Shown in pieces: positions 1 to 64,000 of a stretch of 64,000 bases of DNA. The stretch lies in NCBI RefSeq assembly GCF_019890615.1, contig NZ_JAINVZ010000019.1:62001-126000 (forward strand), in the 5' to 3' direction. A program made the translations under genes and the position numbers. Every line of letters starts with the position of its first letter. Positions within the stretch are counted from its first letter, which is position 1. The notes beneath the pieces were generated by a model, which did no database searches, was not told the DNA's origin, and was given only the letters and a program-made list of their open reading frames with translations. Origin of the DNA: Streptantibioticus parmotrematis. Its GTDB lineage: Bacteria; Actinomycetota; Actinomycetes; Streptomycetales; Streptomycetaceae.

Positions 1-835
1 CGGCGAAGCCGCTGATGGCGATCACGGTGGCGCCGGAGAACGGCGCGCTGCGGAAGAACCGCAGGTCGATCAGGGGTTCCTCACGCCGGGGCTCGTACAG
101 TCCGAGGCCGACGAGGGAGAGTACGGCGAGCGCGCCGCAGCCGAGGATCAGCGGCGAGGTCCAGCCGCGGCCGGGGGACTCGATGATGCCGTAGGTGACC
201 GAGGCGAGCAGCACGATCATCAGCACCTGGCCGACCGGGTCGGGCCTGCGGGCCTTGGGCGCCCGGGACTCCGGGACGAACAGCCGGGTCAGCACCAGCG
301 CGGCCAGGCCGATGGGCACGTTGATCCAGAAGATCGACCGCCAGCCCACCGTCTCCACCAGCGCGCCCCCGACGATCGGGCCCGCCGACATGCTGATGCC
401 GACCACGCCGCCCCACACGCCGATGGCGCGGGCGCGTTCCCTGGGGTCGGTGAAGGTGTTGGTGATGATCGACATCGCCACCGGGTTGAGCATGGAGCCG
501 CCGATCGCCTGGAGCATCCGGAACGCGATCAGCCAGCTCAGGCTGGGCGCCAGACTGCACAGCAGGGACGCGGCGGTGAAGATCGCCAGGCCCGCCTGGA
601 AGACCCGGCGGCGGCCTATTCGGTCGGCGGTCGAACCGGACAGCATCAGCAGGCTGGCCAGCACCAGCGTGTACGCGTCGATCGTCCACTGGAGACCGGA
701 GACGCCCGCGTGCAGTTCCCTCTGCATCGAGGGCAGCGCGACGTTGAGAACGGTGTTGTCCAGGCTGACGATGAGCAGGCTCATGCAGCAGATCGCCAGG
801 ACGAGCAGGCGTCGCCTGCGGGTCAGCTCGGGCAC
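1..835 (-). CDS. DHA2-type MFS drug efflux transporter (C-terminus cut by window edge)
   Basis: Integral membrane proton-driven exporter of the EmrB/QacA (14-helix) group. The GTG start at 835 follows a GGGGAG ribosome site about seven bases upstream. Residues 25-35 read LDNTVLNVALP, the membrane-helix-1 signature of DHA2 transporters, and about 278 residues are visible before the window ends. It lies downstream of and in the same direction as a TetR gene (940-1539); the gap holds a perfect palindrome that is a likely operator. Substrate unknown. Inference: drug or metabolite efflux repressed by the adjacent TetR protein. Confidence 0.88.
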   Translation of the reverse strand, partial: MPELTRRRRLLVLAICCMSLLIVSLDNTVLNVALPSMQRELHAGVSGLQWTIDAYTLVLASLLMLSGSTADRIGRRRVFQAGLAIFTAASLLCSLAPSLSWLIAFRMLQAIGGSMLNPVAMSIITNTFTDPRERARAIGVWGGVVGISMSAGPIVGGALVETVGWRSIFWINVPIGLAALVLTRLFVPESRAPKARRPDPVGQVLMIVLLASVTYGIIESPGRGWTSPLILGCGALAVLSLVGLGLYEPRREEPLIDLRFFRSAPFSGATVIAISGFA

Positions 836-855
836 GTACGACTCCCCGTGAGTGC

Positions 856-886
856 TTGTACGGATAGAACTATTAATACCGTACAA
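856..886. promoter_or_regulatory. Palindromic operator TTGTACGG-N15-CCGTACAA
   Basis: Perfect 8-bp arms at 856-863 and 879-886 surround an AT-rich 15-bp core that itself contains ATAGAACTAT. It sits 21 bp upstream of the MFS start at 835, where the promoter of that gene must be. Size and position fit a TetR-family operator; the TetR gene at 940-1539 is the obvious candidate repressor (inference). Confidence 0.65.
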
Positions 887-939
887 CTAAAACGCGGGCG
901 TGCTTCATTCCCGGGGAAGCCCGGTGAACGGACCCGCGG

Positions 940-1539
940 TCAGGCGGAGGCGCCCAGGCCGGTCAGGACCAGGGCGCGGATCGCCTCGAAGGCCGGGCGG
1001 ATCCCGTCCGACGCCCAGTCCGCCGCGTACGCGGGGTCGTGGAAGCGGTTGGTGGCGTCCCACGCCGCGCGGGCGGCGCGCGCGGGCTCGGCGGCCGGGC
1101 CGCCCGCGGCGAACTCGCCGCGGGCGACACCGTCCTCGATCACCTCGGTCAACTGGCCGACCAGCGTGGTGACATGACGCTCCACCACCTGGCTGTGCTC
1201 GCCGACCAGCACCATGTACGTGGCGAACAGCTCGGGGTCGTCGCCCGCCTTGTGGCGCTTGGCCTCGAACAGCGACTCCAGCCACGCCGCCAGCCGCTCC
1301 GGCGCCGGGCCCGCGCCGGCCGCGACCTGGGCCAGCGCGACCTCCGAGCGCTCCAGCCAGCGCGCGGTCACCGCCTCGCGCAGGGCCGCCTTGCTGGGGA
1401 AGTGCCGGTAGACGCTGCCGTGGCTGACCCCGAGCGCCCGCGCCACGTCCACCACGGTGGCCTTCGCCGGGCCGTAGCGGCGCAGCACCTCCTCGGTGGC
1501 TTCGAGGATGCGGTCGGGGGTCAGCGCGTCCGGCGGCAT
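940..1539 (-). CDS. TetR-family transcriptional repressor
   Basis: 199-residue cytoplasmic DNA-binding protein. The N-terminal helix-turn-helix spans about residues 25-56, with VARALGVSHGSVYRHF as the recognition segment typical of TetR regulators; the C-terminal ligand domain (about residues 75-199) is variable, as is normal. It reads toward the efflux gene 1-835, and the palindrome between them suggests that it represses the transporter and is released by a transported drug (inference). Start ATG at 1539. Confidence 0.9.
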   Translation of the reverse strand: MPPDALTPDRILEATEEVLRRYGPAKATVVDVARALGVSHGSVYRHFPSKAALREAVTARWLERSEVALAQVAAGAGPAPERLAAWLESLFEAKRHKAGDDPELFATYMVLVGEHSQVVERHVTTLVGQLTEVIEDGVARGEFAAGGPAAEPARAARAAWDATNRFHDPAYAADWASDGIRPAFEAIRALVLTGLGASA

Positions 1540-1615
1540 GCGGTCCGGCCTTTCTGGGTCGCGGGCGGGGTCACGGACCGGCCGGGCGGCGGGCCGCTGC
1601 CCGCTGTCGAGCGGG

Positions 1616-2617
1616 TCACTTCTCGCTGTCGAGGTGCGCCATCTGGGAGTCGGGGTACCGGGCGCCCGCGGCGGCCCCGGCCGGTACGGCCTTCTCGATG
1701 GCCGCCAGGTCGGCGTCGTCCAGCGTGACGTCCAGCGCGCCCAGCGCCTCGGTCAGGCGGTCCCGGCGCCGGGCACCCACGAGCGGGACGATGTCCTCAC
1801 CCCGGGAGAGCACCCAGGCGATGGCGATCTGGGCGACCGTAGCACCCTTGGTCTCGGCGATCCGGCGCAAGGCGTCGACCAGGTCGAGGTTGCGCTCCAC
1901 GTTCCCGGCCGCGAAGCGCGGGCTGAAGGCGCGGAAGTCGCCCTCGCCGGGCTTGCGGTCACGCGTCCAGTGGCCGCTGAGCAGACCGCGGGAGAGCACG
2001 CCGTACGCGGTGACGCCGACGCCGAGTTCGCGGGCGGTGGGCAGGATCGCGTCCTCGATGCCACGGGAGAAGAGCGAGTACTCGATCTGGACGTCGCTGA
2101 TCGGGGCGACCGCGGCGGCGCGGCGCAGGGTGTCGGCGCCGACCTCGGACAGGCCGATGTGCCGCACCCAGCCCTTCTCGACCGCCTCGGCGATCGCGCC
2201 CACGGTCTCCTCGACGGGCACGTCGGGGTCGACGCGGGCGATCCGGTAGACGTCGATGTGGTCGGTGCCCAGGCGCTGGAGCGAGTAGGCCAGGAAGTTG
2301 CGGACGGCGGCCGGGCGGCCGTCGTAGCCGCCCCAGCCGCCCTCGGCGTCGCGCAGGGCGCCGAACTTCACGCTGATCAGGGCGTTGTCACGACTGCCGG
2401 GGCGGGCGGCGAGGGCGTCGCGGATGAGCAGCTCGTTGTGGCCCATGCCGTAGAAGTCGCCGGTGTCCAGCAGGGTGACGCCGGCGTCCAGGGCGGCGTG
2501 GACCGTGGCGATGGACTCGGCGCGGTCGGCCTCGCCGTACAGGGCGGACATGCCCATGCAGCCGAGACCGATCGCGGAGGTGGCCGGGCCGGTGGTGCCG
2601 AGGGTGCGGGTGCGCAT
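1616..2617 (-). CDS. Aldo/keto reductase family oxidoreductase with His-to-Ala change in the tetrad
   Basis: 333-residue TIM-barrel NADPH-dependent reductase of the plant pyridoxal-reductase/YajO-like group. Asp51, Tyr56 (LDTGDFYG) and Lys84 (SVKFG) of the catalytic tetrad are present, but the fourth residue, expected as His before RVDP, is Ala127 (YRIARVDPD). The NADP-binding end is normal (LVGARRRDRLTEAL). Members with Ala at this place are known among actinobacterial homologues, so it is probably a subfamily trait rather than decay. An 18-bp-arm inverted repeat lies 40 bp upstream and probably controls it. Substrate unknown. Confidence 0.88.
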   Translation of the reverse strand: MRTRTLGTTGPATSAIGLGCMGMSALYGEADRAESIATVHAALDAGVTLLDTGDFYGMGHNELLIRDALAARPGSRDNALISVKFGALRDAEGGWGGYDGRPAAVRNFLAYSLQRLGTDHIDVYRIARVDPDVPVEETVGAIAEAVEKGWVRHIGLSEVGADTLRRAAAVAPISDVQIEYSLFSRGIEDAILPTARELGVGVTAYGVLSRGLLSGHWTRDRKPGEGDFRAFSPRFAAGNVERNLDLVDALRRIAETKGATVAQIAIAWVLSRGEDIVPLVGARRRDRLTEALGALDVTLDDADLAAIEKAVPAGAAAGARYPDSQMAHLDSEK

Positions 2618-2656
2618 GCGGATGACTCCTTCGAGAGAACGTGCTCAACAAGGGTC

Positions 2657-2698
2657 GCATATGCGATGACAGATTTCAATATCTGTCATCGCGTATGC
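2657..2698. promoter_or_regulatory. 42-bp near-perfect inverted repeat upstream of the aldo/keto reductase
   Basis: Arms 2657-2674 and 2681-2698 are 18 bp each with one mismatch; the inner 11 bp (CGATGACAGAT / ATCTGTCATCG) are perfect, around a 6-bp centre. It lies between the stop of the MFS gene (2746) and the reductase start (2617). No T-tract follows on either strand, so an operator is preferred over a terminator. The cognate regulator is not evident in the window. Confidence 0.65.
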
Positions 2699-2745
2699 GT
2701 TCATCGCGTTGCGACGCCCTGCCGGTACCCCCGTCGCCGGACCGG

Positions 2746-4215
2746 TCACCGCACCGTGCGCGGCAGCCGCAGGCTCAGCACCACCGCGGCGGCGACCAGC
2801 GCGACCTGCACCAGCAGCGCCGTGACCAGCGCGTCCCGCATGCCGGCCGACGAGGCCAGGGACAGGAAGAGCGTGCCGAGGGTCGCCACGCCGAGCGCCA
2901 GCGAGGACTGCTGGGTGGTGACCATGACGCCGCTGCCCACGCCCGCGCGCTCCGCCGGGACCTCCGACAGCACGATCCGGAAGAGCGTGCTCATCGCCAT
3001 GCCCTGGCCGAACCCGAGCACCGCCATGCCCGGCGTCAGCGCCAGCGGCCCGATGTGCGGCCACCCGGCCAGCGCGGTCGCGACCACCACCAGCAGGCCC
3101 AGGCCCTGCACGGTCAGGCCCACGGTGACCACGTGCCGCCCGTACCGGGTCACCAGCCGCGGCGCGATCAGCGACGCGGCGAAGAACGCCACCGCCATCG
3201 GCGCCAGCGCGGTGCCCGCGGCGACCGGGCCGAGCGCCAGGCCCTGCTGGAGCGCGACCGCCATCACGAACATGAAGCCGCCGAAGCCGGTGAAGAACGG
3301 CAGCGCGACCCGCAGGCCGCTGCGCATGCCGTGGTTGCCCAGCAGCGAGGGCGGCAGCAGCGGATCGCCGCCGGAGCGCTCACCGGCCCGCTCGACCCGC
3401 CAGAACGCGACGCCCAGGAACGGCGAGGCGGCCAGCAGCAGCCAGGTCCACAGCGGCCAGCCGATCGCCCTGCCCTCCATCAGCGGCACCAGCAGGGCCA
3501 GCAGCGTCGCGCCCAGCAGCAGGGTGCCGCGGGTGTCGATGCGCGCCGGGTTCGCCGACCGGGTCTCCGGGACGCTGCGCAGGCTGAGCACGATCGCGGC
3601 CAGCGCGACGGGCACGTTGACCAGGAAGATGGAACGCCAGCCGGTGCCCGCGACGTTCGCCGCGACCAGCCAGCCGCCCAGCAGCTGGCCCAGCACCGCC
3701 GAGATGCCGCCGGTGGCGCCGTACAGGCCGAGCGCCCGGCCGCGCCGCGATCCGGTCGTGGTGGCCTGGATGGTGGCCAGCACCTGCGGCAGCATCATCG
3801 CGGACGCCGCGCCCTGCGCCACCCGGGCGCCCACCAGCGTCCAGGCGTCCGGGGCGAGCCCGCAGGCCAGCGAGGTCAGCGCGAACAGCGCCGTGCCGAT
3901 CAGGAACAGCCTGCGCCGCCCGACCATGTCGCCGAGCCGTCCGCCCAGCACCAGCAGCACCGCGTACGCGACGCCGTACCCGGCGGCGACCATCTCCAGC
4001 AGCGCCGGGCCCGCGTGCAGGTCGCGGTCGATGGTCGGCAGTGCGACGTTGACGATGAAGAAGTCGATCATGGGCAGCGCCGCGCCGAGGAGCAGCGTCA
4101 GCAGGCCGAGCGGGCTCAGGGCCGACGGCTCGGCGGTCCGCCGGCCGGGCGCCGCGTGGCGGCCCGGGCTGCGCACCCCGGCGGGCGCGGTCTTGGATGC
4201 GGTCTGTGAAGTCAC
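2746..4215 (-). CDS. DHA2-type MFS multidrug exporter
   Basis: About 489 residues with 14 predicted membrane segments. Motif MIDFFIVNVALPTI near the start and the GGRLGDMVGRRRLFLIG loop after helix 2 (motif A) mark an EmrB/QacA transporter. The GTG at 4215 was chosen because homology begins just after it; its ribosome site is poor (AAAGGGG abuts the GTG), so a start at the downstream GTG near 4185 is possible. It diverges from an MmyB-type XRE regulator at 4316, with a palindrome in the gap, a common regulator/efflux pairing in Streptomyces. Confidence 0.88.
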   Translation of the reverse strand: MTSQTASKTAPAGVRSPGRHAAPGRRTAEPSALSPLGLLTLLLGAALPMIDFFIVNVALPTIDRDLHAGPALLEMVAAGYGVAYAVLLVLGGRLGDMVGRRRLFLIGTALFALTSLACGLAPDAWTLVGARVAQGAASAMMLPQVLATIQATTTGSRRGRALGLYGATGGISAVLGQLLGGWLVAANVAGTGWRSIFLVNVPVALAAIVLSLRSVPETRSANPARIDTRGTLLLGATLLALLVPLMEGRAIGWPLWTWLLLAASPFLGVAFWRVERAGERSGGDPLLPPSLLGNHGMRSGLRVALPFFTGFGGFMFVMAVALQQGLALGPVAAGTALAPMAVAFFAASLIAPRLVTRYGRHVVTVGLTVQGLGLLVVVATALAGWPHIGPLALTPGMAVLGFGQGMAMSTLFRIVLSEVPAERAGVGSGVMVTTQQSSLALGVATLGTLFLSLASSAGMRDALVTALLVQVALVAAAVVLSLRLPRTVR

Positions 4216-4262
4216 CCCTTTACGATCCGGCCTCGCGGAAGGGGGTACCAGAGTGTGCTTAT

Positions 4263-4283
4263 CCAGGTATTGGGGGAACCTGG
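4263..4283. promoter_or_regulatory. Inverted repeat CCAGGT-N9-ACCTGG in the divergent promoter
   Basis: Perfect 6-bp arms in the 100-bp gap between the MFS gene and the XRE regulator. Position fits an operator shared by both promoters and probably bound by the XRE protein (inference). Confidence 0.45.
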
Positions 4284-4315
4284 CAATCGTATGAGCAGTG
4301 CGGCACCCTGGTGGC

Positions 4316-5227
4316 ATGAGCGCGAGCACTGACATCCGCCGTCGTGAACTGGCCGACTTCCTGCGCAGCCGCCGCGAGCGCATCACCCCCGAGCAGGTGG
4401 GTCTGCCGCGCGGCGCCCGCCGTCGCACCCCCGGCCTGCGGCGCGAGGAGGTGGCGCAGCTGTCCGCGGTGGGCGTCACCTGGTACACGTGGCTGGAACA
4501 GGCCCGCGACATCCAGGTCTCGGCACAGGTGCTGGACGCCGTCGCGCGCACCCTGATGCTCGACCCGACCGAGCGCGCCCACCTGTTCGTGCTGGCCGGA
4601 CTGCCCGATCCGGTCCCCGGCAGCGACTGCCCGTACCTCACCCCGTCGCTGCTGGAGGTGCTGGATCAACTGGAACCGCTGCCCGCCTGCGTGATGAACA
4701 GCCGGTACGACATCCTCGCGTACAACCGCAGCTACGGGTGGCTGGTGGAGGACCTCGACGCGCTCCCGCCCGAGGAACGCAACATCCTGTGGCTGGTCTT
4801 CACCGACCCCGACTGGCGCGAGGCGGTGATCGACCGCGACCAGGTGATCCGCCGCTGCACGGCGCAGTTCCGCGCGGCGATGGCCGAACACGTCGCGGAG
4901 CCGGTGTGGAAGCTCCAGGTCAAGCGGCTCCAGCAGGCCTCGGAGGAGTTCCGCGAGGTGTGGAGCGAGCACGAGGTGGTCCGGCCGTCCAGCACCACCA
5001 AGCGGTTCCTCAACAAGCGCTTCGGCCTGCTCAACATGGTCCACAGCAGCATGTGGCTGGGCCAGCGCAGCGGCAGCCGGATGGTGGTCTACACCCCGCT
5101 GGACGAGGAGACCCGCGAGCGCCTCGACCGCCTCCAGGCGTTCGCCCTGGCCCAGGAGGACGCCCGCCGCCGCACCCTGCGGCAGGAGGCGGAGCCGGGG
5201 GCCGACCGCCGCCCGGTCGCGGTCTGA
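4316..5227 (+). CDS. MmyB-type XRE transcriptional regulator
   Basis: 303 residues. An N-terminal XRE helix-turn-helix (about residues 5-75, including TPGLRREEVAQLSAVGVTWY) is followed by the MmyB-like ligand-binding domain (about residues 95-270; ILAYNRSYGWL and WREAVIDRDQ are typical). The family commonly sits divergent to MFS or oxidoreductase genes and controls them in response to small, perhaps fatty-acid-like, ligands. ATG 4316 is preferred to GTG 4298 because family proteins begin at this point; the ribosome site is weak in either case. Confidence 0.88.
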   Translation: MSASTDIRRRELADFLRSRRERITPEQVGLPRGARRRTPGLRREEVAQLSAVGVTWYTWLEQARDIQVSAQVLDAVARTLMLDPTERAHLFVLAGLPDPVPGSDCPYLTPSLLEVLDQLEPLPACVMNSRYDILAYNRSYGWLVEDLDALPPEERNILWLVFTDPDWREAVIDRDQVIRRCTAQFRAAMAEHVAEPVWKLQVKRLQQASEEFREVWSEHEVVRPSSTTKRFLNKRFGLLNMVHSSMWLGQRSGSRMVVYTPLDEETRERLDRLQAFALAQEDARRRTLRQEAEPGADRRPVAV

Positions 5228-5327
5228 GCGGCACCCGGGGGCAGCCGGGGGACGGGCACCGGACGCGGGCCGGATACGGGACAATGGAGCTTCCGCCCGT
5301 CCCCGTACGCCCCGAGGAATCGCCGCG

Positions 5328-6473
5328 ATGACGCCCCCGCAGACCACGCCGTTGCAGATCGGACCGCACACCGTGACGCCGCCCGTCGTGCTCGCGCCGA
5401 TGGCCGGGATCACCAACGCGCCGTTCCGCACGCTGTGCCGGGAGTTCTCCGGCGGCAAGGGGCTGTTCGTCTCCGAGATGATCACCACGCGGGCGCTGGT
5501 CGAGCGCAACGAGAAGACCATGCAGCTCGTCCACTTCGACGCCTCGGAGAAGCCGCGCTCCATCCAGCTGTACGGGGTCGATCCGGCCACCGTCGGCAAG
5601 GCGGTGCGGATGATCGCCGACGAGGACCTCGCCGACCACGTCGACCTCAACTTCGGCTGCCCGGTGCCCAAGGTGACCCGTAAGGGCGGCGGTTCCGCGC
5701 TGCCGTACAAGCGCCACCTGCTGCGCGCCATCCTGCGCGAGGCGGTCGGCAACGCGGGTTCCCTCCCGGTGACCATCAAGATGCGCAAGGGCATCGACGA
5801 CGACCACCTGACCTACCTGGACGCCGGCCGGATCGCGGTCGAGGAGGGCGTCACGGCGGTCGCGCTGCACGGCCGCACCGCCTCCCAGCACTACGGCGGC
5901 ACGGCCGACTGGGACGCCATCGCCCGGCTGAAGGAGGCGGTCACCGAGATCCCGGTGCTGGGCAACGGCGACATCTGGTGCGCCGACGACGCCGTGCGGA
6001 TGATGCGCGAGACCGGCTGCGACGGGGTCGTGGTGGGCCGCGGCTGCCTGGGCAGGCCGTGGCTCTTCGGCGACCTGGTGAACGCGTTCGAGGGCGGCGG
6101 CGGGCAGGCCAGGCCGACGCTGCGCGAGGTCACCGCGGTCATGCGCCGGCACGCCGAACTGCTGGGGGAGTGGCTGGGCGACGAGCGGCGCGGCGTCATC
6201 GACTTCCGCAAGCACGTCGCCTGGTACACCAAGGGCTTCGCGCTGGGCGCCCAGTCCCGCCAGCGGCTGGCGCTGTCCTCCTCGCTGGCCGAGCTGGACG
6301 AGCACCTCGGCGCCCTCGACCTCGACCAGCCGTGGCCGGACGGCGCGGAGGGCCCGCGCGGCCGCACCGCGGGCACGAAGCGCGTCGTGCTGCCGGACGG
6401 CTGGCTGGGGGACCCGTACGACACCACGGTCGCCGTCGACGCCGACGCGGAGTCCGACACGTCGGGCGGCTGA
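5328..6473 (+). CDS. dusB: tRNA-dihydrouridine synthase
   Basis: 381-residue FMN-dependent enzyme that reduces uridines in the tRNA D-loop to dihydrouridine. The TIM barrel starts at LAPMAGITNAPFR (residues 23-35). The catalytic acid is Cys111 in NFGCPVPKV, FMN contacts are Lys151 (IKMRKG) and His181 (LHGRT), and the phosphate site is GNGDIW followed by GVVVGRGCLG. The C-terminal helical RNA-binding domain includes RKHVAWYTKGF. The standalone gene is about 100 bp from the XRE regulator. The Asp- and Gly-rich tail (about residues 355-381) is probably disordered. The subfamily letter B is the usual actinobacterial annotation and was not tested. Confidence 0.93.
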   Translation: MTPPQTTPLQIGPHTVTPPVVLAPMAGITNAPFRTLCREFSGGKGLFVSEMITTRALVERNEKTMQLVHFDASEKPRSIQLYGVDPATVGKAVRMIADEDLADHVDLNFGCPVPKVTRKGGGSALPYKRHLLRAILREAVGNAGSLPVTIKMRKGIDDDHLTYLDAGRIAVEEGVTAVALHGRTASQHYGGTADWDAIARLKEAVTEIPVLGNGDIWCADDAVRMMRETGCDGVVVGRGCLGRPWLFGDLVNAFEGGGGQARPTLREVTAVMRRHAELLGEWLGDERRGVIDFRKHVAWYTKGFALGAQSRQRLALSSSLAELDEHLGALDLDQPWPDGAEGPRGRTAGTKRVVLPDGWLGDPYDTTVAVDADAESDTSGG

Positions 6474-7024
6474 CGGGGGACGAACCGGGCGGCCGAGGGG
6501 GATTTCCCGGATCGCTCCCACGGCTTGCGGGACACCTGAGTCCGGCATGTGCGGGGAAAGAGCGGGAAAGCTCAAGAAAGATGGCCAAAAGGTGACCATC
6601 CAGGCGTCCGGATCGTAAGACGGGACGCTTTTGCGCCGCGTGATTCTCGCCACGTTTGATTCGACCCCTGCTCATATGAGCGAGATCGAAAACGGCACCC
6701 AGTGTCGCTACTTCTCCAAGGCATGGCACCGGGTGCCACTCGCCGCGCTTCAGTTCATCAAGACGTCATCACCTTGCGTCACGATCCATGGCGCTCACCT
6801 GCCAGGATCGCCGCTCATGTGAGGATAATCGTTCAAGAAGTGAACACAAGGAGGCGGCGGGTCTCGCATCCCGGATCACAGGCGAATGGCCCAGAAACGC
6901 TTTCGATCTCCTGGCAGACGGGTGGTTACGGCCATGTGACGTGGCCGTGCACGTACTGCGCAGCCTTGGAGATGGGTACGCTCCCCGCCGTCAGGGCAAG
7001 CCCCGTGCGCGAGGAGTCGGTCCC
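6474..7024 (+). other. 551-bp intergenic leader region before ppdK
   Basis: No convincing gene. The stretch is less GC-rich than its flanks and has short open frames (one begins at ATG 6676, 48 codons) without family resemblance. It contains a perfect 15-bp palindrome at 6724-6738. A long promoter/leader for ppdK is the simplest reading. Confidence 0.4.
6724..6738. promoter_or_regulatory. Perfect palindrome TGGCACC-G-GGTGCCA
   Basis: Seven-base arms around a single G, 286 bp upstream of the ppdK start. Possible protein-binding site; regulator unknown. Confidence 0.35.
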
Positions 7025-9739
7025 GTGTCGGAAACACAAACACCCCAGAAGTTCGTCTACGACTTCACTGAGGGCAACAAGGACCTCAAGGACCTGCTGG
7101 GCGGCAAGGGCGCGAACCTCGCCGAGATGACCAACCTCGGTCTGCCCGTCCCTCCGGGCTTCACCATCACCACCGAGGCGTGCAAGGTCTACCTGGAATC
7201 GGGCAGCGAGCCGTCGGCGCTGCGCGACGAGGTGAGTGCGCACCTCGACGCCCTCGAGACGAAGATGGGCAAGAAACTCGGCCAGGCGGACGACCCGCTG
7301 CTGGTCTCGGTCCGCTCCGGGGCGAAGTTCTCCATGCCCGGCATGATGGACACCGTCCTCAACATCGGCCTGTCCGACGCCTCGGTGGCGGGGCTGGCCG
7401 CGCAGGCCGGGGACGAGCGCTTCGCCTGGGACTCCTACCGCCGCCTCATCCAGATGTTCGGCAAGACCGTGCTGGGCGTCGACGGCGACCTGTTCGAGGA
7501 GGCGCTGGAGAACGCCAAGCAGGCCAAGGGCGTCAGGACCGACGTCGACCTGGACGCGGCCGACCTGCGCACGCTGGTGGACGAGTTCAAGGCCGTCGTC
7601 GCCAAGGAGGCCGGCCGCGACTTCCCGCAGGACCCGCGCGAGCAGATGGACCTGGCCGTGCGCGCCGTGTTCGACTCCTGGAACGGCGAGCGCGCCAAGC
7701 TCTACCGCCGCCAGGAGCGCATCCCCGGCGACCTGGGCACCGCGGTCAACATCTGCTCGATGGTCTTCGGCAACCTCGGCCCCGACTCCGGCACCGGCGT
7801 CGCCTTCACCCGCGACCCGGCCAGCGGCCAGCAGGGCGTCTACGGCGACTACCTGCAGAACGCGCAGGGCGAGGACGTCGTCGCGGGCATCCGCAACACC
7901 GTGCCGCTCGCCGACCTCGCCGGGATCGACCAGCCGTCGTACGACGAGCTGATGCGCATCATGGAGACCCTGGAGAACCACTACAAGGACCTGTGCGACA
8001 TCGAGTTCACGATCGAGCGCGGCAAGCTGTGGATGCTCCAGACCCGGGTCGGCAAGCGCACCGCCGCCGCGGCCTTCCGGATCGCCACCCAGCTGGTCGA
8101 CCAGGGCCTGATCGACGAGGCCGAGGCCCTCCAGCGGGTCAACGGCGCCCAGCTCGCCCAGCTGATGTTCCCGCGCTTCGACGTGAGCGCCAAGGCCGAA
8201 CTGCTCGGCCGGGGCATCGCCGCCTCCCCGGGCGCGGCGGTCGGCAAGGCGGTGTTCGACTCGTACACCGCCGTGAAGTGGTCGCGCTCGGGCGAGAAGG
8301 TCATCCTGATCCGCCGCGAGACCAACCCCGACGACCTCAACGGCATGATCGCCGCCGAGGGCATCCTCACCTCGCGCGGCGGCAAGACCTCGCACGCCGC
8401 CGTGGTCGCCCGCGGCATGGGCAAGACCTGTGTGTGCGGCGCGGAGGACCTGGAGGTCGACACCAAGCGCCGCTGCCTGACCGCGCCCGGCGGCGTGGTC
8501 ATCGAGGAGGGCGACGTCATCTCCGTCGACGGCTCGACCGGCAAGGTCTACGTCGGCGAGGTACCCGTCGTACCGTCCCCGGTGGTCGAGTACTTCGAGG
8601 GCCGCATGCACGCGGGCGCCGACGACGCCGACGAGCTGGTCAAGGCCGTGCACCGGGTCATGGCGTACGCGGACCGGGTGCGCCGGCTGCGGGTGCGGGC
8701 CAACGCCGACAACGCCGAGGACGCCGCGCGCGCCCGCCGGTTCGGCGCCCAGGGCATCGGGCTGTGCCGCACCGAGCACATGTTCCTCGGCGAGCGCCGC
8801 GAGATGGTCGAGCGGCTGATCCTCGCCGACACCGACGCCGTGCGCGACGAGGCCCTCAAGGCCCTGCTGCCGCTCCAGCAGCGGGACTTCGTGGACCTGT
8901 TCGAGTCGATGGACGGGCTGCCGGTCACGGTGCGGCTGCTGGACCCGCCGCTGCACGAGTTCCTGCCGGACATCACCGACCTGTCGGTGCGGGTGGCGCT
9001 GGCCGAGTCCCGCAAGGAGCCGCACGAGAACGACCTGCGGCTGCTCCAGGCGGTGCACCGGCTGCACGAGCAGAACCCGATGCTGGGCCTGCGCGGCGTG
9101 CGCCTCGGCCTGGTCATCCCCGGCCTGTTCACCATGCAGGTGCGGGCCATCGCCGAGGCGGCGGCGGAGCGGCTCGCGGCGGGCGGCGACCCGCGCGCCG
9201 AGATCATGATCCCGCTGGTCGGCACCGTGCAGGAACTGGAGCTGGTCCGCGAGGAGGCCGACAAGGTCATCACGGACGTCGAGGCCGAGCACGGCGTGGA
9301 ACTGAAGCTGGCGATCGGCACGATGATCGAGCTGCCGCGCGCCGCGCTCACCGCGGGCCAGATCGCCGAGGCCGCGCAGTTCTTCTCGTTCGGCACCAAC
9401 GACCTGACCCAGACGGTGTGGGGCTTCTCCCGGGACGACGTGGAGGCCAGCTTCTTCACCGCCTACCTGGAGAAGGGCATCTTCGGTGTCAGCCCGTTCG
9501 AGACGATCGACCGTGACGGCGTCGGCTCGCTGGTGGCGCTGGCCGCGAAGGCCGGGCGGGCCACCCGCCCCGACCTCAAGCTCGGCGTCTGCGGCGAGCA
9601 CGGCGGCGACCCGGAGTCGGTGCACTTCTTCCACGAGGTCGGCCTCGACTACGTCTCCTGCTCGCCGTTCCGGATCCCGGTGGCGCGCCTGGAGGCCGGT
9701 CGCGCGGCCAGCCGCAGCGAGGGCAGCGACCACCGCTGA
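7025..9739 (+). CDS. ppdK: Pyruvate, phosphate dikinase
   Basis: 904 residues, normal for the family. It interconverts pyruvate + ATP + Pi with PEP + AMP + PPi in the cytoplasm, linking glycolysis and gluconeogenesis. Order: N-terminal ATP-grasp nucleotide domain (KFVYDFTEGNKDLKDLLGGKG onward), swivelling phosphohistidine domain with catalytic His457 in GGKTSHAAVVARG, and the C-terminal PEP/pyruvate TIM barrel with Cys856 in GVCGEHGGDP. GTG 7025 follows a GAGGAG site; the open frame upstream of it lacks family similarity. A strong hairpin terminator lies just downstream. Confidence 0.96.
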   Translation: MSETQTPQKFVYDFTEGNKDLKDLLGGKGANLAEMTNLGLPVPPGFTITTEACKVYLESGSEPSALRDEVSAHLDALETKMGKKLGQADDPLLVSVRSGAKFSMPGMMDTVLNIGLSDASVAGLAAQAGDERFAWDSYRRLIQMFGKTVLGVDGDLFEEALENAKQAKGVRTDVDLDAADLRTLVDEFKAVVAKEAGRDFPQDPREQMDLAVRAVFDSWNGERAKLYRRQERIPGDLGTAVNICSMVFGNLGPDSGTGVAFTRDPASGQQGVYGDYLQNAQGEDVVAGIRNTVPLADLAGIDQPSYDELMRIMETLENHYKDLCDIEFTIERGKLWMLQTRVGKRTAAAAFRIATQLVDQGLIDEAEALQRVNGAQLAQLMFPRFDVSAKAELLGRGIAASPGAAVGKAVFDSYTAVKWSRSGEKVILIRRETNPDDLNGMIAAEGILTSRGGKTSHAAVVARGMGKTCVCGAEDLEVDTKRRCLTAPGGVVIEEGDVISVDGSTGKVYVGEVPVVPSPVVEYFEGRMHAGADDADELVKAVHRVMAYADRVRRLRVRANADNAEDAARARRFGAQGIGLCRTEHMFLGERREMVERLILADTDAVRDEALKALLPLQQRDFVDLFESMDGLPVTVRLLDPPLHEFLPDITDLSVRVALAESRKEPHENDLRLLQAVHRLHEQNPMLGLRGVRLGLVIPGLFTMQVRAIAEAAAERLAAGGDPRAEIMIPLVGTVQELELVREEADKVITDVEAEHGVELKLAIGTMIELPRAALTAGQIAEAAQFFSFGTNDLTQTVWGFSRDDVEASFFTAYLEKGIFGVSPFETIDRDGVGSLVALAAKAGRATRPDLKLGVCGEHGGDPESVHFFHEVGLDYVSCSPFRIPVARLEAGRAASRSEGSDHR

Positions 9740-9790
9740 CCGGCTGCCGGCCGGCCGCTGAGGACACAGACCATCGCGAAAACCCTCACC

Positions 9791-9823
9791 GGGGGCGGCG
9801 CCTCGTGCGAAGGCGCCGCCCCC
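9791..9823. terminator. Bidirectional hairpin between ppdK and the SDR gene
   Basis: Twelve-base perfect stem (GGGGGCGGCGCC, 9791-9802, with GGCGCCGCCCCC, 9812-9823) and a 9-base loop, placed between two convergent genes. It lacks a U-tract, which is usual for Streptomyces terminators. Confidence 0.8.
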
Positions 9824-9850
9824 ACCTCATGCCGTCGCGGCCCCGCACCT

Positions 9851-10852
9851 TCACGCCGACGCGGCCCCGAGGCCCTCGTACCTGACCCCGGTCAGCTGCT
9901 CGGAGGCCGCCCACAGGCGTTCCGCCGCCGCGTCGTTGAGGGTCCAGGAGGCCCGCCAGGACTTCGCGGGGCTGCCGCGCAGGCCCGGCCAGTGCGGGCC
10001 GTAGAAGTCGTCCGGCGCGACGCCGGGCGCGGTCGCCGCGTACAGCGTGGGCAGCGCGCCGCCGGACGGCGGCTGGGCGACGACGCGGTTGGCGGCCTTC
10101 GCCAGCCGCGCCGCGAGCCTGCGGCCCTCCATCGCCGGGCCCGCCGTCTGGAGGTTGGTGTCGGCGTAGCCGGGGTGCGACGCCGCCACGACGAGCGGTG
10201 AGCCGGCCGCGGCCAGCAGCCGGGCCAGTTCGTGGACGAACAGCAGGTTCGCCGTCTTCGACCGCCCGTAGGCGATCCAACGGCGGTAGCGGCGCTCGCT
10301 GTTGAGGTCGCCGGGGTCGATGTTGGCCAGCGCGTGCATGCCGCTGGAGACGGTCACCACGCGGGCGTCCGGCGTCGCCAGCAGCTTGGGCAGCAGCAGC
10401 CCGGTGAGCGCGAAATGGCCCAGGTGGTTGACGCCGAACTGGGTCTCGAAGCCGTCCGCCGTCCGCGCGTACGGCAACGCCATCACGCCCGCCCGTCTCC
10501 CACCACCGCCCTCAACGGAGGCGCTTCGCGCCGCCCTTGTGTTCGCGTTGTTGATCAGCAGATCGAGCCGGTCCTCGTCGCAGAGGTCCGCGGCGAACGC
10601 CCGTACCGAGGCCAGGTCGCCGAGGTCCAGGCGGCGGAACGCGACCCGCGCGCCCGGGGCCTCGGCCCGCATCCGCGTCGCCGCCTCCTGGCCGCGCCGC
10701 TCGCTGCGGCAGGCCAGCAGCACCCGGGCGCCGCGCCGCGCGAGTTCGCACGCGGTGTGGAAGCCGATGCCGCTGTTGGCACCGGTGACCACGGCGACCC
10801 GGCCGGTCTGGTCGGGGATGTCCTTCGCGCTCCAGCCCATCGTGGCGGCCAC
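9851..10852 (-). CDS. Short-chain dehydrogenase/reductase with an in-frame insertion in the NNAG motif
   Basis: 333-residue Rossmann-fold NAD(P)-dependent oxidoreductase of the retinol-dehydrogenase/WWOX-like SDR group. Cofactor motif TGANSGIG is at residues 23-30, catalytic Ser170 is in TVSSGMHA, and Tyr195-x3-Lys199 is in IAYGRSKTA. The structural motif NNAG is split: Asn101-Asn102-Ala103 is followed by 18 extra residues (104-121, rich in Ala, Arg and Gly) before GVMALPY resumes. The extra DNA (10490-10543) is exactly 54 bp and contains a small hairpin, so the frame is kept. Activity may be impaired. It is 96 bp downstream of an ABC importer operon in the same direction; a functional link is only possible. 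Confidence 0.88.
   Translation of the reverse strand: MAATMGWSAKDIPDQTGRVAVVTGANSGIGFHTACELARRGARVLLACRSERRGQEAATRMRAEAPGARVAFRRLDLGDLASVRAFAADLCDEDRLDLLINNANTRAARSASVEGGGGRRAGVMALPYARTADGFETQFGVNHLGHFALTGLLLPKLLATPDARVVTVSSGMHALANIDPGDLNSERRYRRWIAYGRSKTANLLFVHELARLLAAAGSPLVVAASHPGYADTNLQTAGPAMEGRRLAARLAKAANRVVAQPPSGGALPTLYAATAPGVAPDDFYGPHWPGLRGSPAKSWRASWTLNDAAAERLWAASEQLTGVRYEGLGAASA
10490..10543 (-). repeat. 54-bp in-frame insertion with internal hairpin (candidate mini-element)
   Basis: The segment interrupts the SDR NNAG motif. It carries the hairpin GGCGC-TTC-GCGCC (10520-10532). Removing exactly 54 bp restores the normal sequence NNA-GVMALPY. No second copy was noticed in this window. 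Whether it is a dispersed repeat needs a genome-wide search. Confidence 0.5.
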
Positions 10853-10948
10853 CTTTCGCCCGTCGTCGCGGCACGTCCCGTACCGCCTGCCCGGTTGTCG
10901 CAGCGGCAGCCTAAGCCCTGGTCAGCCGCCGGTCACCGAACCGTCCGC

Positions 10949-11785
10949 TCAGTCGTCGATGCCGGACCTCTCCACGCCCGCCACGATGTGCCGCTGGAGC
11001 ACGACGAAGACCACGACCAGCGGCAGCACCGAGACCGCCGCCGCCGTGAAGAGCTCGTGCAGGTTCACCGTCTGCGCGGTGGCGAACGACGCCAGCGCCA
11101 CCTGCACCGTCCACGCCGACTGGTCCTGGCCGATGACCAGCGGCCACAGGAAGGAGTTCCAGGAGCCGATGAAGACGATGGCCCCGACCGCCGCGAACAC
11201 CGGCTGCGAGTTGGGCACCACGATCCGCCAGTACGTGCGCCAGTACCCGAGCCCGTCGACCCGCGCCGCGTCCTCCAGCTCACCCGGGAACCCCAGGAAG
11301 TACTGCCGGAACAGGAACGCGGCGAACGCGCTGAAGAGCGTCGGCACCACCAGGCCACGCAGGCTGGAGACCCACCCCAGCGACGAGACCAGCACGAAGC
11401 TCGGCACGAACGTCACCGCCGAGGGGATCATCAGCGTGCCGAGGATGCCGTAGAAGACCGCGTTGGCGTGCGGGTACGGGATGCGCGCGAGACCGTAGCC
11501 GCACATCGACGCCAGCAGCAGCGTGCCCGCGGTCGTCAGCACCGCGATGCGGGTGGAGTTCCACAGCGCGTGCGCCATCGGCACCGACGGGTCGTCGAAC
11601 AGCTCGCGCACGTGGGAGAAGTGCAGGGTGTGCGGGAAGAAGGTCCAGCCGGGCGCGGTGATGTCCGACTCGCTCGCCAGGCCGTCGCGGACCATCAGGT
11701 AGAACGGGATCAGGAAGAGCACCGCGAGCGCGATCAGCAGCGTCAGCCGCAACGCCCGCGCCAGCCCGCGCAGGTGGGAGTCCAC
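10949..11785 (-). CDS. Carbohydrate ABC transporter permease (MalG type)
   Basis: 278-residue inner-membrane protein with six predicted helices; the first (about residues 12-32) directly follows a short cytoplasmic N-terminus. The EAA loop that docks on the ATPase is visible as EDAARVDGLGYWRTYWRIVVP. The GTG start at 11785 is one base after the stop of the preceding permease gene, so the two are translationally coupled. With the MalF-type permease and the lipoprotein it forms an importer. No ATPase gene is present; such Streptomyces systems commonly share the MsiK ATPase encoded elsewhere (established for related sugars, inferred here). Confidence 0.93.
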   Translation of the reverse strand: MDSHLRGLARALRLTLLIALAVLFLIPFYLMVRDGLASESDITAPGWTFFPHTLHFSHVRELFDDPSVPMAHALWNSTRIAVLTTAGTLLLASMCGYGLARIPYPHANAVFYGILGTLMIPSAVTFVPSFVLVSSLGWVSSLRGLVVPTLFSAFAAFLFRQYFLGFPGELEDAARVDGLGYWRTYWRIVVPNSQPVFAAVGAIVFIGSWNSFLWPLVIGQDQSAWTVQVALASFATAQTVNLHELFTAAAVSVLPLVVVFVVLQRHIVAGVERSGIDD

Positions 11786-11786
11786 C

Positions 11787-12701
11787 TCACGCCTCCTTCC
11801 GGCCGAGCCCGAACCATCGGGCCTGTGCCACCGTGACCACCGCGATGACCAGCGCGAGGATCACCGCGCCCGCGCTGCCGAGCCCGAGGTCCTGGCCCTG
11901 GCCCAGCGCCACGTAGTACAGGTAGACCAGCGGCGGCCGGGCGTAGGGCGGGTAACCGGCGCTGGTGGACAGCAGGTTGTAGAACTCGTCGAACGCCTGG
12001 AACGCGTTGATGACCAGCAGCAGCACCACCGCCACCGAGGTCGCCCGCAGCTGCGGGAAGGTGATGTACCGGAAGGTCTGCCAGCCGGGCCGCGCGCCGT
12101 CCACCGCCGCCGCCTCGTACAGCGAGCGCGGTACGCGTTGCAGCCCGGCGAGGAAGAGGATCATGTAGAACCCGGCCTGCAACCACAGCCGCACGGTGAC
12201 GATCACCAGCCAGTACCAGGGCGGATGGGTGGTCGACAGCCACGCCACCGGGTCCGCGCCGAACCAGCGCAGCACCGTGTTGGCCAGCCCGAAGCGCACG
12301 CCGTTGAAGACCGCCATCTTCCAGATCAGCGAGGCCACCACGTACGAGCAGGCGGTGGGCAGGAAGAACACCGAGCGGAAGAACGCCCGCCACCGGCGCA
12401 GCCGGTGCACCAGCAGCGCGAGCCCCAGCGACACCGCGAACGTCGTCGGCACGATGAACAGCGTGAAGACCGCGAACGTGGCCAGGCTGGAGCGGAACGC
12501 CGCGTCCCCCAGCATCGACGCGTAGTTGGCCAGGCCCACGAAGTGCCGCGGGGTGACGGTGTCGTGCGCGTCGAAGAAGCTGAGCACGACGCTCCACACC
12601 AGCGGCACGTAGCCGAAGACCACCAGGCCGACGACGAACGGGCCGGTGAAGACCCAGAACCACAGGTAGCGCCGCTGCGGGCCGAGGAGGCGGGCGAGCA
12701 C
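11787..12701 (-). CDS. Carbohydrate ABC transporter permease (MalF type)
   Basis: 304 residues with about six membrane helices; the first is within residues 13-36. The EAA loop reads LYEAAAVDGARPGWQTFRYI. The GTG start at 12701 lies 7 bp after the stop of the solute-binding protein gene. Partner of the MalG-type permease; the pair forms the channel for a sugar or oligosaccharide. The substrate cannot be told from sequence. Preceding and following genes are close enough for one operon. Confidence 0.93.
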   Translation of the reverse strand: MLARLLGPQRRYLWFWVFTGPFVVGLVVFGYVPLVWSVVLSFFDAHDTVTPRHFVGLANYASMLGDAAFRSSLATFAVFTLFIVPTTFAVSLGLALLVHRLRRWRAFFRSVFFLPTACSYVVASLIWKMAVFNGVRFGLANTVLRWFGADPVAWLSTTHPPWYWLVIVTVRLWLQAGFYMILFLAGLQRVPRSLYEAAAVDGARPGWQTFRYITFPQLRATSVAVVLLLVINAFQAFDEFYNLLSTSAGYPPYARPPLVYLYYVALGQGQDLGLGSAGAVILALVIAVVTVAQARWFGLGRKEA

Positions 12702-12708
12702 GCCCGCC

Positions 12709-14016
12709 TCAGCCGTTCTTCCGCACGCGTGCCAGCTCGGCCGCCACCACCCCGGCCGCCGCCTTCACCTGCCCCGCCGGGTCCGCGCCGTCCTTGATGA
12801 TCCTGCTGTACGCGTCCTGGAGCGCGCTGCGCGACTTGGGTGTCCACAGCAGCGGGTCGGCGTGCCCGTAGCGGGTCGCGAACCGCACCGCGTCGGCGGC
12901 GGCGCCGTCGCGCAGCTTGGCCGCCCGCTCGGCCAGCGAGATCCGCGCCGGGATGTGCAGACCGTAGGAGGTCGCGAAGTCCTCCTGGTAGTCGATGCGT
13001 TCGACCCACAGCCAGGTCGCGAACTCCTTGGCCGCCGCCACGTGCTTGCTGCGGGCGCTGACCGCCGACGCGTACGCGCCGACCGGCACCGCGGGCGTGC
13101 CGTGTGCGCCGTCCGCGGGGAACGGCAGCACCCCGAAGTCGTCGCCGAGCGCCGTGGAGATCTGCGGCAGCGCCCACAGCCCGCTCCACTGCATCGCGGT
13201 CAGGCCCTGGGTGAACGCGGACGGGTCCGACCAGTCGGCGGGCGCGCCCAGCAGCAGCGACCGTTCCGCGTACAGGGTGTGCAGCTTGCCCAGCGCGGCG
13301 TACGCGGCCGGACTGTCGAAGCCCACCGTGCCGTCCGGGGTGACGAGTTGGAGCCCGGCGGCGTACAGCGGGGTGCCGCCCAGCACCCCGGCGCCGCCGT
13401 CGTTGCCGAGGAAGAGCCCCTTGACGTCCTTCGTGGTGAGCTTCGCCGCAGCGGCGACCAGCTCGTCCAGGGTCTGCGGCGGGGAGATCTTCGCCTTGGC
13501 CAGCAGGCTCTTGCGGTAGTAGAGCAGCTGCGTGTCGATGGTCTGCGGGATGCCGTAGACCCGGCCGCGGTAGGTCTTGGGGCCCAGGACCGCGGGGTTG
13601 AAGTCGTGCTCGACGTCCTTGATGCCGTCCGTCAGGTCGACCACCTGGCCGCCCTGGATCTGGTCCAGCGTGGGGCCGTTGACCTCGAAGACGTCCGGGC
13701 CGTCGGCGGTGAGCAGCGCGGCGGCGGTCTGCGTGTCGTAGTCGCCCGGCCGCCACTGCACGGTGACCCGCGCCTGCCGGTACGCGGCCGCGTAGCGCTC
13801 GACGGCCTGCTCGGTGCCGGCCTCGCCGTACTGGTGGTACCACTGCGACAGCGCGGGCCCGCTGCCCGAACTCCCGCCTCCGCGACCGTTGTTGGACCCG
13901 CAGGCGGCCAGGGCCCCGGCGAGCGCCGCCCCGCCGGCCGCGGCGAGCAGACGGCGCCGGGGGAGTAACGTCGGATGCGATCCGGTGGTGTCACGCGTCG
14001 GCTCGGTCATGGTCAT
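12709..14016 (-). CDS. Extracellular solute-binding lipoprotein of the ABC importer
   Basis: 435 residues. The N-terminus has a twin-arginine-type signal (RRRLLAAAGG at about residues 20-29) and a lipobox LAAC giving lipid-anchored Cys39, so the protein is exported and tethered outside the membrane. The rest is a family-1 (MalE/UgpB-like) binding protein: GPDVFEVNGPTLDQ, YGIPQTIDTQLLYYRK and AAKEFATWLW are typical positions. First gene of the importer operon. The start ATG 14016 lies 25 bp from a palindromic site that probably controls the operon. Confidence 0.93.
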   Translation of the reverse strand: MTMTEPTRDTTGSHPTLLPRRRLLAAAGGAALAGALAACGSNNGRGGGSSGSGPALSQWYHQYGEAGTEQAVERYAAAYRQARVTVQWRPGDYDTQTAAALLTADGPDVFEVNGPTLDQIQGGQVVDLTDGIKDVEHDFNPAVLGPKTYRGRVYGIPQTIDTQLLYYRKSLLAKAKISPPQTLDELVAAAAKLTTKDVKGLFLGNDGGAGVLGGTPLYAAGLQLVTPDGTVGFDSPAAYAALGKLHTLYAERSLLLGAPADWSDPSAFTQGLTAMQWSGLWALPQISTALGDDFGVLPFPADGAHGTPAVPVGAYASAVSARSKHVAAAKEFATWLWVERIDYQEDFATSYGLHIPARISLAERAAKLRDGAAADAVRFATRYGHADPLLWTPKSRSALQDAYSRIIKDGADPAGQVKAAAGVVAAELARVRKNG

Positions 14017-14041
14017 GAAGTATCGCCGGGATACGTGTAGG

Positions 14042-14058
14042 ACGCATTGCGTATGCGT
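14042..14058. promoter_or_regulatory. Inverted repeat ACGCAT-N5-ATGCGT before the ABC importer
   Basis: Perfect 6-bp arms centred 34 bp upstream of the binding-protein start. Size and place fit a LacI- or GntR-type operator for a sugar importer, but no such regulator gene is adjacent. Confidence 0.45.
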
Positions 14059-14146
14059 GAAGTCGCCTCCGTACGGGGGTCGTTGGCACGATTGGGCCGC
14101 GCCTCGGCAGAGCCCTACGTCCGCGCCGCCGACCGCGTGCCGGGGC

Positions 14147-15061
14147 TCACCAGGCGAACGCGCGGGCCGGGTTGGCGGTGAAGACGGCGTGGGCGGCCTC
14201 CTCGCCCAGCCGTTCCACGAGGCGCGGCCGCAGCACCCGCGTCAGGTACGGCATCCCCGGCCCGCCCCCGTCCACCGAACGGGCGGCGGCGGTCGTCGTG
14301 TCGCCGCCCAGCAGCACCTGGCCGCCGAACCCGCCCTCCACCAGCGCCGCCACGCAGTCCAGCATCCGCCAGTCGGTGGCGTGGTTGGCCCGCGAGGGGC
14401 CGTCGAAGGCGAGGAACGCGCCGGACTTCGCGGCCTCCCGGTGCCCCCACTCGTCCGGCGACCGGTTGAGGTGGCCCAGGATCACGCTGCCCGGCGCGAC
14501 CTCCAGCCTCCCGCACAGCAGGTCGAGCACGTCGAGCACCCCGGTGCCGAGCTCGTGGTGCACGGCGATCGGCGCACCGGTGGCGTGGTGCGCCTCGGCC
14601 GCCGCGGTCATGGTGTGCCGGGCGTGCGCGTCGAGGCCGTGGAAGGCGCCCGCGACCTTGATCAGGCCCGCGGTGACCGGCCGCTCCCCGGTGCCGCGGA
14701 CGGCCTCGGTCAGCTCGGTGACGAACACCTCGGCCAGCCGGGGCATGACCCGCGCGAGCAGTTCCGCGTCGTAGTGCGCCGCCTGGTGCAGCCCGGTCGC
14801 CGCCACGATGTGCGTGCCGGTCCCGCGGGCCAGGTCCGGCAGCGCGTCCGCCCGGCGGCCGGTGCCGTACGGCGACCACTGCACGACGGCCGCGCCGCCC
14901 GCCGCGCGGAAGGCGCGCAGTTCGGCCTCGGCGGCGGCCACGTCGTCCAGCTCCTGGCCGGGCAACTGGCGGCTGCGGAAGAACAGGTGGTCGTGCGCGT
15001 CGCAGACGCCGAGCCGGTCGGGCGCGAGCGGGCCCAGGACGGTGTGGATCGCGGGCGGCAT
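14147..15061 (-). CDS. Phosphotriesterase-family metal-dependent hydrolase
   Basis: 304-residue TIM-barrel amidohydrolase of the phosphotriesterase/PHP group. The binuclear metal site is complete: His23-x-His25 (DAHDHLFF), bridging Lys135 (GLIKVAGAF), His168 or His169 (VHHELGT), His197 (ILGHLNRSPDEW) and Asp254 (LLGGDTTT). Natural substrates of these proteins are mostly lactones or sugar esters, so a role with the sugar importer transcribed just downstream (130 bp gap, same strand) is plausible but unproven. ATG 15061 has an AGGAAG ribosome site. Confidence 0.88.
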   Translation of the reverse strand: MPPAIHTVLGPLAPDRLGVCDAHDHLFFRSRQLPGQELDDVAAAEAELRAFRAAGGAAVVQWSPYGTGRRADALPDLARGTGTHIVAATGLHQAAHYDAELLARVMPRLAEVFVTELTEAVRGTGERPVTAGLIKVAGAFHGLDAHARHTMTAAAEAHHATGAPIAVHHELGTGVLDVLDLLCGRLEVAPGSVILGHLNRSPDEWGHREAAKSGAFLAFDGPSRANHATDWRMLDCVAALVEGGFGGQVLLGGDTTTAAARSVDGGGPGMPYLTRVLRPRLVERLGEEAAHAVFTANPARAFAW

Positions 15062-15152
15062 GCGGTGACTTCCTGGTGAGGACGGAGCGAGCGCGGGGCG
15101 GGCGGAGTCTGGCGCGTGCGGCGGACGGACCGGCGAGCGTGAGGCGGGCGGA

Positions 15153-15917
15153 CTACTCCGCCGGGTCGGCGGAGGGGGACCAGACGCTCAGCACGTCGTT
15201 CAGCTCGGCCAGTTCGGCGACCAGCCGGTGGATGCTGCCGGTGCCCTGCAAGGACAGCTGGACGTCGGACGTGCCGCCGCTGGGCGGTTGTTCGTCCTCG
15301 GCGTCCTTCCACGGCGCCCGGTCCACCCGTACGTCCAGCACCTGGAAGCCGTCACGGGTGCAGTGCTCCAGCACCCGCGGCAGCACGCCGCCGCCCACCC
15401 GGTACGACAGTTGGAGCTGCCACTGCTCGGCGGCCGAGATCGCCGGGAAGCGACGGGTGACCAGCGGATAGCCCCGGGTCACCAGGAAGTGCACGACGGT
15501 GGCGGCGATCGCCAGCAGCGGCAGGCCTCCGCCGCACGCCATGCCGATCGCACAGGTCAGCCAGACGGCCGCGGCGGTGGTCAGGCCCCGCACCGCGTCC
15601 CGGCGCACGAAGATGATGCCGCCGCCGATGAAGCCGATGCCGGAGACGATCTGGGCCGCCACCCGCGACGGGTCGAGGGCCACGTGGTTCATGCCCAGGA
15701 CGCTGTTGAAGCCGTGCTGCGAGACCTCCATGAACAGCGCGCTGCCCACGCCCACCAGGGTGTGCGTCCGCAGCCCCGCGCTCTTCTGCTGGACCGCGCG
15801 CTCGATGCCGACGAGGGTGGAGAGCACCAGCGCGAGACCGATCTCGGCCATCTGCCGCAGGCCCTGGCCCGCGCCGGGGTCCCACAGCGGCAACGCGATC
15901 GAGTGCGCGATATGCAC
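15153..15917 (-). CDS. MgtC/SapB-family membrane protein
   Basis: 254 residues. Four to five membrane helices in the first 150 residues carry the MgtC signature (LVGIERAVQQKSAGLRTHTLVGVGSALF and GIGFIGGGIIF). The C-terminal cytoplasmic part (about residues 160-250) resembles the ACT-like domain of long MgtC proteins. Family members act in low-magnesium growth and modulation of the ATP synthase in pathogens; the function in soil actinobacteria is undefined. The gene is 91 bp upstream of the phosphotriesterase gene, same strand. Confidence 0.88.
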   Translation of the reverse strand: MHIAHSIALPLWDPGAGQGLRQMAEIGLALVLSTLVGIERAVQQKSAGLRTHTLVGVGSALFMEVSQHGFNSVLGMNHVALDPSRVAAQIVSGIGFIGGGIIFVRRDAVRGLTTAAAVWLTCAIGMACGGGLPLLAIAATVVHFLVTRGYPLVTRRFPAISAAEQWQLQLSYRVGGGVLPRVLEHCTRDGFQVLDVRVDRAPWKDAEDEQPPSGGTSDVQLSLQGTGSIHRLVAELAELNDVLSVWSPSADPAE

Positions 15918-16226
15918 GATCCACCTCCACTCGCCGGGCCATCAGCACCCTATCCCTCCCGCTCCGGGGAACCGGGTGTCCGGCCGCGGCGTCCGTAGCT
16001 CGTGACGCCGCCCGGGCCGATCCGCGTGTTCCCTCCCGCACGCTCATGATCCACCGCCACCGGCGTGATCTTCGTCTCACAGCGGGCTCACGGGCCCCTG
16101 TCCCGCCGCCATATCACTCCGTGCCCGTAAAAGACGGGCAAATCACACCGTAAAGTCGAGTAAACCGAACCGAACGTATTTCCGTCCCTCCTGGTGAAGG
16201 GGCTGCCGGAAGAGAGAGCGACAACC
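15918..16226. other. 309-bp divergent promoter region
   Basis: Separates the MgtC-like gene and the esterase gene. It has a relatively AT-rich stretch from about 16110 to 16190 with a 7-bp-arm palindrome at 16122-16140; no gene is visible. Confidence 0.4.
16122..16140. promoter_or_regulatory. Inverted repeat TGCCCGT-AAAAG-ACGGGCA
   Basis: Perfect 7-bp arms and 5-bp centre, 87 bp upstream of the esterase GTG. Possible operator; no regulator is adjacent. Confidence 0.35.
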
Positions 16227-17390
16227 GTGGGACTCACGTCCGAGATGTTCTTCGCAGGGCTGGTGATCGCCGCGCTGGTGGCGTCCGCCCTGGCGCTGTG
16301 GCTGTGGCCGCGCGTGGCGCGCGCGAGCGTGCCGTCCTGGCTGGGCCGGATCGGCCTGCTGGTGGCGGTGCAGGTGACCGTCCTGGGCGTGCTGCTGGTC
16401 GCGGTGAACAACTCCTTCGGCTTCTACTCCTCCTGGCAGGACCTGCTCGGCGCCCCGGTGGGCAAGCAGGTCATGGACGCCAGCGACGCCAAGGGCGGCC
16501 GCCCCTCCGGCATCAAGGTCGAAGGCGTCATCCAGGCGGGCCTCAAGGGCGGCAAGGAGCAGGCCGGCGAGGTCGAGTCGGTCCACTTCCAGGGCCTCGC
16601 CTCCGGCCTGAGCAGCGACGGCTACGTCTACCTGCCTCCGCAGTACTTCCAGAAGGCGCACCAGGCCGACCGCTTCCCGGTCGTGGTCGCGCTCACCGGC
16701 TACCCGGGCGTGGCGTCCAACCTCATCACCGGCCTGAAGGTCCCGCGCACCGTCTCCGACGACATCGCGGCGAAGAGGATCCGCCCGGTCATCTACGTCA
16801 TGGTCCGGCCCACCGTGGTGCCCGGCCGCGACACCAACTGCACCGACGTGCCCGGCGGTCCGCAGGCGCTGACCTTCTTCAACCAGGACCTGCCGTACGC
16901 GGTCGCCTCCCAGTTCCGCACCACCGAGGGACCCGGCTCCTGGGCCGCGGTCGGCGACTCGACCGGCGGCTACTGCGCGCTGAAGTTCGCGATGACCAAC
17001 CCGGCGCGCTACGGCGTCGCCGCGGGCCTGTCCGCCGACTACGGCGCCGCCCAGGACAGCCAGACCGGCGACCTGTACGCGGGCAACGCGCAGTACAAGC
17101 ACGAGCAGGACCTGAACTGGCGGATGGCGCACATGCCGCCCGCGCCGGTCTCCCTGCTGGTCTCCAGCAGCAAGAAGGGCGAGGGCAACTACAAGGAGAC
17201 CCTCCAGCTCGCCGCGGACGCCAAGTGGCCCACCAAGGTCACCAAGCTGATACGTGACGAGGGCGGTCACAACTTCAAGACCTGGCGGGCCGAGTACCCG
17301 GACGTCATCCGCTGGATAGACCAGCAGCTGCCGCACACCCCGAACGCCGCCCCCGGCGCGAACTCCCCGTCCGGGCAGCCGCATTCCTGA
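16227..17390 (+). CDS. Membrane-anchored alpha/beta-hydrolase (antigen-85-like esterase family)
   Basis: 387 residues from GTG 16227, which follows an AGAGAGAG ribosome site. Two N-terminal membrane helices (about residues 7-27 and 40-62) place the hydrolase domain outside the cell. The fold resembles the putative esterase/mycolyltransferase group: nucleophile Ser245 in GDSTGGYCAL, catalytic His in DEGGHNFKTW. Substrate unknown; mycolic acids are not made by Streptomyces, so another cell-surface ester is likely. An upstream GTG at 16194 is possible but has no ribosome site. It converges on the rodlin gene. Confidence 0.85.
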   Translation: MGLTSEMFFAGLVIAALVASALALWLWPRVARASVPSWLGRIGLLVAVQVTVLGVLLVAVNNSFGFYSSWQDLLGAPVGKQVMDASDAKGGRPSGIKVEGVIQAGLKGGKEQAGEVESVHFQGLASGLSSDGYVYLPPQYFQKAHQADRFPVVVALTGYPGVASNLITGLKVPRTVSDDIAAKRIRPVIYVMVRPTVVPGRDTNCTDVPGGPQALTFFNQDLPYAVASQFRTTEGPGSWAAVGDSTGGYCALKFAMTNPARYGVAAGLSADYGAAQDSQTGDLYAGNAQYKHEQDLNWRMAHMPPAPVSLLVSSSKKGEGNYKETLQLAADAKWPTKVTKLIRDEGGHNFKTWRAEYPDVIRWIDQQLPHTPNAAPGANSPSGQPHS

Positions 17391-17482
17391 TTCCCCGCCT
17401 CTTCCCCGCCCCCGGCCGCCGAATACTCATACATAAGGATTCGGATACGCGAGGGTCCGGAAATCCGGTGGGAGAAATGCCA

Positions 17483-17516
17483 AGGGCCCGCACACCGTCA
17501 TCGGCGTGCGGGCCCT
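17483..17516. terminator. Bidirectional hairpin terminator between esterase and rodlin genes
   Basis: Eleven-base perfect stem (AGGGCCCGCAC with GTGCGGGCCCT) and 12-base loop in the 187-bp convergent gap. Confidence 0.8.
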
Positions 17517-17577
17517 CGCGCTATTCACGGCGGTGATCCGGACACGACCGCCCGTCAGGCGGACGCGTCGCGCGGAA

Positions 17578-17970
17578 TCAGCGGTTGGCGCCGTTCCCGG
17601 ACAGAACCGGGATGTTGTCCAGGATGTGCGACAGCGGGTCGTCGCCCTTGACCTGGCTGGAGTTCTCGGTGCACTGCTGGATCTGCGGCTGGGTCAGGAT
17701 GTCCTGGACCGTGATCGGGACCAGGCCGACGACCGAGCCGACGTCACCCTTCACCGGCAGGCCGATGCAGGGCTTGTTCAGCGAGCCCTGGACCAGACCG
17801 ATCTGCGGGCTCATGTAGCCGCCGGTCGTGGTGTTGCCGTACACCTGGTCCGAGCCGTTGCCGTTGGCGGAGCTGGGGCCGTGGTTGTTGCCGATGGCCA
17901 TCGCCGGGGCGGCAGTGACACCCACCGCGGAAACAACAACCGCAGCCGTGGCGAGAATCTTCTTGATCAC
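17578..17970 (-). CDS. rdlA: Rodlin, secreted spore-surface protein
   Basis: 130 residues with a Sec signal peptide (about residues 1-25, cleavage near AMA). The mature part has rodlin hallmarks: AIGNNHGPSSANGNG, GYMSPQIGLVQGSLNKPCIG, a GLVPI segment and QQCTENSSQVKGDD, with two cysteines. Rodlins organise chaplin fibrils into the rodlet layer on aerial hyphae and spores. The GTG start at 17970 has a GGAAGGAAAG ribosome site. Rodlin genes are usually a divergent rdlA/rdlB pair beside chaplin genes; here the gene is alone. The symbol marks the family; A versus B was not decided. Confidence 0.9.
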   Translation of the reverse strand: MIKKILATAAVVVSAVGVTAAPAMAIGNNHGPSSANGNGSDQVYGNTTTGGYMSPQIGLVQGSLNKPCIGLPVKGDVGSVVGLVPITVQDILTQPQIQQCTENSSQVKGDDPLSHILDNIPVLSGNGANR

Positions 17971-18187
17971 GCGAGTCTTTCCTTCCGATCCTTGAGCGCC
18001 CCGCTACCGGAGCAGCCTGCACAACTCCCGCCGGAAGGAGAAGTTCCTATCGTTCACTCTCCCGGATCAATGGGCACCGCCGCCGCGCGCTTCAGTAATC
18101 CGGATGGCCGGTCAACCCGTCGTGACGCGAGGGCCCCAGTAGGATTCCGGTATGACCGGTAGCGGGACCAGGAGGGGGCGGGTCGGC

Positions 18188-18394
18188 ATGGAGGACCCCT
18201 TCGGTCCCGGCGCCCCGGGCCGTCAACGGCCGGACAAGCCCGCGCCAGTGACGGAGGACCAGCTGATCACCATCGCCCCGTTCGCCCCGCCCGTGCCGCA
18301 GCCGCCGGACCGGCCGTGGCTCGGCCCGCTGCTGATCATCGGCATGCCGATGGCCGCCGCCGTGCTGGTCTTCACCATCCTGTCGCTGCGCTGA
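18188..18394 (+). CDS. Small single-span membrane protein
   Basis: 68 residues from ATG 18188 (AGGAGGGGG upstream); an ATG at 18152 would add 12 residues. The N-terminal half is Pro-rich and hydrophilic and includes VTEDQLITIAPF; one C-terminal helix (about residues 46-66, LGPLLIIGMPMAAAVLVF) ends almost at the stop. No function recognised. High-GC codon use supports coding. Confidence 0.6.
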   Translation: MEDPFGPGAPGRQRPDKPAPVTEDQLITIAPFAPPVPQPPDRPWLGPLLIIGMPMAAAVLVFTILSLR

Positions 18395-18414
18395 GCCGTC
18401 CGCCCTCGTCGCGG

Positions 18415-19152
18415 TCAAGGCCGGGCGCGGTGCACCGCCGCCGTCAGCGCGGTCTCCTTGCGCCCCAGCAGGCTCGGGTCGGGCCGCACCACCGCGTCCA
18501 GCGCCGCCTTCGCCGCCGCGCCCACCTCACGCGTCCCGCCGTAGTACCAGGTCGCGTCGTGCGGCTCGGCCACGGCGACCCCGTAGGAGGTGATGCCCGC
18601 CGCCTCGCACAGGGCGATCGCGCGGCGGATGTGGAAGCCCTGGCTGACCAGGACCGCGTGCGTGACACCGAATACGCGCCGGGCCCGCGCGCACGAGTCC
18701 CAGGTGTCGAAGCCCGCGTAGTCCAGCACGATCTGCTGGTACGGCACGCCGTGCCGGGTCAGGTACGCGCGCATCGCGCCCGGCTCGTCGTAGTCCGTGC
18801 GGCTGTTGTCGCCGGTCACCAGCAGGGCGTTCACCTTGTGGTCGCGGTACAGCTCGGCGGCGGCGTCCAGGCGGTGCGCCAGGTACGGGGACGGCTCACC
18901 GTTCACCAGGCCCGCGCCGAACACCACCGCGACCGGCTCGGCCGGCACGTCCGCGACGTCCCGCACCCGGCCCGAGGCGGTCACGTACATCCAGGTCATC
19001 GGCGCCAGCGCCAGCACGCACAGCGCGGCCACCACCCGCACCGCCCGCCGCCGTTCCCGCGTGGTGCGCGGCAGCCGAAGCCGGAGCCTTAGGCGTCGCG
19101 GAAGCCGTACGGATCCCGCGAGCCCGGCGCGTCCCGGAAGCCTCGGTCTCAT
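18415..19152 (-). CDS. SanA/YdcF-like DUF218 membrane-anchored protein
   Basis: 245 residues from ATG 19152 (GGGGG site before it). A basic N-terminus and one membrane helix (about residues 39-58) precede a DUF218 domain with the family motifs VVFGAGLVNGEPSPYLAHRL, LLVTGDNSRTDYDEP and VLVSQGFHIRRAI. E. coli SanA is linked to envelope integrity and vancomycin resistance at high temperature; biochemistry is unknown. The neighbours are unrelated. Confidence 0.88.
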   Translation of the reverse strand: MRPRLPGRAGLAGSVRLPRRLRLRLRLPRTTRERRRAVRVVAALCVLALAPMTWMYVTASGRVRDVADVPAEPVAVVFGAGLVNGEPSPYLAHRLDAAAELYRDHKVNALLVTGDNSRTDYDEPGAMRAYLTRHGVPYQQIVLDYAGFDTWDSCARARRVFGVTHAVLVSQGFHIRRAIALCEAAGITSYGVAVAEPHDATWYYGGTREVGAAAKAALDAVVRPDPSLLGRKETALTAAVHRARP

Positions 19153-19251
19153 GACGTTCCCCCTGACCGTGCGCCTGCGAGAGCCTCGCACGCGCGTACG
19201 GAAACGACGGACGCCGTGCGGCGGCCCCCGGTTCCGCCCGATGATGGAGGC

Positions 19252-19698
19252 ATGGGGGACCCGACGACACCCGACGCGGCCGCGCCCGTCCTGCCGTTCT
19301 TCGTCTACGGCACGCTGCGGGCCGGGCAGGCCAACCACGACCGCGTGCTGCGCGGGCGGGTCGCCACGCCCCGGCCCGCCGAGTTGCCCGGTGCGGTCCT
19401 GTTCGACGGCCCGGGCTACCCGTACGCCCTCGACGGCGCCGCCGCCGACACCGTGCGCGGGGAGCTGGTCGAGGCGCTGCCCGGGGCGTACGACGCGGTG
19501 CTCGCCGATCTCGACCGGCTGGAGGAGTACGTGCCCGGCGCGCCCGGCAACCTCTACGACCGCGTGACGCGCGAGGTGCGCTGCGGCGGCGCGCTGCGTC
19601 CCGCCTGGGTCTACCTGGCCGGGCCGGTCACCGCCGCGGCACTGCGCGCGAACGGCCGCCGGATCGCGTCGGGGCACTGGCCGGCGGGCGGCGGGTAG
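19252..19698 (+). CDS. Gamma-glutamylcyclotransferase-like (AIG2/GGCT fold) protein
   Basis: 148 residues. The substrate loop FVYGTLRAG is at about residues 17-25, and the catalytic acid is expected in [10 protein letters not shown], both diagnostic of the fold that cyclises gamma-glutamyl amines. Start choice: ATG 19252 gives the family length, but GGAGG is only one base away; GTG 19216 would add 12 residues. Substrate unknown. Confidence 0.8.
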
Positions 19699-19759
19699 CG
19701 GTGGCGGAGGATCACCGGGGTCGAGCGCGGCTGCGGCCGGCGCCCGCTACCGTCGCGGT

Positions 19760-21061
19760 ATGAACGGGAACCACCTGCCCCCCGCCCCCTACGACGAGGC
19801 CGCCACCGAACGCTGGGTGCCGGAGCCCGACAAACGCCCGGGCCGCACCGCGTTCCAGCGCGACCGGGCGCGGGTGCTGCACTCCGCCGCGCTGCGCAGG
19901 CTGTCGGGCAAGACCCAGGTGGTCGATCCGGGCGTGGCGATGCCGGAGATCAACACCAGCCCGCGCACCCGGCTCACCCACTCCCTCGAATGCGCCCAGG
20001 TGGGACGGGAGTTGGGCGCCGCGCTCGGTTGCGACGCGGACCTGGTGGAGACCGCCTGCCTCGCGCACGACCTGGGCCACCCGCCGTTCGGCCACAACGG
20101 CGAGGAGGCGCTCGCCGAGGTCGCGCAACCGTGCGGCGGCTTCGAGGGCAACGCGCAGTCGCTGCGGCTGCTCACCCGCATCGAGCCCAAGCGCTTCACC
20201 ACCGACCGCACCGGCCGGGTCGCCAGCGTCGGCCTCAACCTCACCCGCGCCGCCCTGGACGCCGCCACCAAGTACCCCTGGCCGCGCGGCGGGCACCCCA
20301 CCGACCCGGGATCGCGCAAGTTCGGCGTCTACGAGGACGACCTGCCGGTCTTCCACTGGCTGCGCGCAGACGCTCCCGAGGGCCTGAAGTGCTTCGAGGC
20401 GCAGGTCATGGACTGGTCCGACGACGTCGCGTACTCCGTGCACGACGTGGAGGACGGCCTGCACGCGGGCCACGTCACCCCCGGCATGCTGCGCTCCGCT
20501 GCGGAACGCCAGGAGATCTACGCGGTCGCCGCGCAGCGCTACGCGCCGGGCGCCGAGGACGCCGAACTCGCCGAGGCGCTCGACCGGTTGCTGGCCCAGG
20601 AGTGGTGGCCGGACGGCTACGACGGCTCCTCGGTCGCCCAGGCCCGGCTGAAGGACGCCACCTCGCAGCTCATCGGCCGCTTCTGCCTCGCCGCCGAGAG
20701 CGCCACCCGCGACGCCTACGGGCCCGGCCGCCTGACCCGTTACGCGGCGCAGCTCGTCGTGCCCCGGGACGTGCGGCTGGAGTGCGCGGTGCTCAAGGCG
20801 GTCGCCGACCGGTACGTCATACAGCGCGCCGACCAGGCCCGCCGCCGTGCCGACCAGCGCGTCGTCATCGCCGAGTTGGCCGCCGCGCTGGCCGACGGCG
20901 CGCCGGACGGCCTCGACCCGCAGTTCCGCGGCTTCTTCGAGGCGGCGGCCGACGAACGCGCCCGGCTGCGCGTCGTGGTCGACCAGATCGCGTCACTGAC
21001 CGACGCCGCAGCGCTCGAACTGCACCACCGGATCACCGCGCCGGGCCGCCGCGCCGGGTGA
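19760..21061 (+). CDS. dgt: Deoxyguanosinetriphosphate triphosphohydrolase family protein
   Basis: 433-residue HD-domain phosphohydrolase that removes triphosphate from dNTPs. The metal site is visible: His74 ([12 protein letters not shown]) and His103-Asp104 ([16 protein letters not shown]), with a later Asp in [17 protein letters not shown]. Length fits actinobacterial homologues. It belongs to a replication-linked run with dnaG and hrdA downstream, a familiar order in Streptomyces. Confidence 0.93.
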
Positions 21062-21071
21062 CGTCCGCGGA

Positions 21072-21093
21072 GCGGCCGGGAACGTCCGGCCGC
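21072..21093 (+). terminator. Hairpin after dgt
   Basis: Eight-base stem GCGGCCGG / CCGGCCGC with a 6-base loop, 11 bp after the dgt stop. Confidence 0.55.
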
Positions 21094-21344
21094 GTCCGGA
21101 CGTATGACACAAGACATGGCATATCCCGGCACCCGGTACGACGCGCCGGGCCCGGCGGGCACACGCGCCCCGGGCCCGGCGGACCTCGCGGCGCCCTTCA
21201 CGCGGACCGCGCGGTGCGGGACGCTCTCGCGTACGGATCGTGAGGAGATCGCGCACCGGGCACCGATCGCGTGTCGGGTGCCGCGAGACGGGTATCGAGT
21301 CCGGGTTACGGATCGCCGGGGGATTCCGCGCGAGGAGGCGCACA

Positions 21345-22619
21345 GTGGTCGACGCACATCAGACGTTCGTCATCGTCGGAGCGGGGCTGGCCGGGGCCAA
21401 GGCCGCCGAGGCGCTGCGGGAGCAGGGATTCACCGGCCGGGTGATCCTCGTCGGTGACGAACGCGACCGGCCCTACGAGCGCCCCCCGCTGTCCAAGGGC
21501 TACCTGCTCGGCAAGGACGAGCGCGACGCGGTCTTCGTCCACCCGCTCGCCTGGTACGCCGAGCACCACATCGAGCTCCACCTCGGCCAGCCCGTCGTCC
21601 ACCTCGACCGCACCGCCAAGACCGTCACCCTCGGGGACGGCGCCGTCATCGGCTACGACAAGCTGCTGCTGGCCACCGGCGCGGAGCCGCGCCGCCTGGA
21701 CGTCCCCGGTACCGACCTGGCCGGCGTGCACCACCTGCGCCGCCTCGCCCACGCCGAGCGGCTGCGCGGCGTGCTGTCCTCCCTGGGCCGCGACAACGGG
21801 CACATCGTGATCGCGGGCGGGGGCTGGATCGGCCTGGAGGTGGCCGCCGCCGCCCGCTCCTACGGCGCCGAGGTCACCGTCGTGGAGCCCGAGCCGACCC
21901 CGCTGCACAGCGCCCTCGGCCCCGAGCTGGGCGAGGTCTTCGCCGACCTGCACCGCGAGCACGGCGTCCGCTTCCACTTCGGCGCCCGGCTCACCGAGAT
22001 CACCGGCCAGGACGGCATGGTGCTCGCGGTGCGCACCGACGACGGCGAGGAGCACCCCTGCCACGACGTGCTCGCCGCCATCGGCGCCGCCCCGCGCACC
22101 GCGCTCGCCGAGGCCGCCGGGCTCACCATGGCCGCCCGTGCGGACGGCGGCGGCATCGCGGTCGACGCCTCCCTGCGCACCTCCGATCCCGACATCTACG
22201 CCGCCGGTGACTGCGCCGCAGCCGAGCACCCGCTGATCGGCGCCCGGCTGCGGGTCGAGCACTGGGCCAACGCCCTCAACGCCGGTCAGGCCGCCGCCCG
22301 CGCCATGCTGGGCGAGTCCGTCAGCTACGACCGGGTGCCGTACTTCTTCACCGACCAGTACGACCTGGGCATGGAGTTCTCCGGCCACGCCGCGCCCGGC
22401 ACCTACGACCAGGTGGTGTGCCGCGGCGACGTCGGCAAGCGGCAGTTCATCGCGTTCTGGCTGCGCGCGGGCGAGGAGGGCCACCAGGTGCTGGCCGCGA
22501 TGAACGTCAACGTGTGGGACGTCACCGGCCCCCTTCAGGAACTGATCCGCACCGGCCGCCCGGTCGACCCCGAGCGGCTGTCCGACCCGGGCGTGCCGCT
22601 GGAGTCGTTGCTGGGCTGA
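21345..22619 (+). CDS. FAD-dependent NAD(P)H oxidoreductase (ferredoxin-reductase type)
   Basis: 424 residues. Two Rossmann signatures: FAD site VIVGAGLAGAKAAEALREQG near the start and NAD(P)H site IVIAGGGWIGLEVAAAARSYG near residue 150; FAD closure is in DIYAAGDCAAAEHP. The C-terminal reductase domain follows. It belongs to the putidaredoxin/rhodocoxin reductase group that passes electrons to ferredoxins, often for P450s or dioxygenases. No ferredoxin gene is adjacent; two P450s lie about 21 kb away. GTG 21345 has a GAGGAGG site seven bases upstream. Confidence 0.9.
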   Translation: MVDAHQTFVIVGAGLAGAKAAEALREQGFTGRVILVGDERDRPYERPPLSKGYLLGKDERDAVFVHPLAWYAEHHIELHLGQPVVHLDRTAKTVTLGDGAVIGYDKLLLATGAEPRRLDVPGTDLAGVHHLRRLAHAERLRGVLSSLGRDNGHIVIAGGGWIGLEVAAAARSYGAEVTVVEPEPTPLHSALGPELGEVFADLHREHGVRFHFGARLTEITGQDGMVLAVRTDDGEEHPCHDVLAAIGAAPRTALAEAAGLTMAARADGGGIAVDASLRTSDPDIYAAGDCAAAEHPLIGARLRVEHWANALNAGQAAARAMLGESVSYDRVPYFFTDQYDLGMEFSGHAAPGTYDQVVCRGDVGKRQFIAFWLRAGEEGHQVLAAMNVNVWDVTGPLQELIRTGRPVDPERLSDPGVPLESLLG

Positions 22620-22701
22620 GGGACGCGTACCGCGGGGGCGGCCGGGCGGCGAACGGGCCACCGGGCGAGGGGCGCTCCCGCGGTCGCCGTAGAATCCAGA
22701 C

Positions 22702-24603
22702 GTGGCGGGTCGGATCAGGGACGAGGATGTCAAGGCGGTACGGGACGCGGTCCCGATCGACGCCGTGGTCTCCGAGTACCTCCAGCTGCGGCCCGCGGGC
22801 GGCGGCAACCTCAAGGGCCTGTGCCCGTTCCACGACGAGAAGTCACCGTCGTTCCAGGTCAGCCCCAGCAAGGGCCTGTACTACTGCTTCGGCTGCCAGG
22901 AAGGCGGCGACACCCTCGACTTCGTGATGAAGCTCGACCACCTCTCGTTCTCCGAGACGGTCGAGCGGCTCGCCGCCCAGGCGGGCATCACCCTGCGCTA
23001 CGACGAGGGCGGCTACACCCCCGGCCGCCAGCAGGGTGAGCGGATCCGCCTGATCGAGGCGCACAAGGTCGCGGCCCAGTTCTACGTCGAGCAACTCGGC
23101 GGCGCCGAGGCCGAGATCGCCCGCGCGTTCCTCGCCCAGCGCGGCTTCGACCAGGCCGCCGCCGAGCACTTCGGCGTCGGCTACGCGCCCGCGGGCTGGG
23201 ATCACCTGGTGCGCTACCTGCGCGGCAAGGGGTTCACCGACAAGGAACTGCTGACCTCGGGCCTGGCCAGCGACGGTCGCCGCGGCGCAATCGACCGCTT
23301 CCGGGGGCGGCTGATCTGGCCGATCCGGGACATCACCGGCGAGGTCATCGGCTTCGGCGCCCGCAAGCTGCGCGAGGACGACAACGGGCCGAAGTACCTC
23401 AACACCCCCGAGACGCCGCTGTACAAGAAGTCCCAGGTGCTCTACGGGATCGACCTGGCCAAGAAGGAGATCGGCCGCACCACCCGCGCGGTCGTGGTCG
23501 AGGGCTACACCGACGTGATGGCCTGCCACCTGGCCGGTGTCACCACCGCCATCGCCACTTGCGGCACGGCCTTCGGCGCGGACCACGTGAAGATCCTGCG
23601 GCGGCTGCTGATGGACAACTCCACCGCCGAGGTCGTCTTCACCTTCGACGGCGACGCGGCGGGCCAGAAGGCGGCGCTGCGGGCCTTCGAGGACGACCAG
23701 AAGTTCGCCGCCGAGACCTCCATCGCCATCACCCCCGGCGGCATGGACCCGTGCGAACTGCGGCTCGCCGAGGGCGACGCGGCGGTGCAGCGGCTGGTCG
23801 AGGGCCGCACCCCGCTGTTCGCCTTCGCGCTGCGCTCCATCGTCGACCGGTACCACGTCGACACCGACGAGGGCCAGGTCGCCGCCGTGGACGCCGCGCT
23901 GCCGGTGGTCGCGGCGATCAAGGACCGCGCGCTGCGCGACCGTTACGCGATCCGCCTCGTCGGCATGGTCGGCATCACCTCCAAGACGGAGGAGGACGCC
24001 ATCGTGCGCCGGGTGCGGGCGCTGGCCAGGAGCCGTGCGGAACGCGGCCCGGTCGAGGCGGCCCCCCGGCGCGGCCAGGCCCGCGGGCAGCAGGCCGCCC
24101 CACCGCCGCGCCGCACCCCTTCCGGCCCCCGGCTCGACCTGCGCAGCCCGCACCACCGCGTCGAGCGCGAGCTGCTCAAACTCGCCCTCCAGTACCCGCA
24201 GTTGGTCGCCCCCGCCTTCGACGCCTACGGCGAGGACGAGTTCACCGGCCCGCCGTACGCCGCCGTGCGCCGCGCCATCGGCGACGCGGGCGGGGTGACG
24301 CAGGCCGACGACGCGTACCTGACCCGGGTCCGCGACCTCGCGCCGGACGACGCGGTCCGCGCGATGATCACGGAACTGGCCGTCGAACCGGTCATGCACA
24401 AGGCCCCCGACCTCTACGCGGGCCAGGTCCTCGTCGAGGTGCGGCTGTACGCGGTCAAGCGCCGCGAGTCCGAGCTGCGCGCCGACTTCGCCCGCCTCGG
24501 CCCGCGCCCCGACCCGGCCAAGGCGGCCGCCGTGCAGAGCGAGTTGTGGGCCCTCCAGCAGTACGGGCAGCGGCTGCGGGAGTCGGGCGCGGCGGGACTT
24601 TGA
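22702..24603 (+). CDS. dnaG: DNA primase
   Basis: 633 residues. It synthesises RNA primers at replication forks. The N-terminal zinc ribbon has Cys41, His44, Cys62 and Cys65 ([12 protein letters not shown] and [11 protein letters not shown]). The RNA-polymerase core contains the TOPRIM segment [17 protein letters not shown] and acidic motif [12 protein letters not shown]. The C-terminal helicase-binding part begins about residue 470 after a basic Pro/Arg linker. GTG start; gene order dgt - flavoprotein - dnaG - hrdA. Confidence 0.97.
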
Positions 24604-24663
24604 CCCCGACGAGGGGGTTTCGGGCCGGACGCCGGGGGATCGCGACCCCAACGGGGGGTTTCG
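24602..24663. repeat. Two direct copies of a short hairpin unit between dnaG and hrdA
   Basis: Copies at 24602-24622 and 24644-24663 read GACCCC-(GACGA or AACG)-GGGG-TTTCG. Each can form a CCCC/GGGG stem followed by TTT, like tandem weak terminators or attenuators. The first overlaps the dnaG stop. Confidence 0.55.
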
Positions 24664-24793
24664 CAGAGAAACTGAGCGCACACCCCTCGTAGTCGGCGCG
24701 TGTCGTACCGCACACTGGTTGCCGGTGCCTGAGTCCTCGAAGCGCGGACCTCCGGTCGCGTCCGGTCGCCCGCCCAGTGTGGAGGCTGACCAC

Positions 24794-26014
24794 GTGCAGA
24801 CGCAGACCCTTGCCCCCGGGACCGCCGATTCCGCCGAAGCCGACGCCGACGTCACAGCCGACGCGGCGTCCGACGCGGCGGCCGACGTCGTGCCCACGGA
24901 GCCGGAGCCGCTGCTCGACCGGGTGCCGTCGCAGGGACTGCCGTCGGGCCACCCCGAGGCGCGCGCGACGGCCGGGGCGGACGCGACCGCCGAAGCCGGG
25001 GCAAGGGCCGACGACGACGGGGCGGGTGCCGACGACGACAGGGCGGGTGCCGTGGACGGCGAAGGCGCCGGGGAGCGGCGGCCGGTGCGCGAGGACGCCT
25101 CCGGCCCGTCCGCCGATCTCTTCCGCCAGTACCTGCGCGAGATAGGCCGCATCCCGCTGCTGAGCGCCGCCGAGGAGGTCGAACTCGCCCGCGGCGTCGA
25201 GGCCGGGCTGTTCGCCGAGGAGAAGCTGAGCACCACCCCCGACCTCGACTCCCGCCTCGCGAACGACCTCGACCGGCTGGTGGTGCGCGGCCGGATGGCC
25301 AAGCGCCGCCTGATCGAGGCCAATCTGCGGCTCGTCGTCTCGGTCGCCAAGCGCTACATCGGCCGCGGCCTGACCATGCTCGACCTCGTGCAGGAGGGCA
25401 ACCTCGGACTGATCCGCGCGGTGGAGAAGTTCGACTACGCGCGCGGCTACAAGTTCTCCACGTACGCGACCTGGTGGATACGCCAGGCCATGAGCCGCGC
25501 GCTGGCCGACCAGGCCCGCACCATCCGCGTGCCGGTCCACGTCGTCGAGCTGATCAACCGGGTCGTACGGGTCCAGCGCACCCTGCTCCAGGAGCACGGC
25601 GTCGAGCCCGCCGCGGCCGACGTCGGCGAACGCCTGGGCCTGAGCGAGGAACGCGTGCTGGAGGTGCTGCGCCTCGCCCTGGAGCCGGTCTCGCTGCACG
25701 CCCCGGTCGGCGACGAGGAGGACGTGGCGCTCGGCGACCTCATCGAGGACGGCGACGCGGCCTCTCCCGTGGAGTCGGCCGCGTTCCTGCTGCTGCGCGA
25801 GCACCTGGAAGCGGTGCTGTCCACGCTGGGGGAGCGGGAGCGCAAGGTCGTGCAGCTGCGCTACGGGCTCGACGACGGCCGCCCGCGCACCCTGGAGGAG
25901 ATCGGGCGGCTCTTCGGCGTCACCCGCGAGCGGATCCGCCAGATCGAGTCCAAGACCCTGGCCAAGCTGCGCGACCACGCCTTCGCCGACCAGCTGCGCG
26001 GCTACCTCGACTGA
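24794..26014 (+). CDS. hrdA: RNA polymerase sigma factor of the primary-like HrdA group
   Basis: 406 residues from GTG 24794, which follows GGAGG by eight bases; TTG 24719 or GTG 24725 would add an unconserved leader. An acidic, Ala/Asp-rich N-terminus (to about residue 110) replaces the large region 1.1 of principal sigma factors. Region 1.2 starts at [16 protein letters not shown], regions 2.1-2.4 span [22 protein letters not shown] and [17 protein letters not shown], and region 4.2 is [20 protein letters not shown]. Position after dnaG matches hrdA of S. coelicolor. Non-essential there; regulon poorly defined. Confidence 0.88.
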
Positions 26015-26025
26015 CCGCGCGGACC

Positions 26026-27480
26026 TCAGCTCGCCGGGAACGCCCCCGGATGGGTCTGGTCGCGCACCGCCGTGAACTGCTGGCGCACCGCGGAGCCCGC
26101 CGCCAGGTCGTCGCCCGGTTCGCTCACCCGGCTGCCGGACAGCACCGCGGACTCCCAGTGCGGAGGGTCCTGCGGCGAGACCGACCCCTGCTGCGCGCCG
26201 AGCGCCCAGGCCGCCTGCCGTGCCGCGCCCAGCGCCGCGTAGTCCGCCGGGGGCGGGACCACCACCGGCGTCCCGAACAGCGCGGGCGCCAGCGCCTGGA
26301 CGGCGGGCAGCTCGCCCGCCTGGCCCAGCAGGAAGACCCGGCGCACCGGGACGCCCCGGCCGCGCAGCACGTCCAGCGCGTCCGCCAGCCCGCACAGCAT
26401 GCCCTCGAACGCCGCCCTCGCCAGGTGTTCCGGCTTCATGCTCTCCCGGCGCAGGCCCGCCAACGTGCCCGCTGTGTGCGGCAGTTGGGGAACGCGTTCA
26501 CCCTCCAGGTACGGCAGCAGCACCAGGCCGTACGCGCCGGGCGTGGAGCGCAACGCGAGGTCGGACAGGCCCGCGAGGTCGGTGCCCAGCAGGTCCGCGG
26601 TGCCGCGCAGCACGCGGACCGCGTTGCGGGTCTGGACGACGGGCAGGTGGCGTCCGGTGGCGTCGGCGAAGGCGGTGATGGCGCCGGTCGGATCGGTCAG
26701 CGGCGCGTCGTGCACCGCGAACACCGTGCCGGCCGCGCCCAGCGCCACGACCGCGTCGCCGGGCGCCAGGCCCAGGCCGAGCGCGGCGGCCATGTTGTCG
26801 CCGGTGCCGGCCGAGATCAGCAGGCCCTCCGGGGTCTGCCCGGCGGGGTCGGCCGGGCCCAGCACCTCGGGCAGCCGCACCCGGTGGCCCAGTGCCAGTT
26901 CCACCAGGTCCATCCGGTACCCGCCGGTCGCCGCCGACCAGTAGCCGGTGCCGGAGGCGTCGCCGCGGTCGGTGGTGCGGCGGGCGGGCCGTCCGAGCAG
27001 TTGCCACACCAGCCAGTCGTGCGGCGAGAGCACCTCGGCGGCACGCTGCGCGGAGGTCGGTTCGTGCTGGGCCAGCCAGCGCAGCTTGGCGACCGGGTAC
27101 GGGGCCTGCGGCACGCAGCCGACCGCCTCGGCCCAGCCCGCGGGCCCGCCCAGGGCCTCGGTCAGGTCGGCGGCGGCGACCTGCGCCCGCTTGTCGTTCC
27201 ACAGCAGCGCGGGGCGGACCAGCACCCCGCCCGCGTCCAGCGCGATCAGGCCGTGCTGCTGTCCGGACACCCCGATGGCCTGTACGCCTTCGAGCAGGCC
27301 GTCCTTGGCCGCCTCGCCCAGCGACAGCAGCCACGCCTGCGGGTCGGTCTCGCTGCGCGGGAGGGACTCGTCGACCGGATGCGGCGCGTAGGCCTGCCTG
27401 AGCACGGCGCCGGTGTCCGTGTCGCAGACGACGACGGTGGTGCCTTCGGTAGAACTGTCCAGTCCGGCGACTATCCCCAT
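26026..27480 (-). CDS. xylB: Xylulokinase
   Basis: 484-residue FGGY-family carbohydrate kinase phosphorylating D-xylulose with ATP. The phosphate loop is GLDSSTEGTTVVVCDTDTG near residue 6; GVSGQQHGLIALD near residue 70 is the xylulokinase sugar site; NDKRA and GTGDNMAAALGLG are typical. It converges on hrdA with an 11-bp gap. Xylose isomerase is not in the window, so the gene stands alone here; another pentulose is possible. Confidence 0.9.
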   Translation of the reverse strand: MGIVAGLDSSTEGTTVVVCDTDTGAVLRQAYAPHPVDESLPRSETDPQAWLLSLGEAAKDGLLEGVQAIGVSGQQHGLIALDAGGVLVRPALLWNDKRAQVAAADLTEALGGPAGWAEAVGCVPQAPYPVAKLRWLAQHEPTSAQRAAEVLSPHDWLVWQLLGRPARRTTDRGDASGTGYWSAATGGYRMDLVELALGHRVRLPEVLGPADPAGQTPEGLLISAGTGDNMAAALGLGLAPGDAVVALGAAGTVFAVHDAPLTDPTGAITAFADATGRHLPVVQTRNAVRVLRGTADLLGTDLAGLSDLALRSTPGAYGLVLLPYLEGERVPQLPHTAGTLAGLRRESMKPEHLARAAFEGMLCGLADALDVLRGRGVPVRRVFLLGQAGELPAVQALAPALFGTPVVVPPPADYAALGAARQAAWALGAQQGSVSPQDPPHWESAVLSGSRVSEPGDDLAAGSAVRQQFTAVRDQTHPGAFPAS

Positions 27481-27572
27481 GGGCCGATCATGCCGTACGA
27501 ATGCGCCCGGCGGCGCCCGCGGTCCCGGTTACCGCCGGTCCACGGGCGCCGCCGGGCGGGCGGCCGGGCCAC

Positions 27573-27872
27573 TCAGGTGTTGCTGGTGCCCCACTCGTCC
27601 TGCGCGGGGCCGGAACGCTCGCGCAGGTAGGGGACGCGGTCGGTGACCGAGTCCGGCAGCCGCTCGCCCGCCTTGTCGGCCAGCGACCCCGCGGCCTTGC
27701 GGGCGAACGCGCGGCCGTTGGTGCTCGCGGACTCCACGGTGTTGCGCACCGCGGGGTTCTGCGCGAACCGCTGGGCGGTCTTGCGGAGCTGCTCGTACCG
27801 GTCACGACCGGCCCGAGCGCCGAGCACGTACCCCACGGCGGCCCCGGAAATGAACGTCAGCCGGTAGCGCAT
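27573..27872 (-). CDS. Small YtxH-like protein with N-terminal hydrophobic segment
   Basis: 99 residues from ATG 27872 (GGTGGAG site). Residues 1-20 form a Gly/Ala helix with the YtxH-type sequence FISGAAVGYVLGARAGRDRYEQL; the rest is charged and probably helical. Such proteins are widespread, often stress-related, and of unknown function. Transcribed away from the tRNA genes. Confidence 0.8.
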   Translation of the reverse strand: MRYRLTFISGAAVGYVLGARAGRDRYEQLRKTAQRFAQNPAVRNTVESASTNGRAFARKAAGSLADKAGERLPDSVTDRVPYLRERSGPAQDEWGTSNT

Positions 27873-28047
27873 GGCTCCACCTTCCCTCTCGTCCTCAGGC
27901 TCTTCGCGCCTACCCCTCGTAGCGGGGTGACAACCCCGGCGATACGAGTTGGCGGAGCACCCCCCCACTTGCGCTAATGTATGTGGCGCAGCGAGCGCGC
28001 GCCGTCCGGGAGCCCCGGGCGTGGGTGCATTCGAGGCACCGAGGCGA

Positions 28048-28120
28048 TCCCCTGTAGCTCAATTGGCAGAGCAGCCGGCTGTTAACCGGCAGGTTACTGG
28101 TTCGAGTCCAGTCGGGGGAG
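28048..28120 (+). tRNA. tRNA-Asn (GTT), copy 1
   Basis: 73-nt cloverleaf. Acceptor TCCCCTG pairs with CGGGGGA; anticodon loop CTGTTAA carries GTT; T-arm ACTGG-TTCGAGT-CCAGT; discriminator G. CCA is not encoded. Identical to the copy 6 bp downstream. Confidence 0.97.
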
Positions 28121-28126
28121 CTTCGA

Positions 28127-28199
28127 TCCCCTGTAGCTCAATTGGCAGAGCAGCCGGCTGTTAACCGGCAGGTTACTGGTTCGAGTCCAGTCGGGGGAG
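28127..28199 (+). tRNA. tRNA-Asn (GTT), copy 2
   Basis: Identical 73-nt sequence to copy 1, including the bases CTTCGA/GGCGA-type flank just before it, as left by a recent tandem duplication. Probably co-transcribed; a T-tailed hairpin follows. Confidence 0.97.
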
Positions 28200-28235
28200 C
28201 GCGACCGACGAACACCAGCGGACGAGACGGACCCC

Positions 28236-28257
28236 AGGACCCTCCGGGGTCCTTTTT
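28236..28257 (+). terminator. Intrinsic terminator after the tRNA-Asn pair
   Basis: Stem AGGACCC / GGGTCCT with a short loop, then TTTTT. A canonical factor-independent terminator. Confidence 0.85.
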
Positions 28258-28390
28258 GATGTTGGTCCGCCCGGCCGGGAACCGTCCCGCGCCCGGTGAA
28301 GTCCTTACGGATGTGCGTGTGGGACCCGTGAGGGCGACAGATCGTATGAGCGGCTATGCTGCGGCAGACGATGTGCACGACACACCGTAC

Positions 28391-28464
28391 GGGGCGGTAG
28401 CTCAGCCGGTTAGAGCAGCGGACTCATAATCCGTCGGTCGTGGGTTCGAGTCCCACCCGCCCCA
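28391..28464 (+). tRNA. tRNA with CAT anticodon (elongator Met or Ile2)
   Basis: 74-nt cloverleaf. Acceptor GGGGCGG / CCGCCCC, anticodon stem GCGGA / TCCGT with loop CTCATAA, T-arm GTGGG-TTCGAGT-CCCAC, discriminator A. The variable loop CGGTC resembles lysidine-modified tRNA-Ile2 more than elongator tRNA-Met, but this is not decisive. It is not an initiator, because the first acceptor pair is matched. Confidence 0.9.
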
Positions 28465-28660
28465 CCGGAGCGCGACAGTGCAGAACCGTTTCTAGCAGCG
28501 AGGAAGCGGCGGACCAAGCACCGACCCGGTTGGGCGTGTGTCGCGCGAGACGGTCTGTCGGACGCCGTTGAACGGTGGTGCGGGCGGTCCTTCGAACCCC
28601 GGCCGACGGCTGTCCGGGTGAATCCGTCCGCCGAAGGCAGCGAAGTTCCCGGAGCGCCCC

Positions 28661-29344
28661 CTACGGGGATGCCGGCGTCTTCGCGCGCACGACGAGGGTG
28701 CCGATGTGGCCCGCTTCCGGGGCGTCGAGGACGTTCGCCGAGATGTCGATGAAGCCTGCCTCCGTCAGGAAGTCGCACCAGCGGCTCGGGGTGTAGCTGT
28801 AGCGGTAGGTGTACATCGCCCGGCCCGTGAACCCGCCCTTGTACATGCCCTGCGGACCGTAGGCGCCCGGGATGGCCGGGGGCTGCGAGAAGACCAGGAC
28901 ACCGCCGGGGTTGAGCCGCCGGGCGACGAGCGGGAAGAGCCTCTCGGGGGCGGTGAACCAGGCTGCTCCGAAGACGGAGTAGACGGCGTCGTACGTGGCC
29001 GTGGTGGTCGCGAGGTGGTCGAGGACCTCGGCGCAGATGAACTGGACGCCCAGCGGCCCCCAGCGCTTGGTGATCCTTTCCACCATCACGGGCGACAGGT
29101 CGACGCCGGTGGCCCGCACCCCCTGCCGCGCGAAGTGGGCGAGCGCACGGCCGGTGCCGCAGCCGATCTCCAGCACGCTGCGGGGGTCCCCCAGCAGTTG
29201 GGGGCCCGGGTCGTTCGGGTGGTCGTGGTACTGGGTCCAGCGAAAGACAGGTTCCTCGACTTCCACGCATTCCCTGATGGACGCCGACTCGGCGTAGGCG
29301 TCCCAGAGTTGGCGCTCGTGGTCGTGGTTGTGGGGCGCGGTCAA
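28661..29344 (-). CDS. Class I SAM-dependent methyltransferase
   Basis: 227 residues. SAM motif I VLEIGCGTGRALAHF starts at residue 58; motif II region is ATGVDLSPVMVERITKRW; post-motif RRLNPGGVLVFSQPPAI is typical. The methyl acceptor is unknown: it may be a small molecule or a peptide. Last gene of a minus-strand group (XRE regulator, resolvase-like, CxxC protein, DUF1399-like, methyltransferase). The 94-bp gap to the DUF1399-like gene allows co-transcription. Confidence 0.85.
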   Translation of the reverse strand: MTAPHNHDHERQLWDAYAESASIRECVEVEEPVFRWTQYHDHPNDPGPQLLGDPRSVLEIGCGTGRALAHFARQGVRATGVDLSPVMVERITKRWGPLGVQFICAEVLDHLATTTATYDAVYSVFGAAWFTAPERLFPLVARRLNPGGVLVFSQPPAIPGAYGPQGMYKGGFTGRAMYTYRYSYTPSRWCDFLTEAGFIDISANVLDAPEAGHIGTLVVRAKTPASP

Positions 29345-29438
29345 CGGAGTCGGCCTCCTCGTTGGTGGGGGTGCGGGCAGCGGAGAGGCTCCGCCGGTCG
29401 CGCCGGGCGGAGCCCCACCGTAGAGCTTTCCGTGCGCC

Positions 29439-29927
29439 CTAGTGGCTGTCCGGGACCTTGTTGTCGCACGGCGAGCACTCGGCGCCGTCCCGGGCCCACA
29501 GTTCCTCGTCGGGTCGGAACCCGACGGAGCGCAGGAAGTCAGCCGTGTCGAGGACGATGCCGTCCCGGCGTCGCTGGATGAACGGCGCGTGGTGCTTGTA
29601 GGCGCCCCTGTTGTACGTGTCGCAGAACGCGAAGTAGACCGGGGTGTCGAGGATGATCTGGTGCACGCCCAAGTCGACGACCTTGCCCACCCCGAGGTGT
29701 GCCTCGGGGTGTTCCATGGACGCCACCAGGTACATCACCGCGTTGCCGAGAATGCGTTCCGCGAGGTCACGGACCATGACCTCGTCCCGCAGCAGGAGGG
29801 CGACCTCGCGGTCCCAGATCGTCATGCCGCTGTCGAAGACGTTGACGCTGAGGTTCCTGATGCGCGGCTGGACTCCGTTGAGCAGAACACGCGGGTCACG
29901 TGTCCGTGTGTGGACAGCTGTGTTCAT
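29439..29927 (-). CDS. DUF1399/glycine-rich-domain-like protein
   Basis: 162 residues from ATG 29927, inside the 3' end of the CxxC gene (32-bp overlap, likely coupled). Resemblance to DUF1399 proteins lies in the centre: AVMYLVASMEHPE, then VVDLGVHQIILDTPVYFAFC and YKHHAPFI, where that family has a conserved VDxxWHxFILDTxxYxxFC pattern; His replaces Trp-His order here (GVHQ). The tail has paired cysteines (DGAECSPCDNK). Function unknown. A metal- or peptide-binding role is only a guess. Confidence 0.6.
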   Translation of the reverse strand: MNTAVHTRTRDPRVLLNGVQPRIRNLSVNVFDSGMTIWDREVALLLRDEVMVRDLAERILGNAVMYLVASMEHPEAHLGVGKVVDLGVHQIILDTPVYFAFCDTYNRGAYKHHAPFIQRRRDGIVLDTADFLRSVGFRPDEELWARDGAECSPCDNKVPDSH

Positions 29928-30185
29928 CGAACGCCTTTCCAGTCGTAGTGCTTCCGGGTGCGGGAGGGCCGTCCTGGCCGGCGTGTGAAGGGCCGACGTC
30001 TTCGGGCCGGAACGCCTCGATGAGGGCGCGGCCGTTGGCGGCGACGACGCAGGCGCGGCAGGCGTGGACGCCACGGCCGGGGCCGGAGTCGCCATGGACG
30101 AGGGCGATCTGCACGGGGTCGGTGGCGAGGTGGAAGGGAGTGCCGTGGCGTTCGCCGTACCAGCAGGGGACGGGGGTGTGGTCAT
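29896..30185 (-). pseudogene. Small CxxC protein gene with an apparent 1-bp frameshift
   Basis: From about 30165 to 29896 one frame reads as a real protein: PCWYGERHGTPFHLATD, then QIALVHGDSGPGRGVHACRAC and ALIEAFRPEDVG, with a Cys plus a CxxC pair. That frame has no start at its 5' end; it meets a stop within 15 codons upstream. ATG 30185 with MTTPP is in another frame. One extra C in the run at 30172-30176 would join them. So this is either a true frameshift or a sequencing slip in a homopolymer. An internal GTG at 30114 could give a shorter product. Confidence 0.6.
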
Positions 30186-30263
30186 GGTCGGTCTCCGGTC
30201 ACCTGGGTGCGGTGCGGTCCAGCTCGCGTCGGCACGTGTCGTGCTGCCGCTGGGCGGGGAGGT

Positions 30264-30665
30264 TCACGCGGTGATCGGTGCGCCGTTGAGCTGGGCGCGG
30301 TGGATCGACGATGCGCCGGGGCGCCGCTGTTCGCCGAGAGTCGTCTCGACCCAGGCGCCCAGCAGCAGCACGCGGCGGGTGAGCAGGCCGCAGGCTGCCG
30401 GGTTGCGGGAGAGCCGGTCCCAGTCCGGCACGAGGACGACGCGTTCAACGGCTGTTCCGGCGGCGTGGATCGCGTTGAGCATCGTGTCGAACGCGGGACG
30501 CCGGTCGTCGCTGAGGGCGTCGTCGCCGACGTCGAGCCAACGCCCGCCCCCGGCCCAGCCTTTGGCCTCCAAGTACGCGGTGCAGGCGTCCATGCGGGCG
30601 TTCAGCATGCCGGTGGCGGTGGTGGCGTGACGGTCGTAGAGGTACGCGACGGTGGCGGCTGTCAT
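30264..30665 (-). CDS. Serine-recombinase-like N-terminal domain protein lacking the catalytic serine
   Basis: 133 residues, a resolvase-type catalytic fold without the C-terminal DNA-binding part. YLYDRHATT stands where active resolvases have YxRVSTxxQ, so the nucleophilic serine is missing. DDRRPAFDTML and VLVPDWDRLSRN keep the arginine-bearing motifs of the fold. Therefore it is unlikely to recombine DNA; a regulatory or structural role is possible. Neighbours are the XRE-TPR regulator upstream (155 bp) and the CxxC gene downstream. ATG 30665. Confidence 0.7.
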   Translation of the reverse strand: MTAATVAYLYDRHATTATGMLNARMDACTAYLEAKGWAGGGRWLDVGDDALSDDRRPAFDTMLNAIHAAGTAVERVVLVPDWDRLSRNPAACGLLTRRVLLLGAWVETTLGEQRRPGASSIHRAQLNGAPITA

Positions 30666-30820
30666 GGTGGGCTCCAGCGTGATCGGGCGGGGCGGCACCG
30701 ACCGCACACGAGGGGCTGGCTGGACGGCGCCGTGAGGCACATCGATCACGCTAAGTACGCGACCGCTCGCCGCCCAGGGGCGGTCGGTCCCACTTTGAAG
30801 CCGGGCTGGGGCACGCCGTC

Positions 30821-32038
30821 CTAGTTCAGCCCCAAGCGGTCGGCGAGTCCGATGACCGGTGCGTCGCGGTGGCGGGCGCGGGCGCGCAAGTCCTCGACCA
30901 GCCTTCGGGACGTCGAGTGGTACCGCATCCACTCCGGGGCGTCGGCCTCCGCCGTCAGCAACGCCCGTTGCGCGGCGGTGTCGTTGCCGAGGTCGCTGTA
31001 CGCCAACGCCCGGTCGACGTGGAACCGCGCCCGCCACGTCGGCGGAAGCGACCCCACGTCGGGGACCGCCCGCGCCGCCCTGACCGCCTCGTCGCTCTCC
31101 TCCATCTCGACCAGGAAGTTCACTCGCGCGATCCCGGCGTTCGTCGGCCCGAACGGAGTCGCGTACACCAGCAGGTCCTGGCCGATCGACGCGGCGGCGC
31201 CGGACGCCAGGTTCAGCAACTCCCTTACGTCCGCCCGCTTGTCCTGTCGTACCGCGGCCGTCGCGCCCCGCAGGAGCAGCACTCCCCACAACGCCAGGTC
31301 GGCCGGCGCTGAGCGGAACGTCGGCTCGATCCGCTCGGCTCGGGCGAGCGCCACCCGCTCGGCGTCACCTAGACGTCCCTGCTTGGTGAAGACCCACGAG
31401 AGGGTCGAAGCGGCCAGCGTCTCCAGGCCTGGATCGTCGCAACCACGGATCGCGGTGAGGGAGCGCTCGATGGCCGTGAACGCCGCGTCCTCCTTCCCGA
31501 GCGCCGTCAAGGTCGTGGCGGCGACCTGGTAGGCCACGGCCAGAACGGAGTTGGCCGCGGCGGCGGACGAGCCCGTGTTCGCGTGCACGGCGGCCCGTGC
31601 GTCCCGGATGAGTTGGGGCAGCAGTGCGCCGATCTCCGCCATCCGCCCTTCCCGGCGGATGGCCTCCGTCGACCGCAGTGCCTCCTGCAACTCGGCGATA
31701 CTCGGCGGCTCTTCGGGATCGCCGTCGCCGCCCAGCAGGTCCGCCACCGGTGAGACCGCTCGACGCAGCGCCAGCACCGACGGCAGGTCGTCGCTCCCGA
31801 GCGGGTGGGTCTCGAAGGTGGTGGGCTGCCCGACGAGGTGACTCGGCTCGGTGTCCAGGGCCCTAGCGAGGGCGTTGATGGTCGTCAACCGGGCGGTTCT
31901 GCGCCGCCCTTGCTCCAGTTTGCGGACGACGTCGACGGACAGGCCGGCGGCTTCGGCCAGCCCCTCCTGTGTCAGACCGCGACGACGCCTCAGCTCCGCG
32001 ATGCGATCGCCCATGCCTGTCTCGAATGCCGCGCCCAT
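30821..32038 (-). CDS. XRE-family regulator with TPR-type sensor domain
   Basis: 405 residues from ATG 32038; ATG 32014 is also possible. The N-terminal helix-turn-helix (about residues 9-65) contains LRRRRGLTQEGLAEAAGLSVDVVRKLEQG. A long alpha-helical region (about residues 110-390) with repeats such as AAFTAIERSLTAI and ALAYSDLGNDTAAQRALL is TPR-like, as in peptide-sensing or BldD-independent Streptomyces regulators. It heads the accessory module transcribed in the same direction and is the likely controller. Confidence 0.82.
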   Translation of the reverse strand: MGAAFETGMGDRIAELRRRRGLTQEGLAEAAGLSVDVVRKLEQGRRRTARLTTINALARALDTEPSHLVGQPTTFETHPLGSDDLPSVLALRRAVSPVADLLGGDGDPEEPPSIAELQEALRSTEAIRREGRMAEIGALLPQLIRDARAAVHANTGSSAAAANSVLAVAYQVAATTLTALGKEDAAFTAIERSLTAIRGCDDPGLETLAASTLSWVFTKQGRLGDAERVALARAERIEPTFRSAPADLALWGVLLLRGATAAVRQDKRADVRELLNLASGAAASIGQDLLVYATPFGPTNAGIARVNFLVEMEESDEAVRAARAVPDVGSLPPTWRARFHVDRALAYSDLGNDTAAQRALLTAEADAPEWMRYHSTSRRLVEDLRARARHRDAPVIGLADRLGLN

Positions 32039-32163
32039 GCGCACCCCCCGGTCAGAGGACTCGTTTCCCACGGTACGCGGAACGCGGCCGGAGGGGACGC
32101 GGGAAGCGTTCCCGGCACACGAAAGCGGCAAGGGCGAAGAGCGGTCACGGAGGCTCACGGTCC

Positions 32164-32508
32164 ATGCGGGAAGCCGGCGTTACGATTCGGAACGCGTGCC
32201 CCACCTCGGTGTGGGAGCACCTTCTCGACGGTGCCCACCACCGCCTCACTTTCGCGGGTTACACCAACTACTTCCTGTGGCAGCAGCATCCGCGGCTGGG
32301 GGACCGGCTGCGGACCAAGGTGGAATCCGGCTGCCGCGTGCGGTTCCTTCTCGGGGACCCGGAATCCGAGGTCACCCGGCGACGTGAGGAAGCCGAGGGC
32401 GTGCCGCTCACGGTGTCCACGCGCATCCGCATCACGCTCGACGCGCTCGACCGGGTGGACCGGGCCGCTGGAACGCCGTCTGGTCGCGGACGTCAGGACT
32501 TCGAGTAG
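32164..32508 (+). pseudogene. Truncated DUF5919-type C-terminal fragment of an XRE regulator
   Basis: From ATG 32164 the frame gives 114 residues matching the start of the DUF5919-like (phospholipase-D-like) domain: VWEHLLDGAHHRLTFAGYTN, LGDPESEVTRRREE, VSTRIRITLDAL. The usual XRE head is absent, and after DRVD the family sequence continues only in the +1 frame (GPLERRLVADVR), then stops at the LysR gene. It looks like a relic truncated at both ends with an internal frameshift near 32465. Confidence 0.6.
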
Positions 32509-33368
32509 GGCAAGGCGTCGATCACGGCTGCGATGGCGGGCTCGGCGGCGCGGTCGCGGTGGTGGGCTGCCATGAGGTCGACGTGCCACTCGGGCATATC
32601 GCTCACACCGAGCTCGACCAGGGTGCGCTGAGCGAGGTCGCGTTCGACGGTGGCGCGGGTGAGTACGGCGACGGCCTGCCCGGAGCGCGCGAGATCGGCC
32701 GCGGTTTCCGCGGAGCTGATGCGGTAGAGCTGGTGCGCCGGGATGGGGGCGTCCAGGAGCCGTTCCTGGAAGAGGGCCGCTCCGCTGCCCCAGAGGTTCA
32801 CCGCGATGGGGTGGCCACTCAGTTGGGTGATGGTGCAGGGCTGTTGCGCGAGGGGGTGGTCCGGGCGGCAGACAGCGATGACCGGCTCGCTGCGGAACTT
32901 CTTCAGTCGCACCTCGTGGGCGTGCGGGACCGGCAGTGTGATGGCGATGTCGGTCGTCCCCTCGGCGACTCGCTGAACCGCGTTCCGGCTGTGTTGGTCG
33001 TCGACCACGACGGCGTACCTGAGCGGCTGGAGGGCGCCGATGACGAACGGAACGGCCAGCGGGGCATAGCTGGCGTGGGTGGTCAGGTGCAGGGTCCCCT
33101 GGGTGTCGTCCTCCCCGGCGACGGTCAGGGCGTGCGTCGCCAGAGCCAGGCATCGCTCCGCGTGGGGCAGGAGCCGTTGCCCCGCGGGGGTCAGTGACAC
33201 TCCTCGGCTCGACCGGTGGACCAGCGGCTGACCGACGAGCCGTTCCAGCCGGCGCAGTCGCTCGCTGATGGACGGCTGTGTGACCCTCAGCTCGCGTGCC
33301 GCGGCTGACAGTGAGCCGACGGAGGCAGCGGTGACGAAGACGCGCAGATCAGCGAGCTCCAATGCCAT
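32493..33368 (-). CDS. LysR-family transcriptional regulator
   Basis: 291 residues from ATG 33368 (GTG 33374 is an alternative). The winged helix-turn-helix spans residues 4-62 with SVGSLSAAARELRVTQPSISERLRRLE; the two-lobed periplasmic-binding-like effector domain follows (about residues 88-290). It diverges from a GNAT acetyltransferase, its probable target. A perfect palindrome covers its own start codon, suggesting tight autoregulation. Confidence 0.9.
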   Translation of the reverse strand: MALELADLRVFVTAASVGSLSAAARELRVTQPSISERLRRLERLVGQPLVHRSSRGVSLTPAGQRLLPHAERCLALATHALTVAGEDDTQGTLHLTTHASYAPLAVPFVIGALQPLRYAVVVDDQHSRNAVQRVAEGTTDIAITLPVPHAHEVRLKKFRSEPVIAVCRPDHPLAQQPCTITQLSGHPIAVNLWGSGAALFQERLLDAPIPAHQLYRISSAETAADLARSGQAVAVLTRATVERDLAQRTLVELGVSDMPEWHVDLMAAHHRDRAAEPAIAAVIDALPYSKS

Positions 33369-33383
33369 AGGCACACCCTATGG
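33365..33383. promoter_or_regulatory. Palindrome CCATAGG-CACAC-CCTATGG overlapping the LysR start
   Basis: Perfect 7-bp arms; the left arm includes the LysR ATG. A partial half-site CCATAG recurs near 33426, nearer the GNAT gene. Fits a LysR recognition/activation-site pair (inference). Confidence 0.5.
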
Positions 33384-33476
33384 CCAGCTGCCTCGGATCA
33401 AGGGGTTCTGCGGGGTGTGCGGCACCCATAGCGTGCCCGTGCAAGTGATTTCCCCTTGGTCTGAGGAGTCTTTCCG

Positions 33477-34034
33477 GTGCGCGAAACCCACGAAGCGACT
33501 GTCGAACTCACCCTCGCGGCTGCGGGCGATCTCGCCGGCGTAGTCGAAATTCAGAACTTCACGGCCGCGACCTCACATGCCCGGTTCGCCACCCAGCCGT
33601 CCAGTGTGGAGCAGCAGCGTGACTGGTTTGCGCAGTTCGCGAAGACAGGTCCGTATCGGATGCTCGTCGCCCGCCGTGGTGACCAGGTCCTCGGTTATGC
33701 GTGCAGCCAGCGCTATCGCGATCAGGAAGCCTTCCGGGAAACGGTAGAGGTGAGCATCGGGCTCCGCGAGGGCAGTAGGGGACAGGGGATCGGGACCGCC
33801 CTTTACCGCGCGCTCTTCGGCCTGCTGGCCGACGAACCGGTTCACGTCGCCCTCGCCGGAATCGCCCTGCCGAACGACGCGTCGGTGGCATTGCACCGCA
33901 AGTTCGGCTTCGCCGGGATCGGGACTTTCCACGAGTATGCGGTGAAGAACGGCCGGTACGTGAGCTCCTTGTGGATGGAGCGCTTGCGGCCCGCTTCGTT
34001 TCCGGAGCCGGAACAACCCGGTCCGGTGTCGTGA
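33477..34034 (+). CDS. GNAT N-acetyltransferase (phosphinothricin-acetyltransferase-like)
   Basis: 185 residues from GTG 33477. Acetyl-CoA pyrophosphate loop REGSRGQGIGTALYRAL (about residues 98-114) and NDASVALHRKFGFAGIGTF (motif B, with the FxxxG turn) are typical of the PAT group, which acetylates phosphinothricin, methionine sulfoximine or similar amines. The true substrate is unknown. Divergent LysR gene probably controls it. A strong inverted repeat overlaps its stop codon. Confidence 0.85.
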   Translation: MRETHEATVELTLAAAGDLAGVVEIQNFTAATSHARFATQPSSVEQQRDWFAQFAKTGPYRMLVARRGDQVLGYACSQRYRDQEAFRETVEVSIGLREGSRGQGIGTALYRALFGLLADEPVHVALAGIALPNDASVALHRKFGFAGIGTFHEYAVKNGRYVSSLWMERLRPASFPEPEQPGPVS

Positions 34035-34049
34035 TCGGAACCGGACCGG
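34018..34049 (+). terminator. Hairpin at the end of the GNAT gene
   Basis: Perfect 10-base arms CCGGTCCGGT / ACCGGACCGG with a 12-base loop that contains the GNAT stop codon. Confidence 0.65.
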
Positions 34050-34424
34050 AGTGCTGGGACGGCCAGGAAATGTTGTCGTTTTCATCATCCCGCGTGGGAT
34101 GTCGCAGAGCGGCACGGGCTTCGCGCCAGGCCGAGAGCAAGTCGGGGAGCTGTCGGAGGAGGGCGGCTGCGCGGGTGATCGAGAGACCCAGGAAGCCGAA
34201 GACCGCCAGGACACCACTGGTTGCGACGTGATCCCGGATGGCGTATGGGGAGGCGGAGGGCGGTCACGGTGGCTGCGGTCGCCCGGTGTCCCAGTCGTGT
34301 CGGTATGTACGTGTTTCGACCTGCGAGCCCGGAACGCCCCCGGCATCATGGGAAGCGAGGGCGCGGAACAGCGGCCTGATTCGACTCCCTGCGGGGAGAC
34401 CGCCTACGTGGAACGGGACGGTCC
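34050..34424. other. 375-bp region without an intact gene
   Basis: On the minus strand, about 34250-34085 encodes a gene-like stretch (YAIRDHVATSGVLAVFGF, then LLRQLPDLLSAWREARAAL) with one hydrophobic helix but no start codon; it is bounded upstream by a stop. It may be a decayed small membrane-protein gene. Otherwise nothing was recognised. Confidence 0.35.
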
Positions 34425-34892
34425 ATGAGCGAGCAGCAGACCCCCGGCGCATCCGGACCCGTCGCGCGGACCCTGGGCGAGGAGGAGTGCCTGCGGCTGA
34501 TCGCGCCCGGCGGCATCGGGCGGGTCGCCTACAGCGGGCGCTACGACCTCACCGTCCTGCCGGTCAACTTCCGCCTCTACGAAGGCGACATCGTGTTCCG
34601 CACCGAAGAGGGCAGCACGATGGACGAGGACCTGCGCAGCGGCATCCCCGACGCCGCGTACGAGGTGGCCTTCCAGGTGGACGACTTCGACGCCGACACC
34701 GAGCAGGGCTGGAGCGTGCTGGTCCACGGGCCCGCCTACCACGTCGTGGACGAGCAGGAACGCGACGCGCTGTCCGGGGCGGGCGTGCGCCCGTGGGCTC
34801 CCGGTGAACGCCGGCTGTTCTTCCGCATCAAGCCCCACCGTGTCTCCGGCCGCTGGGTACGCGGCGGGGGCGGCGGGGGCGGCGACGAGTGA
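34425..34892 (+). CDS. Pyridoxamine 5'-phosphate oxidase-fold (FMN/F420-binding) protein
   Basis: 155 residues with a split-barrel fold: LGEEECLRLIAPGGIGRVAYSGRYDLTVLPVNFRLY style start, IVFRTEEGSTM phosphate-contact region and WSVLVHGPAYHV strand. Relatives are small flavin- or F420-dependent proteins, often of unknown substrate and stress-induced. The C-terminus is a Gly run. ATG 34425. Probably not part of the RiPP locus 420 bp downstream. Confidence 0.85.
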   Translation: MSEQQTPGASGPVARTLGEEECLRLIAPGGIGRVAYSGRYDLTVLPVNFRLYEGDIVFRTEEGSTMDEDLRSGIPDAAYEVAFQVDDFDADTEQGWSVLVHGPAYHVVDEQERDALSGAGVRPWAPGERRLFFRIKPHRVSGRWVRGGGGGGGDE

Positions 34893-35313
34893 ATTCGGTC
34901 GGCTGAATTCCCTGTTCCGGATTCCTGGATCTTTTTCGGGCTGCCTTGTCGGTGACCTTCGTGGGACGGTCTTCGCCGGGTGGTTTCTGATCTTCGCGGC
35001 GTGGTTTCCGGCCGTTCGGGAAATGACGCATTCCGGGCGGGCGTACGTCCCGTGGGGTGTGGATCCGACGATTCCGGCGGCTCCTACCTGCGCATACGGG
35101 GCCCACCTGCGCTGTTCTCGCGTCGTTCGGGAAACGTACCGACGGGCCTTGTCCTATGCCTCGGGCCGCTGCTAGCCTTCCGGGGATTTCGTGGATATTC
35201 CGTGTTCATTCGGTAATGCGTGCCTCTGGTGACGCATTACCTTGATCGGCCGTCCCGGGGGTTCGCGTCATGCGTCATGGCGGTTTCGCGGCACGTCGCA
35301 CATTCCCGCGCCT
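34893..35313 (+). promoter_or_regulatory. 421-bp leader region upstream of the RiPP locus
   Basis: Noticeably AT-richer than its surroundings, with several TTCC and TTCGG runs and no supported gene. It ends in a perfect 10-bp-arm inverted repeat (35212-35241) 72 bp before the exporter start. This must hold the promoter of the RiPP operon. Confidence 0.5.
35212..35241. promoter_or_regulatory. Inverted repeat GGTAATGCGT-N10-ACGCATTACC
   Basis: Perfect 10-bp arms with a 10-bp centre, 72 bp upstream of the exporter ATG 35314. It could be an operator or a leader-RNA hairpin. No regulator gene lies in the locus. Confidence 0.55.
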
Positions 35314-36600
35314 ATGACAGCGCGAGCGGCGGAAACGGTCACGGTCGGCGCTCCGGGAACACGGGACTTCCGGCTCTACTGGAGTGCCGACGCCGTCGAC
35401 CGGCTCGGCACGCAGATGTCCCAGATCGCGTTACCGCTGCTCCTGCTGGACGCGGGCGGCTCCGCGGCGCGGGCCGGGCTGATGGCCACGCTCGCGGGGG
35501 CCGGTGGCGTGGCGGCCGGACCGGTCGCGGCGGCGCTGGCGGACGGGCGGTGGCGGGGGCCGATGATGCGGTGGTCCTCGCTGGCCGCCGCGACCGCGAT
35601 GGGGTGGGCGACCCTCACCGTGCTCGGCCACCGGATCTGCCTGCCGTGCCTGGTCGGCGCCCTGCTGGTGGAACGGGTCGCCGCGTCCTGCTTCGAGGCG
35701 GCCGCCGCGGGCAGCGTGGCGCGGCTCGTACCGCCCGAGTGGTACCCGCGGGCGGTGGCCCGCCTCCAGGGGGGTGAGCAGGGCGGCGCGATCGCCGGTC
35801 CGGCGCTGGCCGGGCTGCTGCTGCGGCAGGCCAGGGCCCTGCCGTTCCTCGCCGACACGGTCTCGTACCTGGCCGCCGCGTTCCTCGTACGGGCGATCCG
35901 CACCGATCTGGCGCCGCCCGCCGCCTCGGACGCCGCGACCGTTCCGGGGCAGCGGTTCGGGCGCCGGACGGTCGCGGGCGTCGGCTTCGTGCGCACCAGC
36001 CCGTTCCTGCGCTTCCTGCTGGTCTGGTCGTGCGGCGTCAACGCCCTGCTGGCGCTGCTGAGTTACACCACCGTCTTCGTTGTCCACGCCGCGCACGGCA
36101 GCGCGTCGGTCGGGCTCGTGCTGGGCGCGGCGGCCGGGGCCGGGCTGCTCGGCTCGCTGCTCGCACCGGTGGCGGTGCGCCGGGTGCGCGGGGGCGTGCT
36201 GGTGGTCGCGCTGTCCTGGCTGACCGTGCCGGCCGCGGCCGGGCTCGCGCTCGCCGGTCCCGCCTGGGTCTGCGGCGCGCTGCTCGGCCTCGTCGCGCTG
36301 CTGGTCCCGTCCGTCGCCGTGGTGTTGCACGCCCGGGCGGTACGCGTCGTCCCGCAGCACCTCCAGGCGCGGGTCGCGACGGTGGCCGGGACCGCGACGG
36401 CGGCGGTGGCCATGGCGGCGCCCGCGCTGGCCGGGGCGCTGACGGACACCGTGGGCCCGGCCACCGTCGACCTCGCCTGCGCCGCCGGTCTCGCCCTGCT
36501 GGCGCTGTACGCGGCGACGGGCCCGGCCGCCCGCCTCGACGCCCCGGCCACCCCGGTCGAGGCGGCCCCCGACGACCCGAGCGCCCTGGAGCGAGGATGA
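35314..36600 (+). CDS. MFS exporter of the RiPP locus (contains a TTA codon)
   Basis: 428 residues, 12 predicted helices, of the MFS group that includes enterobactin and macrolide exporters (start FRLYWSADAVDRLGTQMSQIALPLLL). Leu40 is encoded by TTA (35431-35433), a codon that needs the bldA tRNA in Streptomyces and is typical of developmentally controlled secondary-metabolite genes. The stop overlaps the next start (ATGA), so the S9 peptidase is coupled to it. Likely exports the mature peptide or supplies immunity (inference). Confidence 0.85.
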   Translation: MTARAAETVTVGAPGTRDFRLYWSADAVDRLGTQMSQIALPLLLLDAGGSAARAGLMATLAGAGGVAAGPVAAALADGRWRGPMMRWSSLAAATAMGWATLTVLGHRICLPCLVGALLVERVAASCFEAAAAGSVARLVPPEWYPRAVARLQGGEQGGAIAGPALAGLLLRQARALPFLADTVSYLAAAFLVRAIRTDLAPPAASDAATVPGQRFGRRTVAGVGFVRTSPFLRFLLVWSCGVNALLALLSYTTVFVVHAAHGSASVGLVLGAAAGAGLLGSLLAPVAVRRVRGGVLVVALSWLTVPAAAGLALAGPAWVCGALLGLVALLVPSVAVVLHARAVRVVPQHLQARVATVAGTATAAVAMAAPALAGALTDTVGPATVDLACAAGLALLALYAATGPAARLDAPATPVEAAPDDPSALERG

Positions 36601-38525
36601 CCGCCGCCCGCCCCGCTGTCCGCACGACGGAAGCGACCCGCCCCGCCCCCGCCCGCGACTTCCAGGTCTTCCGCCCCGCCCTCCCGCAGGCCGCCCGCCG
36701 CGCACCGCACCGGATGGTCTTCACCGGCGACGCGGACGGCCGTTGCGAGGTCTTCACCTGGGACAGCCGCGCCGCCGCCGCACGCCAGGTGACGAGCCGT
36801 CCGCACGGCACCTTGCGCTGCGCGGTCGGCGCCGACGGCACGGTGTGGTGGTTCGACGAGGACAGCGACGGCCGGGGCCGCTGGATGCTCCAGGACTTCG
36901 GCGGCGGCCCCGACACCCCGGCGCTGGCGGGCCTGCCCGCCGGACACCCGCGCGGTCTCGCGATCAGCGACTCCGGCACCGCCGCGATCGGCCTGGCCGA
37001 GGGGCCGGGGCTTGCTGAAGAAGGGGGTCCTGCCGAAGGCCGGGCTCCCGCAGAAGGGCCCGGCCTCGCCGTCCACCTCGGCCCGCCCGGCGGACGCGTG
37101 GAGCACGTGGTCCGCACCGGATATCCCGCCACGCTCGTCGACATCGCCCCGAACGGCGCCCTGCTGGCGGTCACCGGCGGGTCCGGGAGCGCGCACGCGG
37201 CCGTGCTGCTGCGGCCCGACGGGCACGTCGTCGCCGCGCTGCCGGGGTGCGACGAGGCGCTGTGGCCGCTGGGCTTCCGCACCGCGCCAGGCACCACGTC
37301 AGGTGCCGGCGCCCCGCCAGGCACTCCAGGCCCCGCCCCCGCCCCCGAACTGCTCCTCGTCGTCCGCTCCGGTGACGGCTACCGGCTGGCCACCTGGACC
37401 CCGGAGCGGGGACTGCGCCGGCACGCGTGGTGCGCGTTCGACACCGAGATGACCGCTCGCTGGTACCCGGGCCGCCGCCAGGCGCTCGTACGCCGCAACC
37501 GCGGCGGACGCAGCGAGCTGTACCGCGCCGACCTCGACCGGGCTGTCCTGGAGCCGCTGCGCGTACCGCCGGGCGCGGTGCTCGACGCGGTGCCGCGCGA
37601 GGACGGCGACGTGCACTACCTGTGGACCGACGCCCTCACGCCGCCCGTCGCGGTGTCGTCGCGCGGCACGCCGCTGCCGCAGCCGATGGCCGACCCGCCC
37701 CGGGTGCCCGGGCGCGCCCTGGAGGTGTGGACGCCGGGTCCCGACGGTGACGCCCACACCCTGCTCACCGTTCCCGAAGGCGCGCGGGCGCCGTACCCCA
37801 CCGTCTTCCTGGTGCACGGCGGCCCGGGCGAGCACGACCGCGACGCCTACGACCCGGCCGTGCACTCGCTGGTCGCCTCGGGGCTCGCCGTCGCCCGCGT
37901 CAACTACCGCGGTTCCACCGGCTACGGGCCGCGGTGGCGGGACGCCTGGCGCGAAGGGGTCGGCCTCACCCAGGTCGCCGACCTCGCCGCGGCCCGCGAC
38001 CACCTGGTGCGCGACGGCCTCGCCGACCCCGGCGCCACCGGCCTGTGGGGCACGTCCTGGGGCGGCTACCTCGTGCTGCTGGCGCTCGGCACCCGGCCGG
38101 AGCTGTGGCAGGCGGGGGTGGCCGTCAAACCGGTGGCCGACTACCCGATGGCGCACCGCGACGGCACCCCCCGGCTGCGCGCCCTCGACGAGCGGCTGTT
38201 CGGCGGCACCCCGCTCCAGGCCCCGGAGCGCTGGGCGCGTTCGTCCCCGGTGACCTACGCCGCGCGGGTCCGCGCACCGCTGCTGGTGGTCGCCGCGCGC
38301 CGGGACGCCAAGTGCCCGCCCGCGCAGGTCGAGTCGTACCTCGCCGCGCTGCGCGGCCACGGCGTCCCGTACGAGTCGATGTGGCTGGGCACCGGCCACG
38401 ACGGCCTGGACGGCCGGGACCACCTGAAGGTCCTGCGCCACTCCCTGGTCTTCCTGTCCCGGCACCTGAACGGTCCCGGGCCCGGAAGGAACGACCCCAA
38501 CCGAACCGCGACCACAAGGAGTTGA
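36597..38525 (+). CDS. S9-family prolyl-oligopeptidase-like peptidase
   Basis: 642 residues. An N-terminal beta-propeller-like part (to about residue 385) precedes an alpha/beta-hydrolase domain with catalytic Ser487 (GTSWGGY), Asp570 (ARRDAKCPP) and His601 (GTGHDGLDG). No signal peptide, so it acts in the cytoplasm. ATG 36597 overlaps the exporter stop, and the candidate precursor starts 5 bp after its stop. Leader removal from the modified precursor is the obvious role (inference). A short Gly/Ala/Pro repeat (around residues 140-160, AEGPGLAEEGGPAEGRAPAE) interrupts the propeller. Confidence 0.88.
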   Translation: MTAARPAVRTTEATRPAPARDFQVFRPALPQAARRAPHRMVFTGDADGRCEVFTWDSRAAAARQVTSRPHGTLRCAVGADGTVWWFDEDSDGRGRWMLQDFGGGPDTPALAGLPAGHPRGLAISDSGTAAIGLAEGPGLAEEGGPAEGRAPAEGPGLAVHLGPPGGRVEHVVRTGYPATLVDIAPNGALLAVTGGSGSAHAAVLLRPDGHVVAALPGCDEALWPLGFRTAPGTTSGAGAPPGTPGPAPAPELLLVVRSGDGYRLATWTPERGLRRHAWCAFDTEMTARWYPGRRQALVRRNRGGRSELYRADLDRAVLEPLRVPPGAVLDAVPREDGDVHYLWTDALTPPVAVSSRGTPLPQPMADPPRVPGRALEVWTPGPDGDAHTLLTVPEGARAPYPTVFLVHGGPGEHDRDAYDPAVHSLVASGLAVARVNYRGSTGYGPRWRDAWREGVGLTQVADLAAARDHLVRDGLADPGATGLWGTSWGGYLVLLALGTRPELWQAGVAVKPVADYPMAHRDGTPRLRALDERLFGGTPLQAPERWARSSPVTYAARVRAPLLVVAARRDAKCPPAQVESYLAALRGHGVPYESMWLGTGHDGLDGRDHLKVLRHSLVFLSRHLNGPGPGRNDPNRTATTRS

Positions 38526-38530
38526 CCGTC

Positions 38531-38653
38531 ATGCAGAAGGACATCATCGACAACGACCCGCTCGTCGAGGCCGACGAGTCGAGAAGCGTCGGCGTGATCG
38601 TGGGCGTCCGCATCCCGTTCCGCGAGGCGGAGACCACCGAAGAGCAGATCTGA
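38531..38653 (+). CDS. Candidate RiPP precursor peptide (40 residues)
   Basis: ATG 38531 has an AAGGAG ribosome site nine bases upstream, and the gene fits exactly between the S9 peptidase stop (38525) and a strong hairpin. The product begins MQKDIIDNDPLVEADE, an acidic leader-like part, followed by SRSVGVIVGVRIPF and an acidic tail REAETTEEQI. It lacks Cys and Trp and has one Phe, so thioether or lanthionine rings are ruled out. The Val/Ile/Gly/Phe segment is the most likely core to be altered by the radical SAM enzyme encoded next. No known precursor family was recognised. Confidence 0.78.
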   Translation: MQKDIIDNDPLVEADESRSVGVIVGVRIPFREAETTEEQI

Positions 38654-38672
38654 CGCATCGTCACCAATGGTC

Positions 38673-38708
38673 CCGCCGGACGCGCGTGCTCCCGCGCGCG
38701 TCCGGCGG
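38673..38708 (+). terminator. Attenuator-type hairpin between precursor and maturase
   Basis: Perfect 14-base stem (CCGCCGGACGCGCG with CGCGCGTCCGGCGG) and 8-base loop, 20 bp after the precursor stop and 99 bp before the radical SAM start. A partial terminator at this point commonly makes precursor mRNA exceed enzyme mRNA in RiPP operons. Confidence 0.75.
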
Positions 38709-38731
38709 CACCGGTGACCCCGACCGCCCCA

Positions 38732-38790
38732 CACAGCACGAGCACAGCACGAGCACAGGACAAGCAACAGGACAGGCACAGGACAGCGAA
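38732..38790 (+). repeat. Short tandem A/C/G repeats in the maturase leader
   Basis: Two copies of GCACAGCACGA-like sequence are followed by three ACAGGACA units. The stretch is purine-rich and unstructured, directly upstream of the ribosome site of the maturase. Confidence 0.5.
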
Positions 38791-38807
38791 GGAAGCAGAG
38801 GCAAGCC

Positions 38808-40757
38808 GTGCGCGTACTCCTGGTCAACATGCCGTGGTCGCCCGTCGACCTGCCGTCGCTCGCGCTCGGCATCCTGAAACGGGCCGTCAACGAGCGGGTG
38901 CCCGGCGCCGAGGCGGAGGTGCTGCACGCCAACCTGGAGTACGTCGACTGGCTCACCGCCGCCGACCCCGGCTTCGGGTACGCGGACTACGACTACTACG
39001 CGCTGTCCTCGTACTTCCTCGGCTGCGGCGACTGGGTCTTCTCCTCCGCCCTCTACGACGACCCCGAGTGGCGGGTGGCCGAGTTCAGCGCGGCCATGGG
39101 CGCGAAGATCGGCGAGGAGCGGCTGGAGACCTCCCTGCGCCTGCACGCCGAGGCGCCGCGCTTCGTGGCCCGCGTCGTCGACCAGATCATCCAACGGCAG
39201 CCGGACGTCGTCGGGTTCAGCTCCACGTTCCAGCAGAACACCGCCGCCCTCGCCGCCGCCCGCCACCTCAAACGGCTCGCCCCGCACATCGTCACGGTGA
39301 TGGGCGGCGCCAACTGCGACGGCGAACAGGGCGCCGCCGCGCACCGCAACTTCCCGTTCGTGGACTACGTGGTGCGCGGCGAGGGCGAGGCGTCCTTCCC
39401 CGCGCTGGTGACCGCGTTGCGCGACGGGACCGGCACCGACGCCATCCCCGGGGTGTGCCGCCGCGACGGCGAGCGGTCGGTGGCGAACCCGATGGCCACC
39501 GCGCCGCTGCCGCCCGCCGCGATCCTGCCGCCCGACTACTCCGGCTACTTCGAGCGCCTCGCCGCGTCCACCGCGCGCTCCTGGGTCGAACCCAAGCTGG
39601 TGGTCGAGGGCGCCCGCGGCTGCTGGTGGGGCGAGAAGCACCACTGCACCTTCTGCGGGCTCAACGGCTCGTTCATGGAGTTCCGCAGCAAGAGCCCGGA
39701 CACCTTCCACGACGAGATCATCGACCTGGTCCGCGAACACCGGGTCCTCGACATGTACCTGGTCGACAACATCCTCGACATGGGCTACCTCACCAGCGTG
39801 CTGCCCCGGATCATCGACAGCGGCTACGACCTGCGCATGCACGTCGAGATCAAGGCCAACCTCAAGAGCGCCCAGCTGCGCACCCTCGCCGACGCGGGCC
39901 TGGTCTTCGTCCAGCCGGGCATCGAGAGCCTGGGCGACCGCGTGCTCGACCTGATGGACAAGGGCGTCAGCGGATGCCAGAACATCCGCATGCTGCGCGA
40001 CGGCCAGGCCGCCGGTCTCTCGGTCTTCTGGAACTACCTGCACGGCTTCCCCGGCGAACAGGACACCGACTACGACCCGGTGATCGCCCAACTCCCCGCG
40101 CTGGAACACCTCGACCCCCCGGTCGACCAGTCCGCGCGGATCGCCATCGAACGCTTCAGCCCCTACTTCACCCGCCCCGAACTCGGCTTCTCCGAGCTGC
40201 GCCCGGCCCTGCCGTACCGCGTCACCTACGACCTGCCGGAGTCCGAACTGCTTGACCTGGCCTACGTCTTCGACGTCCCGCCGCGCGGCATCGGCGAGGC
40301 GACCACCGCCCGGCTCAACGCGGCCCTGCGCGTCTGGCAGGAGGGGCACCCCGGCAGCAGGCTCACCCACGTCGACCTCGGCGACCGCATCGTGCTGGCC
40401 AGCAGGCGCCGCGCGTTCGCCTGGCGCGCGCACGAGATCACCGACCCGGTCGAGCTCGCCGCGTTCCGGCTGCTGGACCAGCCGCACACCCTCGCCGCCC
40501 TCACCCGCAAACTCGCCGCCCGGGTGGACGGCGAGGCACCCGACGCCTCCGCGGTGCTGGGAATCCTCGACCGCTGGCTGGACCTGGGCCTGCTCTTCAC
40601 CGACGCGGGCTCCTACATCCACCTCGCCCCGCGCTCGGTCAACGACGACCTGCTCAGGCTGGGATTCCTGCGGGCCCTGGACGCGGACGGCGCGCCGGTG
40701 GCCGCGACCGGGGACGAGCCGCAAGCGACGGCGGAACGCGCCCCGGTGACGGTCTGA
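38808..40757 (+). CDS. RiPP maturation radical SAM protein (B12-binding type, rSAM ocin_1-like)
   Basis: 649 residues from GTG 38808. The N-terminal cobalamin-binding-type Rossmann domain (about residues 85-205; PDVVGFSSTFQQNTAA, VMGGANCDG, VVRGEGEASFPAL) precedes a radical SAM barrel whose cluster cysteines are Cys272, Cys280 and Cys283 in GARGCWWGEKHHCTFCGLNG. This C-x7-C-x2-C form is that of RiPP maturation radical SAM protein 1 (TIGR03975). A C-terminal extension (about residues 490-640) resembles a helical winged module that may bind the leader. Chemistry may be C-methylation or another radical step on the precursor at 38531. Confidence 0.9.
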   Translation: MRVLLVNMPWSPVDLPSLALGILKRAVNERVPGAEAEVLHANLEYVDWLTAADPGFGYADYDYYALSSYFLGCGDWVFSSALYDDPEWRVAEFSAAMGAKIGEERLETSLRLHAEAPRFVARVVDQIIQRQPDVVGFSSTFQQNTAALAAARHLKRLAPHIVTVMGGANCDGEQGAAAHRNFPFVDYVVRGEGEASFPALVTALRDGTGTDAIPGVCRRDGERSVANPMATAPLPPAAILPPDYSGYFERLAASTARSWVEPKLVVEGARGCWWGEKHHCTFCGLNGSFMEFRSKSPDTFHDEIIDLVREHRVLDMYLVDNILDMGYLTSVLPRIIDSGYDLRMHVEIKANLKSAQLRTLADAGLVFVQPGIESLGDRVLDLMDKGVSGCQNIRMLRDGQAAGLSVFWNYLHGFPGEQDTDYDPVIAQLPALEHLDPPVDQSARIAIERFSPYFTRPELGFSELRPALPYRVTYDLPESELLDLAYVFDVPPRGIGEATTARLNAALRVWQEGHPGSRLTHVDLGDRIVLASRRRAFAWRAHEITDPVELAAFRLLDQPHTLAALTRKLAARVDGEAPDASAVLGILDRWLDLGLLFTDAGSYIHLAPRSVNDDLLRLGFLRALDADGAPVAATGDEPQATAERAPVTV

Positions 40758-40815
40758 CCCCTTCGCCCCGCCCCCGCGCATCCCCAACTGCCGCCGACGA
40801 CAGGAGACTTCCGCC

Positions 40816-41490
40816 GTGACCACCGCCGCCCACGCCACCGCCGCCCATGCCGACGCCTCCTGCGCGCGCGTCCTCGCCTGGCGGGACTACGACCCGGCCG
40901 TCCGCACGCTGGACGGGATGTGCCTGGGCACCGTCGAGGTGGACGGCGAACCCGCCGAGGCCGCACGGCGGTTGTGGGACGCGGGCGCGCGCCGGGTGGA
41001 GCTGCCCGGGACGGTGGACCTGGCCGGCCCCCGTGATCCGGTCGCCACCGTGTGGGCGCTGTGCCTGGTGCGCGACCTGACCGCGCTCGGCGTCGTCGTG
41101 GACTGGCGGCTGAGGCTCGCCCCGGGCACCGACTGGCGCACCCTGTCCCACCTCCAGCCGCCGCGCGCCACGACCGGCACCCCGGACGACACCGAGGTCC
41201 CCGGCCGGTGGCGGCACGGCTACTACCTGGGCAAGTGCCTGTGGCGGCGCGGCCCCGGCTTCGTCCAGATCCGCGACCGGCGCTGGGGCGCGCTGCACCG
41301 CTTCACCGTCGACGAGCCCGAGTACCAGGAGGCGATCGCCCTGCTGTCCTGCGGCGCCCCGCGCTCGGCCGTGCCGCCCGCCGTCCTGGCCGACCTGGAG
41401 CAGGAGCGCCTCGTCGGCTCGGTCGGCGGGCAGGCGTGGTTCCTGCCCTACCGGGTGCGGCGCTGGGCCAAGGGCGCCATCACCCTGTGA
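40816..41490 (+). CDS. DUF5825-family protein, RiPP maturase partner
   Basis: 224 residues from GTG 40816 with an AGGAGA site. Recognised by LAWRDYDP, WDAGARRVELPGTVDLA, GYYLGKCLWRRGPGFVQIRDRRWG and DEPEYQEAI, the pattern of DUF5825 proteins encoded next to TIGR03975-type radical SAM enzymes. No catalytic motif is visible; Cys-containing KCLWR segment is conserved. It may bind the precursor or assist the maturase. Last gene of the locus, 58 bp after the maturase; it converges on the kinase gene 13 bp away. Confidence 0.8.
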   Translation: MTTAAHATAAHADASCARVLAWRDYDPAVRTLDGMCLGTVEVDGEPAEAARRLWDAGARRVELPGTVDLAGPRDPVATVWALCLVRDLTALGVVVDWRLRLAPGTDWRTLSHLQPPRATTGTPDDTEVPGRWRHGYYLGKCLWRRGPGFVQIRDRRWGALHRFTVDEPEYQEAIALLSCGAPRSAVPPAVLADLEQERLVGSVGGQAWFLPYRVRRWAKGAITL

Positions 41491-41503
41491 CCCGGGCGCC
41501 CGC

Positions 41504-43288
41504 TCAGCAGCGGGTGTCGGGGCCCGACTGTCCCGTGAGGTGGTTCGACACGATCCAGCCCGCGGTGTCCGACCCGGCGATCCGCACGTAGTACCACTTG
41601 TTGCCGTAGGCGTTGTCGACGTAGCAGTGGTACCAGAGCTTGGTCTTGGCGGTCTTGATCTGCGTGACGTGCGAGCAGTCCCCGTACGGTCCGGAGAACA
41701 GGTTGTAGTTGCCGCCGGAGGTGTAGCCGTACGTGCCGGGGTTCGGGTCCTGGTGGGTCCAGCCGCCGCAGCCCGTGGACGCGGTGCTCGGGGACGGCGC
41801 GGAGGTCACCGGGGGCGCGCCGCCGCCCGCGGTGGACGAGGGCGCGGGGCCGCCGGAGGCACCGGGCCCGCCCGGCGTCTGCGAGGCGGCACCGGAGGCC
41901 CCGGCGCCGGACGGCGCGGACGAGGCCGAGGGGCCGGCCGAGGTCATGCCGTGGACCGGCTTGCCCATGCTGGGCGAACCGTCGGCGACGGGCAGGCTGA
42001 TGGCGGGCAGCGCCGCCGGGCCCGAGCCACCCGTGCCGTCGCCCGCCGAGCCGTGCGTGCCCACGAGCGCGTACGCCACGCCGCCGCCCGCGATCACCAC
42101 GGCCGCCGCCGCGGCGGCGACGACGGTCCTGCGGGCCCGCCGGTCCGCGCCGGGCGACGACTTCCGCCCGGCGTCCGCACCACCTCGGGCGGCGGCGGGA
42201 CGCGGGACGGTGGTCTCCAGGCCGCCGGGGGTGTACCCGGCCCGCCCGGACGGCTGCGCGGGGAGCCCGGCGGGTGCCGCGTACCCGCCCGGCGCGGGCG
42301 GTGCCGGTGGCGTCCGCGCGGGAGGCGGCCCGAAGGCGCCCGCCGGGGCGGGGGCGGGGGAAGAGTACTGCGACAGGTCCATCGTGTCGCCTGCGGCCAC
42401 CGCCTCCAGCAGCTCACGTGCCCGCTCGGCGTCCGGCCGGTCCTGCGGCTCCTTCGCCATCAGCGCCCGCAGCACCGGTGTCAGCGCCCCGGCCCGCCGG
42501 GGCTCCGGCAGCGGATCGCTCACGATGGCGGTGAGCGTGGAGAGCACCGAGGGACGGCGGAACGGCGAGGCGCCCTCCACGGCCGCGTACAGCGTCATGC
42601 CCAGCGACCAGATGTCGGAGGCGGGGCCCGGCTCGTGGCCCTGGGCGCGCTCCGGGGGCAAGTAGTCGAGCGAGCCCACGAGTTCACCGCTGCGGGTCAG
42701 CTTGGAGACCGCCTCCTCGCCGCCCGCCTCCACGCTGGCGATGCCGAAGTCGGTGAGCACGACCCGGCCGCCGCGCTCCAGCAGCACGTTGCCCGGCTTG
42801 ACGTCGCGGTGCAGCACACCGGCGCGGTGCGCCGCGGCGAGCGCGTCCATCAACCGGGCGCCGATCCCGGCCGCCTCCCGCGGGTCCAGCGTGCCGCGTT
42901 CGGCCAGCACGTCGTCGAGCGAGGGACCGTCGACCAGTTCCATCACGATGACCGGGAGGCCCTGGTCCTCGATCACGTCGTGCACGGTGACGACACCCGC
43001 GTGCCGGATGCGCGCGGCGGCCTGCGCCTCGCGCCGCATCCGCTCGCACAGGTCGGCCAGTTCGTGCGGGGAGGCGTCGGTGTACGCGCGCAGGATCTTG
43101 ACCGCCACCTCGCGGCCCAGCACCTCGTCCACCGCCCGGCCGACGACTCCCATGCCGCCGCGGCCCAGCGTCCGCGTCACCCGGTAGCGCCCGCCCAGCA
43201 CCCTGCCGGCCGGCTCGCCGCCGAACCCGTCCCCCTCGGTCACCCGCGCGCTCCGTTCCTCGAAATCCCTGGAATCCTCGGTCCCCAT
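41504..43288 (-). CDS. Membrane Ser/Thr protein kinase with extracellular SH3-like domain
   Basis: 594 residues. Kinase domain (about residues 34-300): P-loop GRGGMG, Lys64 in VAVK, catalytic loop His160-Arg161-Asp162 (HRDVKPGN), Asp180-Phe-Gly. A Pro/Ala/Gly-rich juxtamembrane part leads to one membrane helix (about residues 388-410), a Ser/Gly/Pro linker, and an outer Cys-containing domain (about residues 505-594: CGGWTHQDPN, WYHCYVDNAYGNKWYYVRI, GWIVSNHL) that resembles bacterial SH3 wall-binding domains rather than PASTA repeats. A PknB-like sensor of the cell surface (inference). Confidence 0.92.
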   Translation of the reverse strand: MGTEDSRDFEERSARVTEGDGFGGEPAGRVLGGRYRVTRTLGRGGMGVVGRAVDEVLGREVAVKILRAYTDASPHELADLCERMRREAQAAARIRHAGVVTVHDVIEDQGLPVIVMELVDGPSLDDVLAERGTLDPREAAGIGARLMDALAAAHRAGVLHRDVKPGNVLLERGGRVVLTDFGIASVEAGGEEAVSKLTRSGELVGSLDYLPPERAQGHEPGPASDIWSLGMTLYAAVEGASPFRRPSVLSTLTAIVSDPLPEPRRAGALTPVLRALMAKEPQDRPDAERARELLEAVAAGDTMDLSQYSSPAPAPAGAFGPPPARTPPAPPAPGGYAAPAGLPAQPSGRAGYTPGGLETTVPRPAAARGGADAGRKSSPGADRRARRTVVAAAAAAVVIAGGGVAYALVGTHGSAGDGTGGSGPAALPAISLPVADGSPSMGKPVHGMTSAGPSASSAPSGAGASGAASQTPGGPGASGGPAPSSTAGGGAPPVTSAPSPSTASTGCGGWTHQDPNPGTYGYTSGGNYNLFSGPYGDCSHVTQIKTAKTKLWYHCYVDNAYGNKWYYVRIAGSDTAGWIVSNHLTGQSGPDTRC

Positions 43289-43318
43289 GACCGGCGGGGT
43301 ACAGCGTAGGGGGTCCCG

Positions 43319-43537
43319 CTACGGGCGTGTCGCGCCCCGTACCACCAGGTCGTCCAGCAGCCGCGCGGTCGCCTCGGCGATCTCCTCGACGGCCCGGTCG
43401 AACACCTCCCGGTTGTGCGCGGCGGGCGCCCGGAAACCGGACACCTTGCGCACGTACTGGAGCGCCGCCGCCCGGATGTCGGCCTCCCCCACGGCCTCGG
43501 TCACCGGCGGCCTGAGTGTCTTGATGCTGCGGCACAT
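43319..43537 (-). CDS. DUF2277-family small protein
   Basis: 72 residues starting MCRSIKTLRPP, the diagnostic opening of DUF2277, with one Cys at position 2 and a helical remainder (IRAAALQYVRKVSGFRAP). Widespread in actinobacteria; function unknown. ATG 43537. Confidence 0.88.
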   Translation of the reverse strand: MCRSIKTLRPPVTEAVGEADIRAAALQYVRKVSGFRAPAAHNREVFDRAVEEIAEATARLLDDLVVRGATRP

Positions 43538-43609
43538 GCCTCCAGTGTGCCGCGTGCCGGAGCCCGGCGCGGCGGACGGCCGCGCCGGGCTCCCGTGATC
43601 CGGCGGCCG

Positions 43610-44851
43610 TCAGCCCAGCAGCACCGGCAGTTCGCGGTGGCCGTTGGAGATGAACGAGCTGACCGGGCGCAGCTCGCTCTCCGGGACCGCCAGCCGGGCG
43701 TGCGGGAAGCGCTCGAAGAGGGCGGGCAGCGCGATCGACGCCTCCAGCCGGGCCAGCGGCGCGCCCAGGCAGAAGTGCACGCCGTGACCGAAGGCCAGGT
43801 GCTCCTTGTCGACGCGGGTCACGTCGAAGTCGGCGGCGTCGGCGCCGTGCCGGGCGGTGTCGTGCCCGGCGGCCTGGTAGCCGGCGAGGATCGGCTCGCC
43901 CTTGCCGATGGTCACGCCGTCCAGCTCGATGTCCTCGACCGCGTAGCGCAACGGCAGATGGGCGACCGGGGCGCGGTGGCGCAGCGACTCCTCGATCACG
44001 TCGTCCCAGCCCACCGCGCCGGAGCGGACCAGTTCCCGCTGGTCGGGGTGGGTCAGCACGGCGTGCACGGCGTTGTCGATGAGGTTGACCGTGGTCTCGT
44101 GGCCCGCGCTGATGACCAGCAGCAGGGTGTCGACCAGTTCCTGCTCCGACAGCTTCGTGCCGCCGTCCTCCTCGCGGGTGGCGATCAGCAGGCTGGTCAT
44201 GTCGTCGGCGGGCTCGCGCCGCTTGACGGCGACCAGTTCGGTCAGCAGGGCGTGGATCGCGTGGTACGTCGCGAGCGCCTCCTCCGGGGTGCTGGAGGTG
44301 GCGAAGACGCCGTCCACGGCGGTGCGCAGCGGCTCGCGCAGCCTTTCGGGCACGCCGAACAGCTCGCAGATGACCTGGATCGGGATCGGGTACGCGTACC
44401 CCTCACGCAGGTCGACGGCCGTGCCCTCGGGGGTCCGCGCGAGTCCGTCCAGCAGGTCCTGGGCGATCCGCTCGATCCTCGGGCGCAGCGCGGCGGTGCG
44501 ACGGGCGGTGAAGGCGGGCGCCACCAGCTTGCGCAGTCTGCGGTGGTCGTCGCCGTACGCGGTGAACATGTTGGTCACCGCCACCCACGTGAACAGCTGC
44601 CAGTCCTGCGGGATCTCACCGGCTGTGAACGCCGGCCAGTGCTGCTTGGGGTCCTTGGAGACCCGGGGATCGGTCAGCAGCCGCTTGAGCAGTTCGGCGT
44701 CGCCTACCGACCACGCCACCACCTGGCCAGGAAGTTCCACCCGCGTCGCCGGCCCGCGCCCGGCGATCCGCCGGGCCTCGCCGGGGATGTCGGTGCCTGC
44801 GGGGTCGATGACGTAAGGGGCGAGCTCGGTCGTGCCTGACTGCTGGTCCAT
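43610..44851 (-). CDS. Cytochrome P450 (CYP154-like), conservon-associated
   Basis: 413-residue haem-thiolate monooxygenase. I-helix oxygen motif AGHETT, K-helix EESLR (EXXR present), haem ligand Cys in FGHGVHFCLGAPLARLE. Its 5' end overlaps the 3' end of the upstream P450 gene by 148 bp. CYP154-type P450s are known to occur beside CYP157 members at the end of conservons. Electron donors are not encoded next to it. Substrate unknown. Confidence 0.92.
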   Translation of the reverse strand: MDQQSGTTELAPYVIDPAGTDIPGEARRIAGRGPATRVELPGQVVAWSVGDAELLKRLLTDPRVSKDPKQHWPAFTAGEIPQDWQLFTWVAVTNMFTAYGDDHRRLRKLVAPAFTARRTAALRPRIERIAQDLLDGLARTPEGTAVDLREGYAYPIPIQVICELFGVPERLREPLRTAVDGVFATSSTPEEALATYHAIHALLTELVAVKRREPADDMTSLLIATREEDGGTKLSEQELVDTLLLVISAGHETTVNLIDNAVHAVLTHPDQRELVRSGAVGWDDVIEESLRHRAPVAHLPLRYAVEDIELDGVTIGKGEPILAGYQAAGHDTARHGADAADFDVTRVDKEHLAFGHGVHFCLGAPLARLEASIALPALFERFPHARLAVPESELRPVSSFISNGHRELPVLLG

Positions 44852-46233
44852 GGGACGTCTCCGGGGGTCTCGGGGGATGCGGGAGATGCGGTGGGCGGTT
44901 CCTTCGGCAGCGCGGTACGCGGGGTGGTGGTACGGGGGGCGGCCTCCGGCACCGGGACCTCCGCGGGCAGCGGCACCCGCAGCCCGGTCACCGGCGGGAA
45001 GCGCACCGGCAACGCGGCCAGCGCCCGGTGGAAGGGCCCCGGCCGCCAGGTCAACTCATCGGCCGGGACGGCGAGTTCGAGGTCGGGCAGCCGGTCCAGC
45101 AGCCGCTCCAGCGCCACCGAGGCGATGATGCGCGCCTCGCGCTGCGCCGGGCAGCCGTGCGGTCCCGCGCTCCACGCCAGGTGGGCCCGGTTGCCGGAGC
45201 GCCGGTCGGTGGCGAGCGCCGGGTCGGTGGTGGCGGCCGCGAAGCTCACCACCACCGGGACACCCTCGCGCAGCGGCACACCGTCCAGCTCGACGTCGTG
45301 GAACGCGTAGTGGACGCCGTAGTTGGCCATCGGCGGGTCGGTCCACAGCACCTCGTCGAGCGCGTCCTCGACCGGCAGGCTGCCGACGCCCAGGTCGCCC
45401 GCGAAGCGGCCGTCGGACAGCAGCAGCCGCAGGCCGTTGGCGATCAGGTTCTGCTGCGGCTCGGTGCTCGCGCCCATCAGCACGACCAGCTGGTGGATCA
45501 TCTCCTCGTCGGTCAGCCGCGCCTCGTGCGCCAGCAGCCGCGAGACCATGTCGCCGCCCGGCCGCCGCCGCTTGAGCGCGATCAGCTCGCTCAGCGCCTC
45601 GGTGATCAGCGCGTCGCACTTCTCCGCGTCGACGCCGTCGAAGATCCCGCGCATACCGGTGTAGAGCCGGTCGCCGAGGTCGGCGGGGCAGCCGAACATC
45701 TGGCCCAGGACCCGCAACGGCAGGTGCTTGGCGTAGTCGTCCAGCAGGTCCGCCTCGCCGACCGGGCCGAAGGCGTCGATCAGCGCGTCGGCGCTGTGCT
45801 CGACGTAGCCGCGCAGCGCGTCGGGGTCCACCGCGCGCAGGCAGTCGTCGATCGCCCCGCGCAGCCTGCGGTGCGCGTCGCCCTCGGAGAACAGCGCGTT
45901 GGGCCGGTACGCCATCATCGGCACGACCGGGTTGTCGGGCGCCACGGTGCCCTCGGCCAGCGCGCGCCAGCGCCGGGCGTCCTTGCCGAACGTCTCGGTG
46001 CCGCGCAGCACTTGCAGCGCCGCCGCGTAGGAGGTGACGAGCATCGCGTCGACGTCCGGCGCCAGACGCACCGGCGCGGCGGGCCCGTACGCGCGCAGTC
46101 GCGCGTAGACCGCGCCGGGATCGGCGGCGAACTCCGGCCCGTACAAGGGCGTCGCGCTCGCGGGGGAGTGCGCAGGGCAACCGGGCGGGGGCGTGCCGGG
46201 GCGCGGGTCGTCCGGGGATGCGGGGTGGGTCAC
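44704..46233 (-). CDS. Cytochrome P450 (CYP157-like, EXXR motif lost), conservon gene E
   Basis: 509 residues from GTG 46233, whose GTGA overlaps the cvnD stop. Haem ligand Cys is in WSAGPHGCPAQREARI. The K-helix reads DEVLWTDPP: Arg of EXXR is replaced by Trp, as documented for the CYP157 family. The I-helix has MGASTEPQQN instead of AGxxT. After about residue 450 the protein continues in a Pro/Ser/Thr-rich tail of some 55 residues that overlaps the next P450 gene in another frame; family proteins usually end earlier, so the original stop may have been lost. Confidence 0.85.
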   Translation of the reverse strand: MTHPASPDDPRPGTPPPGCPAHSPASATPLYGPEFAADPGAVYARLRAYGPAAPVRLAPDVDAMLVTSYAAALQVLRGTETFGKDARRWRALAEGTVAPDNPVVPMMAYRPNALFSEGDAHRRLRGAIDDCLRAVDPDALRGYVEHSADALIDAFGPVGEADLLDDYAKHLPLRVLGQMFGCPADLGDRLYTGMRGIFDGVDAEKCDALITEALSELIALKRRRPGGDMVSRLLAHEARLTDEEMIHQLVVLMGASTEPQQNLIANGLRLLLSDGRFAGDLGVGSLPVEDALDEVLWTDPPMANYGVHYAFHDVELDGVPLREGVPVVVSFAAATTDPALATDRRSGNRAHLAWSAGPHGCPAQREARIIASVALERLLDRLPDLELAVPADELTWRPGPFHRALAALPVRFPPVTGLRVPLPAEVPVPEAAPRTTTPRTALPKEPPTASPASPETPGDVPWTSSQARPSSPLTSSTPQAPTSPARPGGSPGAGRRRGWNFLARWWRGR

Positions 46234-46829
46234 GCGGGCTCCTGGCCTTCGCGGGCGGACAGGTACTGGACGAGCGAGATGAGGGCTTCGGTCGACGAGC
46301 GCGGGTCGCGGGCGTCGCAGGTCACCAACGGGGTCTCGGGCAGCAGGTCGAGCGCCTCGCGCAGCTCCTCCTCGGCGAACTCCGGCGCGTCGTCGAAGCG
46401 GTTGACGGCCACCGCGTACGGCAGTCCGTACTCCTCCAGCAGGCCCATCACGTCGAAGGAGTGCTCCAGGCGCCGGGTGTCGGCGAGGACCAGCGCGCCG
46501 AGCGCGCCGCGGGTCATGTCCTCCCACAGCCGGGTGAAGCGCTGCTGGCCGGGGGCGCCGAACAGGTAGAGCACCAGGTGGTCGTTGAGGGTGAGGCGGC
46601 CGAAGTCCAGGGCGACGGTCGTCGTGGTCTTGTCCGGCACCCCCCGCAGGTCGTCGGTGAGCGCGCCCGCCTGCGTCATCGTCTCCTCGGTGCGCAGCGG
46701 CCTGATCTCGGAGAGGGTGCCGACGAACGTGGTCTTGCCCACCGCGAAGTGACCCACCACCAGGAGCTTGACGGCCGTGCTGACCGTCGCGGGCAGGTAG
46801 ACGTCGTCACAGGCGAGCGCGGAGCCCAT
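46230..46829 (-). CDS. cvnD: Conservon small GTPase CvnD
   Basis: 199 residues from ATG 46829 (AGGAGG six bases upstream). Ras-like GTP-binding protein of the MglA/Cvn group: G1 GHFAVGKTTFVG, G3 position GAPGQQRF, G4 NRFDD. Membrane-associated G-protein-like complexes of CvnA, B, C and D have been described in Streptomyces, where they influence development and antibiotic output. Overlaps cvnC by 23 bp and the P450 by 4 bp, so the run is one coupled operon. Confidence 0.94.
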   Translation of the reverse strand: MGSALACDDVYLPATVSTAVKLLVVGHFAVGKTTFVGTLSEIRPLRTEETMTQAGALTDDLRGVPDKTTTTVALDFGRLTLNDHLVLYLFGAPGQQRFTRLWEDMTRGALGALVLADTRRLEHSFDVMGLLEEYGLPYAVAVNRFDDAPEFAEEELREALDLLPETPLVTCDARDPRSSTEALISLVQYLSAREGQEPA

Positions 46830-47163
46830 CAAGGACCTCCTGGAGGATCCGGGGTTCGGTGGGTCGGGCGGACGGGACAGGAGAACGGGTGAGGATCAGG
46901 CCGTCGTCGGCGAGATCCCCCAGCAGCACCTTGGTGACGCTCACCGGGATGCCCAGGTGCCCGGCCACCTCGGCGACCGACAGCGCGCCGCCCCGGCACA
47001 GCCGCAGCACGCGGTCCTTCTCCGGGCTCAGGGCGCCCGGTTCGGCGCCGGTGGCGATCACCAGCGTCACCAGGTCGAAGGTGTCGCGGGTCGGATGGGC
47101 GCGGCCTTCCGTGATCACGTACGGCCGCACCAGCCCCCGCCTGCCGGGCCGCGGCGCGGTCAT
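46807..47163 (-). CDS. cvnC: Conservon DUF742 protein CvnC
   Basis: 118-residue DUF742 protein: GLVRPYVITEGRAHPTR at the start, then a winged-helix-like part (RLCRGGALSVAEVAGHLGIPVSVTKVLLGDL) and the usual end REPRILQEVL-type (EPRILQEVLDGL). It links the sensor kinase and GTPase modules of the conservon; biochemistry is unclear. Start ATG 47163 overlaps the cvnB stop by four bases. Confidence 0.94.
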   Translation of the reverse strand: MTAPRPGRRGLVRPYVITEGRAHPTRDTFDLVTLVIATGAEPGALSPEKDRVLRLCRGGALSVAEVAGHLGIPVSVTKVLLGDLADDGLILTRSPVPSARPTEPRILQEVLDGLRARL

Positions 47164-47564
47164 CCGGCGGTGCCCGCGCCCTGCCGCGGCGGGCTGGTCA
47201 GCGCCTTGCCGAGGCGGTCCACCAGCTTGTGCATGCGGAACGTCACCGCTTCCATGTCCACCTCGGCGGCGGCGGACACCGCGAGGTAGGCGCCGGGGCC
47301 CGCGGCGACCAGGAAGACGAAGCCGTCGGCGAACTCGATCAGGGTCTGCCGCCACACGGTGTCCGGGCGGTCGCAGAACTCCGCCGTGCTGCGGCTGATG
47401 GACTGCAGACCCGACAGAGCGGCGGCCTGACGCTCCGCCTCGTCCCTGCCGATGCCCTGGGAGTGGGCGCGCAGCATGCCGTCGGCGGACAGCAGGATCG
47501 CGTGCCGGGCGCCGGGCACGGCCAGCGCGTCGTCCAGCATCCAGTCCAGGCGGTCGTCGGTCAT
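47160..47564 (-). CDS. cvnB: Conservon roadblock/LC7 protein CvnB
   Basis: 134 residues, roadblock/LC7 fold (LDWMLDDALAVPGARHAILLS at the start, MEAVTFRMHKLVDRLG near the end). Such proteins regulate small Ras-like GTPases, here CvnD. ATGA overlap with cvnA. Confidence 0.94.
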   Translation of the reverse strand: MTDDRLDWMLDDALAVPGARHAILLSADGMLRAHSQGIGRDEAERQAAALSGLQSISRSTAEFCDRPDTVWRQTLIEFADGFVFLVAAGPGAYLAVSAAAEVDMEAVTFRMHKLVDRLGKALTSPPRQGAGTAG

Positions 47565-49015
47565 GTCGCGGGGTTCCCTTCGTGGTCCGGGCGTGAGCCG
47601 GCGGACGGCGTCCCGGCGGCGGGGGGCCGGCGGACGGTCAGCGTTTCCTCGTCGGCGGGCGGTTCAGCGGCGGGCGCGGGCGGCGCGGCGGGCTCCGGCC
47701 GGGCGGCGGGGGCCGGTTCTCCCGCGGCGCGGCCCGAGCGGGTGCCGCGGGCGAACGCGCCGATCATCGCGGCGGCCTGCTCCGGCGAGCGGCCCGCGGA
47801 CTCCTGCGCCGGGGCGGCGGGCGCGGCGGCCACCGGGGCGGCGTGCGCGCCCAGTTGCCTGCGGCGGCGCCGGGGCAGCCCGTTGGCGGTGGTCGCCAGG
47901 GCGGTCGGCGGGGTCACGGCCGGCGCGGCGTCGGCGGCCGGGGCGGGCGCGGGGGCCGCGGGCGCCGGGCGGGCGGCGGACCGCACGGGGGTGGCGCTCT
48001 GCGCGGGGGCGGGCTCCTCGTCGACCCGGGTGAGCAGCTCACCCGGCAGGAACAGCACCGCCCGCACCCCGCCGTACGGCGACTGGGTGTCGACCGAGAC
48101 GCGGAAGCCGTACCGCGCCGCGAGCGCGCCGATGACCGCGAAGCCGAACTGCGGGGGGTCGCCGAGGTCGGCGATCTCCACCTGCCGGTGTCCCGACAGC
48201 AGTTCCCCGGCCCGGCGCACCTCCTGGTCCAGCAGTCCGACGCCCGCGTCGTCGATGACGATCGCGGCGCCGTTGTGCGCGGGCTGGATGCCGACCTGCA
48301 CGGTGGTGTTGGGCTGCGAGTGCCGTGCCGCGTTGTCCAGCAGCTCGGCGACGGCGAGCACCACGGGTTCCACGGCGCGGCTGATCACGCCGGAGCCGAC
48401 CTGCGAGTGTGCCTCGACGCGGCGGTAGTCGCGGATGCGGGAGGTGGCGCCGCGCACCACGTCCAGCAGGGTGGAGGCGGCCCGCTGGCGGCCCGGCCAC
48501 GATCCGCACAGCACGGCGATGGCCTGGGCGCGGCGGCCGAACTGGGCGTTGGTGTGGTCGATCTCCAGCAGGTCCTGGAGCACGGCCGGGTCGTCGTGCC
48601 GGTCCTGCATCGCCGAGATCGACAGCTGCTGTTCGTTGGCCAGGCCCTGCAGTGCCCGCATCGACGCCTTCAGCGCGTTGCGCGCGGTGCGGTCGGCGCG
48701 GGCCCGGGTGGTCTCCACGGAGGTGGTGAACGACCGGATCACCGCGGCCAGGCTCAGCGCGTAACCGGAACCGACCAGCGAGGGCGGCACCGGGACGTTC
48801 GCGGCGGCGGCGGGGCCGCCGTCCAGCAGGGCGGGCAGCCGCACCTCGGCCAGGTCCCGCAGGGCCTCGTCGCGGTCGCGGGCCAGGCCCTCCAGCTCGG
48901 TGATCCGGCGGCGCAGTCGTACGACCGCCAGCCGCTCGCGGACCAGCAGGACGACCACCACCAGGGCGACCGCCGCCAGGCACCACAGCCACGCCTGGAG
49001 TGTGTCTCGTGTCAT
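47561..49015 (-). CDS. cvnA: Conservon sensor histidine kinase-like protein CvnA
   Basis: 484 residues. One membrane helix at the N-terminus (about residues 8-26), a coiled-coil region with LRRRITELEGLARDRDEAL, and an HATPase domain with VAELLDNAARHSQPNT (N box) and VIDDAGVGLLDQEV (G1 box). A classic phospho-acceptor His motif is not evident. The Ala/Pro-rich C-terminal 130 residues are probably disordered. Heads the cvnABCD-P450-P450 operon. Confidence 0.93.
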   Translation of the reverse strand: MTRDTLQAWLWCLAAVALVVVVLLVRERLAVVRLRRRITELEGLARDRDEALRDLAEVRLPALLDGGPAAAANVPVPPSLVGSGYALSLAAVIRSFTTSVETTRARADRTARNALKASMRALQGLANEQQLSISAMQDRHDDPAVLQDLLEIDHTNAQFGRRAQAIAVLCGSWPGRQRAASTLLDVVRGATSRIRDYRRVEAHSQVGSGVISRAVEPVVLAVAELLDNAARHSQPNTTVQVGIQPAHNGAAIVIDDAGVGLLDQEVRRAGELLSGHRQVEIADLGDPPQFGFAVIGALAARYGFRVSVDTQSPYGGVRAVLFLPGELLTRVDEEPAPAQSATPVRSAARPAPAAPAPAPAADAAPAVTPPTALATTANGLPRRRRRQLGAHAAPVAAAPAAPAQESAGRSPEQAAAMIGAFARGTRSGRAAGEPAPAARPEPAAPPAPAAEPPADEETLTVRRPPAAGTPSAGSRPDHEGNPAT

Positions 49016-49238
49016 CAGATCCTCGGGACGGGACGCGTGCGGGGACGGTGGCGTACCACGCGCGTCGGTCGTCGGGTCGGTGGCTCGTTCACGTGTCCGG
49101 GCGGGAGCCTACGGGGCCCGGCGACCGGAACGCGACCGGGGGTGATCGCCAACTGCCCGGTCGGGTGCGGGATTTGGCCGGTATCGCGGCAGATCGGCGG
49201 GCTGATCACCACAGCGAAGTGCCTGGTCGCGTTCCGTG

Positions 49239-49270
49239 ACGATCGTCACGCGGCACGATCGTCACGCGGC
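49239..49270. repeat. Perfect tandem repeat, 2 x 16 bp
   Basis: ACGATCGTCACGCGGC occurs at 49239-49254 and 49255-49270. The first copy is part of a 14-bp palindrome GTGACGATCGTCAC (49237-49250). Possible paired protein sites. Confidence 0.7.
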
Positions 49271-49347
49271 GCCTCGGGTCCCCTGACGGCCGGCGGCTGT
49301 ACGCCTCCGGCCCCGCGTCCGTACCCCTGAGGTTCTCGCATCGGACA

Positions 49348-49392
49348 CCGAATAGTTCGGGCACCGATGTATTCTGGAGCCGAAGCATTCGG
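49348..49392. promoter_or_regulatory. Twin operators CCGAA-N3-TTCGG before the MFS gene
   Basis: Palindromes at 49348-49360 (centre TAG) and 49380-49392 (centre GCA), centres 32 bp or three helical turns apart, 55-99 bp upstream of the MFS start. Likely targets of the MarR protein encoded after the transporter (inference). Confidence 0.6.
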
Positions 49393-49446
49393 CGAGCGGA
49401 CGGCCGCGCCCAGGGCCGCCGCGGGACGAGGAAGACGGGTGACCCG

Positions 49447-50850
49447 GTGACGAGTGCCACGGCACGGCAGCTGACCGCCCTGCTCTCCCGGGAACGGCCC
49501 CGGCCCGCGCGCATACGCGAGCGCCCCGGCGCCTGGTGGCTGGCGGTGGCCACGGTCTGCTTCGGCGCCTTCATGGGCCAGCTCGACGCCAGCATCGTCA
49601 CCCTGACCTACCGCAGCCTGGGCAGCGACTTCCACACCTCGCCCGCCGCCGTCGAATGGGTCTCGCTGGCCTACCTGATCACCCTGGTCGCGCTGCTGGT
49701 CCCGGTCGGGCGGCTGGCCGACGCGCACGGCCGCAAGCTGTTCTACCTGTACGGATTCGTGGTCTTCACCGCCGCGTCGGCGGCCTGCGGACTCGCGCCC
49801 TCACTGGCCGCACTGGTCGTCTTCCGCGTGGTGCAGGCCGCCGGTGCCGCGATGATGCAGGCCAACAGCGTCGCCCTGGTCGCCACCAGCGCCCCCAGGG
49901 ACCGGATGCGCACCGCGCTCGGCGTGCAGGCCGCCGCCCAGGCGCTCGGCCTCGCCCTCGGCCCGACCGTCGGCGGCGCGCTGGTGTCCACCCTGGGCTG
50001 GCGCTGGGTGTTCGGCATCAACGTGCCGATCGGCGTGGTCGCCCTGGTCGCCGGGCACTACCTGCTGCCCAGGACCCGCACCCGCAACCGCGTCCCCGGC
50101 TTCGACTGGCCGGGCCTGGCCCTGCTGGCGCTGGCCACCACCGCCGGGCTGCTGGGCGTCTCGGCCGCCTCGGGCCTGCGGGTGCCGGGCTGGGCGGTCG
50201 GCGCGCTGTTCGCCGTCGCGGTGGCGGCCGGGTGGGGCTTCGCCGTACGGCAGGGCCGGGCCGCCGCACCCCTGCTCGACCTCGCGCTGCTGCGGCTGCG
50301 GGCGGTCTCCGCCGGGCTGGCGGGGGCGCTCTTCGGCTACCTGGTGCTCTTCGGGCCGCTGGTGCTGGTGCCGGTCGTGCTGACCGCGGCGGGCCGCAGC
50401 GAACTGACCGCCGGAGTGGTGCTGACCGCGTTGCCCGCCGGGTTCGCGCTCGCGGCCACCGGCGCCGACCGGGTGCTGCCGCGCGGCCTGCCGGACCGCA
50501 CCCGCTGCCTGCTGGGCGCGGGGGTGTGCGTGGCCGCGCTCGGCCGGCTCGCCGCCGCGGGCCCGGCCGGCCTCGGCACACTGACTCCGGCGCTGGCCGT
50601 GCTGGGCCTCGGCCTCGGGCTGTTCACCCCGGCCAACAACACCCTGATCATGAGCGCGATACCGGCCGGCTCCTCCGGGACCGGCGGCGGGCTGGTCAAC
50701 ATGGCCCGGGGCCTGGGCACCGCGCTGGGCGTCGCGCTGGTGACGCTGGCCCTGCACCTGACCTCCGCCACCGGAGCGCTGGTCGTGCTGCTCGCGGCGG
50801 GCGGCGCGGCGCTGGCGGCCGCGGCGCTCGGTCCGCGTTCCGGACACTGA
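49447..50850 (+). CDS. DHA2-type MFS efflux transporter
   Basis: 467 residues, about 14 helices. Start signature FMGQLDASIVTLTYRSL and motif A VGRLADAHGRKLFYLYG identify an EmrB/QacA exporter; ALGLALGPTVGGALVSTLGWRWVFGINVPIG is motif C plus the helix-5/6 signature. GTG 49447 has GAGGAAG upstream. Transcribed with the MarR gene 68 bp downstream. Substrate unknown. Confidence 0.9.
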   Translation: MTSATARQLTALLSRERPRPARIRERPGAWWLAVATVCFGAFMGQLDASIVTLTYRSLGSDFHTSPAAVEWVSLAYLITLVALLVPVGRLADAHGRKLFYLYGFVVFTAASAACGLAPSLAALVVFRVVQAAGAAMMQANSVALVATSAPRDRMRTALGVQAAAQALGLALGPTVGGALVSTLGWRWVFGINVPIGVVALVAGHYLLPRTRTRNRVPGFDWPGLALLALATTAGLLGVSAASGLRVPGWAVGALFAVAVAAGWGFAVRQGRAAAPLLDLALLRLRAVSAGLAGALFGYLVLFGPLVLVPVVLTAAGRSELTAGVVLTALPAGFALAATGADRVLPRGLPDRTRCLLGAGVCVAALGRLAAAGPAGLGTLTPALAVLGLGLGLFTPANNTLIMSAIPAGSSGTGGGLVNMARGLGTALGVALVTLALHLTSATGALVVLLAAGGAALAAAALGPRSGH

Positions 50851-50918
50851 ACGGCCACGCGCGGTCCGCCTTCCGGACGCCGACCGGGTCCGCGCGGCCC
50901 GCCGACTAAGGTCGTGCC

Positions 50919-51497
50919 ATGCCGACCCCGCACCACCCCGACGACCCGAACCCCGCGGCCCCCGGCCGCGGCGGGCCCGACGCCCGGCTGCTGACCGAGG
51001 TCGTCACCCGGCTGCGCAGGGCGCTGCGCGCCTCGATCCGCACCGACTACCCGTGGGAGACGCTGCCCATGGCCCAGGTCGAGCTGCTCCAGGTGCTCGC
51101 CGAGCACTCGCCCGCCCGCATCGGCGACCTGGCCGCCCGGCAGCGGCTGGCGACCAGCACCGTCAGCGGGCTCATCGGCCAGATGATCACCTCCGGCCTG
51201 GTGGCCCGCGCCGTCGACCCCGCCGACCGCAGGGCGTCCGCCGTCACCCTGACCGACGCGGGCCGCGACCAGCTCACCGCCTGGGCGCAAGCCCACGAAC
51301 GCCGCCTGGACGCGGCCCTGGACGCGCTGGACACCGACGACCGCGCGATCGTCCGCTCCGCGCTGCCCGCCCTCTTCCGCCTCGCGGAGCACCTCGACGA
51401 CACCGGGACCCCGGACGCCCCGGCCACCGCGCCGGACGCCCCGCAGGCCGCGCCCGGCCGTCCTACCCCCGCTGACCGGCCGGGGGCGCGGGGCTGA
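50919..51497 (+). CDS. MarR-family transcriptional regulator
   Basis: 192 residues. The winged helix-turn-helix is within residues 50-115: IGDLAARQRLATSTVSGLIGQMITSGLVAR and DPADRRASAVTLTDAG (wing). Disordered Pro/Ala tails lie at both ends. Same-strand partner of the DHA2 exporter and presumably its repressor through the twin CCGAA-N3-TTCGG sites. Its 3' end overlaps the convergent MprF-like gene by 35 bp. Confidence 0.9.
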   Translation: MPTPHHPDDPNPAAPGRGGPDARLLTEVVTRLRRALRASIRTDYPWETLPMAQVELLQVLAEHSPARIGDLAARQRLATSTVSGLIGQMITSGLVARAVDPADRRASAVTLTDAGRDQLTAWAQAHERRLDAALDALDTDDRAIVRSALPALFRLAEHLDDTGTPDAPATAPDAPQAAPGRPTPADRPGARG

Positions 51498-54021
51498 ACC
51501 GGCGCATCCGGCGGGCCGTCAGCACGCCCTCCACGCCCGCGTTGGCGACCGCGATGCGCGGCAGCTCGGTGGGGCGCTCGTAGAGCATGAAGCGCGGCTG
51601 CCAGTGCGGGCGCAGCCCGGCGTTGTCCCGGTGCACCCCTTCGAGGCCGCGGCGCGGCGACAGCAGCCGCACGATGAGCCGGTGGACCCGGAAGACGAAA
51701 CCGGTGCCCAGGCCCTGGCCGTACGTGACGGGGGCGTGGAAGACGGTGAAGTTCAGCGCGATCCGCTCGACGTCCGCCACCGGGTCGGCGCCCGCCCGCG
51801 CCCGCAGCAGCAGTTCGGTCAGCATCAGCGCGAAGACGCTGTCCGGCGACTCCCGTTCACGCCGCATCAGGTCCAGCGACAGCCCCGCGCCGCCGTCCCA
51901 CGGCACCAGGTCCAGCAGGGCGCAGGTGCGGTCGTTGGGGTCGCGGCACTCGACGATCACGCAGGCGCCGTCGGCCGGGTCGCCCATCCTGCCCAGCGTC
52001 ATGGTGAAGCCGCGGTCCACCGCGCCGTTGCGCCAGGCGTCGGCCAGGTGGACCAGGCCGTCCATCTCCTCCCGGGCCACCTCCCGGTGCCGCCGCACCG
52101 TCACCGAGTAGCCGGCCGCCAGCAGTTCGTCGCGGGCCTCGCGCAGCGGGCGGGCCTCGGGCGCGGTCAGGTCGGCGTCCGCGACGGCGGTCACCGCCTC
52201 GTCGCCGAACGCCAGCACCCGCATCCCGGCGCGTTCGAACAGCCCGGCGGCCCGCTCGCTCGCCCCGGTCACCGCGGGCACCCAGCCGTGGGAGCGGGCG
52301 GTGTGCAGCCAGGCGCCGATCGCCGCGGGCCAGGCCGCCGGGTCGCCCACCGGGTCGCCGGAGGCCAGCGCGACCCCGTTGATCACCCGGTAGGTCACGG
52401 CGGCCTCCTGACCGGGAGACCAGGCGACCGCCTTGTCCCGGTGGAGCGCGAAGTAGCCCAGCGAGTCGTCCGCGCCGAACCGGGCGAGCAGCCCGCGCAG
52501 CCTGTCCTCGTCCTCCGGTCCCAGCCGGGCCCTGCCGCGCGGGCTGCGGAAGAACGCGCGCAGCACCTGGAGCAGCAGCGCGACGCTGAGCACGTTGATC
52601 AGCAGGTCGGTCCAGCCGGGGACGGTGATGTCGGGCAGTTCGAAGAGCGTGGAGAGGGTGAAGACCCGCAGCAGCGCGTAGCGCAGGCAGTCCGTCCAGG
52701 ACGCGGCCGGTTCGGTGTCGGTCCCGTGCACCAGCACGGTGCCGAGCCCGGCGGCCAGCACCCCGCCCAGCACGAACCAGCCCAGCCCCAGCGGGATGTT
52801 GCCGCGCTCCCCGCGCACCTGGCAGACCGTCCGGGCGATCACCAGCGCGACGGCGACAGCGGTGGTCACCCCCGCCGAGACCCAGTTGACGACGTGCTGC
52901 CGGGCGTCCGGCAGCACCAGCAGCGCCCCCCAGTACACCAGCGCGTTGAGCCCCGCCAACGTGAAGGTGATCAGCCAAGCGGCCCGCTTGCGCCGCCGCA
53001 GCATCACCGCGAGCAGGCTGGCCACCAGCGCCGCGGTGAAGCCCGCGGTCACCAGGAACGGGGTGAACAGGTCGCCGCTGTCGGCCCGGTAGATGCGTTC
53101 GCGGAACGGCGCGATCAGGCCGGTGAGCACGTCCAGCGCGGCGGCCAGCCGCAGGTACCACACGACGGCGACCGCGCACGGCTCGGCCAGCGGGCGCAGC
53201 AGTCGCTCGGCGCGGGTCGGCGGCAGGTCGGCCAGCGACACCCTCGGCGGCGCCGGGCGCTTCGGCGGCGCGGGCCTCGGGCTCTCCAGGTGCGGCGCAC
53301 CGGCCACCGCGTTGTAGACCTTGCGGCGGGCCGCGTCCAGCCGCCCGTGCACCCGCTGCTCGCGGCGCTCGGCCCGGGCCAGCCTGCGCGGCCGCGAGTA
53401 GTAGCGCCAGCGCGCCCAGGGGCTCGCCGGGCGGGCCAGCCGGATCGCGCCGAAGAACGCGGGCACCACCAGGAACAGCCCGAACAGGCCGGTCCACAGC
53501 TTGCCCTTGAGCAGGCTGAGCACCACCAGCGCCAGCAGCACGCCGATGGCGACGGTCCGGGTCAGCAGCGAGCCGGTGAAGCCGCCCAGCGGGGTCACCC
53601 CGAGCAGCAGCAGCCCGATCACGGTGACCGCGAGGATCACCGCGTCCACCGACTGGCGGCCCTCCTCGCGCCAGTAGACGTCCTCCAGGTGCAGCACGAG
53701 CGCGAACTCGTCCAGCACCAGCCCGCACCCGATGCCGAACAGCAGCGCCAGCAGGTCGTGCCCCACCCGCGCCTCGCCGCGCAGCGCGAACGAGCCGATG
53801 CCGCCGGCCAGCATCCCGGCCAGCCCGAAGACCACGTGGTGGATGTGGAGGCCGCCGGGCTGGACGTTCCCCGGCCACCAGCTCACCCCGCGGCGGATCA
53901 TCCGCACGCTGAACCGGATGAACAGGAACGATCCGAGCAGGCCGACGAGCAGCAGGAACAGCGGCTCACGCCCGGTGTCCACGATCCGGGTCTGGTAGCC
54001 GTGCGCCAGCCACTCCCACAT
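51463..54021 (-). CDS. Large membrane protein with MprF-type DUF2156 acyl/aminoacyl-transferase domain
   Basis: 852 residues. The first 200 residues are a separate polytopic module with HIHHVVFGLAGMLAGGIGSF and DEFALVLHLEDVYW, followed by a basic linker (residues 205-275). About six further helices (290-500) lead to a C-terminal GNAT-like DUF2156 domain (about 510-830: DSLGYFALHRDKAVAWSP, DPVGDPAAWPAAI, RNGAVDRGFTMTLGRMGD), as in lysyl-phosphatidylglycerol synthases (MprF/LysX type). Such enzymes add Lys or Ala to lipids and lower sensitivity to cationic peptides. The extra N-terminal module is unusual. Start ATG 54021. Confidence 0.85.
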   Translation of the reverse strand: MWEWLAHGYQTRIVDTGREPLFLLLVGLLGSFLFIRFSVRMIRRGVSWWPGNVQPGGLHIHHVVFGLAGMLAGGIGSFALRGEARVGHDLLALLFGIGCGLVLDEFALVLHLEDVYWREEGRQSVDAVILAVTVIGLLLLGVTPLGGFTGSLLTRTVAIGVLLALVVLSLLKGKLWTGLFGLFLVVPAFFGAIRLARPASPWARWRYYSRPRRLARAERREQRVHGRLDAARRKVYNAVAGAPHLESPRPAPPKRPAPPRVSLADLPPTRAERLLRPLAEPCAVAVVWYLRLAAALDVLTGLIAPFRERIYRADSGDLFTPFLVTAGFTAALVASLLAVMLRRRKRAAWLITFTLAGLNALVYWGALLVLPDARQHVVNWVSAGVTTAVAVALVIARTVCQVRGERGNIPLGLGWFVLGGVLAAGLGTVLVHGTDTEPAASWTDCLRYALLRVFTLSTLFELPDITVPGWTDLLINVLSVALLLQVLRAFFRSPRGRARLGPEDEDRLRGLLARFGADDSLGYFALHRDKAVAWSPGQEAAVTYRVINGVALASGDPVGDPAAWPAAIGAWLHTARSHGWVPAVTGASERAAGLFERAGMRVLAFGDEAVTAVADADLTAPEARPLREARDELLAAGYSVTVRRHREVAREEMDGLVHLADAWRNGAVDRGFTMTLGRMGDPADGACVIVECRDPNDRTCALLDLVPWDGGAGLSLDLMRRERESPDSVFALMLTELLLRARAGADPVADVERIALNFTVFHAPVTYGQGLGTGFVFRVHRLIVRLLSPRRGLEGVHRDNAGLRPHWQPRFMLYERPTELPRIAVANAGVEGVLTARRMRRFSPAPPAGQRG

Positions 54022-54165
54022 GAGTACGCGTCACCTCGTCGTCGTAGCGGCGGCCGTCGGTCCGCCGTCCTCGGGGCGGCCGCGGCGGGCCACCCCCTGG
54101 TCAACGACAGCTTCGCACCCGGGAAACGCGAACGCGCAGGCAGCGGCGCGTGGTGGCGTACGCGA

Positions 54166-54894
54166 CTACTTCACGGCCGTCAGCTTCGCGTAGACCACGA
54201 CGTTGCCCAGGTAGCTGCGGGTGGTCTTGGAGAAGCCGCCGCCGCAGGTGATCAGGCGCAGCTCCGGCGTGGGGGTGTCGGCGTAGACCTTGGCGTCGGG
54301 GAAGTCCTTCTTCTCGTAGGCGTTGACGCCGTAGACGGTGAAGACCGCGACGCGCTTGTCGGCGCGGGTGATCTCGACGGTGTTGCCCTTGTGCAGCGAG
54401 CCGAGGTTGTAGAAGACGGCCGGGCCCTTGAGGTTGTCCACGTGCCCGGCGAGCACCGCGGCGCCCTTCTCGCCCGGCGCCGGGCCGCCGTCGTACCAGC
54501 CGGCCAGGTTCTTGTCGGTCTCCGGCGGCACCTGGAGCTGGTTGCTCGCGTCCACGCCCAGCTTCATCAGCGGCGCGTCCACCTTGATGGCCGGGATGCG
54601 CACCCGCTGCGGCAGCGAGTACGGCAGCGGCGCGACGGTCGGGCTCGGTGAGGCGGAGGACGCCGGGGCGCCCTGGCCGGGGGAGGGGCTGCCCACCGCC
54701 TCGGCGGCGGTCGGGGCGGGCGGCTGCGAGGTCTGGGTGCCGTTGTGCAGCAGCCAGGCCCCGGCGAGCAGCGCGGCGGCCGAGAAGGCGATCACGGCCC
54801 GGGGGGCGCGGCGGGGGCGGCCGGTGCCGGGCGGCTCGTCGGGCTCCTGGGGTTCGCCGGGTCCGTAGGGCCAGGGGCGCGGGGTGGGCGGCAT
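54166..54894 (-). CDS. Class F-like sortase
   Basis: 242 residues from ATG 54894. Cytoplasmic Pro-rich start, one membrane anchor (about residues 32-50), a Pro/Ser linker, and a sortase beta-barrel with catalytic His151 (LAGHVDN), Cys217 (LITCGGGF) and Arg226 (TTRSYLGN). Sortases join surface proteins to peptidoglycan, but this actinobacterial class often lacks a known substrate; none is encoded here. Same direction as the MprF-like gene, 144 bp upstream of it. Confidence 0.9.
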   Translation of the reverse strand: MPPTPRPWPYGPGEPQEPDEPPGTGRPRRAPRAVIAFSAAALLAGAWLLHNGTQTSQPPAPTAAEAVGSPSPGQGAPASSASPSPTVAPLPYSLPQRVRIPAIKVDAPLMKLGVDASNQLQVPPETDKNLAGWYDGGPAPGEKGAAVLAGHVDNLKGPAVFYNLGSLHKGNTVEITRADKRVAVFTVYGVNAYEKKDFPDAKVYADTPTPELRLITCGGGFSKTTRSYLGNVVVYAKLTAVK

Positions 54895-55091
54895 GGTCGG
54901 CGGCCTTTCGACGACGGTTGCGCGGCGCGGCGATCGGTACGGCTGAACGCCGGACGGCGAACGCGGCGCGCACATGATGGCGTTATGTCCGATGTTCGCC
55001 TCATCTGACAGGGGATCACACAACACGGCGGACGGCGAGCGATGACCGACCCGTACGGAGCACACCCGGCGGGCGCTTGTTACCGTTCGGT

Positions 55092-56414
55092 GTGCCACCG
55101 ATACGCAGCCGGGACGCGAGCCCGGGCAAGCCCGCTCCGCAGCCAGGCCCGGCCGTCGTCCCGGCCCCCGTACGCCGCCGTCTGTTCGCCGACCTCACGC
55201 CCCTGCGCACCTCGGTCGACTACCGGCGGCTGTGGTTCGGCAACACCATCTCCTGGATGGGCCAGCAGATGACCGCCCTCGCGGTCTCGCTCCAGGTCTA
55301 CGCGATCACCAGGTCGACCTTCGCGGTCGGCCTGGTCGGCCTGTGCTCGCTGGTGCCGCTGGTGATCTTCGGGCTGTACGGCGGCGCCGTCGCCGACACC
55401 CTCGACCGCCGCAAGCTCGGCCTGGTCAGCGCCACCGGGGCGAGCGTGATGTCGGTGGTCCTGGCGGGGGCGGCGCTCGCGCGCTACCACCACGTCTGGC
55501 TGCTGTACTCGGTCGTGGCCCTGCAAGCGGTCTGCTTCGCCATGAACTCCCCGGCCCGCAGCTCCATGATCCCCAGGCTGCTGCCGCCCGAGCAGCTCCC
55601 GGCGGCGAACGCGCTCAACTCGCTGACCTCCAACCTCGGCCTGATGGCGGGCCCCAGCCTCGGCGGCGTCATCGTCGGCCTGTGGGGCTATCAGGCCGCG
55701 TACCTGGTCGACGTGGTGGCGTTCGGCGCCTCCCTCTACGCGATGTGGCGGCTGCCCGCGATGCGGCCGGACCAGGGCACGGAGGGCGGGGCGGCGCCGC
55801 GCCGGGCGTCGGTCGTGGACGGGCTGCGCTTCCTGGCCACCCGGCCCAACCTGCGCATGACGTTCTTCGCCGACCTGGCCGCGATGGTGCTGGCCCAGCC
55901 GCGCGCGCTCTTCCCGGCGATCGCGGCGCTGTGGTACGGCGGCGACGCCAAGACCGTCGGCCTGCTGGTCGCGGCGCCCGCGATCGGCTCGGTGCTGGGC
56001 GGGCTGTTCTCCGGCTGGCTGGGGCGGGTGCGCAGGCACGGCCGGGCGATCCTGTGCGCCGTCGCCGCCTGGGGTGCGGCGATCGCGGTCTTCGGGCTGA
56101 CCCGGCAGCTGTGGCTGGGCCTGTTCTTCCTCGCGGTCGCGGGCGCCGCCGACACCGTCTCGATGGTCTTCCGCTCCACGATGCTCCAGGCGGCCACCCC
56201 GGACCGGATGCGCGGCCGGCTCCAGGGCGTGTTCATCGTGGTGGTCGCGGGCGGACCGCGGCTGGGCGACTTCCTCGCCGGCTCCGCGGCCGACCTGACC
56301 TCGCCGTCCACCACGGTGGTCTGCGGGGGACTGGCCTGCCTGCTGGTGCTGGGGTTGCTGGCGCTGCGGTGGCGCGGCTTCGCGCGGTACGACGCGCGCG
56401 ATCCACAGGCGTGA
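55092..56414 (+). CDS. MFS transporter (EntS-like MFS_3 group)
   Basis: 440 residues, 12 helices. LRTSVDYRRLWFGNTISWMGQQM at the start of helix 1 and GGAVADTLDRRKLGLVSAT (motif A) are typical of the group with enterobactin and macrolide exporters. GTG 55092 and TTG 55077 are both possible starts, neither with a good ribosome site, so it may be leaderless. No partner gene; substrate unknown. Confidence 0.86.
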   Translation: MPPIRSRDASPGKPAPQPGPAVVPAPVRRRLFADLTPLRTSVDYRRLWFGNTISWMGQQMTALAVSLQVYAITRSTFAVGLVGLCSLVPLVIFGLYGGAVADTLDRRKLGLVSATGASVMSVVLAGAALARYHHVWLLYSVVALQAVCFAMNSPARSSMIPRLLPPEQLPAANALNSLTSNLGLMAGPSLGGVIVGLWGYQAAYLVDVVAFGASLYAMWRLPAMRPDQGTEGGAAPRRASVVDGLRFLATRPNLRMTFFADLAAMVLAQPRALFPAIAALWYGGDAKTVGLLVAAPAIGSVLGGLFSGWLGRVRRHGRAILCAVAAWGAAIAVFGLTRQLWLGLFFLAVAGAADTVSMVFRSTMLQAATPDRMRGRLQGVFIVVVAGGPRLGDFLAGSAADLTSPSTTVVCGGLACLLVLGLLALRWRGFARYDARDPQA

Positions 56415-56567
56415 CCTGGAACGATCGTGGCGGCTCAGGCGTGAACGGGCCGCGTGTGGGCACAAGGTGCTACGCAACCGCGTTCGACGCGAGGGCGTCT
56501 GACCGGATGTAGGACCGCGAAGGACCAGGGCGACCGGCCCGGTCCGCACGGAAGGCAGGGCTGAGAC

Positions 56568-56843
56568 GTGGGCATCATCGGCTGGATCCTCCTGGGGCTG
56601 ATCGCCGGGGCGATCGCCAAGATCCTGCTGCCCGGGCGCGACCCGGGCGGCCTGGTCGGCACCACCCTCATCGGCATCGCCGGGGCGTTCGTGGGCGGCT
56701 GGCTGTCCATGCACTTCCTGCACCGCCCGGTGCAGCACACCTTCTTCGACGCCCGCAGCTGGGGCTCGGCCATCGTCGGCTCGCTGGTCCTGCTGATCCT
56801 CTACCGCATCTTCTTCGGCAACTCCCGCTCGCGCCGCGGCTGA
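56568..56843 (+). CDS. GlsB/YeaQ/YmgE-family stress membrane protein
   Basis: 91 residues with three helices and the family pattern GIIGWILLGLIAGAIAKILLPG, GGLVGTTLIGIAGAFVGGWL and GSAIVGSLVLLILYRIF. Small inner-membrane proteins linked to general or acid stress. GTG 56568. Monocistronic. Confidence 0.92.
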   Translation: MGIIGWILLGLIAGAIAKILLPGRDPGGLVGTTLIGIAGAFVGGWLSMHFLHRPVQHTFFDARSWGSAIVGSLVLLILYRIFFGNSRSRRG

Positions 56844-56903
56844 AGCCGTACCGCGGCTGACGCCGCACCGCACGGGCCGGGGCGTATCGCCCCGGCCCGT
56901 CCG

Positions 56904-57335
56904 TCATCCCAGCATCTGCCGCAGCAGGTCGCGCAGGGTCGCGCGGTCGTGTTCCGACAGGGCGGCCAGGGGCTCGCGGGCGAAGCCCAGGGAGGCGCGC
57001 AGGCGGGTGGCGGTGTCCTTGCCGGTTTCGGTGGCCGCGGCGAGCTTGACGCGGCGGTCGGCCGGGTCGGGGCGGCGCTCCACCAGGCCGCGCGCCTCCA
57101 GGCGGTCCACGATGCCGGTGACGTTGGACGGCTCGCACTTGAGCTGCTCGGCGATCCGGCGCATCGGCATCGGTTCCCGGGACAGCAGCCCGAGCACGCG
57201 CGCCTGGGCGCCGGTGAGCTGGTGCCGGGCCGCCGCCGTGTCGTACTCCTCGTAGTAGCGCGCCACGACGGTGCCGATCAGTTCGACGACCTCCAGCGTG
57301 AGGGGGTCCATGGGGGCGGGTGCCGGTGCGGTCAT
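56904..57335 (-). CDS. MarR-family transcriptional regulator
   Basis: 143 residues. Winged helix-turn-helix PMRRIAEQLKCEPSNVTGIVDRLEARGLVER with wing DPADRRVKLAAAT. The N-terminal helix lacks the redox Cys found in OhrR, so it is not a classical OhrR although ohr lies 1.3 kb away. It diverges from an MDR oxidoreductase, its likely target. Confidence 0.9.
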   Translation of the reverse strand: MTAPAPAPMDPLTLEVVELIGTVVARYYEEYDTAAARHQLTGAQARVLGLLSREPMPMRRIAEQLKCEPSNVTGIVDRLEARGLVERRPDPADRRVKLAAATETGKDTATRLRASLGFAREPLAALSEHDRATLRDLLRQMLG

Positions 57336-57356
57336 GAGGTCAGTCTACCCATTTGC

Positions 57357-57386
57357 TTGACATCATGAAATATCCAGGTGCATGGT
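57357..57386 (+). promoter_or_regulatory. Putative promoter of the MDR oxidoreductase
   Basis: An exact TTGACA lies at 57357-57362 in an AT-rich island between the divergent MarR and oxidoreductase genes. The matching -10 (CATGGT, 57381-57386, 18-bp spacer) is poor, so the start point is uncertain. CCAGGT (57374-57379) and ACCTGG (57405-57410) form a loose inverted repeat around it. Confidence 0.35.
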
Positions 57387-57454
57387 TAGTTCAGTAGATG
57401 AAGTACCTGGAAGTGCAGAAGAAGCGCCGAAGAAGCAAGGAGATGCCTCCCCTG

Positions 57455-58495
57455 ATGTCCGCGTCCGCACACGCCCAGCCCACGCTCCCCGCCACCGGCC
57501 GCGAATGGCACCTGGTCGCCCGCCCCGACGGCTGGCCCGTTCCCGGTGACTTCGCGCTGCGCGAGGCCGAGGTGCCCGCCCCGGGCCCCGGCCAGATCGC
57601 GGTGCGCAACCTCTTCATGTCGGTCGACCCGTACATGCGCGGCCGGATGAACGACGTCAAGTCCTACGTGCCGCCCTTCCGGCTGGACGCCCCGCTGGAC
57701 GGCGGCGCGGTCGGCGTGGTCGTCGCCTCCGAGGCCGAGGGCGTCGCGGTCGGCGACCACGTGCTGCACGGGCTCGGCTGGCGCGAGTACGCGGTGCTCG
57801 ACGCCCGGCACGCCACCACCGTCGACCCGGACGTCGCGCCGCTGTCGGCCTACCTCGGCGTGCTGGGCATGCCCGGCCTGACCGCGTACGCCGGTCTGCT
57901 GCGGGTCGGCGCCTTCCAGGAGGGCGACGCGGTCTTCGTCTCCGGCGCGGCCGGCGCGGTCGGCAGCCAGGTCGGCCAGATCGCCAAGCTCAAGGGCGCC
58001 TCCCGGGTCATCGGCTCGGCCGGCTCCGACGAGAAGGTCAAGGTGCTGGTCGAGGAGTACGGCTTCGACGCCGCGTTCAACTACAAGAACGGCCCCGTGC
58101 GCGAGCAGCTCAAGCAGGCCGCCCCCGACGGCATCGACGTCTACTTCGACAACGTCGGCGGCGAGCACCTGGAAGCCGCGATCAGCTCCCTGAAGGTGCA
58201 CGGCCGCGCCGCGATCTGCGGCATGATCGCGCAGTACAACGCCACCGAGCCGCCCGCCGCCCCGCGCAACCTCGCCATGGTCATCGGCAAGCGGCTGCGC
58301 CTGGAGGGCCTGCTCGTCGGCGACCACGCCGACCTCAAGGAGCAGTTCGTCGACGAGGTCGGCGGCTGGCTGCGGGACGGCAGCCTGCGCTACCGGGAGA
58401 CCGTGGTCGACGGCATCGACCACGCCGTGGACGCCTTCCTCGGCCTGCTGCGCGGCGAGAACACCGGCAAGATGGTCGTCCGCCTCGACGCCTGA
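57455..58495 (+). CDS. NADP-dependent MDR-family oxidoreductase (leukotriene B4 dehydrogenase-like)
   Basis: 346 residues from ATG 57455; ATG 57443 lies four codons upstream. Zinc-free medium-chain reductase: SVDPYMRGRMNDVKSY substrate region, GMPGLTAYAGLL, nucleotide fold VFVSGAAGAVGSQVGQIAKL, and YFDNVGGEHLEAAI are hallmarks of the PTGR/YfmJ/CurA group reducing double bonds of enones. Divergent MarR gene suggests induction by reactive carbonyls (inference). Confidence 0.9.
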   Translation: MSASAHAQPTLPATGREWHLVARPDGWPVPGDFALREAEVPAPGPGQIAVRNLFMSVDPYMRGRMNDVKSYVPPFRLDAPLDGGAVGVVVASEAEGVAVGDHVLHGLGWREYAVLDARHATTVDPDVAPLSAYLGVLGMPGLTAYAGLLRVGAFQEGDAVFVSGAAGAVGSQVGQIAKLKGASRVIGSAGSDEKVKVLVEEYGFDAAFNYKNGPVREQLKQAAPDGIDVYFDNVGGEHLEAAISSLKVHGRAAICGMIAQYNATEPPAAPRNLAMVIGKRLRLEGLLVGDHADLKEQFVDEVGGWLRDGSLRYRETVVDGIDHAVDAFLGLLRGENTGKMVVRLDA

Positions 58496-58622
58496 CCGCG
58501 GCGCCGGCCACCGGTCGGCACCGGGGGTGTGTTGCGTCCGCCCGCCCCCGCTCGCATACGCTTCATCCGACCGCCGCGACCGTGGGCGCGAGTCGCGTCG
58601 TACCTCAGGAGGATCATCCCGT

Positions 58623-59051
58623 ATGTCCATCCAGTCCGTAGACGTCCTGTACACCGCCGTGGCCACCGCGGAGAACGGCCGTGACGGCCGCGTCTCCAGC
58701 GACGACGGCAAGCTCGACGTGGTCGTCAACCCGCCCAAGGAGATGGGCGGCAGCGGTGCGGGGACCAACCCCGAGCAGCTGTTCGCCGCCGGTTACAGCG
58801 CCTGCTTCCAGGGCGCGCTGGGCGTCGTCGCCCGGCAGGAGAAGGCCGACATCTCCGGCTCGACGGTGACCGCGAAGGTCGGCATCGGCAAGACCGAGGC
58901 GGGCGGCTTCGGCCTCACCGTCGAGATCTCCGCGTCCATCCCGAACGTGGACGCCGCCACCGCCCAGGCCTTGGTGGAGAAGGCGCACCAGGTCTGCCCG
59001 TACTCCAACGCCACCCGTGGCAACATCGAGGTGAAGCTCTCGGTGGCCTGA
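58623..59051 (+). CDS. ohr: Organic hydroperoxide resistance protein
   Basis: 142-residue OsmC-fold thiol peroxidase that reduces organic hydroperoxides. Peroxidatic Cys61 (GYSACFQGAL) and resolving Cys125 (HQVCPYSNATRGN) are present, with conserved Arg20 and Glu51. ATG 58623 follows AGGAGG by ten bases. No adjacent OhrR with the sensing Cys; the MarR at 56904 and TetR at 59138 are neighbours without proven link. Confidence 0.94.
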   Translation: MSIQSVDVLYTAVATAENGRDGRVSSDDGKLDVVVNPPKEMGGSGAGTNPEQLFAAGYSACFQGALGVVARQEKADISGSTVTAKVGIGKTEAGGFGLTVEISASIPNVDAATAQALVEKAHQVCPYSNATRGNIEVKLSVA

Positions 59052-59137
59052 CGCTTCGTCGGGTACCGCGTGGCTTCACGCAGTACGCCCGCTCCGGCCG
59101 CCGCTCAACGGCGCGCTCCGGGGCGGGTGTTCGCGTT

Positions 59138-59791
59138 TCAGGCGTCCTCGTCCGGGGCCCGCGGGGCGCTCGCCGCGTCGGGCGCTTCCCTTGCCTCCGG
59201 GGACAGCAGTCGCAGGAAGTCGCGGAAGGCCGCCGCCATGTCCACCGAGTCGGGGTCCAGCAGCCACTGGAGCTGGAGCCCGTCCAGCACGGCCGTCAGC
59301 AACGGCGCCGCCCGCTCCGGGGTCAGGCCGCCCGCCAGCCGCTGCCCGTACTCCTCCCGCAGCGCGTTCGCACCGCCCTCCCTGGCCCGGCGGTAGCGGC
59401 GCCGGAAGAAGGCGCGGGCCGGGTGGCGCGCGGTGACGCTGTCGGCGGCGAGCACGGTGTAGGTCCTGACCAGGGCCGGCCGGGTCGCGTGGTACTCGAC
59501 CAGCGAGGCCAGCATCTCCAGCGGCCAGCCCGTCCCGTGCAGCGCGGCGGCGGTGAGGTCCCACTGTCCCGACGCGTCCAGCACGGCGGTCAGCAGTGCC
59601 TCCTTGGTGGGGAAGTAGTGCAGCAGCCCCTGCTGGGTCAGTCCGACGCGGTCCGCCACGGCGCCCAGGGTCGTGCCGCGGTAGCCGCGCTCGGCCAGCA
59701 CCGCGAGCGCGGCCTCGACGATCTCGGCGCGCCGGTCCTCGGACCGTGCGGTCCGGCCTCCGCGGCGCCCGTCCGGGCTCTTCGCGGCCAC
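59138..59791 (-). CDS. TetR-family transcriptional regulator
   Basis: 217 residues. Helix-turn-helix at about residues 22-62: IVEAALAVLAERGYRGTTLG then AVADRVGLTQQGLLHYFPTK. The C-terminal domain has the TetR_C pattern of BetI-like regulators (LVEYHATRPALVRTYTVLAAD). Target not clear; it converges on ohr and faces a 600-bp empty region upstream. Confidence 0.9.
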   Translation of the reverse strand: MAAKSPDGRRGGRTARSEDRRAEIVEAALAVLAERGYRGTTLGAVADRVGLTQQGLLHYFPTKEALLTAVLDASGQWDLTAAALHGTGWPLEMLASLVEYHATRPALVRTYTVLAADSVTARHPARAFFRRRYRRAREGGANALREEYGQRLAGGLTPERAAPLLTAVLDGLQLQWLLDPDSVDMAAAFRDFLRLLSPEAREAPDAASAPRAPDEDA

Positions 59792-60108
59792 GGACGAGAG
59801 CCTAGGGGGTGTGCCGCGGATCCGCGCGGCGTCGCGGATCCACCCGGCGCCCCTCCGGGCGTAACGTGACGTTCCGCGTGAAAGCGTGCGACGACGCGCA
59901 ACCGGTGCCTACCGGCCGTTCTGTCCGACATCGTTGTCGGGCCCGTGAGGCGGCGGCGAGGCACCCGTACCCCAACTCACCTGCGCGGACGTGGATTTGA
60001 GCGTGGGGGAGGAGAGGGCTACGGTCCATGGGTAACGGTGGCCGTCCGCCCGCGCGGCGGCGGTCCCGAGCGTGGCGCGAGGACGCCGAGGTATGCCTCG
60101 TGTCCGCG

Positions 60109-60142
60109 GGGGCGGAGCGTCCTGACACGCTCCGCCCCTTTT
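60109..60142 (+). terminator. Intrinsic terminator without an obvious upstream gene
   Basis: Perfect 12-base stem GGGGCGGAGCGT / ACGCTCCGCCCC, 6-base loop, then TTTT. Its plus-strand T-tract shows direction; the nearest upstream genes read the other way, which hints at a non-coding transcript. Confidence 0.75.
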
Positions 60143-60143
60143 C

Positions 60144-60247
60144 CGCGTTCTCCTTGCGCACCAGCGCGTTCTCCTTGTGCGCCCGCGCGAGCGGAATGTG
60201 CGCCCGCCCTGAGCGGACGCACGCCGTCTGAGCGGACGGACGCCGTC
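60144..60247. repeat. Two pairs of short tandem repeats
   Basis: A 21-bp unit beginning CGCGTTCTCCTTG is repeated at 60144-60164 and 60165-60185 with a few changes; a 19-bp unit TGAGCGGACGCACGCCGTC is repeated at 60210-60228 and 60229-60247 with one change. Confidence 0.65.
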
Positions 60248-60308
60248 CCTCTGGGCGGACCGCGCGCCCTCCCGGCTGACGCGCGTAGACGACCCGCGTA
60301 GACAAACC

Positions 60309-60338
60309 TTGACCTGCCACGGTCAACCGCTCTAGGTT
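60309..60338 (+). promoter_or_regulatory. HrdB-type promoter of the acid phosphatase
   Basis: TTGACC (60309-60314), 18-bp spacer, TAGGTT (60333-60338) match the Streptomyces housekeeping consensus. TTGACC-TGCCAC-GGTCAA forms an inverted repeat over the -35. Overlapping 11-bp units at 60336-60346 and 60347-60357 (GTTCACGTCAC, CGTCACATCCC) weakly resemble a PhoP box. Confidence 0.6.
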
Positions 60339-60389
60339 CACGTCACCGTCACATCCCCTCAGGGGCCGCCACCCCGAAGGAGCCTTCCC

Positions 60390-61184
60390 ATGCGCCGAAT
60401 TCGCCCCCTTCCGACGACCCGGCGCGGCCGGGCCACCGCCGCCGTCGCGGCCGCCGTGGTCGCCGGCACCGCGCTGTTCGCCACCGGAGCGGCCACCGCC
60501 GACAACTCCGTGCCGCGCTCCGACAAGGAGATCCCCAACCTCACCAAGGTCGAGGACCAGATCGAGGCCTACTACGGCGACACGGTCATCAACGGCGAGC
60601 ACTACGCGTCGCCCAACTCCCCGTACGCGCAGCAGGTCGAGGGCATCGAGGCGAAGGCGAAGACGTACCTGAAGCAGGCCGTACGGCACGACCACGGCAA
60701 GAAGCCCGCGATCGTCCTCGACGTGGACGACACCACGCTGCTGACCTACAACTACGAGCTGGAAGTGGGCTTCGCCTACACCACGGCCTCCAGCGACACC
60801 TACATCCGCACCAAGACCATGCCCGCCGTCTTCGGCATGACCCGGCTGGTCGACTGGGCGGCCCAGCAGGGCGTCACCGTCTTCTACGTCACCGGCCGCC
60901 CGGAGGCGCAGCGCGCGCCGAGCGCCGCCAACCTGGCCGCTGCGGGCTACAAGCCGGCCGCCGACGCGAGCCACTTCTTCCTGAAGAACCCCACGAGCCC
61001 GCCCGCGTACCTGCCGTGCGGCGCGACCTGCACGACCATCCAGTACAAGTCCGGCACCCGCAAGCACATCGAGTCGCTCGGCTACGACGTCGTGGCCAAC
61101 TTCGGCGACCAGTACAGCGACCTGTCCGGCGGCTACGCGGACAAGGGCTTCAAGCTGCCGAACCCGATGTACTACATCCCCTGA
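60390..61184 (+). CDS. Secreted HAD-superfamily acid phosphatase
   Basis: 264 residues with a basic N-terminus and signal peptide (about residues 1-37, cleavage near ATA). HAD motif I IVLDVDDTTLL gives nucleophile Asp111 and Asp113; motif II VFYVTGRPEAQR; acidic motif FGDQYSDL near the end. This is the class B/subclass IIIB acid phosphatase type, releasing phosphate outside the cell. Good promoter upstream; PhoP control is possible. ATG 60390. Confidence 0.92.
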   Translation: MRRIRPLPTTRRGRATAAVAAAVVAGTALFATGAATADNSVPRSDKEIPNLTKVEDQIEAYYGDTVINGEHYASPNSPYAQQVEGIEAKAKTYLKQAVRHDHGKKPAIVLDVDDTTLLTYNYELEVGFAYTTASSDTYIRTKTMPAVFGMTRLVDWAAQQGVTVFYVTGRPEAQRAPSAANLAAAGYKPAADASHFFLKNPTSPPAYLPCGATCTTIQYKSGTRKHIESLGYDVVANFGDQYSDLSGGYADKGFKLPNPMYYIP

Positions 61185-61252
61185 CCCGACCTGACCCGGC
61201 CCCGGGTGCTCGGTGCGCCACCGCGAGGTGCGGTGGCGCACCTGACGTCACG

Positions 61253-61795
61253 TCAGCTCCCGGGTGGAGCAGGTGGGGGCGGGGGCTCGTGCGGTCCGTG
61301 CGGCTCGTGCGGTCCGGGTGGCGGCTCCGGCAACGACTCCACGTCCGGCGCGGCCTCCGGCCACACCAGCAGCACCGGGCACGGCGCGTGGTCCACCACG
61401 AACCGCGTCGCGGGACCCAGGCTGTGCGGCCCCAGCCGCTCGCGGTCGCCGTCGCGGGCGCACACCAGCAGGTCGGCGCCCTGAGCCGCGCGCACGATCT
61501 CCCGCTCGACCCGGCCGCTCAGCTCCCGTCGCCGCGCGGGCCTGCCCAGCCGCCGCGCCGCCGCGTCCAGCAGCTCACCGGCGGCGGCCGCCGACAACTC
61601 CTCCAGCCGCGCCCCCGGGTCACGATCGGCCCGACCGCGTCCCAGCAGCCCGCCGAACGCCGCGTGCGCGGCCTGCGCGGGACCGGAGTCGGTGACGTGC
61701 GCGAGCGTCAACTCCTCCTCGTCGCGGGCCCGTTCGCGGGCGGCGTCGACACAGGCCGGCCAGGTGCCCTCGGCGATCCAGATCACGATCCCCAC
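61253..61795 (-). CDS. Universal stress protein-like (UspA) protein
   Basis: 180 residues with one Usp domain: start IVIWIAEGTWPACVDAARERA, central IVRAAQGADLLVCARDGD, and nucleotide-loop region LGPHSLGPATRFVVDHAPCPVLLVW. The family GxxG loop is only partly kept. The tail is Pro/His-rich with a GPHEPHGPHEP repeat. Starts 7 bp after the stop of the membrane transporter gene, so the pair is coupled; Usp proteins often pair with transporters. Confidence 0.8.
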   Translation of the reverse strand: MGIVIWIAEGTWPACVDAARERARDEEELTLAHVTDSGPAQAAHAAFGGLLGRGRADRDPGARLEELSAAAAGELLDAAARRLGRPARRRELSGRVEREIVRAAQGADLLVCARDGDRERLGPHSLGPATRFVVDHAPCPVLLVWPEAAPDVESLPEPPPGPHEPHGPHEPPPPPAPPGS

Positions 61796-61801
61796 GGCGG
61801 C

Positions 61802-63058
61802 TCACCCTCCGATCGTCGTCAGCGACACCCACAGTGCCACGCTCGCGGCGATCAGCGTGGCAGGCACGGTCAGCAGCCCCAGCAGGGTGAAGGAGCCCAG
61901 CGCCGGACGCTCGTCGTGCTCGTGCAGCACCCGCCGCCACAGCAGCGTCGCCAGCGAACCCACGTACGTCAGGTTGGGCCCGAGGTTCACCCCGAGCAGG
62001 ACGGCGAGCACCGGGCCCGCGCCGCCCGGCGAGACGATGGGCAGCAGCGCGAGCAGCGCGGGCAGGTTGTTGATCAGGTTGGCCAGCACCGCCGCGATCG
62101 CCGCCACGCCCAGCAGCGCGGGCAGCGAGGTGCCGCCGGGCAGCACGTTCCGCAGGCCGTCGTCGAGCCCGTTGTCCACCACGGCCTTGACCACGACGCC
62201 GAGGGCCAGCACGAACAGGCAGAACGGCAGTCCGGCCGACTTCACCACCTCGACCGGGGTGGTCCGCCCCCGTTTCAGCGCCCGTGCGGCCAGCACCAGC
62301 GCCCCGGCGAACGCCGCCCACGCCGGGTTCACCCCGACGAACGAGGTCACCGCGAACCCGGCCAGCGTGCAGCCCAGCACGACGAGGGTGAAGACCGGCG
62401 GCGCGACGCGTTCCACCGGATGCCCGCCGCCCGCCCCGGCCGCGAGGTCGGCCCGGAAGAACCGCCGGAAGACCCCGTACTCCACACCGATGGCCGCGAG
62501 CCACGGCAGTGCCATCAGCCCGGCGAAGCGCGCGAACGACAGGCCGCTCGCGGAGAACGCCAGCAGGTTCGTCAGGTTGGACACCGGCAGCAGCAGCGAG
62601 GCGGAGTTCGCGAGATGGGTGCAGGCGTACACGTGCGGCCGGGCCCTGGCGCCCGCCCTGGCCGCCGTGGCGAACACGACCGGGGTGAGCAGCACCACGG
62701 TCGCGTCCAGACTCAGCACCGCGGTGACCAGCGACGCCACCACGAAGACCCCGGCCAGCAGCCGCCCCGGCCGTCCGCCGCACACCCGTGCCACCAGATC
62801 GCCCGCCGCGCCGAACAGCCCGTCGTCGTCGCAGAGTTGGGCCAGCACCAGCACCGCGGCCAGGAATCCGACGACCGGCAGCAGGCCGTGCACCTGCGTC
62901 CAGGCGTCGTGCCACGGCACCGCGCCGGTGGCCACCAGCACCACCGCCGCGGGCACCGCGGCCACCGCTTCCGGCAGCCCGCGCGGCCGCACCACGGCGA
63001 ACGCCAGCACCACCAGCAGCAGGGCGACGGAGAGCACCTCGGCACCCGCGCCGTTCAC
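61802..63058 (-). CDS. ArsB/NhaD/SLC13-type ion transporter
   Basis: 418 residues from GTG 63058, which has GGGAGG six bases upstream; a GTG further up at 63124 would add 22 hydrophilic residues. About ten to eleven helices. LSLDATVVLLTPVVFATA and ANSASLLLPVSNLTNLLAF in the first half and ANLINNLPALLALLP with LGVNLGPNLTYVGSLATLL in the second are the paired hairpin motifs of the ArsB/SLC13 (IT) superfamily. Substrate may be arsenite, sodium or a dicarboxylate; no arsR/arsC genes are nearby. Confidence 0.85.
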   Translation of the reverse strand: MNGAGAEVLSVALLLVVLAFAVVRPRGLPEAVAAVPAAVVLVATGAVPWHDAWTQVHGLLPVVGFLAAVLVLAQLCDDDGLFGAAGDLVARVCGGRPGRLLAGVFVVASLVTAVLSLDATVVLLTPVVFATAARAGARARPHVYACTHLANSASLLLPVSNLTNLLAFSASGLSFARFAGLMALPWLAAIGVEYGVFRRFFRADLAAGAGGGHPVERVAPPVFTLVVLGCTLAGFAVTSFVGVNPAWAAFAGALVLAARALKRGRTTPVEVVKSAGLPFCLFVLALGVVVKAVVDNGLDDGLRNVLPGGTSLPALLGVAAIAAVLANLINNLPALLALLPIVSPGGAGPVLAVLLGVNLGPNLTYVGSLATLLWRRVLHEHDERPALGSFTLLGLLTVPATLIAASVALWVSLTTIGG

Positions 63059-63244
63059 CAGTGGCCTCCCGGGGTCCGCGTCGTCGTCACAGGTCGGACG
63101 GCCATGGTCACACGCGGGCGTCACCCCGCCGCACCCGCCCTTCCGTGTCCGCCGGGAGGTGCGCCGGAAGAGGTGCTGCGTGCCCGCCGGAAGACGCGTT
63201 TCCGTGTCCGCCGGGCCGCACGTCAGCCCGGTGGCGCGTGAGGC

Positions 63245-64000
63245 TCACTTACGGGTGACACCCGCGTAGGCGATCCTGGCCAGCTCCGCCTGGCCCTTCG
63301 TACTCGGGTGGAACCAGTCCCACGGGCTCAACTCGGCCGTGGTGAACGGCTCGTCGTGCACCGCGCCGCCGTCGTAGCGGCACAGCGGGTACTGGCCGCA
63401 GACCTGCTGGAGCACCTGGTCGTACGCCGCCACCCGGGCGCGTACCGCGTCGCGCCGCGTGGTGTCGGCGGCCGTGCTGCCCATGGGGTCGGCCAGCATC
63501 GACGGGCAGATGCCCAGGTTCCACACCGAGCGGCCGAGCACGCTGGAGCGGCCCACCGACCACAGCCGGTACAGGTCGGGGACGCTCGCCACGTACACCT
63601 CGGTGTGCGGCGAGCCGCCGTGCAGTGTCCGCAGCGCGTCGGTGAACCGGGCCCGGAAGTCGGCCACCGGGGTCATCGCCGCGGCCGAGTCCGCACACGC
63701 GTCGTTGGCGCCGATCAGTATCGTCGCCAGCCCCGGGCGCTTCGCGGCGGCCTCGCGTGCCTGGTCGACGAGGGTGTCGACGCGGGCGCCGCTGACCGCG
63801 AAGTTCCAGGTGCGGCCGGCCGGCGAGGCCAGCAGCCGGGTGGCGAGGCTGTCGACGTCCGAGCGGTCACCGGTGGACCAGGAGACGTCCGGGCAGTCCG
63901 ACAGCAGCGAACAGGCGTCGAAGCCACGGGTGATGGAGTCGCCGAGCGCGGCGACGGAGGAGGGCCGGGGGTTCCACACCGGCCCGCTGGGCGACGGTGA
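63245..64000 (-). CDS. SGNH/GDSL-family hydrolase (5' end beyond the window)
   Basis: About 251 residues are visible; the frame runs open to the window edge, so the N-terminus, probably a signal peptide, is missing. Block I AALGDSITRGFDAC (nucleophile Ser), block III IGANDAC and block V DWFHPSTKGQ (Asp-x2-His) are complete. Several cysteines suggest a secreted, disulfide-bonded esterase or lipase like Streptomyces SGNH enzymes. Confidence 0.9.
   Translation of the reverse strand, partial: SPSPSGPVWNPRPSSVAALGDSITRGFDACSLLSDCPDVSWSTGDRSDVDSLATRLLASPAGRTWNFAVSGARVDTLVDQAREAAAKRPGLATILIGANDACADSAAAMTPVADFRARFTDALRTLHGGSPHTEVYVASVPDLYRLWSVGRSSVLGRSVWNLGICPSMLADPMGSTAADTTRRDAVRARVAAYDQVLQQVCGQYPLCRYDGGAVHDEPFTTAELSPWDWFHPSTKGQAELARIAYAGVTRK

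What the first reader, a model, noticed from the sequence alone, without database searches (positions are those of the whole stretch)
35314..41490. Compact radical SAM RiPP locus with a 40-residue, Cys-free precursor
Seen: exporter, S9 peptidase (ATGA-coupled), a 40-codon gene with its own AAGGAG site, a hairpin, a C-x7-C-x2-C radical SAM protein with a B12-type N-terminal domain, and a DUF5825 protein, all on one strand in 6.2 kb. Known: TIGR03975-type enzymes and DUF5825 proteins co-occur in RiPP loci. Inferred: the hydrophobic SRSVGVIVGVRIPF part is the modified core; C-methylation at Val/Ile/Phe or a carbon-carbon link are candidates because no Cys or Trp is present.
Basis: partly seen in the sequence, partly recalled or inferred. 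Interest (0 to 1): 0.88.

Follow-up and report, generated by a model that had tools for sequence, protein, structure and literature searches.

The report
Clavusporin-type methylated-peptide operon in Streptomycetaceae
This is a five-gene bacterial operon that very probably makes a short greasy peptide decorated with extra methyl groups; it is a divergent member of a recently described Streptomyces peptide family rather than a new kind of system.

Summary
In detail: exporter, S9 peptidase, 40-codon peptide gene, hairpin, B12 radical SAM enzyme and DUF5825 gene lie in this order on one strand. Its leader is near-invariant and its core alternates: positions 2, 4 and 6 are Ile or Val in 59 of 59 distinct cores that could be put in register. 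A very stable hairpin follows the precursor stop in 72 of 76 sequences. Two papers tie the same parts to clavusporins: a homologous B12-rSAM/DUF5825 pair C-methylates, and an S9 prolyl oligopeptidase, MpcP, removes the leader (passages). Best reading: a clavusporin-type (mpc) operon; C-methylation at alternating Val/Ile, leader cut by the S9 enzyme, MFS export. The primary paper was not held, so the published precursor was not compared. Unusual here: the core (GVIVGVRIPF; no Thr, an Arg) and Val, not Pro, before it. Other DUF5825 loci appear to use about five other precursor types (by eye).

The parts
35149..35178 (+). promoter-like TTGTCC-18-TAGCCT upstream of the exporter gene
   Evidence: Read by eye from the window sequence printed. 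TTGNNN-17/18-TAGNNT occurs in 37 of 71 upstream regions of related loci against a mean of 0.32 of 71 in Markov-resampled sequences; the pattern was chosen after seeing enriched words in the same regions, so the contrast is not an independent test.
35314..36600 (+). MFS exporter gene (428 aa)
   Evidence: PF07690 3.2e-20; homologue in 71 of 80 loci
36597..38525 (+). S9 prolyl-oligopeptidase-family peptidase gene, proposed leader peptidase (MpcP-like)
   Evidence: PF00326 2.2e-37; Ser487, Asp570, His601 conserved in 66 of 66 aligned proteins; homologue in 76 of 80 loci; ATGA overlap with the MFS gene
38516..38521 (+). AAGGAG ribosome-binding site of the precursor gene
   Evidence: sequence
38531..38653 (+). 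precursor peptide gene, 40 aa
   Evidence: complete homologues in 75 of 80 loci; identical DNA, 123 of 123 bases, in L001
38531..38590 (+). leader MQKDIIDNDPLVEADESRSV (residues 1-20)
   Evidence: K3, D4, P10 and L11 invariant in 60 of 60 distinct precursors; the leader/core border is inferred
38591..38620 (+). core GVIVGVRIPF (residues 21-30); candidate methylation sites Val22, Val24, Val26, Ile28
   Evidence: core positions 2, 4 and 6 are I or V in 59 of 59, position 8 is V/I/L/F in 58 of 59; the sites themselves are inferred
38669..38712 (+). long GC hairpin between precursor and maturase (inner 16-bp stem 38673-38708)
   Evidence: of 76 sequences (75 loci and the window) 72 reach -30 kcal/mol, 63 lie below all 40 shuffles, median z -4.3; controls reach -30 in 1 of 36 rSAM-DUF5825 gaps, 17 of 71 stretches after DUF5825 and 10 of 67 S9 coding stretches
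38808..40757 (+). B12-binding radical SAM RiPP C-methyltransferase gene (GTG start)
   Evidence: TIGR03975 594.8 bits, E 1.8e-178; PF02310 and PF04055; nearest solved structure by sequence TokK, 1.8e-13
39621..39656 (+). C-x7-C-x2-C cluster motif (C272, C280, C283)
   Evidence: invariant columns; motif present in 113 of 113 related proteins
40464..40595 (+). PqqD-like winged-helix stretch at the maturase C-terminus, a possible leader-binding site (weak)
   Evidence: PF05402 E 0.022-0.024, below its cut-off
40816..41490 (+). DUF5825 gene, partner of the maturase
   Evidence: PF19142 3.5e-72; model pLDDT 91, pTM 0.88; homologue in 79 of 80 loci

Best explanation
This is a clavusporin-type (mpc) RiPP operon. 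A 40-residue precursor is made from a gene sitting between the peptidase and maturase genes. The B12-dependent radical SAM enzyme, acting with DUF5825, recognises the conserved leader (M-Q-K-D-I-I-x-N-D-P-L) and adds methyl groups from SAM via methylcobalamin to unactivated carbons of the alternating Val/Ile residues in GVIVGVRIPF. The S9 oligopeptidase removes the leader in the cytosol and the MFS protein exports the product. The hairpin after the precursor stop probably lets more precursor than maturase be made from one transcript. The product is likely an amphiphilic surface-active peptide used in colony development, as reported for clavusporins. Shown here: gene content, order, conservation, core pattern, hairpin. 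Inferred from homologues in print: the chemistry and the role of the S9 enzyme. Transferred from a paper title and memory: the developmental role. The methylation positions, leader recognition, order of cleavage and export, and hairpin function are inference.
For: TIGR03975 (RiPP maturation radical SAM C-methyltransferase) far above cut-off, DUF5825 next to it. [quoted passage not shown] PMC12951456, passage: MpcP, a PF00326 prolyl oligopeptidase, acts in removal of the clavusporin leader. All five genes in 69 of 80 loci. Complete precursor in 75 of 80. Alternating Ile/Val pattern 59 of 59. S9 triad 66 of 66. Hairpin in 72 of 76.
Against: The clavusporin paper (PMC12306966) is not held, so the window precursor could not be compared with the published one. 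In the window and 5 other distinct precursors the residue before the core is Val rather than Pro (53 of 59 have Pro), which fits poorly with a peptidase that cuts after Pro at that place. L072 has maturase and DUF5825 but no such precursor, S9 or MFS; L080 has a divergent precursor but no S9 or MFS, so the peptidase and exporter are not obligatory. No chemistry was observed.
Confidence: 0.87

Rival explanations
1. The maturase forms a carbon-carbon cross-link in the peptide instead of, or besides, methylating it.
For: A B12-rSAM (PbsB) that cross-links ortho-Tyr residues is reported in PMC12257519 (abstract and passages), so the enzyme class can do this. The core holds one Phe.
Against: The window core has one aromatic residue and no Tyr, Trp or His; the Phe column is F in 38 of 59 only. 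The protein scores 594.8 bits to the model TIGR03975, named C-methyltransferase; that name is an annotation, not a test. The DUF5825-paired enzyme is the one reported to methylate.
Confidence: 0.05
2. Same chemistry, but the product is not a developmental surfactant: it is an antibacterial or a signal.
For: Many RiPPs are antibacterial (general knowledge). The window core has no Thr and carries an Arg, so its properties may differ from its relatives. No surface activity was measured here.
Against: The host genome has other morphogen genes (9 chaplin-domain matches; one class III lanthipeptide synthetase over the cut-off), which fits a developing actinomycete but does not exclude this rival. 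[quoted passage not shown] that it is the clavusporin paper I matched by position and memory.
Confidence: 0.2
3. The short peptide is a carrier on which a small molecule is built (pearlin-like), and the conserved part is only a scaffold.
For: Carrier-peptide pathways exist; a paper on them (PMC9303977, search listing and start of abstract only) also holds the term radical SAM C-methyltransferase.
Against: None of the five proteins matched a peptide aminoacyl-tRNA ligase-type model, and the constraint is on the internal Val/Ile register, not on the C-terminus, which varies in length and sequence.
Confidence: 0.03

Closest known systems
Clavusporins / mpc operon (Zhang, Li, Overton, Seyedsayamdost, Nat Chem Biol 2025; paper not seen, known from passages and reference lists of PMC12257519 and PMC12951456)
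   Same: Paired B12-rSAM and DUF5825; an S9 prolyl oligopeptidase of PF00326; a short hydrophobic peptide
   Different: Compared with its relatives, the window core GVIVGVRIPF has no Thr, has Ile at core position 3 and Gly at position 5 (each 1 of 59) and Arg at 7 (4 of 59), and Val instead of Pro before the core (6 of 59). Whether this differs from the published precursor could not be checked.
TIGR03975 rSAM_ocin_1 (RiPP maturation radical SAM C-methyltransferase)
   Same: Full-length match, 594.8 bits, C-x7-C-x2-C, B12-binding domain
   Different: None found; the paired DUF5825 is not part of the model
Biphenomycin-like (pbs/YHxYxY) loci, PMC12257519
   Same: Those with YHxYxY precursors encode a second B12-rSAM and a DUF5825 protein (passage)
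   Different: They have an MNIO and aromatic core motifs; neither is among the five window proteins
SapB / class III lanthipeptide morphogens
   Same: Streptomycete surface-active RiPP idea (recalled); FlaP, a prolyl oligopeptidase, acts in leader removal of a class III lanthipeptide (passage)
   Different: No lanthipeptide synthetase among the five proteins and no Cys in any of 60 distinct precursors

Membership tests
Clavusporin-type (mpc) RiPP | B12-rSAM C-methyltransferase gene next to a DUF5825 gene | tested here: met
   reported for clavusporins in PMC12257519 (passage)
Clavusporin-type (mpc) RiPP | S9 prolyl oligopeptidase (PF00326) for leader removal | tested here: met
   gene present: PF00326 2.2e-37, triad 66 of 66; MpcP in PMC12951456 (passage). 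Activity not tested.
Clavusporin-type (mpc) RiPP | Precursor homologous to the published clavusporin precursor | not testable with these tools
   paper not held
Clavusporin-type (mpc) RiPP | C-methylation at unactivated carbons of the peptide | not testable with these tools
   needs mass spectrometry
Clavusporin-type (mpc) RiPP | Surface activity and effect on development | not testable with these tools
   needs purified peptide and mutants
TIGR03975 RiPP radical SAM C-methyltransferase | Score above curated cut-off over the full profile | tested here: met
   594.8 against 281.85 bits, profile 1-605 of 606
TIGR03975 RiPP radical SAM C-methyltransferase | B12-binding domain and three-Cys radical SAM motif | tested here: met
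   PF02310 5.5e-12, PF04055 7.6e-9; Cys columns invariant, motif in 113 of 113 relatives
DUF5825 (PF19142) | Score above gathering cut-off | tested here: met
   242.4 against 25 bits
Triceptides (rSAM/SPASM cyclophane RiPPs) | SPASM domain maturase (recalled feature) | tested here: not met
   no SPASM model among Pfam or NCBIfam matches up to E 0.1
Class III lanthipeptide (SapB-like) | LanKC gene in the block and Cys in the precursor (recalled features) | tested here: not met
   no such match among the five proteins; no Cys in 60 distinct precursors
RRE (PqqD-like leader-binding domain) in DUF5825 or the maturase | Recognisable PqqD-type winged helix | tested here: inconclusive
   maturase C-terminus PF05402 E 0.022, below cut-off, and another helix-turn-helix model (HTH_20, best E 0.00098) does better over the 25 relatives; DUF5825 residues 139-201 align to ThcOx Z 4.8, rmsd 2.3 over 59 residues, Z under 8

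The most novel reading that the evidence does not exclude
The maturase/DUF5825 pair is a general short-leader C-methylation module that has been re-used on at least six precursor types in Streptomycetaceae. It reads a small N-terminal motif (K-x-I/V-I/V-x-x-D-P and variants) through winged-helix domains in DUF5825 and the maturase C-terminus, and methylates every second residue of a beta-strand-like core. The window is a lineage in which the core has become cationic and Thr-free.
Probability: 0.35. Interest if true: 0.55.

Novelty: new member of a known kind. Interest (0 to 1): 0.38.

Why it matters
It links a common orphan gene pair of Streptomycetaceae (DUF5825 of any type is in 88 of 394 sampled genomes of the family, the window's own included) to a described C-methylated peptide class and supplies 60 natural precursor variants. 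These make the rule for which residues are methylated directly testable: branched residues at core positions 2, 4, 6 and 8 are kept while those between them vary. The wider set of DUF5825-paired precursors is a list of candidates for new methylated peptides.

Tried and rejected
Structure of the maturase: the model was poor (mean pLDDT 62.4, pTM 0.61), so no fold search was made with it. Whole-model Foldseek with DUF5825 gave nothing at E 0.001 or better; the VIA second look gave only weak rows (3h92 Z 5.8, NifB 4.9, ThcOx 4.8), so RRE is an idea and not a finding. A profile of the DUF5825 C-terminus found no solved relative (best E 1.5); one of the maturase C-terminus found four chains, best FurB at E 0.051. 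Phylum-wide search: 6 of 396 genomes matched DUF5825 at E 0.001 and 4 were over the cut-off, these four all of the window's own family and one of them the window's genome; no wider spread was seen in that sample. The tree (quick method) places the window with L001 as a separate branch among the MQKD-precursor loci, but 30 of 110 inner branches are open and the exact place is unsure. Papers: a term search for precursor strings found only an unrelated paper; DUF5825 is in 2 papers and clavusporin in 3 of the open-licence library. No claim is made that any of this is absent from print.

Considered and rejected: cross-linking as the main reaction, carrier-peptide function, lanthipeptide morphogen (see rivals and membership rows).
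Full report
Observation. The exporter is an MFS protein and the peptidase an S9 (PF00326) enzyme whose start overlaps the exporter stop (ATGA). The maturase is a full-length TIGR03975 protein, 594.8 bits against a cut-off of 281.85, with B12-binding and radical SAM domains. The last gene is DUF5825 (PF19142, 3.5e-72). The precursor ORF is 38531-38653; it matched no family model.

Is the small ORF a gene? Yes. The maturase query found 519 relatives in the species-genome collection, of which the best 80 were kept, all titled Streptomyces. In 75 of these 80 a complete ORF of the same family lies upstream of the maturase; with the window there are 77 genes and 60 distinct sequences. Of the five misses, L014 and L042 are broken by runs of N (in L042 the leader is still legible), L032 and L051 start at contig ends, and L072 lacks it along with S9 and MFS. 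All five genes are found in 69 of 80, always on one strand. L080 has a divergent precursor but no S9 or MFS match; L037 and L053 lack the MFS match. The typical precursor is MQKDIIHNDPLAGDEENRKPGIGITVTVPFRNAEDGEED. K3, D4, P10 and L11 are the same in 60 of 60. In the closest relative, L001 (Streptomyces sp. ICBB 8177), the 123 bases of the precursor gene are identical, while 6 to 13% of codons differ silently and 4.5 to 11% by replacement in the four neighbours.

The core. Aligning from the conserved Arg18, 59 of 60 distinct precursors can be put in register (L080 cannot). Core positions 2, 4 and 6 are Ile or Val in 59 of 59, and position 8 is V, I, L or F in 58 of 59. Positions 1, 3, 5 and 7 hold Ile/Val in 0, 1, 9 and 0 of 59. 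The sequences are related, so these are not independent events. The window reads G-V-I-V-G-V-R-I-P-F in this register. None of the 60 has Cys, one has Trp, seven have Tyr. Small or polar residues alternating with beta-branched ones is what one expects if the branched residues are the substrate sites or one face of a strand. That they are the methylation sites is inference.

What is known. [quoted passage not shown] PMC12951456 (passages seen) says that MpcP, a prolyl oligopeptidase of pf00326, acts in removal of the clavusporin leader. [quoted passage not shown] that this is the clavusporin paper I matched by its place in the lists and by memory. It is not held. From memory only, its abstract calls the operon widespread in actinomycetes and the peptides surfactants that aid aerial growth. 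Three of the window's parts (B12-rSAM, DUF5825, PF00326 peptidase) match; the precursor could not be compared. I file the window as a new member of this kind, with that defining feature untested.

Mechanism. The S9 protein keeps its catalytic Ser, Asp and His in 66 of 66 aligned proteins, and its first residues show no hydrophobic signal stretch by eye (sequence printed), so cleavage in the cytosol before export is likely. The residue before the core is Pro in 53 of 59 and Val in 6, the window among them; either the enzyme tolerates Val or it cuts elsewhere, for instance at the invariant Pro10. This remains open. Against Pro10 as the cut site, the D-P pair is also kept in precursors whose fetched stretch shows no S9 match (L123-L126).

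Leader recognition. DUF5825 gives a confident model (pLDDT 91) with no clear solved relative. Its C-terminal part aligns weakly with winged-helix proteins, among them the N-terminal part of the cyanobactin oxidase ThcOx (Z 4.8, 59 residues, rmsd 2.3), which I recall as an RRE. The window maturase C-terminus has PqqD as its only Pfam match, at E 0.022, below the cut-off; across 25 relatives 4 match PqqD (best 0.0087) and 4 HTH_20 (best 0.00098) at E up to 1, so a winged helix is likelier than PqqD kinship in particular. Both are hints only.

Expression. Of 76 stretches after the precursor stop (75 loci and the window), 72 hold a hairpin of -30 kcal/mol or lower and 63 lie below all 40 dinucleotide shuffles, median z -4.3. 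Controls reach -30 in 1 of 36 (maturase to DUF5825 gaps of 46-250 bases), 17 of 71 (after DUF5825) and 10 of 67 (inside the S9 gene). The stem sequences differ between loci, so the structure rather than the letters seems kept. A run of four T is absent from the window's stretch and present in 3 of 76, so it is not a classical terminator; partial termination and protection of the upstream message are both possible. Upstream of the exporter a TTGNNN-17/18-TAGNNT pair occurs in 37 of 71 loci against 0.32 in resampled sequences (pattern chosen after looking); the window has TTGTCC-18-TAGCCT at 35149-35178 (read by eye).

Distribution. DUF5825 of any type is in 88 of 394 sampled genomes of the window's family and over the cut-off in 4 of 396 sampled across the phylum, all of the same family and one of them the window's genome. 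The window's genome has one DUF5825 and one TIGR03975 gene over the cut-off, and 9 chaplin-domain matches and one class III lanthipeptide synthetase over the cut-off. In the maturase tree the window and L001 form a separate branch among the loci with MQKD-type precursors.

Other precursor types. All 40 have a related radical SAM gene. For 31 of them small ORFs before the maturase were listed; by eye 22 show a plausible precursor and 9 do not (L119-L121, L127, L135-L137, L141, L157). Besides the MQKD type there are MEKTVVTSDPQ...VEVGITVKF peptides, which end in the same alternating pattern; MKRRSIQNDPISTPERDRGAVVVQNF... peptides, most beside an S9 gene; MEIKKVVVRED...AILEKRPTR peptides; MKKRT.Q...GRW[LM]V peptides; and MKKDVIKGDKL...IGVTVRIPI. 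These were picked by eye from ORFs with a ribosome-binding-like site, without a control. The shared K-x-I/V-I/V start is suggestive of one recognition mode.

Verdict. Interest is moderate: a divergent core, a strong core rule, and a hairpin conserved across the family. Confidence was set to 0.87 instead of 0.88 on recheck, because L080 and L072 show that S9 and MFS are not obligatory.

Noticed in passing
L123, L124, L125, L126 (upstream of the maturase): DUF5825/rSAM loci with short precursors such as MEKTVVTSDPQSNERESVKVEVGITVKF, two of the four (L125, L126) with two precursor genes; the alternating branched core lies at the C-terminus.
   Followed up: partly
L149, L151-L155: DUF5825/rSAM loci with an S9 peptidase match and a different precursor, MKRRSIQNDPISTPERDRGAVVVQNFALDITKAAPVAPALKG.... 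L150 has a related ORF but no S9 match.
   Followed up: partly
L128-L131, L133, L134: Divergent DUF5825/rSAM loci with a 27-28 residue frame (M/V)EIKKVVVRED...PAILEKRPTR directly before the maturase.
   Followed up: no
L122, L156: Short ORFs MKKRTIQLEKRTDHSTGADRGRWLVHGGNE and MKKRTVQSTDSAAGSGRWMVWAAPAARK before DUF5825-paired maturases; L122 appears to have two copies.
   Followed up: no
L011 upstream of 10001: Two different precursor genes in tandem before one maturase (cores GVSVKVTIPL and GVSVSVSRRR).
   Followed up: no
L058: A canonical MQKD-type locus lies on a record titled Streptomyces nigrescens HEK616 plasmid SNP1, so the operon can be plasmid-borne.
   Followed up: no
window 41504-43288 (-), 43319-43537 (-), 43610-44851 (-): Downstream, on the other strand: a Ser/Thr protein kinase, a DUF2277 protein and a cytochrome P450; nothing ties them to the operon.
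   Followed up: partly
window 32493-34892: Upstream: a LysR regulator, a GNAT acetyltransferase and a pyridoxamine 5'-phosphate oxidase-like protein.
   Followed up: partly
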